Virus record (IMG/VR): IMGVR_UViG_3300036785_000671
Location: 1 to 50,966 of that record
Direction: 5' to 3' (one strand)
Length of the DNA: 50,966 bases
Source of the DNA: a virus
Positions 1 to 50,966 of the stretch are shown piece after piece. The translations under genes were made by a program, and so were the position numbers. The stretch's first letter is position 1; every line of letters starts with the position of its first letter. The notes below the pieces were generated by a model. It did not search any database. It was not told the origin of the DNA and was given only the letters and a program-made list of their open reading frames with translations.

Positions 1-1
1 G

Positions 2-1492
2 TTTGGTGATATCGAAATTCCTCCTTCTGACGACCCTGCTGGTCCTCCAATTCTTTTGGGGCCTGCGGCTGTTACGAGTGTGACCTGGGCAGCGGGAGTT
101 GCGACAGTTACCACTACAGATCCGATTCCTGGTGTTCAAGTTGGTGATATGGTTCCGTTTATTATGAAAGACTTTGAACCCATTGGCCCGGGACTCAATG
201 GTTTGCATGATGGTACGATTACTTCTCCTACGACGTACACATACCCGGTTGCTGTCGATCCAGGAGCAGTTACTACTACTGGATCATATCAGTTCCAATC
301 AGCAGTTGAATTGTCACAAATGGCAACGACTTTCTTTGCTCAGGGCAATGAAGTCGGAGTATGGATACTTGAACTTGGGTATGATAATAACCCGGATAAT
401 AACGTCGCAGCCCTTGAAAATTGGCTGAATGAAAACCCACTTACGATCTATGCTTTCTTATTGCCTCGCCGGTTTGGCTGTGATCCGTTTATCTTGGGAT
501 CTGCTGAACAGCCACTTCCTTTTACCAATATGCTCAAACGATATGAAGCTCCCTCGAATACGATGGAATATTTCTGGATTACTGTGGTCGGTCAACTGCC
601 TCCTGCAGCAGGGCAACCGGGAGCTGGTACGATTTGGCAACAGGTAACGATGAACAACCTGTTCTATCCAGGTCAGTTGGGTTCTGGTGGAACCAAGGGC
701 ATCGGCTCGTCCTTCAAGGACGTTATTCAAATGGTCGAAGCCCCGGTGCTTAGTGACCCTTCCCTTATTTATGTTCCAGCAAGCGGAATTGATCCCGAAC
801 GGTGGGAAATTCCTAGTTTTCTGGATCCAGAAGGTGAATTTACGCTGGCGGCGGCGTTCTACAACGCCCTGGCGTATCGCCCATCGAATACGAACCGTAT
901 TACCCCGATGGCGTTCAAGTTCATGTACGGGGTTACGGAATATCCGCAGCGACACAACGGTCCACTGCTCCGTAGTTTCAAGTCAGCAAATACGAACTAC
1001 ATTTCAACCGGTGCAGAGGGCGGTATTGCTTTCACCATGATTTATGAAGGAGTTACGCTCGATGGGCATGACTACTTCAACTGGTGGTATACGATCGATT
1101 GGGTGCAAATCGAGGTTAACTTGAACCTCAGCAATGCTATTATCAATGGCTCGAATAACCCGCTTGCTCCGTTGTACTACAACCAGGATGGAATCAACTA
1201 TCTGGAAACTGTCCTTTTCCACACTATGCAGAGCGCGCAAACGTTCGGCATGGTACTCGGCAAGATTGAAATGACCGGTTACGATGGCCCGGATCTTACT
1301 GCGGCTATCAATGGTGGTCAGTTCGCCGGCAAGTGTAACGTGAATGCTGTGCCGTTCCTCCAGTATTCACTTGCCAATCCTGGAGACTACAAGATCGGTG
1401 AATATGATGGGCTTTCTACCCTGTTTATTCCCGCGCGTGGCTTCATTCACATTCTTGTGAATGTTGTTGCAACCGACCTTATCTCAATCTAA
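2..1492 (+). CDS. Tail sheath protein (5' partial)
   Basis: The reading frame is open to the left edge of the window, so the gene begins upstream; the in-window TTG at 56 is unlikely to be the real start. The visible 497 codons resemble contractile tail sheath proteins of the DUF3383 type. The middle carries the sheath pattern of a 'YP..' stretch, a block reading NTNYIST, the phrase VTLDGHDYFNWWYTIDWVQ, and a helix with NGSNNPLAPLYYNQDG, as in the conserved C-terminal half of sheaths (substrate strip, then 'D-W-hydrophobic-Q', then 'N-P-.-P-Y-..-G'). The sheath surrounds the tube and contracts to drive it through the envelope. The next gene is a tube-sized protein, then chaperones and tape measure, the standard myovirus order. 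Family assignment is by pattern, not by search. Confidence 0.75.
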   Translation, partial: FGDIEIPPSDDPAGPPILLGPAAVTSVTWAAGVATVTTTDPIPGVQVGDMVPFIMKDFEPIGPGLNGLHDGTITSPTTYTYPVAVDPGAVTTTGSYQFQSAVELSQMATTFFAQGNEVGVWILELGYDNNPDNNVAALENWLNENPLTIYAFLLPRRFGCDPFILGSAEQPLPFTNMLKRYEAPSNTMEYFWITVVGQLPPAAGQPGAGTIWQQVTMNNLFYPGQLGSGGTKGIGSSFKDVIQMVEAPVLSDPSLIYVPASGIDPERWEIPSFLDPEGEFTLAAAFYNALAYRPSNTNRITPMAFKFMYGVTEYPQRHNGPLLRSFKSANTNYISTGAEGGIAFTMIYEGVTLDGHDYFNWWYTIDWVQIEVNLNLSNAIINGSNNPLAPLYYNQDGINYLETVLFHTMQSAQTFGMVLGKIEMTGYDGPDLTAAINGGQFAGKCNVNAVPFLQYSLANPGDYKIGEYDGLSTLFIPARGFIHILVNVVATDLISI

Positions 1493-1504
1493 TGAGGTGA
1501 CCCC

Positions 1505-1945
1505 ATGGCCTTTCAGTTCACTCCTCCCGGCGTCCTGAACCGGCTCCGGGCATCAGTAGTATTTAATGAACATCCAGAACTCAATGTAACCAGCAATTTT
1601 CTTACAACGGAAGGTATTCGCCTTGCGTTGGAAGGAAATGCTACGGATCTGTTGCCTGCGATGGTCAGCTTGGTGAGCAGCCCCGCTCCCTACCTTGCAG
1701 CATCTATTACGATGTCGATCGTGCGTAGTGCGACTTTGGCCGCAATCTATAAACTTCAGTTTGAAGATACCACCCTCGTAGGTCTGGTAAGCATTTTCCC
1801 AGATACGGATGTTCTCAATCCATTTATTATCAACAACGTGGCGCTTGAAAGCATTCGTGAAATGGCTATGGCAGGAATGGAAGCTGCCATGGTGGTGACT
1901 GCAAGAGGATACTACAATGTCAACACAGGGTTCTTCGGGACCTAA
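1505..1945 (+). CDS. Tail tube protein
   Basis: A 146-residue protein lying 12 nt after the sheath stop, with a GAGGTGA ribosome-binding site just before its ATG. Size and position are those of the tail tube protein of Mu/KPP10-like myoviruses (DUF3277-type). It is rich in beta-forming residues, and its C-terminal third (an Ile-Arg-Glu-Met helix, then MVVTARGYYNVN) resembles these tube proteins. Rings of it would stack inside the sheath and form the DNA channel. The assignment rests mostly on synteny between sheath and tape-measure genes; the sequence itself is only moderately diagnostic. Confidence 0.65.
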   Translation: MAFQFTPPGVLNRLRASVVFNEHPELNVTSNFLTTEGIRLALEGNATDLLPAMVSLVSSPAPYLAASITMSIVRSATLAAIYKLQFEDTTLVGLVSIFPDTDVLNPFIINNVALESIREMAMAGMEAAMVVTARGYYNVNTGFFGT

Positions 1946-1959
1946 CCGAGGAGTAGCGT

Positions 1960-2529
1960 ATGACTAAACCAGCTCTGAACAGGAAATTAAACCTAGTTCT
2001 GAGTGTAGAAACCGAAAAGGGGCCAGTCCACATCCACTCAAGTCCAATAAGTAGGGAAATCTTCGAAGATAATTTCCTTACAATATCCCGGGCCTTTACC
2101 GCTGTCTACACGAACGGATTAGGACCAGTGACAGGGCCGCGAGTTGCGGCTCTATTGCTTAAGGAAGAAGCGAAGAAACTTGGCGTCTGGGAACGAACCC
2201 AACAGTCGCTAATGGCCGAAATCTACCGGTTAACAAACGTGATTGCTCCTGGTGATGGTGGCTGGGAAACTATGCCGTATGACATTGCCAAGAAGCGTGG
2301 TGTAATAGATGAGGACGCAGCGGCAGAGGTAGAAAACTGCATCGTATATTTTATATGCGCCTCGTCAATTCACCTGAGAGCGGAAATGGCAGTGGCGCTG
2401 GAAGGGTTGAACACTCTCTGGAGCGCGCAAACTACATCGTCGAATTGTACGGAATACATGCGCTCCTTGCCGATATCGACGCAGGAAGAGAATACTGGCG
2501 AGAATCAGACGATAGCGGTGAATCAATAA
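1960..2529 (+). CDS. Tail assembly chaperone (upstream frame)
   Basis: A 189-residue hydrophilic, mostly helical protein between the tube gene and the first tape-measure gene. That slot nearly always holds the tail assembly chaperone, which coats the tape measure before the tube polymerises. A second open frame (2355-2660) overlaps its 3' end in the -1 frame and stops 2 nt before the tape-measure ATG. This is the classical gpG/gpGT arrangement, in which a minority of ribosomes slip to make a longer protein. The last ~60 residues of this frame (NQ- and ST-rich) look less conserved than the first 130. Function is inferred from synteny. Confidence 0.6.
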   Translation: MTKPALNRKLNLVLSVETEKGPVHIHSSPISREIFEDNFLTISRAFTAVYTNGLGPVTGPRVAALLLKEEAKKLGVWERTQQSLMAEIYRLTNVIAPGDGGWETMPYDIAKKRGVIDEDAAAEVENCIVYFICASSIHLRAEMAVALEGLNTLWSAQTTSSNCTEYMRSLPISTQEENTGENQTIAVNQ

Positions 2530-2660
2530 TCCATTCTTGCCTTGATTGGCTGATGGATGAGGGGTTCGCCAAGTTTTTTGATCAATTTGAACTATCCTGG
2601 CCGCACACATCTCGGTTGCAGTGGCAGCAGAGATATATGATCGCGATGTGGAAAGCTTGA
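2355..2660 (+). CDS. Tail assembly chaperone, -1 frameshift extension
   Basis: An open frame overlapping the chaperone gene in the -1 frame. That frame is open from 2313, after a TGA at 2310, to the TGA at 2658-2660. It encodes a sensible globular segment (SCLDWLMDEGFAKFFDQFELSW, given here only as the region after 2525) that continues beyond the upstream stop at 2529. There is no strong ribosome-binding site before the ATG at 2355, so I favour expression as a -1 frameshift fusion to the 1960 gene. The best slip candidate I can see is the T-TTT run at 2349-2352, which is not a canonical X-XXY-YYZ heptamer. Independent initiation remains possible. Confidence 0.5.
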   Translation: MRLVNSPESGNGSGAGRVEHSLERANYIVELYGIHALLADIDAGREYWRESDDSGESIIHSCLDWLMDEGFAKFFDQFELSWPHTSRLQWQQRYMIAMWKA

Positions 2661-2661
2661 A

Positions 2662-5600
2662 ATGGCTTACAAAGCGGCCATAAAGATTACTCCTCAGTTT
2701 GATCCTGCTGGTGATTTGCAGAAATTGACATTGACTGTGCAAAGATTGAATGCACAGACTCAGCAGCTTAATCAAAAGTTTTCAGCACGAATACTTCCAT
2801 TTAACCCTAAGCTTCAATCCAACAGCCAACTAATCACACAACACAGCCGACGTACCGCTCGAGCTATAGATAGGCTCGAGCGAATTTTTAATAGCGTTGT
2901 GAGTCGATTGATACAGACACTAGGAGGAATGTCTAGGTTCATAATCAGAGGATTTAACGTCGAGGCATTCGTTATATCCCCGGTTATGGGTCTAATAGGA
3001 TCGGTAAGCCTGGGTATCTTACCGATGATGCTTGCTACGGCAACTGGAATATTCAAATGGTTGTGGAATAAGGTTGCAGAACTAGGTGATGCAATGATAC
3101 AGGACCGTATGCTCGCAATGCGTGCGGGCACCACGGTCGGGGCGATAAGAGCGTTTAGAACTGCTTTCCCTATGATTAATGATCCCAATTTAATTGGGAA
3201 CGTTGCTCTTACTCGTATTGACCTAACTAGCCGAGCAACATCTGTTCTACATTGGCTTTTGAAGGTTAAAAAGTCTAATGATTCAATGACGGTTATTGTA
3301 GATACCCTTATTCAAGCCAGGGAATTTATGAAGAAAGAATCTGCTGATAGGGCCATTTTGAGTGCCCAAAACTTTAAATTGTTAGAAACTATGAATGCTC
3401 AAACTTTATTGAACTTGCGTGAAATGACTGATGACGAATTTATGCATACGATTGAACAATATCATACCCTACGACCAAGATTTTCACAAACTGTAGAAGC
3501 CCAGAATATGCTTGTTGATTTTATTCTTCAAATAAAAAGAATGTGGATTAATATCGAAACAAAACTTGGAAAGACATTAGTAGAGACTGGCATTACGAAA
3601 TCTTTAGAAAACTTGAGTAAGGCTACATTAGATTTTATTGATTTTGGATTACATCTACCGGTTACTCAAAGAATGTTTAAGGGTTTAGAAGGAGATATAC
3701 AGTGGTTTGCTGATTGGTTGGGTGATACCAAAAATCAGAAAAGAGTTGGTAAAATTGTTCAAGATATGATACTTAATTTTGAAAAAGGAGTTGCATACTT
3801 AGTAGAATTTTCTGGTAATGTAGAAGAAGCCCGTGAAATGCGCCGGGAAATTCTGCGCTTTGAAGCCCGTAAAGGGCGTCGTGAACGTGGACTTCCTGCA
3901 AGGCCACGACGTATGCCTGGGGTTCCTGGTGGAGTAGTTAGGTCTTTTGGACCTAAGCTGCCGGAAGGGCAAAGACTACAACCCGATCAAACTAGAAAGC
4001 CAGTGCCTACAGAAAAACCAGATTCATCAGGAACACGTCCCCAAACTCCATCTACTCCAACGACGAGAGCAACACCTCCTACTGGTACATCGCCTTCAAC
4101 GCCTTCTACTACTGCTCCAGGTTCAACTCGACCAGCTCTAACTCCTACTCCGTTAGGACCGTATAATCGACCACGCGGTCCTGCGATTGAACACCCACAT
4201 TGGACTCGACACCCTACCAAGGTTCGTCCTTCTCCTTTTCCAGCTCCTGCTCGCCCCGCTCCTGCCCCCGCTCCTGCCCCCGTTGCTCCTGCTCCTACTC
4301 CACCTACTGCTTCACCTAAATTGGGTGAAACTCGTGTAAGACCTGATGGTAAGATTGAACAGTGGAATGGTTATCAGTGGCAAGGACCAGTTGCGCCAGG
4401 AGGAACAGGTCGCCCCGTGCCTGCGCCTGCTCCTGCTCCTATTCCTGTCCCTTCACCACGACCATCTAATGTACCTCTAGGTCCTTATAACCGTCAACGT
4501 GGTGATCCACGTTGGACTCGACATCCTCAAGCCCCTTTAGAGCCTTCTGGTCGCCCAAGGGATGCCCCGTTTACAGGAGATCCGTTTACTGCGGCAAGAG
4601 TCCCAGGTCAAAGGGGGGGACCTTCTGGTCCGGCTGCGTATGGTCCGCCCAAGCCACCGTTTCAACCGGTTACGGAAGATGATATAATTCAGCGTCGGTT
4701 TAGAACAAATCAACGAGTACCAATAGATCCACGCCGGTATCCTGATCGCCCGTCTGGTAGGCCCAGAGATGCTCCGTTTACAGGGGCTCCCCCTACTACA
4801 GCAGGAATTCCGAGTTTAATAGAACAGCAGCGTGCTCCTCTTAGACCTTCTGGTCGTCCTAGAGATGCTCCGTTTACTGGAGGTCAATTTGATCCTGTTA
4901 CAGGGATGCCGCGTAGTGCAGTCGGAATTCCAGGTGCAGTGGGTGGACCTTCTGGTCCTGCTGCTCCTAGGGCTCCGGTAATTCCTGTGACTCGTGGACC
5001 ATTACCTTTTGAACCGCCTAAACCTCCGATGCAACCAATTATAGAAGGTGATAGAATACCACGTCCGTTTAGAACAGGTCAAAGAGTACCAATAGATCCG
5101 AATAGGTATCCATTGCCATCTGGCAGGCCCAGAGATACACCGTTTACCGGCGCACCTCCGTCCGCAGCCGGTGTTCGTGGAGCTCAAGGTGGACCTTCTG
5201 GTGCTGCGGCATATGGTCCACCTAAACCACGACCAGGTTCAGAAATTCTGGATAATGACATTATAACACGTCAATTTAGAACGGGGCAACGAGTTCCAAT
5301 AGATCCGCGTCGATATCCTGACAGACCTTCTGGTCGTCCTAGAGATGCTCCGTTTACGGGAAGACCTTATGACCCGGTTGGCGTGGCTCCCTTGACAGAA
5401 CGTCAGGAAAGGTTGTCTCGTCCATCTCCATTTCCTGGACCTCCCACTGCTCCTGCTCCTAGTCCTGCTCCTGCTCCTACTACTTCTGGTGTACCTTCAA
5501 CTCGTACTGCTCCTACTGGTTCAGTTCCTTCTCCGGTAGGACAACAAGTTTTACCACCATCGGCTACTGTCGGTGTACGACCCCCATTTCAAGCTGGTCC

Positions 5601-7539
5601 TCCACCGTTAGTAGCTGGACCGGGTGGAAAGGTAAATGAAACAGATTTCTATAGTAATGTAAGAGAAAAATTTAGACTTTCTCCATTGAATGGTTTTGTT
5701 CCTAAAGACGGTGATAGATGGGGTATTAAAACTGGAAGTCCTGATGAATGGGCCAGATTGGCGGTTGCAACAGCAAAACAAGAAAATAATATGGACGCTA
5801 CTCCTAATAAAGATGGTGGAATGCTTCAATTTAAACAGGAAGATCTTAAGCGTTTGGGTGTCACAGGTAATGTTGCTGATCCAAATGCACAGACACAAGC
5901 TCTCGTAAATCAGTGGTCAAAAAATGTCCCTGCATCTGGTGTTTTTAGTTCACCTGTTCCAAAAGGAACACCAGGATCAACTACTTTTTCTAATGGTAGT
6001 ACGTGGGGTGGAGCAGGAACAGAATTTGGATCATTGCAATGGGGTCCGACTGCAACTAATTTGAAAACAATACCAAGTCGATTGGAACATGCAGATATAG
6101 AAAAACATCTGCCTGCGGCGGATGAACTGCAAAAACAAGTTGGAGTACAAAATGCGGCTGATGCGCCAATGTGGGATAGGCCATGGGAGAAAGTGAAAGC
6201 AACATCTGGTGATACCGGTTATGTTGGGACCGGTGGGTTTAATTTCATGGGGAGTAAGCGAGCTAGAGATATGGGGATGGGAGATGTTTCCCTGTATTCT
6301 GCTACAGCTCAACAAACATTTGAGACAGGAATCACTGATGGAAAAGGACCAGCAGTCATTCGTGCGAATAAATACGCTGGTCCTGATATAGCTGGTTTCT
6401 TAAAAGATCTGCATGATGCCGGTGCTCCTCTTAAAGATTTTGCTGGTGCTTATGTTCAAAAACCTCGACAACACGGTCATGGTAACGCGGTAGATATTGA
6501 AACTGGATTTGGTGGTGGGCCTGATAATAGCCCTGCTCTATATAAATGGGCTAAGGAAAATCCTGAATTATTTCAAAAAATACAAGATGATCATCATATG
6601 AAGAACCTTACTAAAGAAGCTAGTGGTGTGAATGATTGGGGGCATTTTGAATGGTCGCCACAAAGAAAGGCTACACCGGCCGAAATGGAGGCTCGTAAAA
6701 AGAGTAATTGGCCCGATTCTAAAGAGGCAAAAGAAGGAGTAGCTCCTAAGGGTCTTCCCACTGGTGATGATCAAACATATACTAAAGATTGGGCTGTACC
6801 GAATACGGTGTTAGGAAGAGAACAATGGAAATGGACTCAGCCGAATGCCGGGGTTCCTTCTACAAATCAGCCTTCAACTACAGTGACACCGACTGGTAAA
6901 CCATGGCCAACTGTTGATGTGCCAAAAGCATTGGAAAAAATGCAGACAGATCCTGAAACTGGTCAACAAATATTCCCTAGAGAAAGGCTTACTCCACAAA
7001 AAGGTGGAATTCCTGCGCCACATGTTCCTCATCTTCCTAAAATGGTGAAAGGAGCTCCTTATAGAGGAATATTTGATACACCTAAAGATGTTCCTTGGTA
7101 TCTTGATACACCATCTACCTCACTTGTGCCTACTGATTTAAAGAATAAGAAGAAGAATGAACCTGCTCAAAAACCTCCACCTCCAAGATGGACTGAAGGA
7201 GAAGCTCTTCCCTATACTAATTATGATCCTAATGCAAATCCAATGGATAATTTGAGAATATTGAATAGTTCTGATGCAAGAGCGACATGGGCCAAGCCAT
7301 ACGGTTCAGATGTTCGTGATATTCCATATCCCCCGGCAGAGGATAAACCCAAAACCCAGGTTGAAGATCCTGATAAGGGTGAAAAGAAAAATCAAGATAC
7401 AGACAAGCCGAAAGATTCTGATAAACCGACTAAAGATAATGATAAACCAGCTCAAGATTCTGATAATAATAATTCTGATTCTAATACTTCTACAGACGCA
7501 CCTACTGCTGAAGATCATCCTGCCGACACGGATTCCTAA
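2662..7539 (+). CDS. Giant tape-measure-like tail protein with repeat linker and murein hydrolase-like domains
   Basis: A 1625-residue protein right after the chaperones. Residues 1-60 are coiled-coil-like and 95-145 are strongly hydrophobic (two membrane-prone segments), as in tape measures. A helical part runs to about 400. Residues ~420-1000 form a long Pro/Ala/Arg linker with five copies of a 12-residue motif (PSGRPRDAPFTG) at 628, 697, 729, 819 and 889. From ~1030 there is a lysozyme/transglycosylase-like block (AKQENNMDA ... DGGMLQFK). At 1271-1278 and 1328-1330 lie HGHGNAVD and HFE, fitting the zinc ligands and catalytic Glu of M15-type (VanY/LAS) peptidases. The tail end is Asp/Lys/Pro-rich. 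The protein probably sets tail length and digests peptidoglycan locally at DNA entry. Hydrolase activity is inferred from motifs only. Confidence 0.7.
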   Translation: MAYKAAIKITPQFDPAGDLQKLTLTVQRLNAQTQQLNQKFSARILPFNPKLQSNSQLITQHSRRTARAIDRLERIFNSVVSRLIQTLGGMSRFIIRGFNVEAFVISPVMGLIGSVSLGILPMMLATATGIFKWLWNKVAELGDAMIQDRMLAMRAGTTVGAIRAFRTAFPMINDPNLIGNVALTRIDLTSRATSVLHWLLKVKKSNDSMTVIVDTLIQAREFMKKESADRAILSAQNFKLLETMNAQTLLNLREMTDDEFMHTIEQYHTLRPRFSQTVEAQNMLVDFILQIKRMWINIETKLGKTLVETGITKSLENLSKATLDFIDFGLHLPVTQRMFKGLEGDIQWFADWLGDTKNQKRVGKIVQDMILNFEKGVAYLVEFSGNVEEAREMRREILRFEARKGRRERGLPARPRRMPGVPGGVVRSFGPKLPEGQRLQPDQTRKPVPTEKPDSSGTRPQTPSTPTTRATPPTGTSPSTPSTTAPGSTRPALTPTPLGPYNRPRGPAIEHPHWTRHPTKVRPSPFPAPARPAPAPAPAPVAPAPTPPTASPKLGETRVRPDGKIEQWNGYQWQGPVAPGGTGRPVPAPAPAPIPVPSPRPSNVPLGPYNRQRGDPRWTRHPQAPLEPSGRPRDAPFTGDPFTAARVPGQRGGPSGPAAYGPPKPPFQPVTEDDIIQRRFRTNQRVPIDPRRYPDRPSGRPRDAPFTGAPPTTAGIPSLIEQQRAPLRPSGRPRDAPFTGGQFDPVTGMPRSAVGIPGAVGGPSGPAAPRAPVIPVTRGPLPFEPPKPPMQPIIEGDRIPRPFRTGQRVPIDPNRYPLPSGRPRDTPFTGAPPSAAGVRGAQGGPSGAAAYGPPKPRPGSEILDNDIITRQFRTGQRVPIDPRRYPDRPSGRPRDAPFTGRPYDPVGVAPLTERQERLSRPSPFPGPPTAPAPSPAPAPTTSGVPSTRTAPTGSVPSPVGQQVLPPSATVGVRPPFQAGPPPLVAGPGGKVNETDFYSNVREKFRLSPLNGFVPKDGDRWGIKTGSPDEWARLAVATAKQENNMDATPNKDGGMLQFKQEDLKRLGVTGNVADPNAQTQALVNQWSKNVPASGVFSSPVPKGTPGSTTFSNGSTWGGAGTEFGSLQWGPTATNLKTIPSRLEHADIEKHLPAADELQKQVGVQNAADAPMWDRPWEKVKATSGDTGYVGTGGFNFMGSKRARDMGMGDVSLYSATAQQTFETGITDGKGPAVIRANKYAGPDIAGFLKDLHDAGAPLKDFAGAYVQKPRQHGHGNAVDIETGFGGGPDNSPALYKWAKENPELFQKIQDDHHMKNLTKEASGVNDWGHFEWSPQRKATPAEMEARKKSNWPDSKEAKEGVAPKGLPTGDDQTYTKDWAVPNTVLGREQWKWTQPNAGVPSTNQPSTTVTPTGKPWPTVDVPKALEKMQTDPETGQQIFPRERLTPQKGGIPAPHVPHLPKMVKGAPYRGIFDTPKDVPWYLDTPSTSLVPTDLKNKKKNEPAQKPPPPRWTEGEALPYTNYDPNANPMDNLRILNSSDARATWAKPYGSDVRDIPYPPAEDKPKTQVEDPDKGEKKNQDTDKPKDSDKPTKDNDKPAQDSDNNNSDSNTSTDAPTAEDHPADTDS
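4543..5361 (+). repeat. Tandem protein-repeat tract in the tape-measure gene
   Basis: The coding DNA contains five imperfect copies of a 36-nt unit coding for PSGRPRDAPFTG (4543, 4750, 4846, 5116, 5326; the fourth has Thr for Ala). They are interleaved with three copies of a second unit (FRT-QRVPIDP-RYP) and three of a third (GGPSG-AA-PP-P). Together they make irregular modules of 32-90 residues. Two further copies of a PLGPYN...WTRHP unit sit just upstream (about 4150 and 4480). Synonymous codons differ between copies, so the array is old or under protein-level selection rather than a fresh DNA expansion. Confidence 0.85.
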
Positions 7540-9137
7540 TGCGATATTATAGCATTTCTATCGATAAAGCTCCAGGGGTATTTAAACCGGCGGAAGGAGC
7601 ATCTATTCCTGGTGCCCTGTGGGATACGTGGATTAATGGGGTAAATGATTTTGGTGCTCAGCAGATTGAATTTTCAATAGAAATGCAAGAAACTGCTGCT
7701 CCAACTAATAATTCACAAATTGTTATCAAGGGGGTAAGTTGGGATCAAATTAAAGAAACAAATAATCTTATAAATAAAGGGATTTTGATGCACGCTGGTA
7801 TGAAACCAGGGTTGCCCCTTGCCACGGCGCAATCCCAGCACTATACTGAACTCTTCCGTGGAATTATTCTTAGGGCCTGGGGTAACTGGGAAGGCACCGA
7901 AATGAGTATCGGCCTACAGGTTGCTTCCGGTAAGGCAGCGGAAAAGAGTGCTGATAGTGGAGGGGGTAAGGGCGGAAGTCAGCTTGCAGGTCTAGCAGAA
8001 TCTTTGATTGGGAGTTTTGGTGGAGGTGGAGGTGGGAGTGCTGCCGCTGTAATTGCACGACACAATTATCTAAGAAATGTAGACAAGCTTCGTTTTCAAC
8101 GAACTGGTCCACGTTCTATTGATGGAAGGCCATTTTCACGCGGACCAGTTTCACAGAGCCCAGGAGTTCAGCCACTTGATACTGGTGGGAATGGTGGTAC
8201 GAGTGCTGGCTTTGATATGAGTGGTACAGGAATTAGTAGTCCACAAGTAGGAGGTGATTTTTTCGGGGGAGGTACACCTGGATTAACAGATCCTCTTAAT
8301 CTTATTCATAACATGATGCCGAATATGCCAATGTCTTCAGCCGTTCAACAAATGCTTTCTAAAGCATTCCCTGGAGCTAATATCATCACAAATATTCATC
8401 CTGGCCTTAAACTTCCTCACCAGGATGCAGGCATGTATCAAAGCATGTCTCAAGTTATGCCTTTCTTAAAGAATTTAAGTCAATCAATATTAGGGGCTAA
8501 GAACTATACCGGGGTTAGAGCTGCCTCATACGGTGATACTGTTCACGTGTTTGATGGTACACAGCCTCCTATTAATTCCGGTTTGATTCAGGTTATAGAT
8601 ATTATTGGACAACCTACATGGATTGATCAGCAACGAATTCATCTAAAAACTGTGTTGCGAGCAGATTTACATATTGGTGATAGATTTACACTTCCGTCAA
8701 ATATCTTAATGGCATTAAGTCCTGAAGCTAACGTCTTAGGAGCAAACGGAGCAGCCAGTCCACAACGGTCACATGTTACTGTAGAAGGGATGGTATTTAG
8801 AATATATAAAATTCTGCATGTTGGTGATTTTCGAAGTCCACACGGTTCTGATTGGAGTTCAAATTATGAGGCTCAAGTAGAAGGAGAAGGAGGTACAACT
8901 CCTCCTGGTGCTGATTCTGGTGCGAGTGTAAATAGTTCGAGTCAGCAGCAAAATCCTAATAATCAACCAACGAGTGAAGAACCCCCCGCTGTTCCTTCTC
9001 AAATACCAGGAGTAACTGTGCCTCCTTCGATTGATACTACTCCACAAAAATTGGGAATATCTCCACCCTTTAAGAAGGATATTCCTCAGAATGTTTCTTT
9101 CGGTTCTAAGTACACTCGTAAGACAAGGCACTACTGA
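7539..9137 (+). CDS. Baseplate hub-like tail protein
   Basis: A 532-residue protein whose ATG overlaps the previous stop (TAATG). The C-terminal third contains a block (DIIGQPTWIDQQRIHLKTVL, then ADLHIGDRFTLP, and later ILHVGDFRSPHG) typical of phage hub proteins related to gpD/gp27, in which a small beta-domain supports the central spike. The N-terminal ~130 residues form a separate beta-rich domain. A Gly/Ser/Asn-rich linker (about 140-250) joins them, and the C-terminus is Pro/Ser/Asn-rich and probably disordered. It would sit at the tube tip and bind the spike encoded at 12283. Its position between two tape-measure-like genes is unusual. Confidence 0.55.
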   Translation: MRYYSISIDKAPGVFKPAEGASIPGALWDTWINGVNDFGAQQIEFSIEMQETAAPTNNSQIVIKGVSWDQIKETNNLINKGILMHAGMKPGLPLATAQSQHYTELFRGIILRAWGNWEGTEMSIGLQVASGKAAEKSADSGGGKGGSQLAGLAESLIGSFGGGGGGSAAAVIARHNYLRNVDKLRFQRTGPRSIDGRPFSRGPVSQSPGVQPLDTGGNGGTSAGFDMSGTGISSPQVGGDFFGGGTPGLTDPLNLIHNMMPNMPMSSAVQQMLSKAFPGANIITNIHPGLKLPHQDAGMYQSMSQVMPFLKNLSQSILGAKNYTGVRAASYGDTVHVFDGTQPPINSGLIQVIDIIGQPTWIDQQRIHLKTVLRADLHIGDRFTLPSNILMALSPEANVLGANGAASPQRSHVTVEGMVFRIYKILHVGDFRSPHGSDWSSNYEAQVEGEGGTTPPGADSGASVNSSSQQQNPNNQPTSEEPPAVPSQIPGVTVPPSIDTTPQKLGISPPFKKDIPQNVSFGSKYTRKTRHY

Positions 9138-10966
9138 TGGCTAAGACTATTAATCTTACCGTACAAGTAGATGACTCGCAGTTCCAAAAGTTCATGCGGG
9201 ACTATACGGCGTTTTCAAATCAAGTGAAAACGCTGCAAGTCAATTTCAAGGCTGTGACCAATACAATAAGTCAGGCACAAAAACAGACAATAGATTGGCA
9301 AAAGTCTTTACAGGGTGTTAATAATTTCATAACAGGGATTGTTCCTGGGGTAAAGAAAATCACTGAACATTTTTCCAAGTGGGCTGCTCTTATTGGCGGC
9401 ATTGGGATGATGTTGGGGACTGGCAGTATACTTGGAATTGATCGGTTGGCGAATACGTTGGTTCAGCGCCGTCGCCAGATGCTAATGCTGGGAGGTGATT
9501 GGGGCGGCATTCAGGCTCGTCAGCTAGGCGCACAAGGCACCATTTCCGATACTATGGGAGTTATGCAAAGAATTCAGTATGGTAAGATGGGTGACGTTCT
9601 TACTCGTGCTGGTCTACAGGCGGCTGGCGTTAATTTGAAGGATGTACTAGATCCCAATAAAAGTTCTGCGGATATTTTTGAAGATGTTATTCGGAAAATG
9701 CCTGAAACGTTCAAACAGGCAGAACCAGGACAGGAACTTCAGTTTATTATTGGTCGTCATTTAGACAAAATAATGCCAGTTGAAGAATGGATGAAATTTA
9801 TCAAGCCTGGGGGCGGTGTTGATATAAATGAACAACAGCGAGTATTGAGAAATATTGAAGAACAAAAGAAACATCCCGGTCTTACCCCGGAAGAGGGGCG
9901 TTCCTGGGCGGATCTGTATACAGCGGCCAAGGCTTTCGTAACTGATATACAGACTAAGCTCGGTTCATCGCTTTCTGGCATTGCTGGCTCGCTTACCGAA
10001 GTCAGTAAAGGATTCAGTAACCTACTGGATGCTCTTTTAGATTCCCCGGCTGTTAAGAGAGCCTTGGCACAAGTCAAAGAATGGTTAGATTCATTTGCAG
10101 AATACTTGAAAGGGGATGAGGCTAAGAAAAAACTGCAAGAATGGACTGAGGAAATGGAAAAAATTCCTTGGGCCAAGTTAGGTGAAGTGATTGGGACGTT
10201 CATTGAAAACTTAGGAACAGTTATTAGAGCGTTGTTGGCGTTGAAGGGATTAACCATGGGAGCCGCTGTAGGTGGAGCAGTAGGTGGTCCTTTGGGAGCC
10301 GCTGTAGGTGGAGTAGTAGGAGCAGGAGTTGGGTGGTTTTCACCGGAACTTCTTCAAGGAGCATTTACCGGGAAACTTCCTTGGCCAGGAGCCCCTGGTC
10401 AAGCAGATCGCCAAGAATTACAACAGGAGCAAACTCCTGGTCAACAAAAATTCAATAATTACATGGACTATTTCCTAAACGGATTAGGAGGATGGTTTGG
10501 TTTCGGAAAGCAACAACAGGCTCCTACATTCCCGGTAAATCCGATGGATCCTAATGCTACTGTTCCACCGGCAGCGACAGGACAACCTCAACAGCAGCAG
10601 CAAGGAGCAGTGGTAGGTCCTTCGAATTTTGCTTTTAATAATAGTCCAGTTAATAATATGATAGCTTCTGGAGGCAGTAGAACTTCGCTTGCGATGGCAG
10701 GTGGAGGTGGAGGTAGTCCAACATCATCTGTTAATGTTGCTTCAATGGCAGGATCAGTTAGAAGCTTTGCTCCACGAACAACAGGAACTGGTGGGGATTT
10801 TACATCATCAACTCAATTAGCATTGAATATGGCTAATGGAGGAAGACAGAGGGGGCGGAGTGGTCCATTAGATGTAGATAATTGGCAAATGAACAGAACT
10901 GCACAGCTTCGTATTGATAATGTTGCAGGAGCAAGTGTGTTTGCTACTGGAGTAGGATTAGCCTGA
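9137..10966 (+). CDS. Second tape-measure-like tail protein
   Basis: A 609-residue protein starting in a TGATG overlap with the hub-like gene. Features typical of tape measures are an N-terminal coiled coil (QVKTLQVNF...), a hydrophobic segment at ~85-105 (AALIGGIGMMLGTGSILGI), long helices to ~340, and a second very hydrophobic Gly/Ala stretch at ~370-405 (AAVGGAVGGPLGAAVGGVVG). The C-terminal 200 residues are Gln/Gly/Pro-rich. The helical core (LGSSLSGIAGSLTEVSK ... LKGDEAKKKLQEW) lines up by eye with the equivalent region of the 2662 gene (LGKTLVETGITKSLENLSK ... LGDTKNQKRVGKI), so the two look like diverged duplicates. Either could be the true ruler, the other an inner tail or membrane-channel component. 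Confidence 0.6.
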   Translation: MAKTINLTVQVDDSQFQKFMRDYTAFSNQVKTLQVNFKAVTNTISQAQKQTIDWQKSLQGVNNFITGIVPGVKKITEHFSKWAALIGGIGMMLGTGSILGIDRLANTLVQRRRQMLMLGGDWGGIQARQLGAQGTISDTMGVMQRIQYGKMGDVLTRAGLQAAGVNLKDVLDPNKSSADIFEDVIRKMPETFKQAEPGQELQFIIGRHLDKIMPVEEWMKFIKPGGGVDINEQQRVLRNIEEQKKHPGLTPEEGRSWADLYTAAKAFVTDIQTKLGSSLSGIAGSLTEVSKGFSNLLDALLDSPAVKRALAQVKEWLDSFAEYLKGDEAKKKLQEWTEEMEKIPWAKLGEVIGTFIENLGTVIRALLALKGLTMGAAVGGAVGGPLGAAVGGVVGAGVGWFSPELLQGAFTGKLPWPGAPGQADRQELQQEQTPGQQKFNNYMDYFLNGLGGWFGFGKQQQAPTFPVNPMDPNATVPPAATGQPQQQQQGAVVGPSNFAFNNSPVNNMIASGGSRTSLAMAGGGGGSPTSSVNVASMAGSVRSFAPRTTGTGGDFTSSTQLALNMANGGRQRGRSGPLDVDNWQMNRTAQLRIDNVAGASVFATGVGLA

Positions 10967-11760
10967 TGCCATTTGATGCTCAGTTAAAATATCAAATTTG
11001 CCCGATTATCCTAACAGGTGGCACGGCTGCTCAAATGAATGGCGGCATGATGCCATTAATCAGCATGTTTGCTACGAATAGTGATATTAACTATTTAGGA
11101 TTGCCATTTGACATGGGTGACTTAGATAGTGCGTTCGGGCATTTTAATGTTCTACCGGGTGGAACATTGGTTACTCAGCAGATTGCTAAATATCCATTTG
11201 CTAATCAATGGGTTGCTGCGAATGCGGTTATCCGTGAACCATTAACTCTTTCTGTTATTATGGATTCTCCTATGCGGCCTCCATCCAATAATCCTTTTAT
11301 GGATGTTTGGCAATACAAGCAATCAGTATTCACAGCGTTAAAGGCAACTCTTGATCGACACAATAATATAGGAGGAACGTACACTGTTGCTACTCCAGCT
11401 TTCATGTATGAAAACCTTGTCATGCTTTCTATGACAGATAATTCACGTGGGAATAATTCCCTGCCGCAGAATGCTTGGCGTTTTGATTTTGAAAAACCCC
11501 TTATTACACTAACTGATTTGCAAGGGGCACAGAACCAATTAATGAGTGCAATGTCACGGGCAACTCCTAACACAGGACAGGTGACAGGACAACAACCCGG
11601 TCAATCTCAAGGTGATGCAACACAGGCTCGAACTCTAAAAATCACAGGAGGACTTACGATAAATAAACCTCAAGCTTTAACACCTCTTCCAAATCAAGGC
11701 GGTGGTAACTTTCCTGCTCTTCCTAGTCCAGCTAGTTTCCCCTATGGCGGTGTTTCGTGA
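10966..11760 (+). CDS. Dit-like tail/baseplate protein
   Basis: A 264-residue protein overlapping the previous stop by one base (TGATG). The pattern of ~residues 70-185 matches the Dit-like family seen in baseplates of simple myoviruses: an 'NQWVAANAVIREPLTLSVIMDSP' type strand pair, a helix before GGTYTVATP, then 'ML..TDNSRGNNSLPQNAWRFDFEKPL'. The last ~70 residues are Gln/Thr/Pro-rich. It would form the ring that connects hub and baseplate wedges. Position between tape measure and plug/spike genes supports this. Assignment is by remembered family pattern. Confidence 0.55.
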   Translation: MPFDAQLKYQICPIILTGGTAAQMNGGMMPLISMFATNSDINYLGLPFDMGDLDSAFGHFNVLPGGTLVTQQIAKYPFANQWVAANAVIREPLTLSVIMDSPMRPPSNNPFMDVWQYKQSVFTALKATLDRHNNIGGTYTVATPAFMYENLVMLSMTDNSRGNNSLPQNAWRFDFEKPLITLTDLQGAQNQLMSAMSRATPNTGQVTGQQPGQSQGDATQARTLKITGGLTINKPQALTPLPNQGGGNFPALPSPASFPYGGVS

Positions 11761-12275
11761 CTACAATTATTCCATTTATACCATCTAACTTAGTGGCTCC
11801 TTCTTTTCGGGCTGTATTTGATGGTGTTGATCATAATGTGATTATTACTTGGAATGTTTCTGCACAACGATATTATGTTAATGTCTACACATCGAACGGG
11901 GCCTGGGTTATCACTATTCCTCTTTTTGCAAGTCCTCCTGGGCGTGCAGCAGCGAACGCAGTTTATGATCCATTTCTTAATGCCGTAATTGTAGACTTGG
12001 TTGATCCTAGTTTGTGGCCTTGTCCTCTTGCTGGTCCAATAACTAAACCGGGAACGATAATTGATTATACCTTGGAAAATTTTCAACCTTTGACATATAA
12101 CGGAAGGTTTAGATCATTACACATTAATTCACAGCGGTTTTCATTTCCTATTGACTTTAATCCTGGGCAGTTGGTTGTTCTTGGTCAAGTAAGTCGATAT
12201 CTTAATATGATAGAAAGTGTATTTCAAACATCTTCCATGATTTATCGAAACGGTTCGTTCGAAATCAACCCATAG
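11757..12275 (+). CDS. Baseplate plug-like protein (DUF6983 type)
   Basis: A 172-residue all-beta protein that starts with GTG overlapping the preceding TGA (GTGA). The central part (FDGVDHNVIITWNVSAQRYY, then VNVYTSNGAWVITIPL) has the repeated Trp/aromatic strand pattern of DUF6983, a family proposed to plug the tube/hub in simple contractile tails. The order Dit-like, plug, spike, wedge supports this. The short cysteine-poor C-terminus is unremarkable. Confidence 0.5.
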   Translation: MTTIIPFIPSNLVAPSFRAVFDGVDHNVIITWNVSAQRYYVNVYTSNGAWVITIPLFASPPGRAAANAVYDPFLNAVIVDLVDPSLWPCPLAGPITKPGTIIDYTLENFQPLTYNGRFRSLHINSQRFSFPIDFNPGQLVVLGQVSRYLNMIESVFQTSSMIYRNGSFEINP

Positions 12276-12282
12276 GTGTACC

Positions 12283-13491
12283 ATGGGACGATATGATGCT
12301 CATATGAATCCGCTTTCTTACCGCTTGCAAGAGTGGTTGGATAAGCATGTCACTAATCACAGAGAACAAGAAGCTAAATCCATTCCTGGACATGTCCAGA
12401 AAATGGAAAAAGACTTCATGCACATTGCCTTTGAAACAGGCAATAAGATCTTTACTCCTCCTGTGATGAAAATGACTCAGTCATTTTCGAGGTTTGGCCG
12501 TGAACCTACTCAGAACAAAGATATGGGAATGGCCGTTCCCGGCGACTATTATTTGGGAGGTATTTCTGCCTTCGGTGGTGGCAGAACTAATTTCTATCCT
12601 CGTGGTAATCTTTCTTCTCTTAGTTTTCAACCTGTAAGCAATTTGGATGCACCTAAACGTGATTATGATCAGCATTGGGAAACTGGTGGTCCTAATGGTT
12701 GGCGATGTAAGGTCCAAGAAAAGCAAACCAATTCTCCTCCTCCTGGGGCATTTGCAGGCGGGAATGGTGGTGGTAGCGGAGGAAATGGTGGTTCATCAGC
12801 CGCAGCAGTAACAAGATCCCACCGAACAGTAATGCAGCAGAGAAATGCTGTTCAGTTTGCAGATAGCGGTGGGTCTACAAGTCAAAGTGGTTCATCACAA
12901 CAGCAACAGCAACAGCAGAAAGACTATACTGAATTTAGTTTTGATAAAGATGGTCAAGGTATTGTACAAAGTAAGGATAGGAAACATTATCTTAAAGTAA
13001 ATCAAAAAGATAAAAAGATTATGTTAACCGGTGAAGGTGACAGCACCTTCTTTGGAAAGAATAATGCTTATTTGAATTCAGCCGGATTATGTATCGTAAA
13101 TCCAGAAGGACAATCTGAAGAAAGCGGTGCTGGTTGGGATGATCAACAACAAGGTGGAAGTAGTCAAAGTGGTAGTGGACAGGGTGGGCTTGGTGGACAG
13201 AGTGTTCTAACCGGTCATGTTGCAGGAATGCCATTATCATCTGGCAGAGCGTTACAGCAAAGAATGCCCAAGGTAGTAAGAACAAGAACAGGAGTAGCAA
13301 TTCCTACGTTGCCATATAGAATCACTAAAGAAGGTGATCTTGTGATAAATCCTTTAGATGGTGGTGGAGGTGGTGGTGGCGGTGGTGGAGGGAATAAGGT
13401 ATATTTGGGAGGTGATCCTCAGAAGCATAAGTTCTGTTTGGTTGAAACGGTTTGTGGTCCTAGCAAGAATGTGTATGCGAGGATTGGATGA
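12283..13491 (+). CDS. Baseplate spike / assembly protein V-like
   Basis: A 402-residue protein. Residues 35-120 contain PGHVQKMEKDFMHIAFETG and a following 'GMAVPGDYYLGGISAFGGG' segment resembling the OB-fold part of Mu gp45 / P2 gpV-type spikes. A low-complexity Gly/Ser/Gln region (about 150-215) and a second one (about 280-300) follow. An 11-glycine run at ~355-365 separates the last domain, whose ending (NKVYLGG ... VETVCGPSKNVYARIG) is a motif I recognise from phage spike C-termini. It would form the puncturing tip. Its 3' end overlaps the next gene (ATGA). Confidence 0.6.
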   Translation: MGRYDAHMNPLSYRLQEWLDKHVTNHREQEAKSIPGHVQKMEKDFMHIAFETGNKIFTPPVMKMTQSFSRFGREPTQNKDMGMAVPGDYYLGGISAFGGGRTNFYPRGNLSSLSFQPVSNLDAPKRDYDQHWETGGPNGWRCKVQEKQTNSPPPGAFAGGNGGGSGGNGGSSAAAVTRSHRTVMQQRNAVQFADSGGSTSQSGSSQQQQQQQKDYTEFSFDKDGQGIVQSKDRKHYLKVNQKDKKIMLTGEGDSTFFGKNNAYLNSAGLCIVNPEGQSEESGAGWDDQQQGGSSQSGSGQGGLGGQSVLTGHVAGMPLSSGRALQQRMPKVVRTRTGVAIPTLPYRITKEGDLVINPLDGGGGGGGGGGGNKVYLGGDPQKHKFCLVETVCGPSKNVYARIG

Positions 13492-13904
13492 GAACCTATG
13501 GCCGAACCCAAGATGTGATTTCTGGTAAGAAAAAATGGTGGGTTGTCACGACCGACCAAGGGGGGTATAATGACTCTGTCTATTTAACTGACCTAGCTCA
13601 AGTATTGAAATTAAACTTGGGTGAAAGTCCGTTCTTTGCTAACTATGGTATCCCGGCCCATGAATCAATCATGACTCAGGTGTTCCCAGACTTTTATATC
13701 GCACGTACTCAACAGCAATTTGCTGGATATTTTGCATCGTTGATTGTAACGGCACTTCCAGTTCAACAGGGCTCAGCAGACAGCTTCGCAACACAACAAG
13801 AGGGTGCTTCTGCTCCTCGGTACTATCTCAATGTCCTCACTAACTACGGCTCACGTATCGGCGTTCACGTAAGACCGGGATACCCGGTAGAGCAGCCTAT
13901 CTGA
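13488..13904 (+). CDS. Baseplate wedge protein, gp25/W-like
   Basis: A 138-residue protein whose ATG overlaps the spike stop. It contains SVYLTDLAQVLKLNLGESPFFANYG, listed here only as the segment at residues ~30-55, which is a well-conserved sequence of small gp25-like wedge subunits. Asp and Gln residues after it (QVFPDFYIARTQQQFAGYF) belong to the same pattern. gp25-like proteins form the collar that links wedges to hub and nucleates sheath assembly. The next gene is the J-like wedge, as in P2, Mu and Pam3-type tails. Confidence 0.65.
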   Translation: MRTYGRTQDVISGKKKWWVVTTDQGGYNDSVYLTDLAQVLKLNLGESPFFANYGIPAHESIMTQVFPDFYIARTQQQFAGYFASLIVTALPVQQGSADSFATQQEGASAPRYYLNVLTNYGSRIGVHVRPGYPVEQPI

Positions 13905-13914
13905 AGTTAAAATC

Positions 13915-15369
13915 ATGGCAATTCTTCCACTCATAATGACACCACAGGGGTTGCAGCCCGCAGCTCCGGCAGACTTACGAGCAAGCCTGATTTCACTTGT
14001 TTCTGCAATAGTGCCAGATTATACAGCCAATCTGCCTGGGTCATTGATTGAAGACATTTCTAGTACTGATACATTTGCCTTGGTTGAAAGTGATAGTTTT
14101 CTTGTAGACTTGGTTAACTCCGTCACTCCTTTTGGTGCTAATGCATTCTTGCTGAATCAACTTGGCATTCTATATGGAGTAGACCATCAACCAGTTACGA
14201 ATACTGCCGTCTATGTAGTATTTCAAGGACCTCCTGGTTATGTGATTAATCAGGGGTTCGTAGTAGGCGATGGAACTTATCAGTATGTTTGTCAGACCGG
14301 TGGCATTTGCGGGATAGATGGAAGTACTCTTCCAATTTATGCTTTGGCTACGACTACAGGAGCATGGGAAGTTTTACCGAATACCGTGGTTCAATTTCTA
14401 ACTTCTGTCCCTGCCAGTATTCCACTTTCCTGCACTAACCCGGTAGCAGGAATTCCTTCATTATCTGGCGAACCGATTAGCGTATTCCGTGAACGATGTT
14501 TCACAGCAGGCCTCGCAGCATCCACCGGTATGGCTCGTTATTTGAAAACACTTTGTGGAAATATTCCGGGAGTGCAAAATCGTTTAATTGCTATTCAACA
14601 AGATAGTGGTCAGTACGTGGTGATTGTGGGTGGAGGAGACCCGTATCAAGTTGCTCATGCTATTTGGCAATCTGATTTCTATACCCCTGGTCTTTCTGGA
14701 GCAACAATTAGAATAACCAACATTTCTAACACTAATCCAGTGGTTATCACCACAGCCGCTAACCATAATCTTAGTGATAATGATTTAGAGGTTATTTCTG
14801 GTGTAGTAGGGATGGTAGGAATAAATGGAATTGAATATCCTATAACTACAATGCGGACAGCTTTTCCAAATAGCCCTGGTCCAATTCCAGATAGACAGTT
14901 TACAATTCCTGTTAATGGAACTACTATGGGTCCATACATGTATGGAGGAACTGTTTTTCCTAATCCTATCAATATAAATATTTCTGTTGCTGACTTTCCC
15001 GATTCGTATATCATTCCTTTTGTTATTCCACCACAAGAACGTGTGTTCATACAGGTTATCTGGCGAACAGATTCACCAAACTTCGTTTCACCAGATGCAG
15101 TAGCCACGGCAGCGGTTCCGGAAATTGTTGATTACATTAATTCACTACCGGCAGGAACAACTCCGATTAACTTGAATGTATTGAACAAGGTTTTCTTAGA
15201 TGCTGTTTCTACTATCTTAGTTGGTGAATATATTGTTGATTTAGAATGGAGCATTACTATAAATGGAATTCCGTTTTCTCCAGTTAGTGGAACTCAGGTT
15301 ATTTGGGGCGATCCGTTTAGTTATTTCTATACTGAAAATGGGCAGGTTCAAGTCTTAAGGGGTCCGTAG
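13915..15369 (+). CDS. Baseplate J-like wedge protein
   Basis: A 484-residue protein with the baseplate J / gp47-like layout. The N-terminal helical part (LISLVSAIVPDYTANLPGSL-, then a helix to ~75) is followed by a beta domain (QGPPGYVINQGFVVGDGTYQY) and the conserved SGEPISVFRERCF ... GMARYLKTLCGNIPGVQNRL block at ~185-225. Residues ~265-345 look like an inserted beta-sandwich (ITNISNTNPVVITTAANHNL, then 'ISGVVGMVGINGIEY') of a kind usually found in fibres. J-like proteins form the wedge arms to which fibres attach. Followed directly by the tail-protein-I-like gene. Confidence 0.75.
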   Translation: MAILPLIMTPQGLQPAAPADLRASLISLVSAIVPDYTANLPGSLIEDISSTDTFALVESDSFLVDLVNSVTPFGANAFLLNQLGILYGVDHQPVTNTAVYVVFQGPPGYVINQGFVVGDGTYQYVCQTGGICGIDGSTLPIYALATTTGAWEVLPNTVVQFLTSVPASIPLSCTNPVAGIPSLSGEPISVFRERCFTAGLAASTGMARYLKTLCGNIPGVQNRLIAIQQDSGQYVVIVGGGDPYQVAHAIWQSDFYTPGLSGATIRITNISNTNPVVITTAANHNLSDNDLEVISGVVGMVGINGIEYPITTMRTAFPNSPGPIPDRQFTIPVNGTTMGPYMYGGTVFPNPININISVADFPDSYIIPFVIPPQERVFIQVIWRTDSPNFVSPDAVATAAVPEIVDYINSLPAGTTPINLNVLNKVFLDAVSTILVGEYIVDLEWSITINGIPFSPVSGTQVIWGDPFSYFYTENGQVQVLRGP

Positions 15370-16934
15370 TGCAACCGACTGTTTTAGAACCTGGTCTAGC
15401 CTTTGTTATCACTAGAGGTGGTACTTCTGTACAGATTGTTGATATAACTAAGACGATTGGTGGTTCTGAAGTTCCTATGAATGAATTGGGTGGGGTTATC
15501 ATAAACCCACTCAGAGCGATAGATCAAGGAATTACTACAGTTGAATCGTTATATGTAAATCTTCTTGGTCCAGCTTCTATCAGTCAATCTGGTGGAAATA
15601 CTGAAATAATTCCAGGTCAATGGTTTCTTGTTCCAGCTAACACGAATGCTTGGGTAAATGCAAGGACCAATAATCATAAATTTACTTCATATTTTCGTTC
15701 TACGTTCAGGCCACCTCATCCTTCACTTCCAGTTCCTGGTCAACCAGGAACTAATCTACCAGCATTAGGAGCAGAGCCAGGGGCACCTCCATATCCACCT
15801 CGTTCTGTTACCGGGTTGACAACGGTTATTCCATCTTATTTGTATCAAGAATATACTGATGATGATGACTTGCAAGGATGGGTTGAAGCTCAGAATATAA
15901 TGCAGCAGGATTATGTTGATACATTCAATGCTCTTAATCTTCCGATTTATACAGGGCCTATTGTATCTGGTGCTTTGTTGGATTGGGTTGGTCGTGGTGT
16001 TTATGGTTTTCAACGTCCTGTTATTGGACCAGAAATACAGAGTACGTTTGGACCATTGAATACGTATGGGCCGAATTGGCTCGTACCAATGTGGGATGAA
16101 TTTGCTCCTGCTACTCGTAATCGTGGAACTTGGCAAGTCGCAGTTAATACTCCTGATCTAAATAACTTGGGTCCTTCACATGGTGATTACTGGACTGCGG
16201 TGACTGCTAGTCCCAATGTGCCAGAAACAGCTCCGTCCTCTATACCAGGGATTGGAGGGTTCTTAATCTACGATGGGGATAAAATACTATATGATGCCGG
16301 TAGAAAAACTTATGGTCAAACTGATCTTTCTGGGGTAGAGGCTGTTTTCGGGTTAAATGTGTACGAACATTATGATTTTGAAAACCTTGTTTTAACTAAT
16401 GATGATGTTTATCGTCGAATCCTTTCATGGCATTTCTTTAAACAAGACGGAAATTACTTTTCTACTGAATTCTTAAAGCGTCGAGTATGGCGATTTTTAT
16501 ATGGGAAGGATGGAAAAGACTACGATTATATTGATATGACATTAGGTGCTCCACATCCTACTCCCCAATGGCCGGGAAGCGTGGCTGAGCTTACTGATAA
16601 ATTTATTGCTGATCGTAGACAAATAAGCGTAACGATGGGTGCAAATAGAAACGTCTGCATTCGCTTTGTATTAGGTGACCGTCCTGTGAATGGCGGAACG
16701 ATGTTAAATGTGGTAGGGTGCAACGGGTTCAACCCAGGGTTTGGAATGACTCCTCCGTGGACTATAGGAAATGATATTGTCAATAGGCCAAACTTCGGGA
16801 TTTATTTGAACGACATTGAAACAGCCTATACTCCCTACCCACGATTACCAATGATGCAAACCTTTAAAGAAGCGTTAGATCTAGGTGTGCTTGAAGTTCC
16901 GTATCAGTTTAACTTCTCCTGCAAGATAGGGTGA
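15369..16934 (+). CDS. Baseplate/wedge protein, tail-protein-I-like
   Basis: A 521-residue protein starting with GTG that shares a base with the previous TAG. Residues ~150-215 (SYLYQEYTDDDDLQGWVEAQ, then VDTFNALNLPIYTGP and LLDWVGRGVYGFQRP) form a signature I know from wedge proteins placed after J-like genes, where P2 has gpI. Residues ~40-115 are an extra beta domain. This domain is repeated as a free-standing 101-residue protein at 18466, sharing 'NPL..-DQG', a central LYV, a PGQ, and a late 'H-.FT'. The C-terminal half (DDVYRRILSWHFFKQDGNYF ...) probably contacts the tail fibres. Function is inferred from family and position. Confidence 0.6.
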   Translation: MQPTVLEPGLAFVITRGGTSVQIVDITKTIGGSEVPMNELGGVIINPLRAIDQGITTVESLYVNLLGPASISQSGGNTEIIPGQWFLVPANTNAWVNARTNNHKFTSYFRSTFRPPHPSLPVPGQPGTNLPALGAEPGAPPYPPRSVTGLTTVIPSYLYQEYTDDDDLQGWVEAQNIMQQDYVDTFNALNLPIYTGPIVSGALLDWVGRGVYGFQRPVIGPEIQSTFGPLNTYGPNWLVPMWDEFAPATRNRGTWQVAVNTPDLNNLGPSHGDYWTAVTASPNVPETAPSSIPGIGGFLIYDGDKILYDAGRKTYGQTDLSGVEAVFGLNVYEHYDFENLVLTNDDVYRRILSWHFFKQDGNYFSTEFLKRRVWRFLYGKDGKDYDYIDMTLGAPHPTPQWPGSVAELTDKFIADRRQISVTMGANRNVCIRFVLGDRPVNGGTMLNVVGCNGFNPGFGMTPPWTIGNDIVNRPNFGIYLNDIETAYTPYPRLPMMQTFKEALDLGVLEVPYQFNFSCKIG

Positions 16935-16943
16935 GGATTCGCC

Positions 16944-18455
16944 ATGGCAATGCTTTGGAGTAATAATGCTTCCACCACGGTTGCAGGAGCTATCGCCGCT
17001 ACAGACACCACGGTAACACTGAATTCGTTAGAATTTTTTCCAGGTAATCCTCCCAACACACCTCCTATTAATACTGGTGATTATTTCGTTGCTACTTTCT
17101 ATGATCAACAGACTAAGACTTTAAACGAAATTGTCCATGTTACCGGTGTTTCTGGCAATACAGCTACGATTGTACGCGGGCAGGAAGGAACTACTCCTCT
17201 TGCCTGGAGTGCTGGTGATATTTTTGCTAATTTGATTACCGCTGGGACGCTTGACAATTTTGTTCAAAAAGGTGCTGTCCCTATTGATACTTCTATCGTA
17301 TACGTGGGGGATGATACTTCTACAAATCCGTTGCATATTGTCTGTAATACAGTTCCTGTTCCAGCGAACTTTTCAGTTGGAATGCTTTTCAATATTAGGG
17401 TTGGAACGCAATGGGCAGCAGGAGTGAATGCGAACTTACCGGCTACTGATCTTCAGCTTAATGGCAAGCCGGTAGTTCTTGCCAAGCGTACTGACGGATC
17501 GAATTTGGTGGGTGGTGAATTACGACGTGGTCAGGATTATATTTTCATTTATAATGGAGCAGCATTTGATACTACAATGATGCCTGTTCCACAACAACCT
17601 CCTCAGTATACTTTCTATGTTAGGTCAGACGCCGCGAGTACCGTTAATTCAAGTGGCATTGAAAGTGCCTCTGGTTTTGCGAATACTGTGCAGGATGCTT
17701 TCCGTACAATTCAGGGTGCTATCAACACAATTAAAGCCAGATATATTTCTTCTCTTGCCATTACTATTAGAGTGGCAGATGGAGTTTATCAAAGTGGCTT
17801 TGGAGATAATACTCAATATATCGCGTCTTGGAATATTGTAGGTAATAGAAGTCAGCCACAAAACTGTCAGATCATCTGCACTTCAGTAAGTCCGTCTACA
17901 TATGTTCCTTATGCTCCGGTAGCAGTTTGTGTCGCTCTTGGGCAGGTCTCTGTTATGACTGTGGCTGGATTTAGCTTCCAGTCGTATAATCAGAACGCTT
18001 TGATTGATGGTCTCTTAGAACTATGGGATTGTCATTTTACCGCTCCTACAAGTGGATTGCCATGTGTTGATTCTGCTGGAACTGCTCGGATCTATGGTTA
18101 CTGCACATTGTCAGCGGCGAACGCATTTTCTCAATTCGCCTGTGCCCATGCTGGTGGACAAGTGGGTTTGGGATACTATGATGGAATCTTCACGCCTATC
18201 GGTTTTAATATGACCATAAATGGTACACCGAATGTTACACAGGGATTTGTGTCTGGATTCGAAACAGGGACTATTTCCATATACGATAATGTTTGCGCCT
18301 TCACAGGTCAGTGCCATGGATATCAGTATATTTGTTCAACCGGTGGTGGCATCGGGTTCTATACTGGAAATACCGGTATTCTGCCAGCAGATACTCCTGG
18401 AATTGTTACGACGGCATCGCCTGGTGATTGCGGTGGATGGATAACTCACGGATAA
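16944..18455 (+). CDS. Tail fibre / receptor-binding protein
   Basis: A 503-residue protein. The first ~100 residues (LWSNNASTTVAGAIAATDTT ... VTGVSGNTATIVRGQEGTT ... WSAGDIFANLITAGTLDNF) are the fibre-attachment domain common to many tail fibres. From ~250 the sequence shows short repeating beta rungs (DAFRTIQGAINTI, ITIRVADGVYQSG, then CQIIC.., VSVMTVAGFSFQ, GLLELWDCHF, GTARIYGYCTL), the spacing of a right-handed beta-helix with a 'TIQ.A' capping helix. It probably binds, and may degrade, a surface polysaccharide. Substrate unknown. Confidence 0.7.
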   Translation: MAMLWSNNASTTVAGAIAATDTTVTLNSLEFFPGNPPNTPPINTGDYFVATFYDQQTKTLNEIVHVTGVSGNTATIVRGQEGTTPLAWSAGDIFANLITAGTLDNFVQKGAVPIDTSIVYVGDDTSTNPLHIVCNTVPVPANFSVGMLFNIRVGTQWAAGVNANLPATDLQLNGKPVVLAKRTDGSNLVGGELRRGQDYIFIYNGAAFDTTMMPVPQQPPQYTFYVRSDAASTVNSSGIESASGFANTVQDAFRTIQGAINTIKARYISSLAITIRVADGVYQSGFGDNTQYIASWNIVGNRSQPQNCQIICTSVSPSTYVPYAPVAVCVALGQVSVMTVAGFSFQSYNQNALIDGLLELWDCHFTAPTSGLPCVDSAGTARIYGYCTLSAANAFSQFACAHAGGQVGLGYYDGIFTPIGFNMTINGTPNVTQGFVSGFETGTISIYDNVCAFTGQCHGYQYICSTGGGIGFYTGNTGILPADTPGIVTTASPGDCGGWITHG

Positions 18456-18465
18456 GGGGTAAGAT

Positions 18466-18771
18466 ATGAGCACTCCAGTTGCTGGAATGGCGTCACAAAC
18501 ATCGGCAACTCCCGGTGTTCCCACTAACGCAATAGCACCGAATCAGTCCGGTGGCTATATTGTCAATCCACTTGCGCCAGCAGATCAAGGACTTGCTGCG
18601 GCTGAAGTGCTATACGTCAGTCAAGTTGGTGCTGCTGATACGAGTGCTAACAACGTGACTGTAGCTCTTCAACCAGGGCAGTCGTACACAGTAATCCCGA
18701 ATACGACCACACCGGTCAGTGTTGCATCTAACAGTGCGAGTCATCAGTTCACCGCTGTTCAATGGGCTTAA
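18466..18771 (+). CDS. Stand-alone beta domain related to the wedge protein N-terminus
   Basis: A 101-residue protein with a GGGGTAAGAT-type leader and ATG at 18466. Residues 26-100 (GGYIVNPLAPADQGLAAAEV, then LYV, a PGQSYTVIPN turn, SASHQFTAV) match residues ~40-112 of the 15369 wedge protein in order and spacing, so it is a copied or freed domain. It may decorate fibres or cap a fibre trimer. No signal peptide or membrane segment. Function otherwise unknown. Confidence 0.6.
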   Translation: MSTPVAGMASQTSATPGVPTNAIAPNQSGGYIVNPLAPADQGLAAAEVLYVSQVGAADTSANNVTVALQPGQSYTVIPNTTTPVSVASNSASHQFTAVQWA

Positions 18772-18772
18772 A

Positions 18773-19327
18773 ATGGAACAGGTCGTAGCCCCACGTGAAT
18801 CTGTCCTTGGTTCAGGAGCGGGTGGTCCGCTTACTGCGCCTACACAATGGAATGCATTTCAAGGATATATTCAGTATTCTTATGGGGTTGTGATTGGAAA
18901 TCCTACTGGCGGTAATAAAGGGAACGGAACATTAAATCTTGATAATGGCCTTTATCTAGATGGAGTTATTGTAGATCTTACCAAATACCTTCTTCTTACT
19001 GGCGGCACGTTGTCTGGGAAATTGACTCTAGCTATGGATCCTACTAATCCATTTGATGCTGCCACAAAGAAATACGTTGATGCTCAAATCGTAACTGTTA
19101 ATGGAAATTTTGCCAGTTATCTTCCTTTAGTTGGTGGTACGTTGACAGGACCATTAACTCTTCCTGCAGATCCAACTACTGATTTTCAAGCTGCTACGAA
19201 AATATATGTAGATAATAAAACTTCTAGTTTAATAGGAATAGCAGATGCACCGAGTGATGGAACTACCTATGGTCGGAAAAATGCGGCTTGGGTGAATGCT
19301 TCCCTAATTGATGTAGGAACCTACTGA
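18773..19327 (+). CDS. Tail fibre protein with collar-type repeats
   Basis: A 184-residue protein from the ATG directly after the preceding stop; a GTG start at 18719 would overlap the previous gene by 53 nt and adds unlikely sequence. Two tandem ~35-residue repeats (LLLTGGTLSGKLTLAMDPTN then AATKKYVD; LPLVGGTLTGPLTLPADPTT then AATKIYVD) are the trimeric shaft repeats of phage fibres. They are followed by IADAPSDGTTYGRKNAAW, a common fibre-tip phrase. It likely forms a short trimeric shaft between baseplate and receptor-binding tip. Confidence 0.7.
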   Translation: MEQVVAPRESVLGSGAGGPLTAPTQWNAFQGYIQYSYGVVIGNPTGGNKGNGTLNLDNGLYLDGVIVDLTKYLLLTGGTLSGKLTLAMDPTNPFDAATKKYVDAQIVTVNGNFASYLPLVGGTLTGPLTLPADPTTDFQAATKIYVDNKTSSLIGIADAPSDGTTYGRKNAAWVNASLIDVGTY

Positions 19328-20457
19328 TGGTTGCTAAAATTCAAATTCTTCGTTCTGTTACACCCGGTAGTCGTCCTTCTGGAAAGACGTATGGCGAACC
19401 ATATGTCAATTTTGGGGATAATCAGTTTGGGGTTTTTGACTCAAGCAACGTAGCACGTGACCTTATTGGTGTTCCGTATTTTTCAGCAGCACTTTCTTAT
19501 ATTCAAGGAGCCACGGTTAATTATCAAGGGAAACTTTATCAATCTATTACGTCTGTGGCGGCAGGAGCGTGGAACCCTGCGCAATGGGCTCTCGTCGTAC
19601 AGCAATTTTATGTTGATAGTTCTGTAAATGCTTTTTGCCCGCAGAATTGTCGATTTATTTGTACCGGTACAACAACAACAAATCTTTCACCGTTCAATGG
19701 TAGTAAGATAAAGATAAATGGTGCCTATTATGATATACCTGCCTCTGGTATTCAAGCTGTGAATACTAATCTTATGATAAATGGAGTAGGTGGAAGAACT
19801 CTTGCTGCAAGTGCTCCCTATTATGTTTTTGCCTTCGCTACTGGACCTACTACTATTGGTCTTGATTTTCGAACAACTGGTGCTGGAGGTTATGCTCATG
19901 TTATGTCGTCTACGCCTGGAAATTTAGGCGTCGAAATTATGTGTAATACCGATGGCTCAGGCAAAAATGACGGATATACTTTTGTTGGATTGATTGTTGC
20001 AAGTTCCGCAAGTCAATTTAGTGATACAGTAGGTACTAGACAGGTTCTTTCTTGGTATAACAGAAGACCTAAATCATTGCTTGGACCTGCTATTGGAGCT
20101 GTTAATACGACAGCAACAGGGGCACAAGAACTTTCTCCTTCTCAACGTCAATATTTCTTAAACTGGATAAATCAGGATGTTTATTTAGGAGTAATAGGAT
20201 ATTCTTATATAGATACGGCCGGACAAGCTACTTTTATTCAAGTATCATCTGACGGAGTTATTCTAACAAATCCATTCCCATACAATACTCATGCAGCAGT
20301 ATCATATGCTAATAATTTGAGTTTTGGTCAATGGATGGATGGTACTGCTGCTCCATTTGCTAGTGAACTTGGCCTACACAGTAGTTCTATTGTTGGTGCT
20401 GTAACTGGTGGGACTGGAACTTTTAATGTGCGTCAAACTGGGATGATATTCGGGTGA
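19327..20457 (+). CDS. Minor tail / fibre protein with carbohydrate-binding-like module
   Basis: A 376-residue protein starting in a TGATGG overlap. The N-terminus (IQILRSVTPGSRPSGKTYGE ... NFGDNQFGVFDSS) is a short fibre module; residues ~57-92 (YIQGATVNYQGKLYQSI ... WNPAQW) resemble CBM5/12-type chitin-binding modules with three aromatic positions. The rest is Gly/Thr/Asn-rich beta structure without a recognised domain. It probably contributes to host recognition. Confidence 0.5.
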   Translation: MVAKIQILRSVTPGSRPSGKTYGEPYVNFGDNQFGVFDSSNVARDLIGVPYFSAALSYIQGATVNYQGKLYQSITSVAAGAWNPAQWALVVQQFYVDSSVNAFCPQNCRFICTGTTTTNLSPFNGSKIKINGAYYDIPASGIQAVNTNLMINGVGGRTLAASAPYYVFAFATGPTTIGLDFRTTGAGGYAHVMSSTPGNLGVEIMCNTDGSGKNDGYTFVGLIVASSASQFSDTVGTRQVLSWYNRRPKSLLGPAIGAVNTTATGAQELSPSQRQYFLNWINQDVYLGVIGYSYIDTAGQATFIQVSSDGVILTNPFPYNTHAAVSYANNLSFGQWMDGTAAPFASELGLHSSSIVGAVTGGTGTFNVRQTGMIFG

Positions 20458-20461
20458 TACC

Positions 20462-20731
20462 ATGGCTGATGTAGTAATAGGACCAACCTTTGGACAAGAA
20501 TTAATTGCTGCTGGACTTGGAGGCTGTTCTGCTAGCTGGATGGAGAATGGTACTTTCTATAATCGTGAGTTGCTTACAGACGAGCAGAATATAAAGTTAG
20601 ATGAGGTAATTGCGGCTCATGATCCCACTAAACCACCACCACCTACTATACTAGATAGACTAGAGGCTAGGGTTGAACAACTTAGTGCAGAAGTTGAAGA
20701 GTTAAAAGGCAAACGTAGAAAGAAAGACTAA
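20462..20731 (+). CDS. Small tail-associated protein with C-terminal coiled coil
   Basis: An 89-residue protein between fibre genes. Residues 1-55 (VVIGPTFGQELIAAGLGG ... LDEVIAAHDP) form a compact domain known from uncharacterised phage tail-region proteins. After a PPPP spacer, residues 64-85 form a heptad coiled coil (ILDRLEARVEQLSAEVEELK) ending in a basic tail. Its stop overlaps the next start (TAATGG). It may be a trimerising connector or fibre assembly factor; the function is not known to me. Confidence 0.5.
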   Translation: MADVVIGPTFGQELIAAGLGGCSASWMENGTFYNRELLTDEQNIKLDEVIAAHDPTKPPPPTILDRLEARVEQLSAEVEELKGKRRKKD

Positions 20732-21246
20732 TGGCTGCTGTCATCAAGATTAAGCGTCGTGTTGGCTCCTCCGGGGTGCCAACTTCGTTAGCTGAAGGTG
20801 AACTGGCATTCCAAGATCCCGGCGGTGGTCCAGCTAGTCTCTATATCGGCACTACTCCAGCAGCAGTAATGACTCTTGTCAGTGCTACTCGGCAAGTTGA
20901 AATTGCCGGGGCACAGACTATTACAGGAACAAAGACGATTGCTGTTGCTGCCTTCAAGTTGACAGGAGGTGCGAATACCAACATTCTTTCTACTGATGGT
21001 GCAGGTAATCTAACATGGACCGCAGCCCCTGGAGGTGGAATTACAGCCGTTTCCCATGACACAACGATGACCGGTGATGGTAATGCTACTCCGCTTAGTG
21101 TGATCAAGCTGGCGACGGCACGGACCATCGGTATCACTGCCACTGGTGGAACAACGATTACGCAAACTCCAGCATCCTTTGATGGTAGTGCAAACGTGTC
21201 TATTAGTGGATTCGAAATTACTGGTTTGGATGGAGGAGTGTACTAA
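20731..21246 (+). CDS. Fibre/head-fibre-like protein
   Basis: A 171-residue Gly/Thr/Ala-rich protein. It opens with IKIKRRVGSSGVPTSLAEGE and LYIG, the phrase that starts many phage fibre and head-decoration proteins, and contains AGAQTITGTKT, LSTDGAGNLTW and a terminal TASFDGSANVSI-like segment. These are beta-spiral shaft motifs. It probably forms a thin fibre at the virion surface. The exact attachment site cannot be read from sequence. Confidence 0.6.
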   Translation: MAAVIKIKRRVGSSGVPTSLAEGELAFQDPGGGPASLYIGTTPAAVMTLVSATRQVEIAGAQTITGTKTIAVAAFKLTGGANTNILSTDGAGNLTWTAAPGGGITAVSHDTTMTGDGNATPLSVIKLATARTIGITATGGTTITQTPASFDGSANVSISGFEITGLDGGVY

Positions 21247-21461
21247 TGGGTGATCCTATTTTTGTTAGTAATGAAGCAGAGTCGGAAGAAAAGCCGACTT
21301 ATATAGTTTCCAGGTTAGTTGCCGGAGAAATACCTCCAGAAGAGGTAGTAATACCAGATGAGCCAGAAAAAGTTCCAGAAGATAGGCCAACTTACATCGC
21401 TTATAAGGTGGAAGAAAAAGGAACCAGAGGAACTGGAAGCGACGATAACCCACCATCCTAA
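21246..21461 (+). CDS. Small acidic hypothetical protein
   Basis: A 71-residue, Glu/Pro-rich protein beginning at an ATG that overlaps the previous stop (TAATGG). It has an internal repeat: EKPTYIVSRLVAGE at ~15-28 and DRPTYIAYKVEEKG at ~46-59. No domain recognised. Its 3' third overlaps the 21358 frame, so one of the two ends may be wrong. Confidence 0.5.
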   Translation: MGDPIFVSNEAESEEKPTYIVSRLVAGEIPPEEVVIPDEPEKVPEDRPTYIAYKVEEKGTRGTGSDDNPPS

Positions 21462-21585
21462 TGGTTTAATCGTACTTCAATTAAACCAACCTCTACAGAG
21501 TATCTTCCTTAGTGCAGAGGAAGCTTGTGCTATCGCTAAGGCTCTTTTAATAGAGGCACGTAGGGTCAGGATAGCAAGGTTATGA
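21358..21585 (+). CDS. Small hypothetical protein overlapping the acidic gene
   Basis: A 75-residue frame whose C-terminal half (LIVLQLNQPLQSIFLSAEEA, then IAKALLIEARRVRIARL) looks like a genuine folded helix-rich segment. It extends 124 nt beyond the overlapping gene and ends in an overlap with the next gene (TTATGAAATGG). The ATG at 21358 has only a weak GAGG upstream and gives a 104-nt overlap, so the true start is uncertain. No family recognised. Confidence 0.45.
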   Translation: MSQKKFQKIGQLTSLIRWKKKEPEELEATITHHPNGLIVLQLNQPLQSIFLSAEEACAIAKALLIEARRVRIARL

Positions 21586-21956
21586 AATGGTTAAATCACG
21601 AAAAAACTGAGACCTGGGTCATCTACTTTATTCTAGTGGTGGTGGTCCTGATAGTACTCGCCGCCATTGGATACATGGCGGGACGCTGGTATATCGAACC
21701 TAGTCAGGCTCAACAAACTCGTGTTGATCTCTATGGTAATGTACCACTCGATGCTATTTTGTTACCGATTGATCGTAAGGCACTCGATGAAGCTTACCAT
21801 GCTCACCTCATCAAATTATGGACCGTTTGGCTTACTGATGGTGCCAAGGATTCGTCACGCTTTCGTAATGGATTGAAGATTGCTCGCGGGGCTTATCACG
21901 AAGCAATAGAGGCTCTCACTAAACGTGAACAGCTATTGAAAGAACAGGCAAAATGA
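21582..21956 (+). CDS. Membrane protein of the lysis cassette (i-spanin or holin candidate)
   Basis: A 124-residue protein with one N-terminal transmembrane helix (residues ~13-37, VIYFILVVVVLIVLAAIGYM) followed by ~85 hydrophilic, helical residues ending in a charged coiled-coil-like tail (TKREQLLKEQAK). Its stop overlaps the endolysin start (ATGA). The topology, membrane anchor plus periplasmic helix, is that of an inner-membrane spanin; a pinholin-like role is less likely with so long a soluble part. A lipoprotein that could act as outer-membrane partner is at 48194, not beside it. Confidence 0.5.
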   Translation: MKWLNHEKTETWVIYFILVVVVLIVLAAIGYMAGRWYIEPSQAQQTRVDLYGNVPLDAILLPIDRKALDEAYHAHLIKLWTVWLTDGAKDSSRFRNGLKIARGAYHEAIEALTKREQLLKEQAK

Positions 21957-23512
21957 AAATAGTCATATCATCTGGCCACGGAAAATACATTCGTGGAGCC
22001 GAGGGTCTCATCGATGAAGTCGATGAAGCCCGCAGAGTGGTTGACCAGGTGGCAGAAATCCTTATCACTGCTGGAGTGCCGACTGTAGTATTTCATGATA
22101 ATACTAGTGATGATCAGGATGAAAATCTTAAACGTATTGTCGATTACCATAATGATCAAATACGTGATCGAGATGTCAGTGTACATTTCAATGCATATTT
22201 AGATGAAGGTGAAACAACTCCTGATCCAAAGGGCACAGAAGTCTGGTATAAGACTCAAAATGCCTTAGCTGCGGAGGTAAGTGATTCTATTGCTGCTCAC
22301 AGTGGTCTCAAAAACAGAGGTGCTAAACCCACGGATAATTTGTATTTTCTAAATGAGACGGATGAAGCTGCCATTTTAATCGAAGTTTGCTTTGTGGATA
22401 GTCAAGCTGATTGTGATATTTATCGTGGGCGATTTGAAGATATTTGCTTTGCTATTGCAGAAAGCATTTCTGGAGAAACCATTTCCGGCAACCCTGATCG
22501 TCCTGAAAAACCAGAACGTCCACCAGAAGGGCCGGACCATCCACCGACTGCACCAGAAGCTCGGCGTACATTGGAAGAAGGTGATGAAGGTGAAGATGTT
22601 GCGGAAGTACAGCGTATTCTTGGTATACCTGATGATGGGGACTTTGGTCCTGCCACAGATTCTTGGGTTGCAGCGTTTCAAGCTGCATGTGGTCTTGATG
22701 ATGATGGTGTGGTTGGGCCAAACACATGGGAAGAATTAGATGATCTTGATACTAGAATGGAACAAGGCTTAGACGGCATTAGTGAAGAACTTGCTGTAAA
22801 GATTAATACTTTGGTCGAGCGTTCTGGGCTTGCAAATTATGAATGGGATGATCGGGGTGAGCCACCTCCCGGTTACATTGCCGGGATGGCTAAGACATAT
22901 GCTCTTGCAGTAACTCTATACCAAACTGGTAATCAGCCAATCTGGATTATGGGGAAGGCCGAGACTGGTGATTCTGATGACGATGCGTTAACATGGTATC
23001 ACAAAAAATTTGCAGATAAGGGAATGAAGAATGATAAGGATGGTATCGACACGTTGCGGCATTTATTTGTGATGATGATTGGTTTGGGGATGCGTGAAAG
23101 TTCTGGTAACCATTGGGAAGGCCGGGACATGTCTGCCGACAATGTTGAAGCTGATACATGCGAAGCCGGGTTATTTCAAACGTCGTGGAATATCAATACA
23201 TGTTCGGATACAATACCTCGGCTGCTAAACGAGTATTGGGAAGACCCGAATGGATTCCAACCTACCTTTACTCATGGACTTTATCCTAATGCAAGTCAGC
23301 TAGATTGCTATGGAACTGGCGATGGAGCACGTTACCAATTTCTAGCACGATTTTCTCCAGCGTTTCATGTTCTTGTTACCGGTGTCGGAATGCGTTTGCG
23401 TGGTGGTGAAGAAGGCCATTGGGGACCAATTCGACGAGGTGAGGTTGATATAGTAAAAGAATTCGATGATCTTTTAATGGATGTTGAACGGTTAATGGAT
23501 ATAGAAGTCTAA
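21953..23512 (+). CDS. Three-domain endolysin (amidase, PG-binding, transglycosylase-like)
   Basis: A 519-residue lysin. Residues 1-170 are an N-acetylmuramoyl-L-alanine amidase (Amidase_3): VISSGHG with zinc-ligand His 9, a following Glu, VHFNAY, and ILIEVCFVDS with the catalytic Glu. A Pro/Glu linker (~178-205) leads to a PG_binding_1 domain (~207-265: GDEGEDVAEVQRILG ... DGDFGPAT ... FQAACGLDDDGVVGPNTWEE). Residues ~275-500 carry a lysozyme/transglycosylase-like domain with MRESSGNHWEG, where the Glu would be catalytic, and EAGLFQTSWN. Amide bonds and glycan strands would both be cut. It has no signal peptide, so release needs a holin. Confidence 0.8.
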   Translation: MKIVISSGHGKYIRGAEGLIDEVDEARRVVDQVAEILITAGVPTVVFHDNTSDDQDENLKRIVDYHNDQIRDRDVSVHFNAYLDEGETTPDPKGTEVWYKTQNALAAEVSDSIAAHSGLKNRGAKPTDNLYFLNETDEAAILIEVCFVDSQADCDIYRGRFEDICFAIAESISGETISGNPDRPEKPERPPEGPDHPPTAPEARRTLEEGDEGEDVAEVQRILGIPDDGDFGPATDSWVAAFQAACGLDDDGVVGPNTWEELDDLDTRMEQGLDGISEELAVKINTLVERSGLANYEWDDRGEPPPGYIAGMAKTYALAVTLYQTGNQPIWIMGKAETGDSDDDALTWYHKKFADKGMKNDKDGIDTLRHLFVMMIGLGMRESSGNHWEGRDMSADNVEADTCEAGLFQTSWNINTCSDTIPRLLNEYWEDPNGFQPTFTHGLYPNASQLDCYGTGDGARYQFLARFSPAFHVLVTGVGMRLRGGEEGHWGPIRRGEVDIVKEFDDLLMDVERLMDIEV

Positions 23513-23527
23513 CCACAGGAGGCTTAA

Positions 23528-23689
23528 ATGCGAGATAAGGACAAGGTGCGAAGAATTCTTAACTACCCTGCGGGTGAAGGGCAACCTCCATCATTGGTAG
23601 CTGTTGGAACTCCTGCGGCTGTTCTTCAGCAAACTATTCCACTGAAACCACTAGAAGAAAAACCTGTCGCAGAAGAGGAAAAAGAATAA
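23528..23689 (+). CDS. Small hypothetical protein
   Basis: A 53-residue protein with a strong AGGAGG ribosome-binding site six bases before its ATG, 15 nt after the endolysin stop. The sequence (MRDKDKVRRILNYPAGEG ... LEEKPVAEEEKE) is basic at the front, hydrophobic in the middle and acidic at the end. No family recognised. The stop overlaps the next ATG (TAATG), so the two are probably translationally coupled. Confidence 0.6.
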   Translation: MRDKDKVRRILNYPAGEGQPPSLVAVGTPAAVLQQTIPLKPLEEKPVAEEEKE

Positions 23690-23895
23690 TGCCATACACA
23701 ATCAGTAACCGGGTGCCTGCGCTTCTAACAGGTCCCCTAACTCATAAGTATTTTTCTAATCCTACTTCTAGGTTTCTATGGGTAAATGAAAAACCCTACG
23801 TTAGCCCGAATTGGAGTCCAGGTCAGCTAACGACTGCTAAAATGCGGGTAAACACGGCTAAAATGCCCATTAGGAGGGTTAACAGAGCCCTTTAA
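23689..23895 (+). CDS. Small basic hypothetical protein
   Basis: A 68-residue protein, last gene of the rightward tail/lysis operon, coupled to the previous one by a TAATG overlap. It is basic (many Arg/Lys in the C-terminal third) and aromatic in the middle (YFSNPTSRFLWVNEKPYVS). No domain recognised. The downstream gap of 74 nt separates it from the convergent leftward genes. Confidence 0.45.
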   Translation: MPYTISNRVPALLTGPLTHKYFSNPTSRFLWVNEKPYVSPNWSPGQLTTAKMRVNTAKMPIRRVNRAL

Positions 23896-23969
23896 ACGGG
23901 GTTGCAGTGCCACTAACCCGCACGCTATGGGGTACGGTATACCCCCCACTTCAGCTAAATGTGGGATCT
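23896..23969. other. Convergent intergenic region with hairpins
   Basis: The gap between the rightward tail operon and the leftward replication operon. It contains a 6-bp hairpin (GGGGTA at 23929-23934 with TACCCC at 23940-23945) and a second inverted repeat (CCCAC 23945-23949 with GTGGG 23961-23965). Neither is followed by a T run, so these may be weak bidirectional terminators. Bases 23901-23917 are a perfect 17-bp copy of 30248-30264. Confidence 0.4.
23901..23917. repeat. 17-bp repeat, copy 1
   Basis: GTTGCAGTGCCACTAAC occurs here and again at 30248-30264 in the same orientation, both times close to operon or gene boundaries. A 17-bp exact match is unlikely by chance in 51 kb. Function unknown. 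Confidence 0.6.
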
Positions 23970-24434
23970 TCAGTTAAGTTTCTTGGTAATAGGAAAGAAG
24001 TCCGCAAATCGGCCAATACTCCTCGTTGCGTCATGAACTTCAAACTTTTCTAGCCGAGTAATTCCTTGGTCTCTATTAATCTTAGCATCACAACCAAACT
24101 TTTCACCAGTTCTAAATTCTATTTGTACGTTCACAATTTCCCAGGCTTGAGGATCATGGGGTGAAATGCTACTAGGTAATTCAGAAGTGATTCCTTGAAT
24201 TATTTTGGTTCTAGCCTCTGCCATATAGATTACAACATCTGGTTCTGAGTTCTTTACTAGGTCTTTAATTCCCTGAGCAACTATTTCCTTATGTGCGATG
24301 TTCTGATAATAGACAGGAACTGCAAATCGTTTGTCATCTTTAATCAAAACAACCATCGGTTTGACTACTTTTTGAATAGCAAACATCGCACTTATTAGAC
24401 TGAGTTCTTGGTCTACAAACTCACGAGGGTCCAT
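23970..24434 (-). CDS. Hypothetical protein
   Basis: A 154-residue protein and the last gene of the leftward operon. It overlaps the 3' end of the HTH gene by 14 nt. The middle has alternating strands and helices (KPMVVLIKDDKRFAVPVYYQ ... DVVIYMAEARTKI ... IVNVQIEFRTGEKFGCDAKI), suggesting a compact alpha/beta fold. I do not recognise it. Context is helicase and nuclease genes, so a role in DNA metabolism is possible but unproven. Confidence 0.55.
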   Translation of the reverse strand: MDPREFVDQELSLISAMFAIQKVVKPMVVLIKDDKRFAVPVYYQNIAHKEIVAQGIKDLVKNSEPDVVIYMAEARTKIIQGITSELPSSISPHDPQAWEIVNVQIEFRTGEKFGCDAKINRDQGITRLEKFEVHDATRSIGRFADFFPITKKLN

Positions 24435-24693
24435 ACTTATATCCTTTTTTTATATCTTGGGCATAGGCCCAATCCCGCCATTTCTTATAAAGAAGATATG
24501 GAGCTTGATGACTCAAGCCTAATTCGTCACCTATTCTCCGCCAACGCATATTTTCCCTGTCTCTTAAATCAATGATCTTAAGAATTAGAGTAGGATTACT
24601 AGGTTCGAAAGCAATTTTACGACCCTGAGGTCCTTTACGCGGTCTAAAGCCACCAGGAGCTTTACGATCGGGCACCATTTCTACACTAGCCAT
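24421..24693 (-). CDS. Small helix-turn-helix protein
   Basis: A 90-residue basic protein. Residues ~35-75 (LILKIIDLRDRENMRWRRIGDELGLSHQAPYLLYKKW) contain a helix-turn-helix of the homeodomain/resolvase type, with 'W..I...LGLS...' typical of the turn and recognition helix. The front is Lys/Arg/Pro/Gly-rich. It overlaps the helicase 3' end by 13 nt. It may be a regulator or a DNA-structure-binding cofactor for the helicase. Confidence 0.5.
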   Translation of the reverse strand: MASVEMVPDRKAPGGFRPRKGPQGRKIAFEPSNPTLILKIIDLRDRENMRWRRIGDELGLSHQAPYLLYKKWRDWAYAQDIKKGYKYGPS

Positions 24694-26168
24694 GATCTAT
24701 ACTCATCTCCTTGAAGGGTGGAACTAATAGTGATTTTCTTGCGCAGTGTTTTGATTAGCTTTTCATCTATTGTTCCACGAACCCGCAGGTCAATGTAGGT
24801 CACGGATCTAGTTTGACCTATACGATGTGCTCTATCCTCGCTCTGCTGCCTATCTTCATTGTCGAAACTGTTCGCATAGTATATTACCACATTACAGGCT
24901 GTCCAGGTATTCCCAAATTTTCCTACGCTTTGGTTACTCACGATGAATCTACATGTATCATCACGCTGAATCCGTCCTCTAGCCTCAAGACGTTCATCTA
25001 ACGACGTTTCTCCCCAGAAGCTGGCTGTACTTTCGGGACCGAATTCCTTGTGAAGGCGGTCCCGAATTTTTTCTAATGCTCGCGGCCATGGGCACCATAT
25101 GATTGCTTTATCAGAAGTTTGATGTAGTATTTCTACAACAGCATCAACCCGGTTTTCTGGGATATCTTCTACATTTCCCATTTCTGTTTTAACGTGTCCA
25201 CATAATATGTGTTGAAGCTTGCCTAATTGGTCAAGCTTCTGGGTAGGACTAACAAACTCACCACTAGCAAGCTCAGCCATAGCTATATCACGTACAGAAT
25301 TGTATATTCGTTCTTGTTCCGGGGTCATTTCTACATCCCAGAACTGGTAAATCTTGGGTGGTAAATCTAGAACATCTTTCTTCAATACCCGGTAGCTGTG
25401 TGTCATAATCTTTTGATTAAGTTCATCTAAATTACGATAATCAACTATGATAGTAGGCTTCCTATAAAACTTTCTATGGACTTCATCCATAACTCTACTG
25501 GCAGCGGGCCGGAAGTCTATTTGTTCTGTGATTGCATACCGGTTTCTAAATCCCCAAAAAGTCTTCTGTCCTATAATTCGCCAGTCCAAATACCGGTATT
25601 GAGTGTACAGATCCATCGGGCTTTCTGGAGCTACTAGTCCACTCAGTATACGACGGGCCACGAATTTGTCTGATAATTCATCTAGAATAAACTCGGTTCG
25701 CTTTGCACTTTCATGGCAGATAGTGGTCGATTCATCTATAACGCCAATGACTTTATGATCTTTAATAAATTCTAATAGATATTCACGTGCTTTACCTTCC
25801 CGGTTAAGGGCTTCAATATTCATTGTAAGGAATCGTGGACTCTTGGCATGAAGTAAATTTGCTTGCATCTGTCGGTGCGATGTGTTAGCACCACTCCGCC
25901 AGTAACCAATATTGAAAAATGAAAGTGTCTCTGGAGGGATCCACAATGTAAGTTCACCCGGTTCTTCTTCTGTACCTATCCAATTTAGATAGCACCCTTT
26001 CGGTGCTAGTATAACCAGATCCTGGGCTGTTCCGGCGGTAATTCTTGCCAGCCAATCGTCTATTATTGGCCTGGATTTACCTGTGCCTTGTTCCATCAAC
26101 AAGGCATAGACGTCGTTATCCTTCAATAATTTTGCAGCAGTTTCTTGATGTTGATAAGGTAGTTCCAT
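24681..26168 (-). CDS. SNF2-family DNA helicase/translocase
   Basis: A 495-residue superfamily 2 ATPase. Walker A is EQGTGKS (residues 26-32, Lys 31), Walker B/DEAH-like is VIDES (143-147, with Ser in place of Ala), and motif VI is QSEDRAHRIGQ (442-452), diagnostic of SNF2 proteins. The C-terminal RecA-like lobe carries AIIWCPWPRALEKI and FIVSNQSVGKFG. Phage SNF2 proteins are thought to remodel DNA-bound proteins or branch structures during replication and recombination. The neighbouring PD-(D/E)XK nuclease 9 nt upstream is a common partner. Confidence 0.9.
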   Translation of the reverse strand: MELPYQHQETAAKLLKDNDVYALLMEQGTGKSRPIIDDWLARITAGTAQDLVILAPKGCYLNWIGTEEEPGELTLWIPPETLSFFNIGYWRSGANTSHRQMQANLLHAKSPRFLTMNIEALNREGKAREYLLEFIKDHKVIGVIDESTTICHESAKRTEFILDELSDKFVARRILSGLVAPESPMDLYTQYRYLDWRIIGQKTFWGFRNRYAITEQIDFRPAASRVMDEVHRKFYRKPTIIVDYRNLDELNQKIMTHSYRVLKKDVLDLPPKIYQFWDVEMTPEQERIYNSVRDIAMAELASGEFVSPTQKLDQLGKLQHILCGHVKTEMGNVEDIPENRVDAVVEILHQTSDKAIIWCPWPRALEKIRDRLHKEFGPESTASFWGETSLDERLEARGRIQRDDTCRFIVSNQSVGKFGNTWTACNVVIYYANSFDNEDRQQSEDRAHRIGQTRSVTYIDLRVRGTIDEKLIKTLRKKITISSTLQGDEYRSWLV

Positions 26169-26177
26169 CGTAGTTTA

Positions 26178-26618
26178 TTATAGCATGGCTGGTCTTGGAG
26201 TTAAACCCTTATGAATTATTTCATGGATTTCTTGAAAGTTCCAATTCCCAGGTCCTCCACCCCAACATGTTGCATGAACTCCTTCTAACCCATTATAAAA
26301 CAGGGCATCTGCTTGATCCCCATTCATAAACCATAGCTCATCTATCCCTTCCCATTTTTTAGCATTAGGAATACGTCGAACAGCAATCCAAGCACTTGCA
26401 CCATATCGGCAACGACGCATAAGCCATGCAACTTGAAATGAAGTGATATTTACAGCGTATGCATGAGTTCGTTTAAATTCAATCCAACCTTGTTTTCCCC
26501 AAGGGCTGCAAAATTCACTATCAGGAACTCCTGTAGATACTCCAGCAGTTTCAATAGATGTCCATTGATACTGAGGTAGTCCTAATCGGAATTCTTTTCT
26601 AAGTCCACCATCTTTCAT
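26178..26618 (-). CDS. PD-(D/E)XK nuclease, VRR-NUC-like
   Basis: A 146-residue protein. Residues ~28-52 (GVSTGVPDSEFCS ... KQGWIEFKRT) have the G-x-P-D ... E-x-K signature of VRR-NUC / Holliday-junction-resolvase-like nucleases: Asp 33, then Glu and Lys in IEFK. A conserved Gln (SFQVAWLMRR) follows, as expected. It likely cuts branched or flapped DNA. The ATG overlaps the exonuclease stop (ATGA), so the two are co-translated. Confidence 0.7.
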   Translation of the reverse strand: MKDGGLRKEFRLGLPQYQWTSIETAGVSTGVPDSEFCSPWGKQGWIEFKRTHAYAVNITSFQVAWLMRRCRYGASAWIAVRRIPNAKKWEGIDELWFMNGDQADALFYNGLEGVHATCWGGGPGNWNFQEIHEIIHKGLTPRPAML

Positions 26619-27316
26619 GGTCGATGCAATAGGTAATCGAGTGTATAGACTAAGTCAGGTTCTAATCCTTCTTGTTTACGAAGCCATTGCAAATAATCAC
26701 GAGGAATATTTCTAAACTCTTGCCCACGATGTTTGCCGAAGTTAAGAGTTTTCAACCTAACCGGTAGGGAAGATAACCCCAACAGTTGAGCAGGGGTGTG
26801 GTGCTCTAACATTTTTTGAAGAAGGCTAGTGGTGACGGCTACATCATATAATGCTTGATGAGGAAACTTTCCGACAGGAAGGTCTGGTTTTAATTCTAAC
26901 CAATATCGAAGAACCTGATTGCTATAGCTGGGAGCTCCTTGCCAAATATGCTGAGCTGCTCGCTTGGTACAAATCCATGGTACGTTAATCTCTGGTAAAA
27001 ACTTAGAATCAAATGCTGCATTATGAGCGACCATAACAGAATCTTGCTTGATAAATGTTTGCAGATGTTGGATTGTGGTGTACCTGTCCCTTGCTCCCTT
27101 TTCTTTTGTGAGTAAATCTCTAGTAATGTGGTTGACAGCCTGGGCATGGGGATTAAAAACCATATTCAGAGGTTGTTCAATATAAGTTTCATAGCAACCA
27201 ACTTGTTCCCACACTTTACCGGTATGAGCTAGGTCAATCCACGCAACTTCTAAAAGCTTAGCTCCTTTATCAGGATCTAAGTCCGAAGTCTCAGTGTCTA
27301 GTACAATAAGATTCAT
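26615..27316 (-). CDS. DnaQ/ExoX-like 3'-5' exonuclease
   Basis: A 233-residue DEDDh exonuclease: Exo I at Asp 7/Glu 9 (VLDTETS), Exo II in AHNAAFD (97-103), Exo III in HQALYDV (His 153, Asp 158). The C-terminus (~190-215, TLNFGKHRGQEFRNIPRDYL) is the small extra domain often found after ExoX-type exonucleases (DUF3820-like). It would remove nucleotides from 3' ends in repair or host-DNA breakdown. There is no clear ribosome-binding site: a terminator hairpin and its T run end two bases before the ATG. Confidence 0.85.
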   Translation of the reverse strand: MNLIVLDTETSDLDPDKGAKLLEVAWIDLAHTGKVWEQVGCYETYIEQPLNMVFNPHAQAVNHITRDLLTKEKGARDRYTTIQHLQTFIKQDSVMVAHNAAFDSKFLPEINVPWICTKRAAQHIWQGAPSYSNQVLRYWLELKPDLPVGKFPHQALYDVAVTTSLLQKMLEHHTPAQLLGLSSLPVRLKTLNFGKHRGQEFRNIPRDYLQWLRKQEGLEPDLVYTLDYLLHRP

Positions 27317-27318
27317 AG

Positions 27319-27351
27319 AAAAAATGGACCCCGCCTGCCGGGGCAGGGTCC
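27319..27351 (-). terminator. Intrinsic terminator
   Basis: Read on the - strand, a GC-rich hairpin (outer stem GGACCC with GGGTCC, inner GCC with GGC) is followed by ATTTTTTCT. It lies after the 27368-27772 gene and ends right before the exonuclease start codon. It should stop most transcripts from the promoter at 27808 and may attenuate the downstream operon. Confidence 0.8.
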
Positions 27352-27367
27352 AAGGCTGGGAACGCCC

Positions 27368-27772
27368 TTACGCGGCAGGCTTCGCCGTCGCCGGCTGAGC
27401 CTGTTGCGGAACTGGGACCACGGTCGGGCCGATGTGGATGAACTTGTGGTTTTCATCCCAACGCAGGTCGGCATAAATCATGCCTTCGGCCCGCTTGAAA
27501 TCTTCCTTGATCTTTTCGACGTATGCCTTCACAGTCATACCAGTCTTATAACGCAGGAACCGCTGGTTTGCACCGCGAGCCTTGGCATTCTCCTTGAGCA
27601 CGGTGATCACATGCTCATCGGGGTACTTGGGAAGACGCGGGCGGGCAACCGAACCCTCCGGCCGTTCCTTCTTTACTTTCGGAGCCTTGGGCTCCTTCTT
27701 TTCCCCTGCGGGAGCTGCGGGAGCGGCTGGCTTGGCAACAGGAGCAGGGCCTTGAGCCGGGTTAACTACCAT
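27368..27772 (-). CDS. Basic Ala/Pro/Lys-rich protein, possible DNA-binding
   Basis: A 134-residue protein with a strong GAGGAG ribosome-binding site. Residues 1-45 are Pro/Ala/Lys-rich and disordered. Residues ~45-110 form a compact domain (PRLPKYPDEHVITVLKENAK ... YVEKIKEDFKRAEGMIYADL). The end is Pro/Ala/Gln-rich. Its codons are clearly more GC-rich than those of its neighbours. It has its own promoter and terminator, implying strong expression. A nucleoid-like or abundant DNA-binding role fits this, but no family is recognised. Confidence 0.6.
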   Translation of the reverse strand: MVVNPAQGPAPVAKPAAPAAPAGEKKEPKAPKVKKERPEGSVARPRLPKYPDEHVITVLKENAKARGANQRFLRYKTGMTVKAYVEKIKEDFKRAEGMIYADLRWDENHKFIHIGPTVVPVPQQAQPATAKPAA

Positions 27773-27807
27773 GATATTCTCCTCTTATTTCTGGCTGTAC
27801 TCTTCGT

Positions 27808-27836
27808 ACATTATTCACTTAACACACCGAAGACAA
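27808..27836 (-). promoter_or_regulatory. Sigma70-like promoter
   Basis: On the - strand: TTGTCT (-35), 17 bp, TAATGT (-10). The start site would be about 27801, giving a ~28-nt leader with GAGGAG before the 27772 start. The same -10 hexamer and spacing occur in the promoter at 50696. Confidence 0.6.
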
Positions 27837-27858
27837 AAAAGCAAGCCCTGAGAGAGAA

Positions 27859-29847
27859 TTATTTTTTTAACTGCCCCCAATTAGGACCACACTTTACATC
27901 AGTCAACATTGGAATGGTAATTACCGGCATAGCTTCTTCCATAATACGAGCACATTCCTTTGCTTGTTTCATATCAGTCAAGCTAAAACACAATTCATCA
28001 TGCAGTTGTAACACTGGTTGATATCCAGCTTTAACAAGATCTAACATGGCCTTCTTCGTTTGGCGTGCAGCACTCCCTTGAATCATTCTATTAAATGCTT
28101 TATGAACATGTGCTCGTTTTATTGGTTGACCATACCATGAATGATTAGGGTTACGTGTACGTCTAATGGCTTCATCATAAGGACATGCATATGGTACTCC
28201 TGGTTCTGTAAAATCACGATACTCAATTGGTTCAAATAAATTAAAGTGATTACGAGCACCATCTATCAATTTTATATATCCGTGCTTTGCAGCATAGTTC
28301 ATATATCGATCTGATGCTTCACGAACAAATGGTAGTTCAGCATCATACTGATTATAAACATCCCTTGCCTCATCTTCATCCATCCCTGTCATTAAAGCAA
28401 ACTTCCTAATTCCAGCTCCATAAGCTTTTGCGAAGTTAGTATCCTTGGCGCGGGGGCGCTCAAGCCTAGTGATCTGTGCTACGTAATTATGAAAGTCTGT
28501 AGAAGGATCATTACGATACCGGTCAGCCGCTTTCTTTGCGCCACGCGCACGTAATAGTTCTGCTACGAATACGATTAACCGGTATTCTTGCTGTCTATAG
28601 TCGATGCTGCACCAGAATTCCCCCTCTTCTGGTAGAAAGCAAGACCGTACAAGCGGAGCCCATGCATCATCCCTGCTAGGCATCTGCTGTAAGGGTGGGT
28701 CCGAGTAGCTAAACCGATGGCTTTTAGCTCCACCAGTTTCTGACTTGAATTGATTAATCGTTGGGTGTACTCTTCCATTATGAGCATATGCTACTATGAA
28801 TTTTTGTAAGAATTTGTCTGCTAGATCTGCTTGGTGCTTTATCTTTTGAACCATTCTTGGAAACCAGTGTCGATGACCTGTCATGACACTTTTATCAAAT
28901 TTAGGATTTTTCTTTGCAGTAAATTCTTCAATTCGTATATCTAATTGTTCAAACTTCTTTTTTACCCATCGACTAGATCTAATATCTTTTAGACTAATGG
29001 GAGGAGGGAGAGTACGGCCAAAGAAATCTTGTTGAGTATTTCGTTGTATCTTAATGCCTTCTTCTTCTAATAGGTTTGCCATGATTTCAGAATCTTTATA
29101 ATTTTGTTCTTCTACACTCTTCATTATTTCTTTAGCTCTTAACGTGCTAACACGAATTCCCTTTTGCTTCATTCTTAATGTAATAGGCATTAACTCACGT
29201 TCAACTTGATATGCTGCATTAAGATTTTCTTCTTCTAAAATAGGAAGCAGCTTATAATAGAGTTCTAGTGTGCTTATCGCATCTTGTTCAGCATAATCAC
29301 CCACCATTTCTGGTGGAAGTTTATAGAGTTCATTTTTTGAAACATTCAGTTTCTTTTTCCCTGGAACCTTTTGCCATTCACAAAGGCTATCTAGATCGAA
29401 TGAAAATCTATTTTCATCAATAATAGAAGCCATTGCCATGGTATCATCTATAAGTGCAGGAGGTGGTATATCAAACATTGCTTGAATCCAACCCCAATCA
29501 TATTGAAAATTGTGAAATATAAACCGGGTATGATTCTGGGCAACTAATGATTTTAGCCATTGCCCCACTAATGCCCGATTAAAATAATTTCTGCTTGCAT
29601 GTCGAAGTGGGATGTAGACTTTTTCATTACGCCATGCTGCTGATATCCCACAAATATATCCCGTATTATTGTCATATTGATCACATTTAAAAAATCCTGG
29701 TCCTTTATTTGCTCTTAAACCAGGGTCGAAAGTTTCTGTATCGATTGATACTTCAGTTTCGTGCGTAAGATCAGGAAGCTCAGTAGGCATAATCCATTCA
29801 GAAGGGGTGTAGATATGTTTGTCTTCTACGATTGACCGCATTAACAT
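27859..29847 (-). CDS. DNA polymerase I family (family A)
   Basis: A 662-residue family A polymerase without a 5'-3' exonuclease domain. The 3'-5' exonuclease domain shows Asp 36/Glu 38 (SIDTETF), HNFQYD (Asp 117) and YAEQD (Asp 189). The polymerase domain has motif A DYRQQEYR (416-423), motif B R464...K468..NF...YG477, and motif C HDE (616-618). Phe 472 lies in the O-helix position that discriminates against dideoxynucleotides when replaced by Tyr. This is the likely replicative polymerase of the phage. The ATG overlaps the GIY-YIG gene by 7 nt. Confidence 0.95.
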   Translation of the reverse strand: MLMRSIVEDKHIYTPSEWIMPTELPDLTHETEVSIDTETFDPGLRANKGPGFFKCDQYDNNTGYICGISAAWRNEKVYIPLRHASRNYFNRALVGQWLKSLVAQNHTRFIFHNFQYDWGWIQAMFDIPPPALIDDTMAMASIIDENRFSFDLDSLCEWQKVPGKKKLNVSKNELYKLPPEMVGDYAEQDAISTLELYYKLLPILEEENLNAAYQVERELMPITLRMKQKGIRVSTLRAKEIMKSVEEQNYKDSEIMANLLEEEGIKIQRNTQQDFFGRTLPPPISLKDIRSSRWVKKKFEQLDIRIEEFTAKKNPKFDKSVMTGHRHWFPRMVQKIKHQADLADKFLQKFIVAYAHNGRVHPTINQFKSETGGAKSHRFSYSDPPLQQMPSRDDAWAPLVRSCFLPEEGEFWCSIDYRQQEYRLIVFVAELLRARGAKKAADRYRNDPSTDFHNYVAQITRLERPRAKDTNFAKAYGAGIRKFALMTGMDEDEARDVYNQYDAELPFVREASDRYMNYAAKHGYIKLIDGARNHFNLFEPIEYRDFTEPGVPYACPYDEAIRRTRNPNHSWYGQPIKRAHVHKAFNRMIQGSAARQTKKAMLDLVKAGYQPVLQLHDELCFSLTDMKQAKECARIMEEAMPVITIPMLTDVKCGPNWGQLKK

Positions 29848-30188
29848 GGGTTATGTTCCTTCCATGGACCTATGAAATCAAGACGAGCCTGTTGATAAGC
29901 TGCACGACCATCTTCTTCTATTACATAGACACTAGGGCTTTTATCAATAGCCATTCGTAAAGCAGAAGTTGATTTAAACCATTCACGATAAATGCGAAGA
30001 TGTTTGAATTTTTGATGCCACAACTGTTCTGTTTTATAATCACCATATATTAATTTGATGAGTTTTACTGGAAATGGACAGCTACTTGCTATATGATCTA
30101 AGCGTTCATTTGGATTTGTGCTCCAACCAATTTTAATGCGATTTGTTCCTATTGCTTCAATGAAGTAAATGTATCCTAAAGATTCCAT
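29841..30188 (-). CDS. GIY-YIG-like protein (MUG113/T5orf172 type)
   Basis: A 115-residue protein from ATG 30188. GYIYFIEA ... RIKIGWSTNPNERLDHIASS ... DYKTEQLWHQKFKHLRIYREWF has the GIY-YIG nuclease layout of the T5orf172/MUG113 family: 'GYIY', 'KIGWS.NP..R', late Glu and Phe-x-Phe. It could act as a homing-type or repair endonuclease beside the polymerase. A longer start at GTG 30266 is possible and has an AAGGG upstream, but adds 26 residues of basic low-complexity sequence and runs through the 17-bp repeat. Confidence 0.6.
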   Translation of the reverse strand: MESLGYIYFIEAIGTNRIKIGWSTNPNERLDHIASSCPFPVKLIKLIYGDYKTEQLWHQKFKHLRIYREWFKSTSALRMAIDKSPSVYVIEEDGRAAYQQARLDFIGPWKEHNPC

Positions 30189-30247
30189 GGGGTGTTTGCC
30201 TGGGGGGTATTGCCGTTTAAGACGTCTTCGTGAGCCCCACAAGTGCC

Positions 30248-30264
30248 GTTGCAGTGCCACTAAC
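30248..30264. repeat. 17-bp repeat, copy 2
   Basis: Exact second copy of the 17-bp sequence at 23901-23917, here just upstream of the GIY-YIG-like gene. The surrounding bases differ between the copies. Confidence 0.6.
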
Positions 30265-30275
30265 ACCCTACGCCC

Positions 30276-30509
30276 TTACATGTGTACACCCCGCCGTTCC
30301 CGTGCATGGGAGTTCATATACTTGTCCTTCCGTTTGATTGCCATTTTCATAGCTTCTTCTATCTTTAACATCCGTTCCGATGGTACTTTTCCACGTCGTA
30401 TGGCGCGCTTCAACTTGCGCATTGAAGAATTTTCTGCTATGGTGCATTTACCCTCAAACGGATCATTCCTCTTTCCGCTCCTCCAATTCCTCCATAGACT
30501 GGTTGGCAT
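30276..30509 (-). CDS. Small basic hypothetical protein
   Basis: A 77-residue, Arg/Lys-rich protein. I place the start at ATG 30509 because GGAGG lies five bases upstream; an ATG at 30521 is also open. The C-terminal half (KLKRAIRRGKVPSERMLKIE, then MAIKRKDKYMN) is helical and strongly positive, as expected for nucleic-acid binding. It overlaps the DUF3310 gene by 47 nt. No family recognised. Confidence 0.45.
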   Translation of the reverse strand: MPTSLWRNWRSGKRNDPFEGKCTIAENSSMRKLKRAIRRGKVPSERMLKIEEAMKMAIKRKDKYMNSHARERRGVHM

Positions 30510-30954
30510 GGTGTCCTCCATCTTCTGGTGTGCCGGGACGATTAGGCTCTATCACTCTTGGAATTTTTTCATCTAATCTAGCTAGGTCGATAATATCTTC
30601 CAACACTAATTGTGCTGTTCTAAGATCATCGTCACTTTTATAAGAACTAAGCAAGAAGATAAATTCTTCTTCCACTATACTCAAACCATTTGCTACGGAG
30701 AAGCGACTTACCTCATAGTGGATTTCAGTTCGTATTAACTTTCGCACTGGATTATGTGGATAGGTTTCCATAAGCTTGTCGAGGTAATGCATTGCTTTGT
30801 GAAGATCATCTATACCACCTTTCTTCCGCCATCGTGCGACGTATTTGGTTGAGGATCCCTCTAAGTATCCAAGAGGAATGACTATACATAGATCCCAGTG
30901 CTCGTACTGAGTCTTATAGTGTTTTCCTCCCACTTGCTTTTCATTAGCGGACAT
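30463..30954 (-). CDS. DUF3310 family protein
   Basis: A 163-residue protein whose first ~65 residues carry the DUF3310 signature: VGGKHYK, an EHWDL, GYLEGSSTKYVARWRKKGG and DDLHKAMHYLDKL. This small domain is widespread in phages close to nucleotide-metabolism and DNA-modification genes; its role is unknown. The C-terminal ~100 residues are helical and acidic. The ATG overlaps the stop of the HD-domain gene by one base. Confidence 0.75.
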   Translation of the reverse strand: MSANEKQVGGKHYKTQYEHWDLCIVIPLGYLEGSSTKYVARWRKKGGIDDLHKAMHYLDKLMETYPHNPVRKLIRTEIHYEVSRFSVANGLSIVEEEFIFLLSSYKSDDDLRTAQLVLEDIIDLARLDEKIPRVIEPNRPGTPEDGGHHANQSMEELEERKEE

Positions 30955-31484
30955 TAGATGCTGCTCCCTCTATTTCTGAGCCATTGGTTAACGTTCATGG
31001 ACATGCATGATTCACTCGCTAGACGTTGAGCTTCGTACATTGTATCTCTCATTATAGCTTCTGCGTACTTGTTACCTAGATTCATTTCATGTTCACCAGT
31101 TTCATGCATCTCCAGCAGATCACATATTTTTACTTGGATTCTTTCTTCTTTAGTTAGTTCTGGAAGCCGGAGTTCAAGTTGTCGTAAGCCAATAGCTTCA
31201 CCCTTTTCCATTCCTTCTTTTAGCTCAGGAATTTGTTTCTTAATGCTATAGGGAACATCCCCCGCCCATAGTTCACCACTATCATGATGCAGGCAATAAT
31301 AGAGTACTTCTGCACGAGGAATTCCAAACACTTCTGTGAATATACAAGCGACGCGCCAGCAATGATGTCCGACCGTCTGCTCCTTTATCATAGGCCAAGT
31401 ATGATATCGCTTGACACATCCAGCTAAGTATCGAGAACTATAGATATTGTGGCGGTCAATCACGACATCCTCCTTCTTATCCAC
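30954..31484 (-). CDS. HD-domain 5'-nucleotidase-like phosphohydrolase (YfbR type)
   Basis: A 176-residue HD hydrolase. VKRYHTW (24-30), VGHHCWRVA (39-46), LHHDSGELWAGD (65-76) give the metal-binding His/His-Asp/Asp set and the Arg typical of YfbR-like deoxyribonucleoside 5'-monophosphatases. It would act on dNMPs to reshape the nucleotide pool, for example removing a canonical pyrimidine or its monophosphate. It overlaps the 3' end of the thymidylate-synthase-family gene by 25 nt, supporting a shared pathway. Confidence 0.75.
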   Translation of the reverse strand: MDKKEDVVIDRHNIYSSRYLAGCVKRYHTWPMIKEQTVGHHCWRVACIFTEVFGIPRAEVLYYCLHHDSGELWAGDVPYSIKKQIPELKEGMEKGEAIGLRQLELRLPELTKEERIQVKICDLLEMHETGEHEMNLGNKYAEAIMRDTMYEAQRLASESCMSMNVNQWLRNRGSSI

Positions 31485-32464
31485 TCAGTACCAGCCTTCC
31501 GCCAGTCTTCTGCAATAACTTCTTCTATCTTTTCTAAAGCCCCACCTATATCTTTTTTCTTATATAGATAATGCGCCTCAGCCATAGGTAGAACAACCTG
31601 TGCTAAAAATGGATTAGTGATATTTCCGCTATAAGCTTCTTCGTCCTTGTGTATGTCTTCTATCCATTGCATAGTTTCTTCCAATTCATTGTCAAACGAT
31701 TCAGGATATTTAATAAGAGGCTGTGTTCCTTCATAATCCCATCCATTCTTTAAAGCCACATATAAATTTCCTGTTGATCCAATTCGCTTCTGTAACATCG
31801 CCAGATGTTCTGTATAAAAATGTAGGTTAGTTGATATCTGCCAATATCGACCTACTTCAACCCCTACCATGCTCGCTATATATTCCTGCATCATTGGGAA
31901 ATGAACTGCGTTGGCACCACAGCATCCCCATATTAAATCATTAGACCGATTAAACACAGTCATGTCTAATTTCTTAGCATTGTTTAGAATACGAAATGTA
32001 GCTACAAGATTACAGGGTTTGATAATACTCGGTGTCACTAAATCACCATCCCACATTTGAAGTACAGCTTGCCGGGTAGAAGGGTTTCTTTTCAACTGCT
32101 TAATGATTTCACGCAGTTGATCGTATCCTAACTGAGTTCTCCACCTATGCCCGTATGCATCTGGGATTATACCATGTTCATCCCCATAGTTTTTACTGAA
32201 ATCTTTGATATAATAGTCCAGAAATTCCCCATCATTTCTACCTGCAAGCATCCACATAGCTTCCATTAAATGAAAGAAGGGATTCGCATCTCTTACTTCA
32301 TTTACTAGAACATGCTGTTTAGGATACTCATAGCGAATACTAACTGGTGATGGACTAACCCAAGCATCACCATTCCTGGTCTTTTCTTTATTACCAGAAT
32401 GTAAAACGTGTCGAACTGCTTTCGGAAGTGCATCCCTCACGTTAGCCGCATTTATCATATACAT
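31460..32464 (-). CDS. Thymidylate synthase family pyrimidine (hydroxy)methylase
   Basis: A 334-residue protein; I choose ATG 32464 because GGGGGAG lies seven bases upstream. The family motifs are AYGHRWR (103-109), RQAVLQMW (131-138), catalytic Cys 151 in the variant KPCNL (PCN instead of PCH), NRSNDLIWGCCGANAVHFP (172-190) and HFYTEHL. Asn 185 occupies the place where thymidylate synthases have Asn and dCMP hydroxymethylases Asp, so dUMP is the likelier substrate. Next to modification genes it may make 5-hydroxymethyl-dUMP rather than dTMP; methyl versus hydroxymethyl cannot be told from these motifs. It overlaps the nucleotidyltransferase by 23 nt. Confidence 0.8.
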   Translation of the reverse strand: MYMINAANVRDALPKAVRHVLHSGNKEKTRNGDAWVSPSPVSIRYEYPKQHVLVNEVRDANPFFHLMEAMWMLAGRNDGEFLDYYIKDFSKNYGDEHGIIPDAYGHRWRTQLGYDQLREIIKQLKRNPSTRQAVLQMWDGDLVTPSIIKPCNLVATFRILNNAKKLDMTVFNRSNDLIWGCCGANAVHFPMMQEYIASMVGVEVGRYWQISTNLHFYTEHLAMLQKRIGSTGNLYVALKNGWDYEGTQPLIKYPESFDNELEETMQWIEDIHKDEEAYSGNITNPFLAQVVLPMAEAHYLYKKKDIGGALEKIEEVIAEDWRKAGTEWIRRRMS

Positions 32465-33134
32465 GTGTTTCTCCCCCTTCCAATACGATGCGTGCACCAC
32501 TCAACTTTACATCACGTGGAGTTCCCCAGTCTATTGGGGTATAGAGTGTTTGCTGAGCTTCTTTTTCACATATCATAAGATCAAACACATGGCTCAAATA
32601 AGGTTCTGAATATCCTTCACACACCTCCCCTAAAATAGTCATAAACTGTGGGACTGCATCAGGAGCCACGAAGTAAGCACCTCGCACAGCATATTCAGAT
32701 ATCCGTTCCTTTTCTTTAATACGTGAAAAATTGTGAAGCTTATCAACATAGGAAAAGGCCGGATTAGCACTTCGACTTACCAGCACTCCAATACCGGTAC
32801 GAAGTTCTGTTAATAACGAAAGATCATTGGTAGAATTGAGTATATCAGAATCCATTATTAAACATGACTGAGGGCCTATGGATTCTAAAACCTTCTTGGT
32901 AGTTTCTGCGGGACCCTTTGTATCAACAATTTGAACCCATCCTCGACTACACTTATATCGAGGAGGAACTGCTGCAACTACATGTATCAATTCCCAAGGA
33001 ACTGTATGAACTACATGTTCAATCATTGGCATAGTTGTGCCTTGCCACATGATATCAATAAACGGTTTGGGAGTCATGTATCCATCTTCCCGAAACCTCT
33101 TGCTCTGTCCAGCCGCTAGGATAATCACATGCAT
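32442..33134 (-). CDS. Sugar-phosphate-type nucleotidyltransferase
   Basis: A 230-residue GT-A/NTP_transferase protein. The N-terminus IILAAGQSKRF ... TPKPFIDI is the nucleotide-binding loop of NDP-sugar pyrophosphorylases and LicC/IspD-like cytidylyltransferases (Arg 13, Lys 23). IMDSDIL (Asp 95, Asp 97) is the metal site. It would join an NTP to a phosphorylated sugar, amino alcohol or similar acceptor. The upstream gene, overlapping by 80 nt, is a small-molecule kinase, so the pair can make an activated NDP-linked donor for the glycosyltransferases next to them. Substrate unknown. Confidence 0.75.
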   Translation of the reverse strand: MHVIILAAGQSKRFREDGYMTPKPFIDIMWQGTTMPMIEHVVHTVPWELIHVVAAVPPRYKCSRGWVQIVDTKGPAETTKKVLESIGPQSCLIMDSDILNSTNDLSLLTELRTGIGVLVSRSANPAFSYVDKLHNFSRIKEKERISEYAVRGAYFVAPDAVPQFMTILGEVCEGYSEPYLSHVFDLMICEKEAQQTLYTPIDWGTPRDVKLSGARIVLEGGETHVYDKCG

Positions 33135-33801
33135 TTTCTAACTCCTTGCTTACCCTGGTTGCCCATTGGGTCGCGCTGTCAAAGATATCCCTTTTAGCGA
33201 TTCGTTGTAAAGCGACCATTGCCCAGAAGACTGCTCTTCTTGCAGTATCATAGTCCTGCATAAAATTAGGCCATTCATATGATATCTTTTCATGACCACG
33301 TAGTACGACTTCCCACCCAAGAAAAGACTGAAGCATTTTACCATGATCTACTGCCACTATGCTCGGTTTCCTTAGCCATAGTTTTGGGATAGGGTCAATT
33401 AACCTCATGAACCCATCCTTTGTTATCATTACATTATCCAGTGTTGGGTCCCCATGTATTAAGGAACGGCTCCATACATGCTGTTCCAAAAATCTTTCTA
33501 ACACTAATAAGGAATCAAAATTATGCTCAATAGGATACAAATACTCCATGCAATAAGCACCGTCGTATACCATAAGGATCTTTGGACAAACGTGTTCCCC
33601 CAAATATCCCATGAACCGGGCTTGATCCTCGGCATATCCTGGTGGGCGCATTCTTTTGAAGACAGCCACACAGATTTCTGCATCACTATACCCATGCATT
33701 TCTGTTGCGAAATGGGGCGTAGGAACGTAGTCTGCCTTGTATTTTAGCGAAATCTCAGCTAACTGCCGTAGCTTCGATTTGAGCTCGGTAGCGTCGGCCA
33801 T
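33055..33801 (-). CDS. APH/choline-kinase-fold small-molecule kinase
   Basis: A 248-residue protein with the aminoglycoside phosphotransferase/choline kinase core: LIHGDPTLDNVMI (His 116, Asp 118, Asn 123) and LIDPIP (Asp 136). The ATP-lobe is short, and its Lys is not obvious to me. Such kinases phosphorylate a hydroxyl of a small molecule. The overlap with the nucleotidyltransferase on one side (80 nt) and a glycosyltransferase on the other (47 nt) suggests the product is activated and then transferred, as in LicA/LicC-type pairs. The acceptor is unknown. Confidence 0.7.
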   Translation of the reverse strand: MADATELKSKLRQLAEISLKYKADYVPTPHFATEMHGYSDAEICVAVFKRMRPPGYAEDQARFMGYLGEHVCPKILMVYDGAYCMEYLYPIEHNFDSLLVLERFLEQHVWSRSLIHGDPTLDNVMITKDGFMRLIDPIPKLWLRKPSIVAVDHGKMLQSFLGWEVVLRGHEKISYEWPNFMQDYDTARRAVFWAMVALQRIAKRDIFDSATQWATRVSKELENACDYPSGWTEQEVSGRWIHDSQTVY

Positions 33802-34567
33802 CCTCTAGTGCCTTCTGCCACTGAACTATCACCTCTACCCTTGGCGTACTCGCCTTATACGCACGTTCTACAGTAGAAACATAGCTTGGAAATAGTTCCT
33901 TCAGTTTATGAGCTTCAGCATTTGAAATTTCTACTGTGCGTTCAAAACTAGTTCCACCCGGTTTATCATATCCACGCTGGTCCACGACCGTTGTGTGATA
34001 CACCGCATTAGGATAACCCTTCACCAATAACTGCAACGCCAATTCCATATCTTCCCGCAGCGCAATTCGCCGGAAAACGCATTCCTTTATGACCACCGGT
34101 AGATAGTATCCTAGAGCATAGCACATCTTACCGGGTGATTTCCAGCCGACTTCTTCTAGCTGGTTATTTCCTTGCCGCTGACCAAATCCTGCATGTGGTG
34201 TTTCTGGGCTAAGTCTTTCAGCAATACGTTCGAACTCTGGTATTAATTCTTCGCCTTTTATTTCCCGTAAGTGCCAATCTGTTTCACTAATACGGGTGGC
34301 AAACCGCAAGTCATCATCTAACATAATGATCTTTTCTTCCCCACGCCTATGAAATTCCTCTAATATCCAGGCACGTTTATCACCAATTTTCATATCTGGA
34401 TCAGGTTGTGGGATGTATTCTGGCACGCCAGAAACATATTGAGCTGATAATTTAAAGATTTCTTTCTTTGGGGCGACAATGGTAGTTTGTTCCCTCAGTA
34501 CCTTCGGCAACATGCTGAGGGTTAACTGCTGGTCTGTACGACCGCGAGTTGGTATTACTATCCGCAT
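33755..34567 (-). CDS. Glycosyltransferase, TET-associated-GT-like (copy 1)
   Basis: A 270-residue GT-A fold protein. IVIPTRGR at residues 3-10 is the nucleotide-binding start. IIMLDDDLRF holds the metal-binding DDD (84-86). A late acidic helix (REDMELALQLL) and DKPGGTSFE complete the pattern. Sequences of this kind are known from phages with hypermodified DNA, where they are thought to transfer a sugar to a hydroxymethylated base. The 34630 gene shares the same four blocks, so the two are paralogues. Sugar donor and base acceptor are unknown. Confidence 0.65.
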   Translation of the reverse strand: MRIVIPTRGRTDQQLTLSMLPKVLREQTTIVAPKKEIFKLSAQYVSGVPEYIPQPDPDMKIGDKRAWILEEFHRRGEEKIIMLDDDLRFATRISETDWHLREIKGEELIPEFERIAERLSPETPHAGFGQRQGNNQLEEVGWKSPGKMCYALGYYLPVVIKECVFRRIALREDMELALQLLVKGYPNAVYHTTVVDQRGYDKPGGTSFERTVEISNAEAHKLKELFPSYVSTVERAYKASTPRVEVIVQWQKALEDGRRYRAQIEATAVS

Positions 34568-34629
34568 TTTAAGTGGCCTCTATGTTTACCCTAACATGGT
34601 GGAATTCACTTTACAAGTTCAAAGGCAGT

Positions 34630-35376
34630 CTACCCACAGTCTATACCACCTTGACGCATTGCTTCCTTCCATTTATACTTAACATGACGTGGCCCTGGAT
34701 CTACAATGCCTCCCCAATATTGCTTGAGTAAATTGTGAGCCTCATCAAGGACCTGTTGATTGCGCCAATCACTGCAACCTCCGGGGCGGTCGGACTTACT
34801 CATCTTACTAAATTCTGTACTGACAGCGGTTTTTATCCCCCGTGTGAGAAATTGTAGATGCACATCGTGCTCTTCATCATGTGGCACACGAAAAGCAGGC
34901 CATGGATCTGGGAATAAATCCCGATTGTATCCGTGGATATCATTAAACCGAGTACATTCTTTGAATTCCCTAGGGGTAAGATGGCTCCATGCCTTATCTA
35001 CCAGACCTACCATGGGGTATCTGTCTAGTAGATCGAACATGGCCCCGATCATACGTTCTGTGGCTTCTATTTCGTATGGCTGAATACGGGCAAATTTTGA
35101 ATCTGATAGACGTTGGTAGAAGGCAAGGTCATCATCTATCATAATTACCTTACCGGTATTTCGCATGTGTAGAATAAACTGTCGGGTGGGACCAATACCA
35201 TATGCATCACATGGTGTGATATGAACATCCGGAAAAGCTTCTTGGTACAATTCTACTTGTTCAGGTGGAACTACAAGTGTCACGTAATGCCATAGCCGTC
35301 TAGAAAGATTCATAAGCGACTTTTGCTTGTAGTGCCTGGACCGGGAAGGAATCACAATCTGTAGATCACCGAACAT
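34630..35376 (-). CDS. Glycosyltransferase, TET-associated-GT-like (copy 2)
   Basis: A 248-residue protein from ATG 35376, chosen for a GGAGG five bases upstream; longer starts up to 35451 are open. IVIPSRSR (7-14), VIMIDDDLAF (DDD 81-83), an acidic helix (DEEHDVHLQFL) and DRPGGCSDWRNQ mirror the blocks of the 33755 protein. It would be a second sugar transferase acting on the same or a derived base. It overlaps the thymine pyrophosphorylase-like gene by 11 nt, and 62 nt separate it from the other transferase. Confidence 0.65.
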   Translation of the reverse strand: MFGDLQIVIPSRSRHYKQKSLMNLSRRLWHYVTLVVPPEQVELYQEAFPDVHITPCDAYGIGPTRQFILHMRNTGKVIMIDDDLAFYQRLSDSKFARIQPYEIEATERMIGAMFDLLDRYPMVGLVDKAWSHLTPREFKECTRFNDIHGYNRDLFPDPWPAFRVPHDEEHDVHLQFLTRGIKTAVSTEFSKMSKSDRPGGCSDWRNQQVLDEAHNLLKQYWGGIVDPGPRHVKYKWKEAMRQGGIDCG

Positions 35377-36277
35377 TTGGCCCTCCATGTTTGAACGTTT
35401 GCCGTGGGCGGCCCCATCCATTAACTGTCTTCGTATACTTGCTCCATTCACAAAGACAGTTTTGTAGGTCTTGGTTGTGCAGGCGTTCCATTCCCATGCT
35501 ATTCAGCTTTGGGTTTATCCGATTGCTCAATAGCGTAAGTTCTTGCAGCCATTGACCCTTCGGCCATGGTTCCTCCATAGGACGTTCTAATACAATGTTC
35601 AAACCGCGCATACTTCCCGGTCCAGGAGTAGCCCAAGACCACCAATCTTTTGCTTCTTGCATGAATGGTAGATACTTGAGGTCTGCTACAAGCTGTCCAG
35701 TCATAAAGCTTCCCAGACCCTCATTCTGTAACCATTCAAACATTTCACATAGCAATGGAGAATGCGTTTGCCATGCTTCAAACGTCCTTCGCCAGCTCTT
35801 TTGAACACACCATTGATGAATGTAGTGGCAGACGCCTTCTCCTTTAGGAAACCCTGGCTTCCCGGTGATGATAAAGGAACCGGTTACATGAGGAGTGGGA
35901 AGTTTTAGTATAAGATCTGTTAGTATAGTAACATCATTGTGATTAATATACTTTTCAAATACAGATTCGTTATCAAGCAGAGGTTCATTAAAAAGAGCAT
36001 CACAAGTGCTAATACGATTAAACCAACGATAGGCCACCGTCGCAGGAAATACGATAGCATCCTCGGTATATCTGTTACGGATAGATCGCTGATAATGTTT
36101 GGATACAGCATCGTCTTCCCTATGTACATTTGTGAACCTATATTCTTGTAGAATAGGGTCTTTAGTCCATGGCGGTGGGTCACTTCTTTCAAACCTGCGA
36201 AACCGTATGGTTTCGCGTTCGAATATAAAAGCCACGAATCTGTCTATGGGGTCATTGATTTCTGTGATGTGTACCAT
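35366..36277 (-). CDS. Thymine-hypermodification protein (aGPT-PPlase / 5-hmdU kinase helical domain)
   Basis: A 303-residue helical protein. FIFERETIRFRRF (17-29), PPPWTKDPILQEYRFTNVHR (34-53), and a late PGPGSMRGLN (~224-233) match the alpha-glutamyl/putrescinyl-thymine pyrophosphorylase / 5-hmdU DNA kinase helical-domain family, a glycosylase-related fold found in phages that replace thymine with elaborate derivatives. Known relatives act on 5-hmdU in DNA, either fused to a P-loop kinase or by installing the side group. No P-loop is visible here. This is the strongest indicator that the cluster hypermodifies thymine. Confidence 0.75.
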   Translation of the reverse strand: MVHITEINDPIDRFVAFIFERETIRFRRFERSDPPPWTKDPILQEYRFTNVHREDDAVSKHYQRSIRNRYTEDAIVFPATVAYRWFNRISTCDALFNEPLLDNESVFEKYINHNDVTILTDLILKLPTPHVTGSFIITGKPGFPKGEGVCHYIHQWCVQKSWRRTFEAWQTHSPLLCEMFEWLQNEGLGSFMTGQLVADLKYLPFMQEAKDWWSWATPGPGSMRGLNIVLERPMEEPWPKGQWLQELTLLSNRINPKLNSMGMERLHNQDLQNCLCEWSKYTKTVNGWGRPRQTFKHGGPNVR

Positions 36278-36675
36278 GGCACGAACTTTAGGATTTCCTT
36301 AGGGTCGAAGCGAGGATCAGACCAGTTGCCATTGAATGGTATACAACGATCATCTATTGTGATGAACGCACTTGGCTTTTCTGCCACGAAACGTAGTCTT
36401 TCTGCCAGAGTACTATCTGGTCCTGCGTGTTGTTTAACATAGTGATACATGGCAAGTCTACCATCTGCATCAGAAGATCGAGCAGAAAATATGCAAATGT
36501 CAAAGTGTACTAGAGCAGTTTCTAACCATTCTATTACTCCTGGAACCGGTGGATCCGGTATTATATTAGCACCCCGCCAGCCTGATGTATAGCTATGGAC
36601 ACAGCCATCGAAATCCAGCAGCAGGATTAGCTTCCCTTGTGGTTTTCGCCGAGGGTCAGTCGAAGAGCTGTCCAT
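36244..36675 (-). CDS. HAD-superfamily phosphatase
   Basis: A 143-residue HAD phosphohydrolase: LLLDFDGCVHS (nucleophile Asp 21, Asp 23), IFSARSS as motif II and ITIDDR as motif IV. It is short, with little cap domain, like phosphatases found beside phage DNA-modification or polynucleotide-kinase genes. It overlaps the pyrophosphorylase-like gene by 34 nt and the UvrD-like gene by 20 nt. It may remove a phosphate left by the modification chemistry or process a phosphorylated precursor. Confidence 0.7.
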   Translation of the reverse strand: MDSSSTDPRRKPQGKLILLLDFDGCVHSYTSGWRGANIIPDPPVPGVIEWLETALVHFDICIFSARSSDADGRLAMYHYVKQHAGPDSTLAERLRFVAEKPSAFITIDDRCIPFNGNWSDPRFDPKEILKFVPWYTSQKSMTP

Positions 36676-38215
36676 AGTAATGCCTCTTTTCAGGTTGCAC
36701 CACGATTAGATTTTCATATGTTCTTGTGATTCCGGTATAAAACACTCGTGTTTCCTCATCTCGATTCGTGGAAGCAATTTTTTCTGATGCTTTAGCAGTG
36801 TCAGAAAGAAGAACAACCGTGTCGGCTTGCCCTCCCTTAACCCGATGTATCGTTGAAATGTGGATATGGGGTTTGTCCAAGATACTGAAACCGTTATCGA
36901 GTACCTTCCCAATATATTCAGCGTCTTGAGGTTCAATTTCGGTAAAGACATCTTTCCATTCTCCTTCTGCCAATAGCCCAAAGTCCCGCTTTAATTCAGT
37001 CATAGTAATCTTAGGAGGTTCAGGCTGGTCAGCTAAACGAGTTAGCAATACCTTGAATCCCCTCTTTATTAACCCTTTCTTTTTCTTATGACCTTCTGAT
37101 GGTAATAGATTATAGATACGAACAGCATCATCAACTGGTATGGGGAACCCTTCATGTAACTGTTTCCATGCATCGATAGCTGTCGCCTGGGTTGGTTTGA
37201 TGCTCGGGTTTTCAAAATACCGGTAAAGCAACCCATTCTTCCTACAGAATGGGATAAAATGTTTCCTCAACATTTTTACCGTGCGCCCTAATAACATCAC
37301 ATTACCGAGGGCAGGATCACATTGGCTTGGGTCTAACTGAGCGATTCCTTCTATAGTTTTATAAGACCCTAGTGCATCTCTTGGGTTCCATTCTTTTTCA
37401 CGTCGATCATATATCTGGGTTATTACTCGATTAGCAAGATGATGAACCTTACGAGGAACCCGGTAACTCTGTTTTAATTGTTGAACTTTTCCGGGCATAT
37501 GAATAAAGTGTTCGGAGGCTCCAGCCCATGTGAAAATGGTTTGATCATCATCACCAGCAATATACAATCTTTTCACGTGACGAGCAAGTTGTTGAACCAT
37601 TATCCATTGTATTTCACTAAGGTCCTGTGCTTCATCTACCATTAATACATCTAATAGTGGTGGGCTGTCAAGTTTAATGAATTCTTCAAGCATATCAGTG
37701 AAGTCATATAACCCTTGTTCTTCTTTATAGGCCCGCAGGGCCTTTATCACTCTCCAAGCACGTTCTGAATCTGGTAATGCGTAATCGTACATCGTTAACA
37801 CTTCTGCTAATGGTCTTTTAGTTATGCGCGAAAAGTTTTCAAGGAATAAAATTAGATCATCACCGAAGAAATTAGTATAGGTTCCGTCATCGGATGATAA
37901 ACTACCATGTAGCTCAAGGCCGTTAGCTTCCCCAAATTCGTGAACTCGTGCGCCGGTAAAAACCTGACTTGTATTGAGCCCCAAGTGTCGAAATGCTGCG
38001 CTGTGTAGAGTATTAAAATATCGGAATTCTTTTCGCTCCAATCTAAACCTATCAGAAGCACGACTAATTGCCTCCTCTACCCCACGTTTGGTGAAGGTCA
38101 TAAACCCAATGCGATCAGGCGGGACACCGTGGGCCATTTCCTGGTCCACGGTATCCAACAATGTGCTTGTCTTACCCGTTCCCGGTGGGCCGAGGAAGAT
38201 CGTTGGCTCTATCAT
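36656..38215 (-). CDS. UvrD/PcrA-like superfamily 1 helicase
   Basis: A 519-residue SF1 helicase from ATG 38215 (a TTG at 38254 would add 13 residues). Motifs: LGPPGTGKT (Walker A, 8-16), FMTFTKRG (Ia), VDEAQD (II), GDDDQTIF (III), QSYRVP (IV), STIHRVKGGQAD (V) and RVFYTGITRT (VI). UvrD-like phage helicases unwind DNA for replication or recombination. It overlaps the small 38172 gene by 44 nt. It probably serves replication rather than base modification, although it lies next to that cluster. Confidence 0.9.
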   Translation of the reverse strand: MIEPTIFLGPPGTGKTSTLLDTVDQEMAHGVPPDRIGFMTFTKRGVEEAISRASDRFRLERKEFRYFNTLHSAAFRHLGLNTSQVFTGARVHEFGEANGLELHGSLSSDDGTYTNFFGDDLILFLENFSRITKRPLAEVLTMYDYALPDSERAWRVIKALRAYKEEQGLYDFTDMLEEFIKLDSPPLLDVLMVDEAQDLSEIQWIMVQQLARHVKRLYIAGDDDQTIFTWAGASEHFIHMPGKVQQLKQSYRVPRKVHHLANRVITQIYDRREKEWNPRDALGSYKTIEGIAQLDPSQCDPALGNVMLLGRTVKMLRKHFIPFCRKNGLLYRYFENPSIKPTQATAIDAWKQLHEGFPIPVDDAVRIYNLLPSEGHKKKKGLIKRGFKVLLTRLADQPEPPKITMTELKRDFGLLAEGEWKDVFTEIEPQDAEYIGKVLDNGFSILDKPHIHISTIHRVKGGQADTVVLLSDTAKASEKIASTNRDEETRVFYTGITRTYENLIVVQPEKRHYYGQLFD

Positions 38216-38399
38216 GTATCTGTTTCCGTTTACGTGAGTAGTGAACATCACCAAGTAGTTTCATAAATCCGTGGACAGACATACTTCCTCTTGCCTTTTG
38301 TCCTCTTCTTATGAAAGAATCTAACGAATCTGGTTTAAGACATCTTTCTAGAGCATTGTAAATGATCGCAGTCACTCTTTCACTATCTAGATCTGACAT
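38172..38399 (-). CDS. Small hypothetical protein
   Basis: A 75-residue protein; ATG 38399 overlaps the previous stop (TAATG), which fixes the start better than an in-frame ATG at 38429. It is helical, with a basic C-terminus (HYSRKRKQIHDRAN). No family recognised. It sits just before the UvrD-like helicase and might be an accessory to it. Confidence 0.5.
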   Translation of the reverse strand: MSDLDSERVTAIIYNALERCLKPDSLDSFIRRGQKARGSMSVHGFMKLLGDVHYSRKRKQIHDRANDLPRPTGNG

Positions 38400-38575
38400 T
38401 ATATGAACCCTATCTTTTTTGCAAGCCATTCAGGCATGGTGAATGTTCCATCACCATTATCTTCAACTAAGGACTTGGGAACCCACTCCTCTTTGTCACC
38501 ATCAAAGAGGAGATAGGCTCTGTCCGTTTCATGCCGCTTTTCAGCGGCTATTTCTGTTAACCGGGGATCGCCCAT
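38399..38575 (-). CDS. Small hypothetical protein
   Basis: A 58-residue acidic protein starting MGDPRLTEIAAEKRHET and ending MPEWLAKKIGFI. Its stop overlaps the next ATG, and the gene fills the gap between the SSB-like gene and the 38172 gene. The DGDKEEWVPKS segment is typical of short phage proteins that accompany replication genes. No function assigned. Confidence 0.6.
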   Translation of the reverse strand: MGDPRLTEIAAEKRHETDRAYLLFDGDKEEWVPKSLVEDNGDGTFTMPEWLAKKIGFI

Positions 38576-38581
38576 AGGACA

Positions 38582-39379
38582 TTAGAAGGGGATTTCAGAC
38601 TCTGTACTCCCCGCCTCTTCGTGCCTTGCATCGGGAGCTGCGGCTTTCTTTTCACCCTTACGAACTGCCATGCATAAGGCTTTGGCTTCGCTGTATTCAG
38701 TCTTATTCACAAACCCTTCATCCTGGAACTTAAGACCGAACCACTTACCGATAGCGTTGCTCGCAGGAATCGTGGTTAACCGGTATCTTCGGCTGAAGCT
38801 CGGCAAGAAGTCATTGGTTTGGGGGTGCTTAAACTGTTTGTAGAAGGTGTTCCATTGCCGAGCGAAGGTATGTTTTGTCCCACTACATGGAAGAACGTAG
38901 GGCTGTCCGTCCACAAGCAAGAAAAATTCCCTTGTGTCCTGGATTACGTTCCCATTTTCACCACGAACAAGGACTTGCTTTTCACGACCATCATCCCCGC
39001 GTACCATACTGGTCTTCATATCAAGGGGCGGGGCATCATGTCTTGCAACAAATCCCTGCCGGTTAGGAAGCCACTCGATCCATGTGCGCTGCATTTCACA
39101 TGGAATCACAATGATTCCTTCTTCGCCGTTTTTGATAGGTTCTAGGGCATTTCGCAGCCAAAAGTCACCCGGTTCGGCTCCCTCGATATGATTATCCCCA
39201 CGCTTGTCAACAGCCGGGGAATTTGTCTGGAGGACGTATATAAGAGGAAGTAGTTGGTCTTCAGGCTTGAAACTGATGCCCATTCCGGCATCGCCCTTGG
39301 TAACTTCCATTAAGTCGTCTGGAAGTTGAGCTTTGCTCGTAGTCAACGCTGTGCTGGACTCTTTCGGTTCTTTAGCCAT
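38582..39379 (-). CDS. SSB-like protein with acidic EIPF tail
   Basis: A 265-residue protein; ATG 39379 is chosen because AGGAG lies eight bases upstream. Its end, EEAGSTESEIPF, resembles the acidic Phe-terminated tip of single-stranded-DNA-binding proteins (DDDIPF). The body (LLPLIYVLQTNSP, GIIVIPCEMQRTWIEWL, REFFLLVDGQPYVL, a late Trp/Phe-rich helix) is beta-rich and belongs to a phage family I have seen near replication genes without a named domain. It has its own promoter at 39484. ssDNA binding is an inference from the tail and the context. Confidence 0.5.
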   Translation of the reverse strand: MAKEPKESSTALTTSKAQLPDDLMEVTKGDAGMGISFKPEDQLLPLIYVLQTNSPAVDKRGDNHIEGAEPGDFWLRNALEPIKNGEEGIIVIPCEMQRTWIEWLPNRQGFVARHDAPPLDMKTSMVRGDDGREKQVLVRGENGNVIQDTREFFLLVDGQPYVLPCSGTKHTFARQWNTFYKQFKHPQTNDFLPSFSRRYRLTTIPASNAIGKWFGLKFQDEGFVNKTEYSEAKALCMAVRKGEKKAAAPDARHEEAGSTESEIPF

Positions 39380-39483
39380 TGTCATCACTCCTGGTTCCAC
39401 AGAACCTCTTCGCCGGGCGCTTACAGTCGCCCCTACAGTTTGAAGCACGTCTATTCGTACTGGCGAAAGATTCTGCTGCGGGT
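39380..39483 (-). other. Leader between promoter and SSB-like gene
   Basis: About 100 nt read on the - strand from the likely start site near 39477 to the SSB-like gene. It holds a GC-rich inverted segment (GCGCCCGGCG around 39412-39421) and no reading frame of its own. It ends in the AGGAG ribosome-binding site. Confidence 0.35.
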
Positions 39484-39512
39484 AGCGTAAACCAAAAACC
39501 TATAGAGCGCCA
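39484..39512 (-). promoter_or_regulatory. Sigma70-like promoter
   Basis: On the - strand: TGGCGC (-35), 17 bp, TACGCT (-10). The spacer sequence and -10 are nearly the same as in the promoter at 43844, so it belongs to the same repeated family. It drives the SSB-like gene and probably the operon after it. Confidence 0.6.
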
Positions 39513-39514
39513 CA

Positions 39515-39889
39515 TCAAATATTCTTCAAGCTATCATTTAACGAGCTTTCTGCTATTTTTTCATTAGCAGCTACCCGTTTCACATATCCAGCAATACGCT
39601 TCAATCGCTTGTGAAAGTCTTGTGTCATAGGTAATATCACACAAGCGCACGAATGTTCATAGCTAGAAGCGTGCTCTAGCCATGTATCCCGGGACTTCAC
39701 ACTCCTGCTGGATTCGACCAGCAATGCCTTTCCTTTCTTGCCTGGTTTTGTCGGAAGCTTCCGTCCTATACACACGTATTCTATAGGATTAAGCCGATTG
39801 AACATTTGCCAGAGGGCCTTGCCTTTCCCTCCACATAGAGGGCAGTTTGGCAATGGCTTCCGCCTCCAGCCGGGTGGCAGGCTGCTCAT
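39515..39889 (-). CDS. Hypothetical protein with zinc-knuckle-like start
   Basis: A 124-residue basic protein; ATG 39889 has an AAAGGA ribosome-binding site six bases upstream, so a frame from 39934 is not needed. CPLCGGKGKALW (near residue 16) followed by a Cys in YVCIG could form a zinc ribbon, with further CAC at ~83-85. The C-terminal half is helical and Lys/Arg-rich. Function unknown. A ~235-nt structured leader precedes it. Confidence 0.5.
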   Translation of the reverse strand: MSSLPPGWRRKPLPNCPLCGGKGKALWQMFNRLNPIEYVCIGRKLPTKPGKKGKALLVESSRSVKSRDTWLEHASSYEHSCACVILPMTQDFHKRLKRIAGYVKRVAANEKIAESSLNDSLKNI

Positions 39890-39894
39890 TTTCT

Positions 39895-40124
39895 GTTCCT
39901 TTGGTAGGGGGTGGCCTAGGTGCGCGGGGCGCAATCTAAGCCATGGGCGGCCACGCTAGGGGCGTGGGAGCGCGTCAAAACAAGGTGGGCTGGCCAGCCC
40001 GTAGTTCTGCATCGTAGCCATCTGGTGCGGCATTCGCGCCGTAACACGTTTTCGTCGCGCAACTACTTCGGTGCAGCTAAAGCATGGGGTGGACCAATTT
40101 GGGCTCAGTCCATTACTACGCTGC
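39895..40124 (-). ncRNA. Candidate structured RNA or long 5' leader
   Basis: Between the promoter at 40131 and the 39889 start codon lies ~230 nt with no frame on the transcribed strand that I trust. Its predicted 5' end coincides with an arm (40125-40116) that pairs with 40017-40008: TGCA and CGTAG against CTACG and TGCA, with one mismatch. Further inside or downstream are a 5-bp TGGAC/GTCCA hairpin, CGGC/GCCG (40028-40041), the perfect palindrome GGGCTGGCCAGCCC (39987-40000), a 6-bp CCACGC/GCGTGG hairpin (39951-39967) and TGCGC/GCGCA (39921-39933). No terminator T run is visible, so it may be a leader. Confidence 0.5.
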
Positions 40125-40130
40125 AACCTT

Positions 40131-40159
40131 AGTAAAGCAAAATAGCTTACGGAGCGCAA
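40131..40159 (-). promoter_or_regulatory. Sigma70-like promoter
   Basis: On the - strand: TTGCGC (-35), 17 bp, TTTACT (-10). The whole element, including several upstream bases and the second half of the spacer (ATTTTGC), is nearly identical to the promoter at 40707. It drives the structured leader and the 39889 gene. Confidence 0.75.
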
Positions 40160-40166
40160 GTTCAAA

Positions 40167-40679
40167 TTATTTCGTGTATTTTCTGATGTATTCACCAACC
40201 TCCTTGATATGTTCAATCAAGGTGTCCCTTGATTTCCTCGCTTCGGCTGGTGATTGGGAATAGATTTCCTTGATAAGATCGACGCAGTGCTTCTGAACCT
40301 TCTGAAGCTTAGACTTGGGTTCAGGACGGGGGTTATTGCTGACAAGCCGTAAGGCGTCATTCACACTTAAATATCGTTGGGGAGATTCCGCAGCTAGCTC
40401 TAGAATTTCCTTACGATTTTCGAAGAGCCTCATCCAACTGCTGGCGGTGCTGTGACTGAATTCAAAGTGTTGCTTCAACCACGAAATCCACTTGCCGTAG
40501 AGCACCTTTCGTTTAGCCTTTGTAAGATGTTCCCCGGCACTGATAGCACTCCTTAAAGCGTCATGTGATGATTCGATAGCATCCCTGGCACAGATAGTAA
40601 TCTTTTCGACCAAATCATCCAGGTCAGCCTTATTCCTTTCAGTGCAGTAGAGTAGAGCAGTTTCTGTATTCGGTTGCAT
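40167..40679 (-). CDS. DUF3102 family protein, possible DNA-binding
   Basis: A 170-residue helical protein; ATG 40679 has AGGAGG eight bases upstream (the ATG at 40685 is too close to it). AGEHLTKAKRKVLYGKWISW ... FEFSHSTASSWMRLFENRKE is the DUF3102 pattern: a helix, a 'G.W..WL' turn and a helix-turn-helix-like 'S..TA..WMRL'. Members are often found with ParB-like or replication genes. It may bind DNA to regulate replication or transcription. Confidence 0.65.
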   Translation of the reverse strand: MQPNTETALLYCTERNKADLDDLVEKITICARDAIESSHDALRSAISAGEHLTKAKRKVLYGKWISWLKQHFEFSHSTASSWMRLFENRKEILELAAESPQRYLSVNDALRLVSNNPRPEPKSKLQKVQKHCVDLIKEIYSQSPAEARKSRDTLIEHIKEVGEYIRKYTK

Positions 40680-40706
40680 GTTCATTCCTCCTAGCTTAAG
40701 GATAAA

Positions 40707-40735
40707 AGTAAAGCAAAATATTCCATGGAGCGCAA
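40707..40735 (-). promoter_or_regulatory. Sigma70-like promoter
   Basis: On the - strand: TTGCGC (-35), 17 bp, TTTACT (-10), start near 40700, then a 20-nt leader with AGGAGG before the DUF3102 gene. Twin of the promoter at 40131. Confidence 0.75.
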
Positions 40736-40744
40736 GTTCAAATT

Positions 40745-41317
40745 TTATCCCTGCTTGATCTTTACTTCATCAAAGACATATGCTCCTAAAAGATCCATTG
40801 GGACTACATGATTTCTTTGGAGTTCACCTTTGATAAATGCTTTGAGTGTCATATGATGAACTGATTCATTGGTATAGTATTGAATATGATTTTCAGTCAA
40901 AAGCTTCATTACCTTGAGTCTTTCTTCATGTTCTTGCATTCCAAATTGAATTGTGATAACTGATTTCACCAAATCACCATGACCGGCAGCTTCAAACCAG
41001 TTCAAGGCTTCTAAACGGCGTTCGTCAGGTATCTTAGCCCCATATACTGTTGAACGTTGAGCAATGAATCCAGGGTGATTGCCATCGGGTTCTACAGTAA
41101 TGCTAGAAAGATTAGCATCATTAAACATGTCGATAAGTTCATGGCGTTCAACATGGGAAATTTTCCCATTGAGTTCCACTATTTGATTTTCCAAATCTGT
41201 CTTACGTAACTGGAGGTCCCGTAATTCCACAGCCTTCTTACGTATAATGTTAAGGTCTGTTACTTTAGCTGGGACCGGGTCTGTCGCAACTTCGTCTAAG
41301 ATTTCTTGCTCGGACAT
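40745..41317 (-). CDS. Conserved-type phage hypothetical protein with coiled coil
   Basis: A 190-residue protein. Residues ~20-60 form a coiled coil (RKKAVELRDLQLRKTDLENQ, then IVELNGKISHVERHE). A compact alpha/beta domain follows (SSITVEPDGNHPGFIAQRST ... ALNWFEAAGHGDLVKSVITI ... MKLLTENHIQYYTNESVHHM). The layout is seen in replication-region phage proteins, but I cannot name it; a Gam-like end-binding protein is one thought, not supported by a motif. AAGGA precedes the ATG. Confidence 0.55.
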   Translation of the reverse strand: MSEQEILDEVATDPVPAKVTDLNIIRKKAVELRDLQLRKTDLENQIVELNGKISHVERHELIDMFNDANLSSITVEPDGNHPGFIAQRSTVYGAKIPDERRLEALNWFEAAGHGDLVKSVITIQFGMQEHEERLKVMKLLTENHIQYYTNESVHHMTLKAFIKGELQRNHVVPMDLLGAYVFDEVKIKQG

Positions 41318-41327
41318 GAGGTTTTCC

Positions 41328-41762
41328 TTATGTGGTGTGGCCTGTGAATCTTGCTAACTTGGCAGCTATGATAGGAGCAATGGCCTGTGCTCCTACTAGA
41401 GTAGGATTACCTGGAAAATTTCCAGCGACAGAAAGTTGTGAACCTAAGCCTCCACTTAATACAGAAGGCGCATTGTATTGAATGGCAGAAAGAGTAGCTC
41501 CTAGTCCTCCAGCAAGCACAGCGGGCGGGCCGGAAAGATTCCTTGCCATTTGTCTTGCAAGACTAGAGCTTCCTCTACCCCGTAAAAGAACAGGGTTGCC
41601 AGGAAGAACCTTTATCAATTGTCGTAAAAGACTAGAACTACCCTTCCCCCTATTAAGGATAGGGTTGCCGGGGAAATAGTTGATTGCTTCAAATGGTCCA
41701 GAAGGTCGTGGAGGTTTAGTCCACTTTGTGTCCCACGGTAGGCTGTCGCTCGTCCAGGGCAT
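41328..41762 (-). CDS. Repeat-containing hypothetical protein
   Basis: A 144-residue protein from ATG 41762 (GTG 41768 is also open). After 25 Trp/Pro-rich residues it is made of about five units of ~18-25 residues: FPGNPILNRGKGSSSLLRQL, LPGNPVLLRGRGSSSLARQM, LSGPPAVLAGGLGATLS, APSVLSGGLGSQLS, FPGNPTLVGAQAIA. The repeated 'PGNP.L..G.GSSSL' suggests a small solenoid or a membrane-active, low-complexity protein. No match to a known family. It overlaps the 41716 gene by 47 nt. Confidence 0.5.
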   Translation of the reverse strand: MPWTSDSLPWDTKWTKPPRPSGPFEAINYFPGNPILNRGKGSSSLLRQLIKVLPGNPVLLRGRGSSSLARQMARNLSGPPAVLAGGLGATLSAIQYNAPSVLSGGLGSQLSVAGNFPGNPTLVGAQAIAPIIAAKLARFTGHTT

Positions 41763-42093
41763 TGGCACTAGTCCTCGATTGAAGGAACCTTGTACGAATG
41801 TCGGCCATAGCTGTTCTTGTATCTTTGATGCTATTGGTGAATGCTCTTAATTCTGCGGCCTTTTGGTCAGTACGCTGGCGAATTTCATCAGCAAATGATT
41901 TTGCATCATGCTGAAGTTCCTGTGCTTCTTTTAATATATCCGCAGCGTGTTTTTCAATAAATTGGGCTAGATCCTCAGCAACCCCTTCACGGGCAGGTTC
42001 TGTGGGGCCATTTCCACGCCGACCGCGTTTAACGATGTCTTCGGTTAATTTTTGAAATTCCTGTTCTACGTTAACCTCGTTTCCATTGCTCAT
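41716..42093 (-). CDS. Coiled-coil hypothetical protein
   Basis: A 125-residue, highly charged, almost entirely helical protein (AEDLAQFIEKHAADILKEAQ, ELQHDAKSFADEIRQRTDQK, AELRAFTNSIKDTRTAMADI). It has a strong TTGGAGG ribosome-binding site. It is the first gene of the leftward arm, next to the divergent region. It might oligomerise or act as a scaffold; no family recognised. Confidence 0.55.
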   Translation of the reverse strand: MSNGNEVNVEQEFQKLTEDIVKRGRRGNGPTEPAREGVAEDLAQFIEKHAADILKEAQELQHDAKSFADEIRQRTDQKAAELRAFTNSIKDTRTAMADIRTRFLQSRTSANALDERQPTVGHKVD

Positions 42094-42122
42094 TTGGCCT
42101 CCAAGATCAGAAATGAGGGGTG

Positions 42123-42272
42123 CCCCCGAGCTTTCGGCCTGGGGGGCTTAGACTCGGGGGCGAAGGATGCGCTCCACTATGAAGGCGTTTTGAAAGGAGC
42201 ATAAAGATACGCCTCGCGCATCCAGACAGTAGTCTGCTTTGATGGACAAACAAAAGCTGACTACCTTTTTAG
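42123..42272 (+). ncRNA. Candidate structured RNA in the divergent region
   Basis: Three nested elements fill the space between divergent genes. The first is an 8-bp arm CCCCCGAG (42123-42130) with CTCGGGGG (42153-42160). The second is a double stem, GGATGCG (42165-42171) with CGCATCC (42217-42223) enclosing AGGCGT (42183-42188) with ACGCCT (42209-42214). The third is a terminator. No good frame exists on either strand here. A weak promoter-like pair (TTGCTC 42086, AGAAAT 42109) is the only upstream signal I see. Confidence 0.45.
42229..42272 (+). terminator. Intrinsic terminator
   Basis: On the + strand GTAGTC (42229-42234) pairs with GACTAC (42259-42264). After a T-T mismatch GCTTT pairs with AAAGC, and the stem is followed by CTTTTTAG. 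It would end rightward transcripts before the promoter at 42321. Confidence 0.65.
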
Positions 42273-42320
42273 TTTACCAAACCCCACCTTAGAGCACAAG
42301 GGGTAAGAGGGAGCCTCCGC

Positions 42321-42349
42321 TTGTGCTCCGAAAATTGTTGCTTTATGCT
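42321..42349 (+). promoter_or_regulatory. Sigma70-like promoter
   Basis: TTGTGC (-35), 17 bp, TATGCT (-10). The first nine bases resemble those of the leftward promoters at 40131 and 40707 (TTGYGCTCC). The predicted start, about 42356-42357, falls on the ATG of the next gene, suggesting a leaderless message. Confidence 0.7.
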
Positions 42350-42356
42350 TGCGCAT

Positions 42357-42620
42357 ATGCGCGCAAAGACGAACATCCTCGACATTCACACCAAGAAACC
42401 GGTAATCACAAAGGTTCTTGTCAATAGGGCTATGATTTTTGATGTGTTGGACGGTATTCAACAAACCTTAGAAGAGCTTGGGATCGGCACGAAATCCCAC
42501 ATTGAAGTCATGAATGAAATACGCTTTAATGCTTCCTTCAGCCACGAGTTTCGTCAGAATATTTACCCAGAACTAGAAGAATTCCTTTATGAACTTTATG
42601 CAAAAGCTGCTGAAAAATGA
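42357..42620 (+). CDS. Small hypothetical protein
   Basis: An 87-residue protein. The frame is open from a TTG at 42321, but that TTG is the promoter -35 box, so I start at ATG 42357. No ribosome-binding site precedes it, and the mRNA would be leaderless. Helical C-terminus (IQQTLEELGIGTKSHIEVMN ... FRQNIYPELEEFLYELYAKA). The stop overlaps the next start (ATGA). Function unknown. Confidence 0.55.
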   Translation: MRAKTNILDIHTKKPVITKVLVNRAMIFDVLDGIQQTLEELGIGTKSHIEVMNEIRFNASFSHEFRQNIYPELEEFLYELYAKAAEK

Positions 42621-42832
42621 TAAAGTTCTTTTCACGTATAAAAAAGATAGAACATGTTAGAAAATTGAAGAGGGCATGGAAAGAAGGAACTGAAATAAAA
42701 ACTGAATATGATGATATGGGATGGTACGTTTTAATGGAAGGTAGCTGGGAAGCTCTTTATGTGGGGAATGAAGAACCACCAGAGCTAAAAGAAGGGGATG
42801 AAGTAGAAGTTATTATTCAACGCAAATCTTAA
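42617..42832 (+). CDS. Small hypothetical protein
   Basis: A 71-residue protein coupled to its predecessor by an ATGA overlap. A basic, helical start (MIKFFSRIKKIEHVRKLKRA) is followed by a short beta domain (MGWYVLMEGSWEALYVG) and an acidic end with DEVEVIIQRK, reminiscent of small SH3-like proteins. No family recognised. A new promoter begins immediately after its stop. Confidence 0.5.
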   Translation: MIKFFSRIKKIEHVRKLKRAWKEGTEIKTEYDDMGWYVLMEGSWEALYVGNEEPPELKEGDEVEVIIQRKS

Positions 42833-42861
42833 TTGTGTTCCCAGGGGGTTGGCATTATACT
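42833..42861 (+). promoter_or_regulatory. Sigma70-like promoter
   Basis: TTGTGT (-35), 17 bp, TATACT (-10); start near 42868, then an AAAGGAG ribosome-binding site before the 42893 gene. Confidence 0.8.
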
Positions 42862-42892
42862 TTACAGGTAGGCAAAAAGAAAGGAGCTTACT

Positions 42893-43084
42893 ATGAAGTA
42901 TCATCGTTACCACCTCGAGTACCGTTGGGACCATGCAGGAGGTTACTGTGTGGTTGACACCGAAAAAGAACGCAAGGTGGTATTTTCAAGCCTATCCAAG
43001 TCAGAAACCATTGGTGAATGCCAACGACTGAATGGTTATACGGTCGATGGCAATGAACAAACCTACGCGGAACAGGTGCGATAA
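42893..43084 (+). CDS. Small hypothetical protein
   Basis: A 63-residue protein, first of a promoter-led cassette with AAAGGAG eight bases before its ATG. The sequence has a short beta layout (YHLEYRWDHAGGYCVVDTEK ... VVFSSLSKSETIGECQRL). No family recognised. Its stop overlaps the next start (ATAATGG). Confidence 0.55.
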   Translation: MKYHRYHLEYRWDHAGGYCVVDTEKERKVVFSSLSKSETIGECQRLNGYTVDGNEQTYAEQVR

Positions 43085-43359
43085 TGGGTAAGTTTGGATG
43101 GGACCTGCCTCCCGGTTGCAGGCTATCTGATATTCCCGGCAATAGACCAGAAGACGTGCGTATGGAAGCCTTATACGACACGCTTGCGGATATTCTTGTG
43201 GCCGCAGGCTGGTATATTGAGGATGAAAAGGGCGAAAAAGCACTAGAGGCATTAGCCAAAGTCGTAGAGAAAGCCTACGGTGATGGTTACGCCGAAGGTG
43301 CTTCTGATGAACAAATGGCGCAAGCTTATAAAGAGGAAAAAGATGAATACCCAGACTAG
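43084..43359 (+). CDS. Small acidic hypothetical protein
   Basis: A 91-residue protein. It opens with MGKFGWDLPPGCRLSDIPGN, a phrase I associate with small uncharacterised phage proteins, followed by an acidic helical part (LADILVAAGWYIEDEKGEKA, then a YGDGYAEGASDEQM stretch). Coupled to the gene before it by a one-base overlap. Function unknown. Confidence 0.55.
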   Translation: MGKFGWDLPPGCRLSDIPGNRPEDVRMEALYDTLADILVAAGWYIEDEKGEKALEALAKVVEKAYGDGYAEGASDEQMAQAYKEEKDEYPD

Positions 43360-43507
43360 AGTTATTTTGGTGGTGCTCGCACTTATTGCAGCAATCACCA
43401 TTAGTTCCCTGGCAATTATCCGCAGCGCGGGAGCCGGAGTTACGTGTACGACATACGGCGGAAAAGGCCCTGGCGGACATCGTTGGAGCCAGACTACCTG
43501 CCGGTAA
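43343..43507 (+). CDS. Small membrane or secreted peptide
   Basis: A 54-residue protein from ATG 43343, preceded by GAGGAAAAAG. Residues 7-27 (VILVVLALIAAITISSLAII) are a transmembrane helix or signal anchor. The short outside part has two Cys and is Gly/Thr/Arg-rich (TCTTYGGKGPGGHRWSQTTC). It overlaps the previous gene by 17 nt. Likely located in the inner membrane; role unknown. Confidence 0.5.
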   Translation: MNTQTRVILVVLALIAAITISSLAIIRSAGAGVTCTTYGGKGPGGHRWSQTTCR

Positions 43508-43512
43508 AAAAG

Positions 43513-43622
43513 CTTGGAGGACCTTGACTCCTTGACCCGCATTGCGGGGCTTGAGGTGGCGCATTTCCGGGGTTGCTCATGATCCCCGGTTCAACGTGAG
43601 GATATAGCCCTCGACCTCCAAG
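43513..43622 (+). ncRNA. Candidate cloverleaf-like structured RNA
   Basis: An 8-bp closing stem (CTTGGAGG 43513-43520 with CCTCCAAG 43615-43622) encloses a CCCGC/GCGGG hairpin (~43535-43548), a 6-bp CCGGGG/CCCCGG hairpin (43567-43589) and a short GAGG/CCTC stem (~43598-43613), giving a multibranch fold of ~110 nt. It is too long for a tRNA and lacks a T-arm. It lies between the 43343 and 43643 genes, so it is either a processed RNA or a leader. Confidence 0.45.
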
Positions 43623-43642
43623 ACTAATTAGTGGAGTAAAGT

Positions 43643-43843
43643 ATGACAAGACCCAAACCTAAGACTCCAGAATCTATCCAAAAAGAAGCTATGAAAAAAC
43701 GTGTTCGGCAAAAACCGCTTATTGAAAACACTTATGACGGGCGTCCTTTAACCGATGAAATTTTACCTGGTGATCCACTTCTGGAAGCATTAAGAGAAAG
43801 AGGTCACGGTTACGCAGAAGATACAGAAGAACCTAAATCTTAG
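43643..43843 (+). CDS. Small hypothetical protein
   Basis: A 66-residue charged protein. The first third is basic (PKPKTPESIQKEAMKKRVRQ), the rest acidic (DGRPLTDEILPGDPLLEALR, then EDTEEPKS). It follows the cloverleaf-like element after a weak GTGGAG ribosome-binding site. The stop is one base before the next promoter's -35 box. No family recognised. Confidence 0.5.
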   Translation: MTRPKPKTPESIQKEAMKKRVRQKPLIENTYDGRPLTDEILPGDPLLEALRERGHGYAEDTEEPKS

Positions 43844-43872
43844 TTGCAATCTAGTGGTTTTTGCTTTACGCT
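43844..43872 (+). promoter_or_regulatory. Sigma70-like promoter
   Basis: TTGCAA (-35), 17 bp, TACGCT (-10), start near 43879. It directly precedes a ~260-nt non-coding stretch, not a gene. Spacer and -10 closely match the promoters at 39484 and 45643. Confidence 0.75.
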
Positions 43873-43878
43873 TTAAAC

Positions 43879-44135
43879 AATACCCCCTGGCTCCGCACCT
43901 GAAATGGGCCTAGTCCGCGCACGAAGGTGCTCAGTAAGGGTCGCTAACGTAAGGCCAGGATACCGTTAGATCCTTGGAAGTAGCACGGTGAAACTTCCCA
44001 CCTGTCGGTCATGTCGGACCGTCCGATCCCCTAGGCGGACTAGGGGCGTCCAAGTGCGGGAGCTCGCCTACGGGGTGACCGCCACGTACAGGTTTCGGTA
44101 GGCATCCTGGGCATGATGTTAAACTGCCCTTTTTT
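43879..44135 (+). ncRNA. Promoter-driven structured RNA ending in a terminator
   Basis: Stems seen by eye are CCTGGC/GCCAGG (43886-43891/43954-43959) enclosing GCACCT/AGGTGC (43895-43900/43925-43930), ACCGT/ACGGT (43962-43966/43985-43989) crossed by GGAAG/CTTCC (43976-43980/43994-43998), CGGTC/GACCG (44006-44021), a 7-bp CCCCTAG/CTAGGGG hairpin (44028-44046) and GCCTAC/GTAGGC (44066-44071/44098-44103). The 5' ACCCC may pair with GGGGT at 44072. No open frame covers it. It ends in an intrinsic terminator placed right before the next gene's ribosome-binding site, so it may be an RNA gene or a riboswitch-like leader. Not matched to any family I know. Confidence 0.6.
44109..44135 (+). terminator. 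Intrinsic terminator
   Basis: GGGCA (44109-44113) pairs with TGCCC (44125-44129), followed by six T. GGAGG of the next gene begins at once after it, so read-through would be needed to express that gene from the promoter at 43844. Confidence 0.75.
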
Positions 44136-44145
44136 GGAGGTATCC

Positions 44146-44421
44146 ATGCCTAAGCATAAGCGGAAACATCGGGGAAAAGAGCTATCCACAACTGCTACTG
44201 TGACAGAAGTTATGGCAGAAGTTTCAGCAGAACAAGGTGAGCCGGTTGTCACCAATATCCCAGAGTCGCTTGCAGCTATTCGAACTCAAGCTTTACAAAC
44301 TGATGCAGGTGTTCGTACCGAAAGGCTACAAATCCAAGAAGAAACCGCCCGCACCATAGCTGATTTAGAAGCTTGGCGGGATGAAATCGACCGCACTCTT
44401 GCCTTCCTAAAAGCCAGGTAA
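44146..44421 (+). CDS. Small hypothetical coiled-coil protein
   Basis: A 91-residue protein from ATG 44146 with TTGGAGG upstream (an ATG at 44113 lies in the terminator hairpin and is unlikely). A basic start (MPKHKRKHRGKEL) leads to a long helix (TERLQIQEETARTIADLEAW, RDEIDRTLAFLKAR). No family recognised. Its stop overlaps the next start. Confidence 0.55.
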   Translation: MPKHKRKHRGKELSTTATVTEVMAEVSAEQGEPVVTNIPESLAAIRTQALQTDAGVRTERLQIQEETARTIADLEAWRDEIDRTLAFLKAR

Positions 44422-44636
44422 TGAAAACCCCTGTCAAATTTCGGCTAATTCAAACGCCATGCTGCGGACAGTTGCTCTGTTGGGTGAACCCACGGTTGCC
44501 AAACTTCTGTCCCGAATGCGGAGAACGGGTACTAATGAAACTACGACATGAGTGTCCAGAAAACATTCTGGAAACTTATGAAGATGCATGGTTAAGCTAT
44601 AGGAGGAAAAATGAAAAAGCGATTTTGGATGGGTGA
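44421..44636 (+). CDS. Small zinc-ribbon protein
   Basis: A 71-residue protein with CCGQLLCW at residues 14-21 and CPECG at 30-34, a four-Cys zinc ribbon (CCxxxxC ... CxxC). Such proteins often bind nucleic acid or a host protein. The rest is helical. Coupled to its predecessor by a TAATG overlap. Confidence 0.6.
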   Translation: MKTPVKFRLIQTPCCGQLLCWVNPRLPNFCPECGERVLMKLRHECPENILETYEDAWLSYRRKNEKAILDG

Positions 44637-44826
44637 TATAGGTGAAAAAGATGACTTTGGTGCCCCCATTAAAGATGAGTTTATTGATGGCAAAACAAAG
44701 ATGGGACCATGGGCAATCATGTCTATTGATTCTTGGCGACGTTACAGCCACGGTCAATTAGGAATGGGTTGGGGACAACGGTACAAGAAGCAAGAGGATG
44801 GTAGATGGTTGAAAGTAGAGGGGTAG
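44611..44826 (+). CDS. Small hypothetical protein
   Basis: A 71-residue protein with a good AGGAGG ribosome-binding site; it overlaps the zinc-ribbon gene by 26 nt. Contains DFGAPIKDEFIDGKTKMGPW and a Gly/Trp-rich part (YSHGQLGMGWGQRYKK). No family recognised. Confidence 0.6.
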   Translation: MKKRFWMGDIGEKDDFGAPIKDEFIDGKTKMGPWAIMSIDSWRRYSHGQLGMGWGQRYKKQEDGRWLKVEG

Positions 44827-45029
44827 ATTCTGACAACTTTATTCATGCTCATCGCCATGCCTATAAAGCGTGGGTAGATTTTTGCATTCTGCGCAATCAA
44901 TTACCTTCACTATATGATGAACATGAATTGCTGCATTCTATTTCACACCATCTGCGCCACACGGTTTACCGCACAGGATTAGAAGTACCACGGGAACATC
45001 GACACTACGCGCGTCGTTATGGCAAATAG
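44805..45029 (+). CDS. Small His-rich hypothetical protein
   Basis: A 74-residue protein overlapping the previous gene by 22 nt, His-rich (FIHAHRHAYKAW, HELLHSISHHLRHTVY, EHRHYARRYG), helical, possibly metal-binding. The start at 44805 has a GGTAG upstream. No family recognised. Confidence 0.5.
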   Translation: MVESRGVDSDNFIHAHRHAYKAWVDFCILRNQLPSLYDEHELLHSISHHLRHTVYRTGLEVPREHRHYARRYGK

Positions 45030-45219
45030 ACAAGAATTTTCCGATTTTACCGAATGGGCACAAGCCGCACATGACCGTGGTCTGTGGCTGTTCGGTACGA
45101 GTGAAGGCAGCGAAGCTCATCTGTATTATTCTGAAAAAGAAAATCCTTGGGGTAAGCTTCGTGGTTTCTGGGAATACGGCACACACAAAGGATGGTTAGA
45201 ACATGAAGCCTCGCTATAG
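45019..45219 (+). CDS. Small hypothetical protein
   Basis: A 66-residue protein, acidic and aromatic (FSDFTEWAQAAHDRGLWLFG ... FWEYGTHKGWLEHE). It overlaps its neighbours by 11 and 17 nt, showing a tight translational chain. Not recognised. Confidence 0.55.
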   Translation: MANRQEFSDFTEWAQAAHDRGLWLFGTSEGSEAHLYYSEKENPWGKLRGFWEYGTHKGWLEHEASL

Positions 45220-45397
45220 AGTACTGCAAGGACCTAATCGTGGGATATGGTACGTTTACGATAATGATACGAGTGAAAGAGTAAAGTCTTTGCCTACTCG
45301 CAAAGAAGCCCGCCGAGTTACCATTGGTATGAATGCAGGGTGGATACCAAATGAAATGGAAGAAAAGAAAAGCGGAGATCGAACGCCTTCTAGCTAA
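45203..45397 (+). CDS. Small hypothetical protein
   Basis: A 64-residue protein with a short beta-rich front (YRVLQGPNRGIWYVYDNDTS) and a basic back, similar to other minute phage proteins of unknown role. The start overlaps the preceding gene by 17 nt. Confidence 0.55.
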   Translation: MKPRYRVLQGPNRGIWYVYDNDTSERVKSLPTRKEARRVTIGMNAGWIPNEMEEKKSGDRTPSS

Positions 45398-45617
45398 ACA
45401 CGGTAAAGATAGAAGGTTGGCGCGATCTTTCCCGGATCTTAGTGTAGAGCAACGCACCGCTCCCACTTCTAATAGATTGAGCACTCCACCTGTACTCAAA
45501 AAAGAAGTTATGAGGGCTATTCTGGGACCAGATTTTGTCGTAGAACATCTGCACAAATCTGGTTATCAAGTATTCCACCGTAAAGATCTACCGAATCTAG
45601 GTGGGAAGAAGCTGTAA
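45351..45617 (+). CDS. Small basic hypothetical protein
   Basis: An 88-residue protein; the frame is open from 45333, but ATG 45351 is the more likely start, after a GGGTGG. A Lys/Arg-rich helix (KWKKRKAEIERLLAKHGKDR) precedes a mixed C-terminus (ILGPDFVVEHLHKSGYQVFH). It overlaps the previous gene by 47 nt. Possibly nucleic-acid-binding; not recognised. Confidence 0.5.
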   Translation: MKWKKRKAEIERLLAKHGKDRRLARSFPDLSVEQRTAPTSNRLSTPPVLKKEVMRAILGPDFVVEHLHKSGYQVFHRKDLPNLGGKKL

Positions 45618-45642
45618 ACCCGTGGTTTCTGCCAAATCTTAA

Positions 45643-45671
45643 TTGCAATCTAAGTGGTTACGCTTTATACT
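45643..45671 (+). promoter_or_regulatory. Sigma70-like promoter
   Basis: TTGCAA (-35), 17 bp, TATACT (-10), start near 45678; AAAGGAG precedes the 45702 gene. A close relative of the promoter at 43844. Confidence 0.85.
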
Positions 45672-45701
45672 TTACATAGTGGTTCGTGAAAGGAGCCCGC
45701 T

Positions 45702-45896
45702 ATGAAAGTAGGCGACCAAGTGTACATAAGCCCTGATGACCTCGTAGGAGTACCTCCGGAGGTTGCACAGGCAATGGAAGAAGCTGCCAAAATCATTGGC
45801 ATTAAGGAATCCTTTGGTATCAAATTGGCGTTTATCCAATATGCCAATGGCAGCACCGCGGAACTGCCGATAGAACTCTTACACAGGATTCACTAA
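45702..45896 (+). CDS. Small hypothetical protein
   Basis: A 64-residue acidic protein with an AAAGGAG ribosome-binding site. VGDQVYISPDDLVGVPPEVA followed by a helix (MEEAAKIIGIKE) and FIQYANGSTAELPIELLHRI looks like a small folded beta-helix-beta domain. The next gene starts two bases after its stop. Not recognised. Confidence 0.6.
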   Translation: MKVGDQVYISPDDLVGVPPEVAQAMEEAAKIIGIKESFGIKLAFIQYANGSTAELPIELLHRIH

Positions 45897-45897
45897 C

Positions 45898-46071
45898 ATG
45901 ACCTGCAAGCACGAATATCACTTCAATCGTGGTTGTGGCGTAAGAGTTTGTGACCTTTGTGGTGACCACAAGGGGCTTGAGCGCTGCTACTGCGGATGGA
46001 GCAAGACATCACCTGGCAAGGGGCGTGAAGAACTAGAGGAAATGGGGGAAGTAATAGATTCTGAGGATTAA
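45898..46071 (+). CDS. Small Cys-rich zinc-binding protein
   Basis: A 57-residue protein. Cys residues in MTCKHEYH, RGCGVRVCDLCGDHK and ERCYCGW (six Cys, two His near them) fit one or two zinc sites of a treble-clef or ribbon type. The second half is acidic. It lies between the 45702 and 46072 genes with one- to two-base gaps. Likely binds nucleic acid or a host protein. Confidence 0.6.
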   Translation: MTCKHEYHFNRGCGVRVCDLCGDHKGLERCYCGWSKTSPGKGREELEEMGEVIDSED

Positions 46072-46275
46072 ATGGCTCTTGTTTGTCCACTTTGGCCAGA
46101 ATGTGGCTGCGGAACGCAAAGCGGTCCGCATACTTGTGAATATCGAGTGGAATGCTGGCGTCGTTATGGACTATTAGGTATTGATCCACGTAATCCAGAC
46201 CCAGATGGCAGTGACTATCATCTCATGAATAAGGTTGATGAAGAAGTTGCACGTGAATGGGGAAAGAAGATATGA
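46072..46275 (+). CDS. Small Cys-rich hypothetical protein
   Basis: A 67-residue protein. CPLWPECGCG ... HTCEYRVECW (six Cys in ~26 residues) points to a metal-binding or disulfide-rich front. An acidic helical tail follows (DYHLMNKVDEEVAREWGKK). The start directly follows the previous stop. Not recognised. Confidence 0.55.
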   Translation: MALVCPLWPECGCGTQSGPHTCEYRVECWRRYGLLGIDPRNPDPDGSDYHLMNKVDEEVAREWGKKI

Positions 46276-46712
46276 CTGTTTTCATTATTGGTCCTAAAGA
46301 TGTAATACGGCTTAGGGAAGCAACTGCTCGTGCTCGAGCAAAACCTATTCCATGGGATGTGCTCAAACAAGGTCTCACACCAAATCAACCAACTGATCAT
46401 CTTACCCTTGCTGATCGGAAAGGTGTGCCACCGATTCCTCGTGAGCCAGAACAGGTGATCCTGCCGCTCGGTTGGCGCGTTGCAATTACATGCGAAGAAC
46501 AACCTGCCGGGATCCTGCTGCATGTTTCCATGTCATCGCCAGCAGAGCGTAAAGTTCCAACATTTCAAGCGATGGATATGGTTATTGAAGCATGTGGATT
46601 TAGCCCTCGTAATATTGCACGCGCATGGCTTGAAGAATATGAACCCGGGAAAAACGCTATCAACATGTTGGTCGTTATTCAGGCACGTGATGATACATGT
46701 ACTACAACCTGA
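46272..46712 (+). CDS. Hypothetical protein
   Basis: A 146-residue protein from ATG 46272, in an ATGA overlap with the gene before it. The first half (MTVFIIGPKDVIRLREATAR, then PIPWDVLKQGL and PTDHLTLADRKGV) and the second (VILPLGWRVAITCEEQPAGI ... DMVIEACGFSP) give a mixed alpha/beta fold. The HVSMSSPAERKVPTFQAMDM stretch looks like a binding loop. No family recognised. Confidence 0.55.
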   Translation: MTVFIIGPKDVIRLREATARARAKPIPWDVLKQGLTPNQPTDHLTLADRKGVPPIPREPEQVILPLGWRVAITCEEQPAGILLHVSMSSPAERKVPTFQAMDMVIEACGFSPRNIARAWLEEYEPGKNAINMLVVIQARDDTCTTT

Positions 46713-47023
46713 TCAAAACGCCAGATGGATACCGAATGGCCAAGTTCGATGACTGGTGGTTCGTAGATCAAGTCTACAACATCACCTATCGGCGTGGCCG
46801 TTTCTACTGCGATTGCCCACAAGGCGGAAAAGCCCCGACATGCCGTCATCGGGATATGGTGCCTATATTCTGTCGGCATAAGGCTGTCAATTCCGGCAAA
46901 TTCTATTGCTACGAAACCGGGGAATGGTTTCCGGCTATGGAGTCCGAAGGTGCTCCACGGACGCTCCCGAGACGCAGGGAAAGCAGGCACCGAAGCGTCG
47001 TGTCGAGAGACGAGGCCGGTTAG
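46697..47023 (+). CDS. SWIM-type zinc-finger protein
   Basis: A 108-residue protein. Residues ~37-50 (FYCDCPQGGKAPTCRH) match the SWIM zinc finger (CxCx(n)CxH), a nucleic-acid or protein-binding module. Residues 62-81 (KAVNSGKFYCYETGEWFPAM, one short unit) are repeated further on in another frame. The last ~30 residues are Arg-rich and may derive from non-coding DNA. It overlaps the previous gene by 16 nt. Confidence 0.5.
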   Translation: MYYNLIKTPDGYRMAKFDDWWFVDQVYNITYRRGRFYCDCPQGGKAPTCRHRDMVPIFCRHKAVNSGKFYCYETGEWFPAMESEGAPRTLPRRRESRHRSVVSRDEAG

Positions 47024-47073
47024 ACCCTCACCGGCACTTTTCAAAGCTGTCAATTCCGGCAAATTCTATTGCT
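46883..47073 (+). repeat. 28-bp direct repeat, two copies
   Basis: 46883-46910 and 47046-47073 are identical over 28 bp and similar for about 20 bp beyond. They encode AVNSGKFYC in both cases, but the second lies in the +1 frame, 163 bp downstream. The DNA between is GC-rich. Confidence 0.8.
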
Positions 47074-47108
47074 TTGAAACAAATGAATGGCACCCTGCTA
47101 TTTCTTAG
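47010..47108 (+). pseudogene. Frame-shifted remnant of the SWIM-protein repeat unit
   Basis: The frame ending at the TAG 47106-47108 reads KAVNSGKFYCFETNEWHPAI, a second copy of residues 62-80 of the 46697 protein. It has no start codon close by and is out of frame with that gene, whose TAG is at 47021-47023. It looks like a duplicated and broken C-terminus. A hairpin (GCCGGT/ACCGGC, 47015-47035, then ACTTTT) lies at the junction and could be a terminator. Confidence 0.4.
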
Positions 47109-47137
47109 TTGCTTTCTATGTTTCTGTAAAGCATAAT
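47109..47137 (+). promoter_or_regulatory. Sigma70-like promoter
   Basis: TTGCTT (-35), 17 bp, CATAAT (-10), start near 47144, then AAAGGAG before the 47172 gene. Confidence 0.75.
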
Positions 47138-47171
47138 AGTAATAAGGTCGGGTGGCATGAAAGGAGCTACC

Positions 47172-47696
47172 ATGAAGAAATTACTACTCGCCAGTGTGTT
47201 TGCGATTGTCGCAACCACATCGGCAAATGCTTGGACCGATGCTCGCGGGCATTGGTTTGAAGGGCCTGTTGGTCCTTATGGTGACCTGCCGGTGGGTCGT
47301 CGCTTTGAAGCTCCCCCGGCCATCCCTAATTATGTTGCTGACCAGCAGCCTGAAGAAGAGGCACCACCGGAACACCCGCCGGCTCGTGTAACCGTGCCTC
47401 CCCCGTATTCAGGACCGCCACCTATCGGATGGGTGTATGGTCCATATACTCAGTGCGCGAACCCGCCACAGTGTTCCATGGGTGTGGTGAACGTGCAGGC
47501 CGATGGGCTCAACGTTCGTGTTACTCCAAATGGAGCCAGCCCTGCGGTGATGGCATTAGTCAACGGCACTCCACTCTACCCGGTAAAGCGGGAAGGTGAT
47601 TGGTTGCTCGTGGCTGCTGGTTGTGACCTCACGCCGACCTTTGCGTGGTCGTGGACGGCTGGCGTTCCGCTGAACCGGTGTTGGGTTTATTTCTAA
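47172..47696 (+). CDS. Secreted SH3-like protein with signal peptide
   Basis: A 174-residue protein from ATG 47172 (AAAGGAG upstream). Residues 1-20 are a signal peptide (MKKLLLASVFAIVATTSANA, cut after ANA). A Pro-rich stretch (~50-80) leads to a bacterial-SH3-like domain (~100-150: VVNVQADGLNVRVTPNG, then VNGTPLYPVKREGDWLLVAA), ending with a Cys pair. It would act in the periplasm, perhaps binding peptidoglycan or altering the envelope against superinfection. It is first of a four-gene envelope cassette. Confidence 0.6.
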   Translation: MKKLLLASVFAIVATTSANAWTDARGHWFEGPVGPYGDLPVGRRFEAPPAIPNYVADQQPEEEAPPEHPPARVTVPPPYSGPPPIGWVYGPYTQCANPPQCSMGVVNVQADGLNVRVTPNGASPAVMALVNGTPLYPVKREGDWLLVAAGCDLTPTFAWSWTAGVPLNRCWVYF

Positions 47697-47709
47697 AGGG
47701 GAGGGAATA

Positions 47710-47802
47710 ATGGATACTGGAACGGTGGCTGTTAGTCTTCTAATCGTAATCCTCATTTTCTTCGCAGTCTTCGTTTCAATTTGGCCTATTGGAAGATGGT
47801 GA
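47710..47802 (+). CDS. 30-residue membrane peptide
   Basis: A tiny gene with GGGAGGG before its ATG encodes a single hydrophobic helix (SLLIVILIFFAVFVSIW) with a short Trp/Arg end. It starts 13 nt after the SH3-like gene and its stop overlaps the next ATG (TGATG). Likely in the inner membrane, perhaps regulating the neighbours' export or acting as a small toxin-like or holin-like peptide. Confidence 0.55.
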   Translation: MDTGTVAVSLLIVILIFFAVFVSIWPIGRW

Positions 47803-48191
47803 TGAAAAAGACCCTCCTAACCGGTGTCGTTACACTGTTCCTGGCAACAGGGACAGCACATGCGACTGACAAGTTGCCAGACACTATAACCGGGACATGG
47901 TGCTATTCCGAAAAGGATAATCCCAATCCGGAACTTGGTGGGCCGACAGTCTATACCGACCATAACCGCAAGATTTGCTTACGTGCTCTTGATCAAATTG
48001 GCATTAGAGAAGATGGTATTGATGAACATGAGAGTGTTTGTACATTTGAGAAAATAATGCGGATTAGTGCTAATGCTTTTTTGATCCATGACCAATGTAA
48101 AGATGGCAATGGTGAAATCGAAGGAGGTGGACCAGCAACATACGAAATTATTGACGGCAAGTTGGTTATCACTCCTCTTTCGGAGGGTTAG
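47802..48191 (+). CDS. Secreted hypothetical protein with signal peptide
   Basis: A 129-residue protein whose ATG overlaps the stop of the membrane peptide (TGATG). Residues 1-21 are a signal peptide (MKKTLLTGVVTLFLATGTAH, cleaved near AHA). The mature part (TITGTWCYSEKDNPNPEL ... VCTFEKIMRISANAF ... GPATYEIIDGKLVI) resembles small secreted beta-barrel proteins and has four Cys. Probably periplasmic; not recognised. Confidence 0.6.
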   Translation: MKKTLLTGVVTLFLATGTAHATDKLPDTITGTWCYSEKDNPNPELGGPTVYTDHNRKICLRALDQIGIREDGIDEHESVCTFEKIMRISANAFLIHDQCKDGNGEIEGGGPATYEIIDGKLVITPLSEG

Positions 48192-48193
48192 GA

Positions 48194-48343
48194 ATGCCGA
48201 AGATCATAACCCTGCTGTTGACAATATCCCTAAGCGGCTGTGCAAATCCACATAGATTTGATCCAATGAGGCAACAGATTCTGCAACAAGAACAGAATGC
48301 ATGTTTAAAGCAGGGAAAGAGCCCTCCAGAATGCAGACCATAA
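48194..48343 (+). CDS. Small lipoprotein
   Basis: A 49-residue protein with a short hydrophobic leader and a lipobox (TISLSGC, lipidated Cys 16), so the mature peptide has only ~34 residues, with RFDPMRQQILQQEQ and two further Cys. Such tiny outer-membrane lipoproteins can be o-spanins or envelope blockers. It starts two bases after the previous stop. Pairing with the membrane protein at 21582 is possible but distant. Confidence 0.6.
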   Translation: MPKIITLLLTISLSGCANPHRFDPMRQQILQQEQNACLKQGKSPPECRP

Positions 48344-48348
48344 AGAGC

Positions 48349-48377
48349 TTGCGTTCTATTTTCTTGTAAAGTACAAT
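48349..48377 (+). promoter_or_regulatory. Sigma70-like promoter
   Basis: TTGCGT (-35), 17 bp, TACAAT (-10), start near 48384, then AAAGGAG before the 48412 gene. The last five spacer bases (TAAAG) equal those of the promoter at 47109. Confidence 0.85.
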
Positions 48378-48411
48378 TAGGCTATGGCAATGCTTTTGAA
48401 AGGAGCCCGCC

Positions 48412-48627
48412 ATGTCATACGTTCTTTGTGCTCGTGAAAAGACAGCCGAACTACCCCCTCAATACTACACCGGAAGGGCAGGAATGGACTGGCTTTCGTT
48501 AGACCGTGGTAATTCCTTCTTCTATGCAACCAAAAAGGCTGCAGATTGGAAGGCCATCCACTTCAACAAGTTCGAAAAAGTTCACGGCTACTCGTTTGTT
48601 GTGGTGAAGATGGTAGGTGTAGTATGA
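48412..48627 (+). CDS. Small hypothetical protein
   Basis: A 71-residue protein, first of a promoter-led cassette. The sequence (MSYVLCAREKTAELPPQYYT, GRAGMDWLSLDRGNSFFYAT, a KKAADWKAIHFNKFEKVHGY helix) is a compact mixed fold. The next gene begins four bases before its stop. Not recognised. Confidence 0.6.
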   Translation: MSYVLCAREKTAELPPQYYTGRAGMDWLSLDRGNSFFYATKKAADWKAIHFNKFEKVHGYSFVVVKMVGVV

Positions 48628-48800
48628 GAAAGAACGTCTGGAAAGTCCTGGCGTACTACCCAAGAAGCTTGGGAAATCCGGTTGTTACCTGTACAACCGA
48701 GTCGTATGAAATAGCAATGTCCCTTGCTGCCTTCTTTACGAAGCTTGGCTACGAAGCTACCGTGGTCAACCCCGTCGGTACACATAAAGCAAAATTGTGA
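48624..48800 (+). CDS. Small hypothetical protein
   Basis: A 58-residue protein from ATG 48624, which overlaps the previous stop (ATGA). VWKVLAYYPRSLGNPVVTCT then a helix (SYEIAMSLAAFFTKLGYEAT) and VVNPVGTHK resemble small ferredoxin-like domains of phage proteins. Not recognised further. Confidence 0.55.
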   Translation: MRKNVWKVLAYYPRSLGNPVVTCTTESYEIAMSLAAFFTKLGYEATVVNPVGTHKAKL

Positions 48801-49117
48801 AACCCATGATGGTGTGGAAATTTCTACATCCTGATATGACTCTAGAACATCTTGGCCTATTGCCAGGATGGTTAGATGAGGAAGATCCTCGCCCCGCAAA
48901 AGATCAGTTTAATAGTCACTATGCTCATGGCGGGGGCTGGCGTCCCTTTAGTGGCTTCAAACTTCTTCCGAACAACACACTGACATATCCTGGCGACCCG
49001 CCGCTTATTCCATTGGCTCAATTGCGATTTCGCAACGAGCTAATCGTATTCTATGAACATGCTTGGGTGGCAATCATACACAAGGATCGGTACTTCGAAG
49101 CATGTAGGATGGATTAG
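48797..49117 (+). CDS. Conserved-type small phage protein
   Basis: A 106-residue protein; the GTG at 48797 overlaps the previous stop, but ATG 48806 or 48809 are possible. FLHPDMTLEHLGLLPGWLDE, RPAKDQFNSHYAHGGGWRPF and a turn at YPGDPPLIPLAQLRFRNELI give an unusual, clearly conserved-looking sequence. I recall similar phage proteins of unknown function. Not assigned. Confidence 0.6.
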   Translation: MKPMMVWKFLHPDMTLEHLGLLPGWLDEEDPRPAKDQFNSHYAHGGGWRPFSGFKLLPNNTLTYPGDPPLIPLAQLRFRNELIVFYEHAWVAIIHKDRYFEACRMD

Positions 49118-49124
49118 GAGAAGG

Positions 49125-49319
49125 ATGTTCATAAGTAAACGGCTCGGCAATACGATCTACACTGCCGAGAAATCGAAAAAGGGAGATCGTAGGTTACTTT
49201 GGTCCACAGTATGCGTGCATAGCTTGGAAACCATTCGTGTTGATGTTGGGCAAGTTCCTAATCATATCCGAGAACAAGCATATAATCTGCATGAAAACGA
49301 CAAGTTACGAGGAGAGTAA
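49125..49319 (+). CDS. Small basic hypothetical protein
   Basis: A 64-residue protein from ATG 49125 after an AGGAGAAGG ribosome-binding site; the frame is open upstream but without that site. FISKRLGNTIYTAEKSKKGD and a helix (DVGQVPNHIREQAYNLHEND). Not recognised. Confidence 0.55.
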   Translation: MFISKRLGNTIYTAEKSKKGDRRLLWSTVCVHSLETIRVDVGQVPNHIREQAYNLHENDKLRGE

Positions 49320-49320
49320 A

Positions 49321-49506
49321 ATGGATCTAGACTGGTACAAGGTTATCGATAGACTTTATATCGAAAGCTCGCAACATGCTCGGCGTGCAGAAATTGCTCT
49401 AAAAGAAAATCAAATAGAATCTAGCCATTCATCTATTATTGTGGCAGGTATTCTAACCAGTATCGCAGATGCACTGAAAGCAGGTCTCAAATACAAGGGA
49501 GATTAG
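49321..49506 (+). CDS. Small helical hypothetical protein
   Basis: A 61-residue, mostly helical protein (DWYKVIDRLYIESSQHARRA, then a second helix with IVAGILTSIADALKAGLKYK) that starts one base after the previous stop, with GAGGAGAG just upstream. Not recognised. Confidence 0.55.
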   Translation: MDLDWYKVIDRLYIESSQHARRAEIALKENQIESSHSSIIVAGILTSIADALKAGLKYKGD

Positions 49507-49510
49507 AGTT

Positions 49511-49837
49511 ATGTTCAGGATAGAAGTGTTTGTAGACGATAAGAAACTACCAGGGTTTCTCCATGCTTGTGCAGGTCTCGTGGTGTCAATGTCACCACCT
49601 ACACCTGTGGTGAACGTACAAGAAGAAGGACTAAAAGCTGCGAGCAACGGCAGTATTCCCGACATGTTCTATAATGAATTAAAGAGAAAGAAAATGCAGG
49701 AGTTTACTCCTGCGGAAGCTCATGGCATCCTTAATGCTCTTGGGGCTTCGGATGCATCTTACAACTATGTCTGTAAGATTCTAAAAGATAAAAGGAAGGC
49801 AAGACTGGTGAAACGTGGAAAATGGAAGGTGCTATGA
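49511..49837 (+). CDS. Hypothetical protein with basic C-terminus
   Basis: A 108-residue protein. Residues 1-45 are beta-rich (FRIEVFVDDKKLPGFLHACA). Residues ~65-108 (TPAEAHGILNALGASDASYN ... KDKRKARLVKRGKWKVL) look like a small winged-helix-type DNA-binding unit. Its stop overlaps the next gene (ATGA), an HTH protein. It may be a regulator or an accessory to that protein. Confidence 0.5.
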   Translation: MFRIEVFVDDKKLPGFLHACAGLVVSMSPPTPVVNVQEEGLKAASNGSIPDMFYNELKRKKMQEFTPAEAHGILNALGASDASYNYVCKILKDKRKARLVKRGKWKVL

Positions 49838-50112
49838 AACAGTATCCATACAAGAGCTACGTGTTCCGAAGCATTGATCCTATTATGGATGAACTTATGC
49901 CAATACTCAGGTCGAACAAGGCCAGCGAGCTGAGTAAACTGAGTGGCGTAAGCACTGCGACTATGTATCAGTGGCGCAAAAGGAAAACTCGTCGGCCGCA
50001 ATTCGCAACGGTATCTGCTGTCGCATTAGCAGCCGGGTGCTATGGGATAAGCTTTGTTGATGGCAAGCCTGTGCTTCAGCATGAACCAGCAAAGCTGAAG
50101 GTTGTCAAATAA
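49834..50112 (+). CDS. Helix-turn-helix protein (XRE/Cro-like)
   Basis: A 92-residue protein from ATG 49834. SNKASELSKLSGVSTATMYQ followed by WRKRKTRRPQFATVSAVALA is a classical Cro/XRE-like helix-turn-helix: 'A-S-E-L-..-L-S-G-V-S-..-T-.-Y-Q-W'. It could repress the small-gene cassettes. The frame of a Cys-rich protein (50106-50291) continues from its end in the -1 frame. Confidence 0.7.
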   Translation: MKQYPYKSYVFRSIDPIMDELMPILRSNKASELSKLSGVSTATMYQWRKRKTRRPQFATVSAVALAAGCYGISFVDGKPVLQHEPAKLKVVK

Positions 50113-50291
50113 AACCTCAACATAAGTCGCATAAGCACGGCCGATGTCCATGGTGCAACCTACGACAAGCGCGCAAGATTAGAATATGTCCCTACCAATT
50201 TAGAAAGAACACAGAATGTCGGTGCTGTACTCTTTGTGAAAAAGATTGTAGATTAGACCATAGCCCACGCAAATCCCGCTTGCGGTCGTAA
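50106..50291 (+). CDS. Cys-rich zinc-finger-like frame without a start codon
   Basis: Sixty-one codons read KPQHKSHKHGRCPWCNLRQA, then CPYQFRKNTECRCCTLCEKD and C, with eight Cys in a CPWC ... CP ... CRCC..C ... C spacing typical of metal-binding proteins. There is no ATG, GTG or TTG in the frame before the Cys-rich part. The frame continues the upstream HTH gene in the -1 frame, so a -1 frameshift fusion, an unusual ATA start at 50109, or a decayed gene are the options. The stop TAA is at 50289-50291. Confidence 0.4.
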   Translation, partial: QIKPQHKSHKHGRCPWCNLRQARKIRICPYQFRKNTECRCCTLCEKDCRLDHSPRKSRLRS

Positions 50292-50308
50292 CTTCTTTGC
50301 ATTAAACT
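50280..50308 (+). promoter_or_regulatory. Sigma70-like promoter
   Basis: TTGCGG (-35), 17 bp, TAAACT (-10), start near 50315, with AAAGGAG just before the 50332 gene. The -35 overlaps the end of the Cys-rich frame. Confidence 0.75.
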
Positions 50309-50331
50309 TTACGGCAACAAAGGAGTTTGTC

Positions 50332-50685
50332 ATGGAATATAGGATACAAGGCAGAATTCATGGTCAGTGGAAAGCTACACTGGATGGTGTAATATATCCA
50401 GTAGTTCATAATGTTGATTGTGATTTTAAGACCAATTTTCACAGTTGTTTTTATTCAGACCCAAACCATCCTCAAGTGCAAGAACTTATTGGACTTGTTT
50501 TAGAAAAGAAAAAGGTAATTGTACAGAAATCATTTATTCATCCCTTTAGGGTAAGTCGTAGCGGAGACCGTTCTATAAGTTGTCGTGGATATGTTGGTCT
50601 GTTTGAAATTTTTAACATCATATGGGACAAACAAATTCTTACTTTCAATTTCTCATTACTAAAACGTCTTGGCTATAACAGATGA
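50332..50685 (+). CDS. Hypothetical protein
   Basis: A 117-residue protein led by its own promoter and AAAGGAG. It is beta-rich (YRIQGRIHGQWKATLDGVIY, KVIVQKSFIHPFRVSRSGDR, YVGLFEIFNIIWDKQILTFN) and slightly basic. No domain recognised. It stands alone between promoters, so expression is independent of its neighbours. Confidence 0.55.
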   Translation: MEYRIQGRIHGQWKATLDGVIYPVVHNVDCDFKTNFHSCFYSDPNHPQVQELIGLVLEKKKVIVQKSFIHPFRVSRSGDRSISCRGYVGLFEIFNIIWDKQILTFNFSLLKRLGYNR

Positions 50686-50695
50686 ACTAACCCGC

Positions 50696-50724
50696 TTGTA
50701 TCATTAGAATCTTGGGCGTAATGT
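50696..50724 (+). promoter_or_regulatory. Sigma70-like promoter
   Basis: TTGTAT (-35), 17 bp, TAATGT (-10), start near 50731. It is followed by a ~160-nt leader with a strong hairpin and a mini-ORF before the last gene. The same -10 as the promoter at 27808. Confidence 0.65.
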
Positions 50725-50790
50725 AACTGCCACAAACCAATCGTAAATTCACGTTTTCATTTAATAAGCGGAATTTGTCGCGTAAAGGAT

Positions 50791-50818
50791 CCGCCCTCCC
50801 CAGGCCAGAGGAGGGCGG
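50791..50818 (+). promoter_or_regulatory. Strong leader hairpin
   Basis: A 9-bp GC-rich stem (CCGCCCTCC 50791-50799 with GGAGGGCGG 50810-50818) with a 10-nt loop. No T run follows, so it is not an ordinary terminator. Its 3' side lies five bases before the AGGAGG of the mini-ORF and could control access to it or stabilise the message. Confidence 0.5.
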
Positions 50819-50835
50819 TGTAGGAGGATCGCAAC

Positions 50836-50880
50836 ATGCGCAGGGCACGACGGCTAATCGTGCAGACAACAAGAATCTAG
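50836..50880 (+). CDS. 14-residue leader-peptide ORF
   Basis: MRRARRLIVQTTRI, eight bases after a strong AGGAGG site and ending 11 nt before the last gene's start. Its size and five Arg suggest a leader peptide or a minimal translated coupling element; it may not have a function as a protein. Confidence 0.35.
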   Translation: MRRARRLIVQTTRI

Positions 50881-50891
50881 AGGACTAGATC

Positions 50892-50966
50892 ATGCCATCT
50901 AATGACATATTTAGCACGTATGCGGCTACGAAGCAAGCAGAAATTGTTGCGAAGCTCATGGAACTC
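50892..50966 (+). CDS. Gene start, 3' truncated by window end
   Basis: Twenty-five codons beginning MPSNDIFSTYAATKQAEIVA, running off the right edge. AGAGGA lies eight bases before the ATG. Too little is visible to assign a function; the helical, Ala/Lys-rich start is uninformative. Confidence 0.5.
   Translation, partial: MPSNDIFSTYAATKQAEIVAKLMEL

Follow-up and report, generated by a model that had tools for sequence, protein, structure and literature searches.

Amino-type hypermodified thymine is made by phages such as M6, ViI, and phiW-14; hmdU is phosphorylated in DNA, and the phosphate is then replaced by an amine or amino acid. Phage T6 has an enzyme of the TAGT family that acts on glucosyl-hmC in DNA and attaches a further glucose to it (PMC13216743). 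Sugar attachment is described for cytosine in phages, and for thymine we found no demonstration in the literature. The MupP-AmgK-MurU enzymes are a HAD phosphatase, an APH-fold kinase, and a nucleotidyltransferase. Together they are outlined as a peptidoglycan-sugar salvage pathway yielding a UDP-sugar (PMC5371407, PMC5371409). Here we analyzed a viral DNA stretch of 50,966 nt (IMG/VR record IMGVR_UViG_3300036785_000671, hereafter the window). One of its gene clusters probably makes a glycosylated thymine, namely hmdU bearing one or two sugars, one of which would come from a three-enzyme supply line encoded by the phage.

The cluster consists of eight minus-strand ORFs (30954-36675), all found where the initial annotation had placed them. 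Adjacent ORFs overlap by 11-80 nt when the start of the second glycosyltransferase (GT2) is taken as 35376, and the sole gap, of 62 nt, separates GT2 from GT1; the compact leftward arrangement described earlier was thus confirmed. Many independent IMG/VR contigs carry orthologues arranged in this order, mostly with 44-73% protein identity, indicating that the eight ORFs are genes and not chance ORFs. A DUF3310 protein (PF11753; 30463..30954, minus strand) is a constant neighbor whose position is kept in relatives. A family A DNA polymerase (PF00476, 1.6e-41; 27859..29847, minus strand) is the constant downstream neighbor, with synteny kept in relatives as well as in phage Pam3. A megablast search of 13 kb against phages gave no match. 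The source is an uncultured tailed phage whose compact gene set most likely puts hydroxymethyluracil in place of thymine in its DNA.

The synthase gene (31460..32464, minus strand; the ORF opens at 32500, and 32464 is the likely start) encodes a thymidylate-synthase fold (PF00303, 3e-29, Pfam). Its residues were compared with those of SPO1 gp29, annotated as a dUMP hydroxymethylase, and of E. coli ThyA, whose row agrees with PDB alignments. The catalytic Cys146, Tyr94, and the dUMP-reading Asn177 are kept, and the protein departs from thymidylate synthase at Trp80 (Ser) and His147 (Asn), positions at which gp29 has Gly and Asn. It therefore shows the features of a gp29-type dUMP hydroxymethylase: a Cys nucleophile, a uracil-type Asn, and loss of the Trp80 and His147 of thymidylate synthase. 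The nearest named synthases are those of Pseudomonas phages (39-40%) and SPO1 gp29 (35%); among the matches listed, ordinary phage thymidylate synthases reach about 20-30%. Because the synthase has the residues that separate the SPO1 enzyme from thymidylate synthase, its active site suggests that the starting product is likely hydroxymethyl-dUMP. The thymine (uracil-5) route of the initial annotation is supported.

Alternatively, the synthase could be a thymidylate synthase of the ordinary kind, or else a dCMP hydroxymethylase, with the TAGT enzymes glycosylating cytosine in T-even style. The best-known TAGT enzymes come from hmC systems (PMC13216743), and the homologue in Brevibacterium phage LuckyBarnes was named a dCMP-hydroxymethylase by the authors describing that phage (PMC6588365). 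Against this, the base-reading residue is Asn, as for uracil, in the window synthase, the LuckyBarnes homologue, and all relatives. The T-even type has Asp at this position, as does the CMP hydroxymethylase MilA, and where the window synthase departs from thymidylate synthase it agrees with SPO1 gp29. We consider this alternative very unlikely. No C5-cytosine methyltransferase (PF00145) was found, in a search in which 10 of 14 controls gave a match, and TET (PF12851) gave no match in the window or in any control; an hmC route via TET therefore appears less likely.

The neighboring HD-domain protein, a YfbR-like 5'-deoxynucleotidase (30954..31484, minus strand), matches PF12917 above the cut-off (31.1 bits, Pfam) and also the phage dATP triphosphohydrolase family phrog_7076. 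Its gene adjoins the synthase gene in nearly all relatives. We propose that it lowers dTMP and dTTP so that hmdUTP is used.

The 303-aa protein encoded at 35366..36277 (minus strand) belongs to PF18723 (HMUDK_hel; 118.4 bits against a cut-off of 25, E 4.9e-34, Pfam), as the initial annotation had anticipated in setting membership of a PF18723-type family as its test. The earlier label of aGPT-PPlase/5-hmdU-kinase helical protein held in part: PF18723 comprises the helical proteins that accompany the hmdU kinase, whereas the transferase family also covered by the name aGPT-PPlase is now PF18724 (ADDT), for which no match was obtained. An AF2 model, built from window and IMG/VR sequences only, had a pLDDT of 91.5 and suggested a DNA-glycosylase-like fold. 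Its top structural match was PUGT of phage PaMx11 (8z2n, Z 9.9), followed by DUF2419 and HhH DNA glycosylases (Z about 6-9.7); Foldseek gave none below E 0.001, and a profile search of solved structures gave nothing significant. The gene adjoins the hmdU kinase in kinase-type phages, whereas it adjoins glycosyltransferases here. The protein may be a base-presenting partner that recognizes or flips hmdU in DNA. In the literature we found no tested role for PF18723 in systems that lack the kinase; the present cluster suggests one.

Neither the hmdU DNA kinase (PF18748) nor the amino acid:DNA transferase (PF18724) gave a match in the window, a 75-kb twin record, or a 78-kb relative; the window and the twin record may both be incomplete, and a kinase may lie elsewhere. 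In the PF18748 search Pam3 matched, Epa5 matched weakly, and a distant contig (L043) matched also; both Pam3 and Epa5 matched PF18724. These results point to a sugar and not an amino side chain. If the M6, ViI, and phiW-14 route operated here, the transferases and the nucleotidyltransferase would supply an amino alcohol. PF18723 and an hmdU synthase are indeed common to such phages, and Pam3 has both in the same order, together with the kinase and ADDT. Since neither enzyme was found in the three records searched and two glycosyltransferases stand in their place in the window, we regard an amino-type product as highly improbable. Of the sugar- or amino-alcohol-type derivative first suggested, the sugar half is favored; an amino-alcohol or amino-acid product is not supported, given the lack of PF18748 and PF18724 matches in the window and the twin record.

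GT1 (33755..34567) and GT2 (34630..35376), both on the minus strand, are members of the TAGT DNA-glycosyltransferase family PF20691, scoring 56.3 bits (5.5e-15) and 64.3 bits (1.9e-17) against a curated cut-off of 27.5 (Pfam). The GT2 ORF opens at 35451, and the likely start at 35376 is supported by a ribosome-binding site, GGAGG, upstream and by orthologues. The DDD motif by which both proteins had been recognized as glycosyltransferases (D84-D85-D86) is invariant across 24 TAGT rows. From their family, GT1 and GT2 may transfer sugar to modified DNA. GT1 orthologues are present in minimal clusters that have no donor module (L008, L013, L015), whereas GT2 orthologues were not found without it.

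The remaining three genes, all on the minus strand, could make the sugar donor. The 230-aa nucleotidyltransferase-like protein (32442..33134) matches NTP_transf_3 (PF12804) weakly, and all six orthologues examined match this family (best 3e-8). Its profile matches the archaeal sugar-1-phosphate nucleotidylyltransferase 5z09 at 3e-6, one orthologue (L024) matches TIGR03992 at 8.6e-10, and the MurU model gives E=0.014 only. By profile, the protein appears closest to sugar-1-phosphate nucleotidyltransferases. A CDP-choline-type route, combining an APH kinase with a cytidylyltransferase, was also considered and is less likely, given this profile and a glycosyltransferase as partner. The 248-aa putative sugar kinase (33055..33801) has a weak APH match, and four of six orthologues match APH (best 5e-5). 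Relative to most orthologues it is shorter by an internal segment of about 37 aa, and the alignment shows that the catalytic HGDxxxDN and DP are kept; its structural model is poor (pLDDT 58) and shows just the kinase-fold core. The 143-aa HAD protein (36244..36675), a putative sugar-phosphate phosphatase, has a weak family match and motif residues D21, D23, S64, K100, D108, and D109 that are invariant in five orthologues. Profile searches of solved structures with the kinase and HAD proteins gave nothing significant.

Relatives of the cluster come in two forms. The minimal form has PF18723, one TAGT, the synthase, and the HD enzyme, and the full form adds GT2, the kinase, the nucleotidyltransferase, and the HAD phosphatase. 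Among 12 complete, distinct loci, these four genes are all present in five and all absent in seven, with none mixed; the HAD gene occurs only in loci that also hold the other three. On the synthase tree their presence switches six times, with supported branches forcing at least three of the switches. On the distant contig L043, the APH gene, an unrelated HAD-like ORF, and the nucleotidyltransferase gene are adjacent to one another in this same setting. The all-or-none presence in relatives suggests that the four genes form one separable module. Named phages were searched with the nucleotidyltransferase and the kinase, yielding either nothing or a single short match; none of them was thus found to have the module. 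A search of genome contigs with the nucleotidyltransferase gave just four remote MAG matches (25-38%, partial length).

That the module is dispensable in relatives could also mean that DNA is modified by GT1 and the synthase alone, while GT2 and the kinase, HAD, and nucleotidyltransferase proteins target a small molecule or the surface of the host, with surface polysaccharide or superinfection exclusion as examples. Capsule sugar pathways typically contain sets of a kinase, a HAD protein, and a nucleotidyltransferase. However, GT2 is in the same DNA-glycosyltransferase family as GT1, and in every case the module surrounds PF18723 and the hmdU synthase within a region of replication genes, a setting that L043 keeps. 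We therefore judge a host-surface role unlikely.

For the preferred glycosylated thymine, we propose the following pathway. The active-site residues strongly suggest that the synthase converts dUMP to 5-hydroxymethyl-dUMP; the HD nucleotidase would remove competing thymidine nucleotides, and hmdU would enter DNA. With hmdU recognized or flipped by the PF18723 protein, GT1 may place a first sugar, taken from a donor of the host, on the hydroxymethyl group. Following the logic of MupP-AmgK-MurU, the HAD phosphatase, APH kinase, and nucleotidyltransferase could convert a sugar phosphate to an NDP-sugar, from which GT2 may move the sugar onto the first sugar or onto hmdU. The resulting thymine would resemble base J or bear a disaccharide, and would protect the DNA against restriction enzymes and DNA glycosylases. 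More tentatively, and with less confidence than in glycosylation as such, we suggest a disaccharide whose outer sugar comes from the phage supply line, with PF18723 as an exchangeable hmdU-presenting subunit that serves the kinase or glycosyltransferases depending on the phage. The cluster would offer a case of TAGT acting on hmdU and links two worlds of DNA hypermodification.

The locus shares with the thymidine hypermodification systems of M6/PaMx11, ViI, phiW-14, and Pam3 a dUMP hydroxymethylase, an HD nucleotidase, and PF18723, in the same order beside the DNA polymerase as in Pam3 and PaMx11. It differs in having two TAGT enzymes and a sugar-activation module in place of PF18748 and PF18724, neither of which was detected in the window; this agrees with the earlier expectation of an end product unlike the known ones. 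The likeness to MupP-AmgK-MurU lies in how the donor genes would work rather than in demonstrated sequence membership. T-even glucosylation, including the T6 TAGT (beta-glucosyl-HMC-alpha-glucosyltransferase; PMC13216743), likewise uses two successive DNA glycosyltransferases and the PF20691 family. In the window, however, both enzymes are TAGT, donor synthesis is phage-encoded, and the hydroxymethylase is of the uracil type (Asn), which argues for hmdU rather than hmC. T-even TAGT members act on cytosine-linked sugars, whereas direct action on hmdU is predicted here. LuckyBarnes gp38-gp41 comprise an hmdU-type synthase, two TAGT enzymes, and PF18723 side by side; a kinase, nucleotidyltransferase, and HAD of the window type do not adjoin them, and the product there is likewise predicted. 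Because this already isolated phage carries the core, the question is testable there. Base J belongs to the class of product predicted here, hmU in DNA that carries a sugar, and the present product, if true, would be its virus counterpart. In contrast to base J, the viral hmU would arise from a synthase before replication and not from JBP oxidation of thymine, and the modification is predicted to be probably genome-wide, with more than one sugar.

All eight leftward ORFs of the initial annotation (30954-36675) were present as described, with overlaps of 11-80 nt and one 62-nt gap. Pfam searches confirmed the YfbR-like HD protein (30954..31484), the thymidylate-synthase fold (synthase, 31460..32464), two TAGT-family (PF20691) glycosyltransferases, GT1 (33755..34567) and GT2 (34630..35376), and the PF18723 HMUDK_hel protein (35366..36277). 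The APH match of the kinase (33055..33801) was weak, and NTP_transf_3 in the nucleotidyltransferase (32442..33134) was below the Pfam cut-off. The likely starts of GT2 (35376) and the synthase (32464) each have a ribosome-binding site. A UvrD-like helicase gene lies upstream; downstream lie genes for a DUF3310 protein, a family A DNA polymerase and, between these two, a GIY-YIG-type protein (T5orf172/MUG113, 29841-30266). The window, an IMG/VR virus record of 50,966 bases, also contains tail sheath, baseplate and endolysin matches of a contractile-tailed phage. Upstream of the cluster, Pam3 gp34 and gp33 family proteins (38582-41317) connect the phage with replication modules of the cyanophage Pam3 type.

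IMG/VR relatives showed two architectures. The gene order of minimal loci (L003, L006, L008, L011, L013, L014 and L015; L012 is a duplicate of L011) was helicase, PF18723, one TAGT, synthase, HD, DUF3310 and polymerase. The full order was helicase, HAD, PF18723, GT2, GT1, kinase, nucleotidyltransferase, synthase, HD, DUF3310 and polymerase; it was complete in the window, L005, L007, L009 and L048, and incomplete but consistent in L017, L024, L037, L042, L045 and others. HAD, GT2, kinase and nucleotidyltransferase, here called the module, were all present in five of the 12 complete distinct loci and all absent in seven. Mapped onto the synthase tree, presence or absence of the module must switch six times, and supported branches force at least three of these switches, which indicates repeated gain or loss of the module as one unit. 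In the minimal cluster of L003, a methyltransferase that by eye resembles FkbM (L003:2064-2804) lies between PF18723 and TAGT and perhaps methylates the sugar. By eye, small ORFs inserted inside or beside the modification cluster (L014:3703-4101 and L004:9098-9637) look like HNH homing endonucleases.

The synthase was aligned with SPO1 gp29 (annotated as dUMP hydroxymethylase), the Pam3, PaMx11 and LuckyBarnes enzymes, and E. coli ThyA, whose row agrees with PDB alignments. The window synthase retains Arg21, Glu58, Tyr94, Cys146, Arg166, Asp169, Asn177, His207 and Tyr209, but Trp80 and His147 are replaced by Ser and Asn, respectively. Trp80 is likewise missing from every one of its phage relatives, gp29 included, and these too have Asn at 147. 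The roles of these residues are established in the thymidylate synthase family; Asn177 reads uracil, and the cytosine-type enzyme MilA has Asp at this position. The best named matches were Pseudomonas phage synthases and SPO1 gp29, above ordinary phage thymidylate synthases. Because of the gp29-like residues, Asn177 and these matches, the product is likely hmdUMP. Similar glycosyltransferases were found in only two named phages: the metagenomic MW202897 (TAGT, pyrimidine HMase and HD) and Brevibacterium phage LuckyBarnes (gp41 synthase, gp40 and gp39 TAGT, gp38 PF18723). A dCMP-hydroxymethylase was suggested in the LuckyBarnes announcement (PMC6588365); gp41 (L028:6436-7989), a 517-aa protein with a long C-terminal extension, probably acts on dUMP, since it has the uracil-reading Asn.

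The 35366 protein was assigned to PF18723 (118 bits; Pfam cut-off, 25) and not to an unrelated family. The initial label, aGPT-PPlase/5-hmdU-kinase, was right as to the helical family and needs one correction, as current Pfam separates the hmdU kinase (PF18748), its helical partner (PF18723) and the amino acid:DNA transferase (PF18724). Pam3 and PaMx11 encode PF18723, PF18724 and a P-loop kinase, whose PF18748 match was clear in Pam3 and weak in PaMx11. Neither PF18748 nor PF18724 was found in the window or in a 75-kb record of the same phage with identical proteins; Pam3 and Epa5 matched both. The confident PF18723 model (pLDDT 91.5) aligned best with PUGT of phage PaMx11 (8z2n; Z 9.9, 218 residues, 4.1 A), followed by DUF2419 and many HhH DNA glycosylases. 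A PUGT/HhH DNA-glycosylase-like fold is likely but not proven, because Foldseek alone gave no significant match for the model and middling Z scores come easily to helical folds. The PF18723 gene directly adjoins the kinase gene in Pam3, PaMx11 and Epa5, and TAGT genes in the window group, L020, L021 and LuckyBarnes; among the latter, PF18748 had no match in those records that were searched, a set without L021. Given these alternative neighbors, the PF18723 protein may present hmdU to whichever enzyme comes next. Sugar enzymes were repeatedly seen beside PF18723: an NAD-dependent sugar epimerase (PF01370) and a GT-B glycosyltransferase follow the PF18723/synthase locus of L018 (L018:11433-14651), and a weak GT4-type match lies immediately upstream of PF18723 in L022 (L022:8739-9998).

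The DDD motif of GT1 and GT2 was invariant across 24 sequences. The best-known TAGT member, the T6 enzyme, adds a second glucose onto glucosyl-hmC (PMC13216743). A cytosine acceptor formed via a TET route is unlikely here, because the searches found no C5-cytosine methyltransferase (positive controls matched) and no TET enzyme (no positive control matched). The minimal clusters L008, L013 and L015 contain GT1 orthologues (53-58% identity); a host-supplied donor is therefore presumed for GT1, and GT2 was found only together with the module. This distribution is the main argument for a two-step scheme in which GT1 would place a sugar on hmdU and GT2 would then add a module-made sugar. Gene content, families, residues, synteny and co-occurrence were observed directly, and all the chemical steps, the sequence in which GT1 and GT2 act, the PF18723 role and the kind of donor are inferred. 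Phage SP-15 carries sugars on dihydroxypentyluracil, a different uracil derivative (PMC5977210); a full-text literature search, whose scope did not include several key papers, found no report that shows sugar-decorated thymine in phages.

The module would supply the second donor. The nucleotidyltransferase profile matched an archaeal sugar-1-phosphate nucleotidylyltransferase (5z09, 3e-6), and the L024 orthologue matched TIGR03992 (8.6e-10). All HAD (36244..36675) motif residues were invariant. The window kinase retains HGDxxxDN and the following DP and lacks about 37 residues, just before the catalytic loop, that most orthologues have; it may still be active in this shorter form, or be losing its function. 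In the distant locus L043 (IMGVR_UViG_3300005548_000017), a kinase, a HAD-like ORF with no detectable relation to the window HAD, and a nucleotidyltransferase are adjacent, in the same place as in full loci. This locus (L043:8598-12821) also has two glycosyltransferases, a PF18748 hmdU kinase and a SAM methyltransferase, and the ORF immediately before its synthase resembles, by eye, a protein of uracil-DNA-glycosylase type. MupP (HAD), AmgK and MurU (nucleotidyltransferase) form a salvage route to a UDP-sugar. The HAD, kinase and nucleotidyltransferase of the window appear to resemble this route in logic, as a likeness of working only.

Follow-up and report, generated by a model that had tools for sequence, protein, structure and literature searches.

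The window analysed here, the 51-kb record of an uncultured virus, carries on its minus strand a 138-nt structured RNA module (39987-40124) that runs from the predicted start of a sigma-70-type promoter, which coincides with the first paired base, to a palindromic hairpin. That the module is a conserved structured RNA, its pairing kept through two-sided changes in independent lineages, is well supported; judged by its sequence, it is a genuine, previously uncatalogued and narrowly distributed phage RNA element of a known general kind. As to its role, we hold with middling confidence that it would act as a phage-encoded, cis-acting structured 5' leader at an internal promoter of the leftward run of replication and DNA-modification genes. 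Such a leader is the most economical account of the arrangement; the function itself is what we infer.

The leftward genes extend from about 42.1 kb to 24.0 kb, a run about 18 kb long that includes gp33-like (40745-41317) and gp34-like (38582-39382) genes and genes for a UvrD-type helicase, an HMUDK_hel protein (HMUDK_hel being the 5-hmdU DNA kinase helical domain), TET-associated glycosyltransferases, a thymidylate-synthase-like protein and a family A DNA polymerase. The interval between the gp33-like and gp34-like genes holds a DUF3102 gene (40167-40685), the RNA module and a gene for a 124-aa protein (39515-39889, minus strand). Some other features of the window deserve mention in their own right: the minus-strand genes at 31460-36277, namely the thymidylate-synthase-like, HMUDK_hel and two TET-associated glycosyltransferase genes, suggest thymine hypermodification; one strong intrinsic terminator-like site, an 11-bp stem with TTTTTT, lies on the minus strand inside the leftward run (27325-27352); and a large plus-strand ORF (2662-7539) contains, at 4531-5361, direct repeats that have diverged to 75-97% identity and measure about 40-140 bp.

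Motif scans of viral and genome collections yielded only two credible homologues of the module. One, L001, is a phage nearly identical to the window (99.3% over 6 kb); the other, L009, is a diverged uncultured phage whose gp34-like protein is 77% and 124-aa protein 46% identical at the amino acid level, whose genes are about 68-75% identical in nucleotides, and in which promoter, RNA and 124-aa gene follow one another in the same order as in the window. Other matches from the motif scan had neither the promoter nor the downstream elements and were judged to be chance, and a weak match to the covariance model described below (L020/G003/G004, E 0.004-0.03) fell within a coding HTH gene and was dismissed. 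Comparison with phage and plasmid records revealed no DNA similarity, and the searches made found no homologue of the module beyond the clade of the window, L001 and L009. Four relatives with gp34 proteins 61-65% identical (L019-L022) have neither promoter nor RNA, and in cultured relatives (Xanthomonas FoX7, Burkholderia WTB and BcepF1, tabernarius, kaset, DSL-LC04) the gp34-like gene is separated from the preceding one by little or no sequence. In two relatives the variable slot that the RNA module occupies in the window, upstream of the gp34-like gene, is taken by TIGR-Tas systems (L020:3196-5455 and L022:3390-4945): the Tas protein scores above the cut-off for NCBIfam NF052498 in both, and after the Tas gene come arrays whose units, each about 36 bp long, have two 9-10-nt repeats in alternation and spacers of about 9 nt.

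The promoter is an extended -10 promoter, TTGCGC-N17-TGCTTTACT (40131-40159), kept in L001 and L009, with TTGCGC (40159-40154) as its -35, a 17-nt spacer ending in TGC, and TTTACT (40136-40131) as its -10. The module begins after a 6-nt gap 3' of it, and the usual promoter spacing predicts +1 near 40124. The proposal in the earlier note of a promoter ending at 40131 was borne out: its fixed positions, TTGAACTTGCGCTCC...TATTTTGCTTTACT, recur exactly at 40741-40707, a match that appeared in none of 100 shuffles of the window. This second copy (40707-40735) immediately precedes the DUF3102 gene, from which a short leader separates it, and has no RNA module. By a matrix made from five copies the two in the window score about 36 (36.9 for 40131-40159), against a shuffled maximum of about 11; elsewhere there are two copies in L009 and one more at another place in G001. 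The last belongs to a close relative of the window phage (L007:1500-1586; G001:11963), where a further copy of this promoter class stands upstream of a 147-aa gene, with a possible hairpin GCTGG...CCAGC near +1. The paired copies are in direct orientation (window 40131-40168 and 40707-40744; L009 3265-3300 and 4361-4400) and flank different cargo, the DUF3102 gene in the window and two other genes in L009, which suggests cassette exchange by recombination between the promoter repeats.

The 5' hairpin domain of the module (40073-40124) consists of an invariant closing helix, P1 (40124-40120 with 40077-40073), P1a (40119-40116 with 40086-40082), a conserved UAA/CCC internal loop, and P1b (40112-40105 with 40097-40090), five of whose eight pairs are doubly changed between lineages. 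Downstream come P2, a hairpin with a UACG loop (40035-40048; 40048-40044 with 40039-40035) in which one pair is changed on both sides and three on one side only, all still pairing; an alternative CGGC/GCCG hairpin that overlaps it (40041-40038 with 40031-40028); and the palindromic GC hairpin P4 (39987-40000), with two doubly changed pairs. As first noticed, and as can be read directly from the sequence, P4 (GGGCTGGCCAGCCC) is a perfect 14-nt palindrome, one of five in the window; L009 has a different perfect 14-nt palindrome, GCCCTGCGCAGGGC, in its place, and the chance of such a palindrome is 1.3-1.6% in each leader. The 5' hairpin domain folds with z-scores of -2.7 in the window and -4.9 in L009. 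Folding energy alone is unremarkable, at z -2.0 for the whole leader and -1.0 for the 138-nt module in the window, close to that of shuffled sequence, and the case for structure rests accordingly on comparison.

A covariance model was built from the window and L001 alone, its input structure having been drawn with L009 in view. The L009 sequence that follows the same promoter matched it from end to end (58.8 bits, E = 1e-13). In the model-fitted alignment all 27 modelled pairs form in each of the three sequences, which represent two independent lineages, and eight are changed on both sides. None of 500 shuffles reached eight double changes with every pair formed, and partners slid out of register pair at only 26-41%. 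In column shuffles of the same fitted alignment, nine jointly possible helices of at least 5 bp were observed where 1.7 were expected, and four helices with a double change against 0.44 (P = 0.0025). Since the model structure made use of L009 and the alignment leans towards the model, checks independent of it matter. One such is the P1b segment: between an invariant AGTAA and CCCC the two lineages use different letters, yet each makes a flush 8-bp stem, without any model fitting, the chance of this in shuffles being 0.002 and 0.0007 in the two lineages and jointly about 1e-6. Unguided alignment of the 3' part recovers P2 and P4 (z about -3.7); applied to the 5' domain, such an alignment puts the hairpin out of place, with a z of only -2.4. 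Loop and closing-strand letters are identical at 13/14, 6/6, 7/7 and 17/18 positions, those of the P1b hairpin at 4/16.

Minus-strand coding conserved through the stretch was looked for, having been named earlier as the result that would refute an RNA, and was not found: no reading frame is conserved through the module, all three forward frames running into stops in L009, and the one stop-free antisense frame shows no conserved peptide by eye. A leader peptide starting at GAATG (40033) was considered and rejected, having no visible ribosome-binding site and no conserved sequence. Rfam 15 at its gathering threshold returned no family anywhere in the window, and at E<=10 nothing but unrelated families scoring well short of threshold (15.2 and 14.2 bits at best).

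The 5' strand of the module has two possible partners. The earlier note had the transcript closed by a long-range helix (40125-40116 with 40017-40008; 40008-40125 overall), joining TGCAGCGTAG to CTACGATGCA on the minus strand and sharing its 5' strand with P1/P1a. This helix exists, with nine of ten pairs Watson-Crick and G40121/A40012 as the only mismatch; when the 5' 10-mer is dinucleotide-shuffled, a partner this good turns up in 0.9% of cases, or 4.8% if the start is allowed to float by 8 nt. In L009 each of the eight pairs counted is formed, one of them through a compensatory change (U40118-A40015 to C-G), covariation that by itself is weak (P about 0.055 in column shuffles). P1/P1a, on the same strand, is invariant or conservatively changed, and folding favours this local helix over the long-range one, with a margin of 1-2 kcal/mol for the window and L001 that grows to about 4 for L009. 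The proximal and distal pairings are mutually exclusive and both are possible in all the sequences, so that the long-range helix is perhaps one of two alternative states of a two-state RNA. What stands of the broader proposal of a functional RNA or leader with a paired 5' end is structure from the predicted start, a promoter-RNA-gene linkage kept in a diverged relative and eight doubly changed pairs; the helix that pairs that end may be the long-range one or its competitor, local P1.

If the module is a cis-acting leader, a transcript from 40124 would read the 39889 gene, the gp34-like gene and the first part of the leftward replication and DNA-modification run. Its paired 5' end could shield the mRNA from 5'-end-dependent decay, and the conserved unpaired UAA/CCC loop, together with a 5' strand that can pair in two mutually exclusive ways, suggests a protein- or ligand-dependent switch, one that might affect passage or translation past the terminal hairpin.

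The downstream boundary bears on this reading. A structured RNA of about 230 nt reaching to the 39889 gene had been proposed, and the distance from 40124 to the ATG is indeed 235 nt; the conserved unit, however, already ends at P4 (39987), and L009 lacks most of the final 97 nt before the gene. In the window P4 is followed by a weak U-rich tail, ACCUUGUUUUG (39976-39986), and a GC-rich, non-conserved linker (39890-39975) with a ribosome-binding site, AAAGGA (39902-39897); L009 has neither, and there only 5 nt separate P4 from the AUG, where the window has 97 nt that are unrelated and include a ribosome-binding site of their own. The 3' arm of the L009 palindrome contains the AGGG that precedes the AUG, and control of translation through P4 in the L009 manner cannot work likewise in the window, whose AUG is 97 nt more distant; this counts against the leader. 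As to the gene itself, an upstream start codon is argued against by a 1-nt indel relative to L001 that lies 5' of the ATG. The 124-aa protein has a CPxCxGKG motif and no Pfam, PHROG, NCBIfam or PADLOC family match; its AlphaFold model (pLDDT 49) is uninformative, and a PDB profile search returned only designed coiled coils and chance matches.

A discrete RNA would explain at least as well as a leader why the module ends so cleanly at P4, and the main rival, which we consider somewhat unlikely, is a trans-acting phage sRNA of about 138-150 nt, started at 40124 and ended by P4 and the U-rich tail, with read-through or other transcripts supplying the downstream gene. In both lineages conservation breaks off exactly at P4 and all that lies beyond differs, and in the window P4 with ACCUUGUUUUG was scored terminator-like by a simple scan. 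That score was obtained in the window only, though, and such hits are no commoner there than in shuffles; the tail is poor and set apart from the stem, is weak in L001 too, and is not kept in L009, where the sequence after P4 (AUCUUAUG) is not called a terminator and the downstream gene begins within 5 nt. The GC hairpin is conserved, but not the U-tract that would directly follow it in an intrinsic terminator.

A second alternative is a processive antiterminator like put, in which the nascent 5' hairpins would bind RNA polymerase and cause terminators in the leftward run to be read through. An irregular hairpin starting at the promoter's +1 is found in putL (PMC9378689), and the run is about 18 kb long with one strong same-strand intrinsic terminator, at 27352-27325; but the module is longer and has a third, palindromic hairpin, and only chance-length matches of 8-12 nt link it to a 5.5-kb stretch of HK022 (25.5-31.0 kb) within which put itself was not pinpointed. 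We regard this as distinctly unlikely, and as quite improbable the analogy in its fuller form, a bistable, protein-free put-like antiterminator of independent origin serving the replication and DNA-modification run in uncultured phages distantly related to Lindbergviridae-type phages.

That there is no functional RNA here, just a conserved promoter followed by a short conserved sequence whose hairpins are accidental or belong to the DNA as palindromes, is already disfavoured and in our estimate very improbable: the single-sequence folding z-scores are modest and the relatives amount to one close and one diverged, but the compensatory changes, and the stronger conservation of loop letters than of the P1b stem, speak for RNA. 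Barely credible is an RNA antitoxin of type III toxin-antitoxin kind with the 39889 protein as its partner, since the order of promoter, structured RNA, hairpin and small gene resembles ToxIN-type loci but there are no tandem repeats in 39890-40130, neither 124-aa homologue matches a ToxN, CptN or TenpN family, and the locus sits in a phage replication gene run.

To our knowledge few structured RNAs of lytic phages have been described outside model systems, and in the present module the boundaries are defined, the 5' end is predicted and the structure lends itself to testing. The two conserved genes around it enclose a variable slot, which in other relatives serves for RNA-guided TIGR-Tas cassettes. 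If the module turns out to work as an antiterminator, or as a leader gated by a ligand, it would be a compact regulatory RNA that comes with a conserved promoter.

Among known systems, the put RNA of HK022 is about 70 nt long and folds into two stem-loops (PMC9378689). Like putL and putR, the module would be a structured nascent RNA at or near the +1 of a phage promoter, with irregular hairpins, upstream of a long early gene run; unlike them it measures 138 nt and has a third, palindromic hairpin, and its matches in the HK022 stretch compared are of chance length only. Leaders of the ompA type, whose 5'-terminal stem-loops stabilise bacterial mRNAs, resemble it in having the 5' end in a helix from the first nucleotides and the ribosome-binding site further down, whereas its conserved internal-loop letters and alternative long-range pairings exceed the needs of a plain stabiliser. 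ToxIN-type loci, in which promoter, RNA, hairpin and small gene follow in that order, share this layout with the module's locus but differ in that the module has no tandem RNA repeats and the downstream protein no toxin homology. With attenuator and riboswitch leaders the module shares mutually exclusive, conserved pairings of the 5' strand and then a terminal GC hairpin before the gene; it departs from them in having no Rfam family match and a U-tract that is poor and not conserved.
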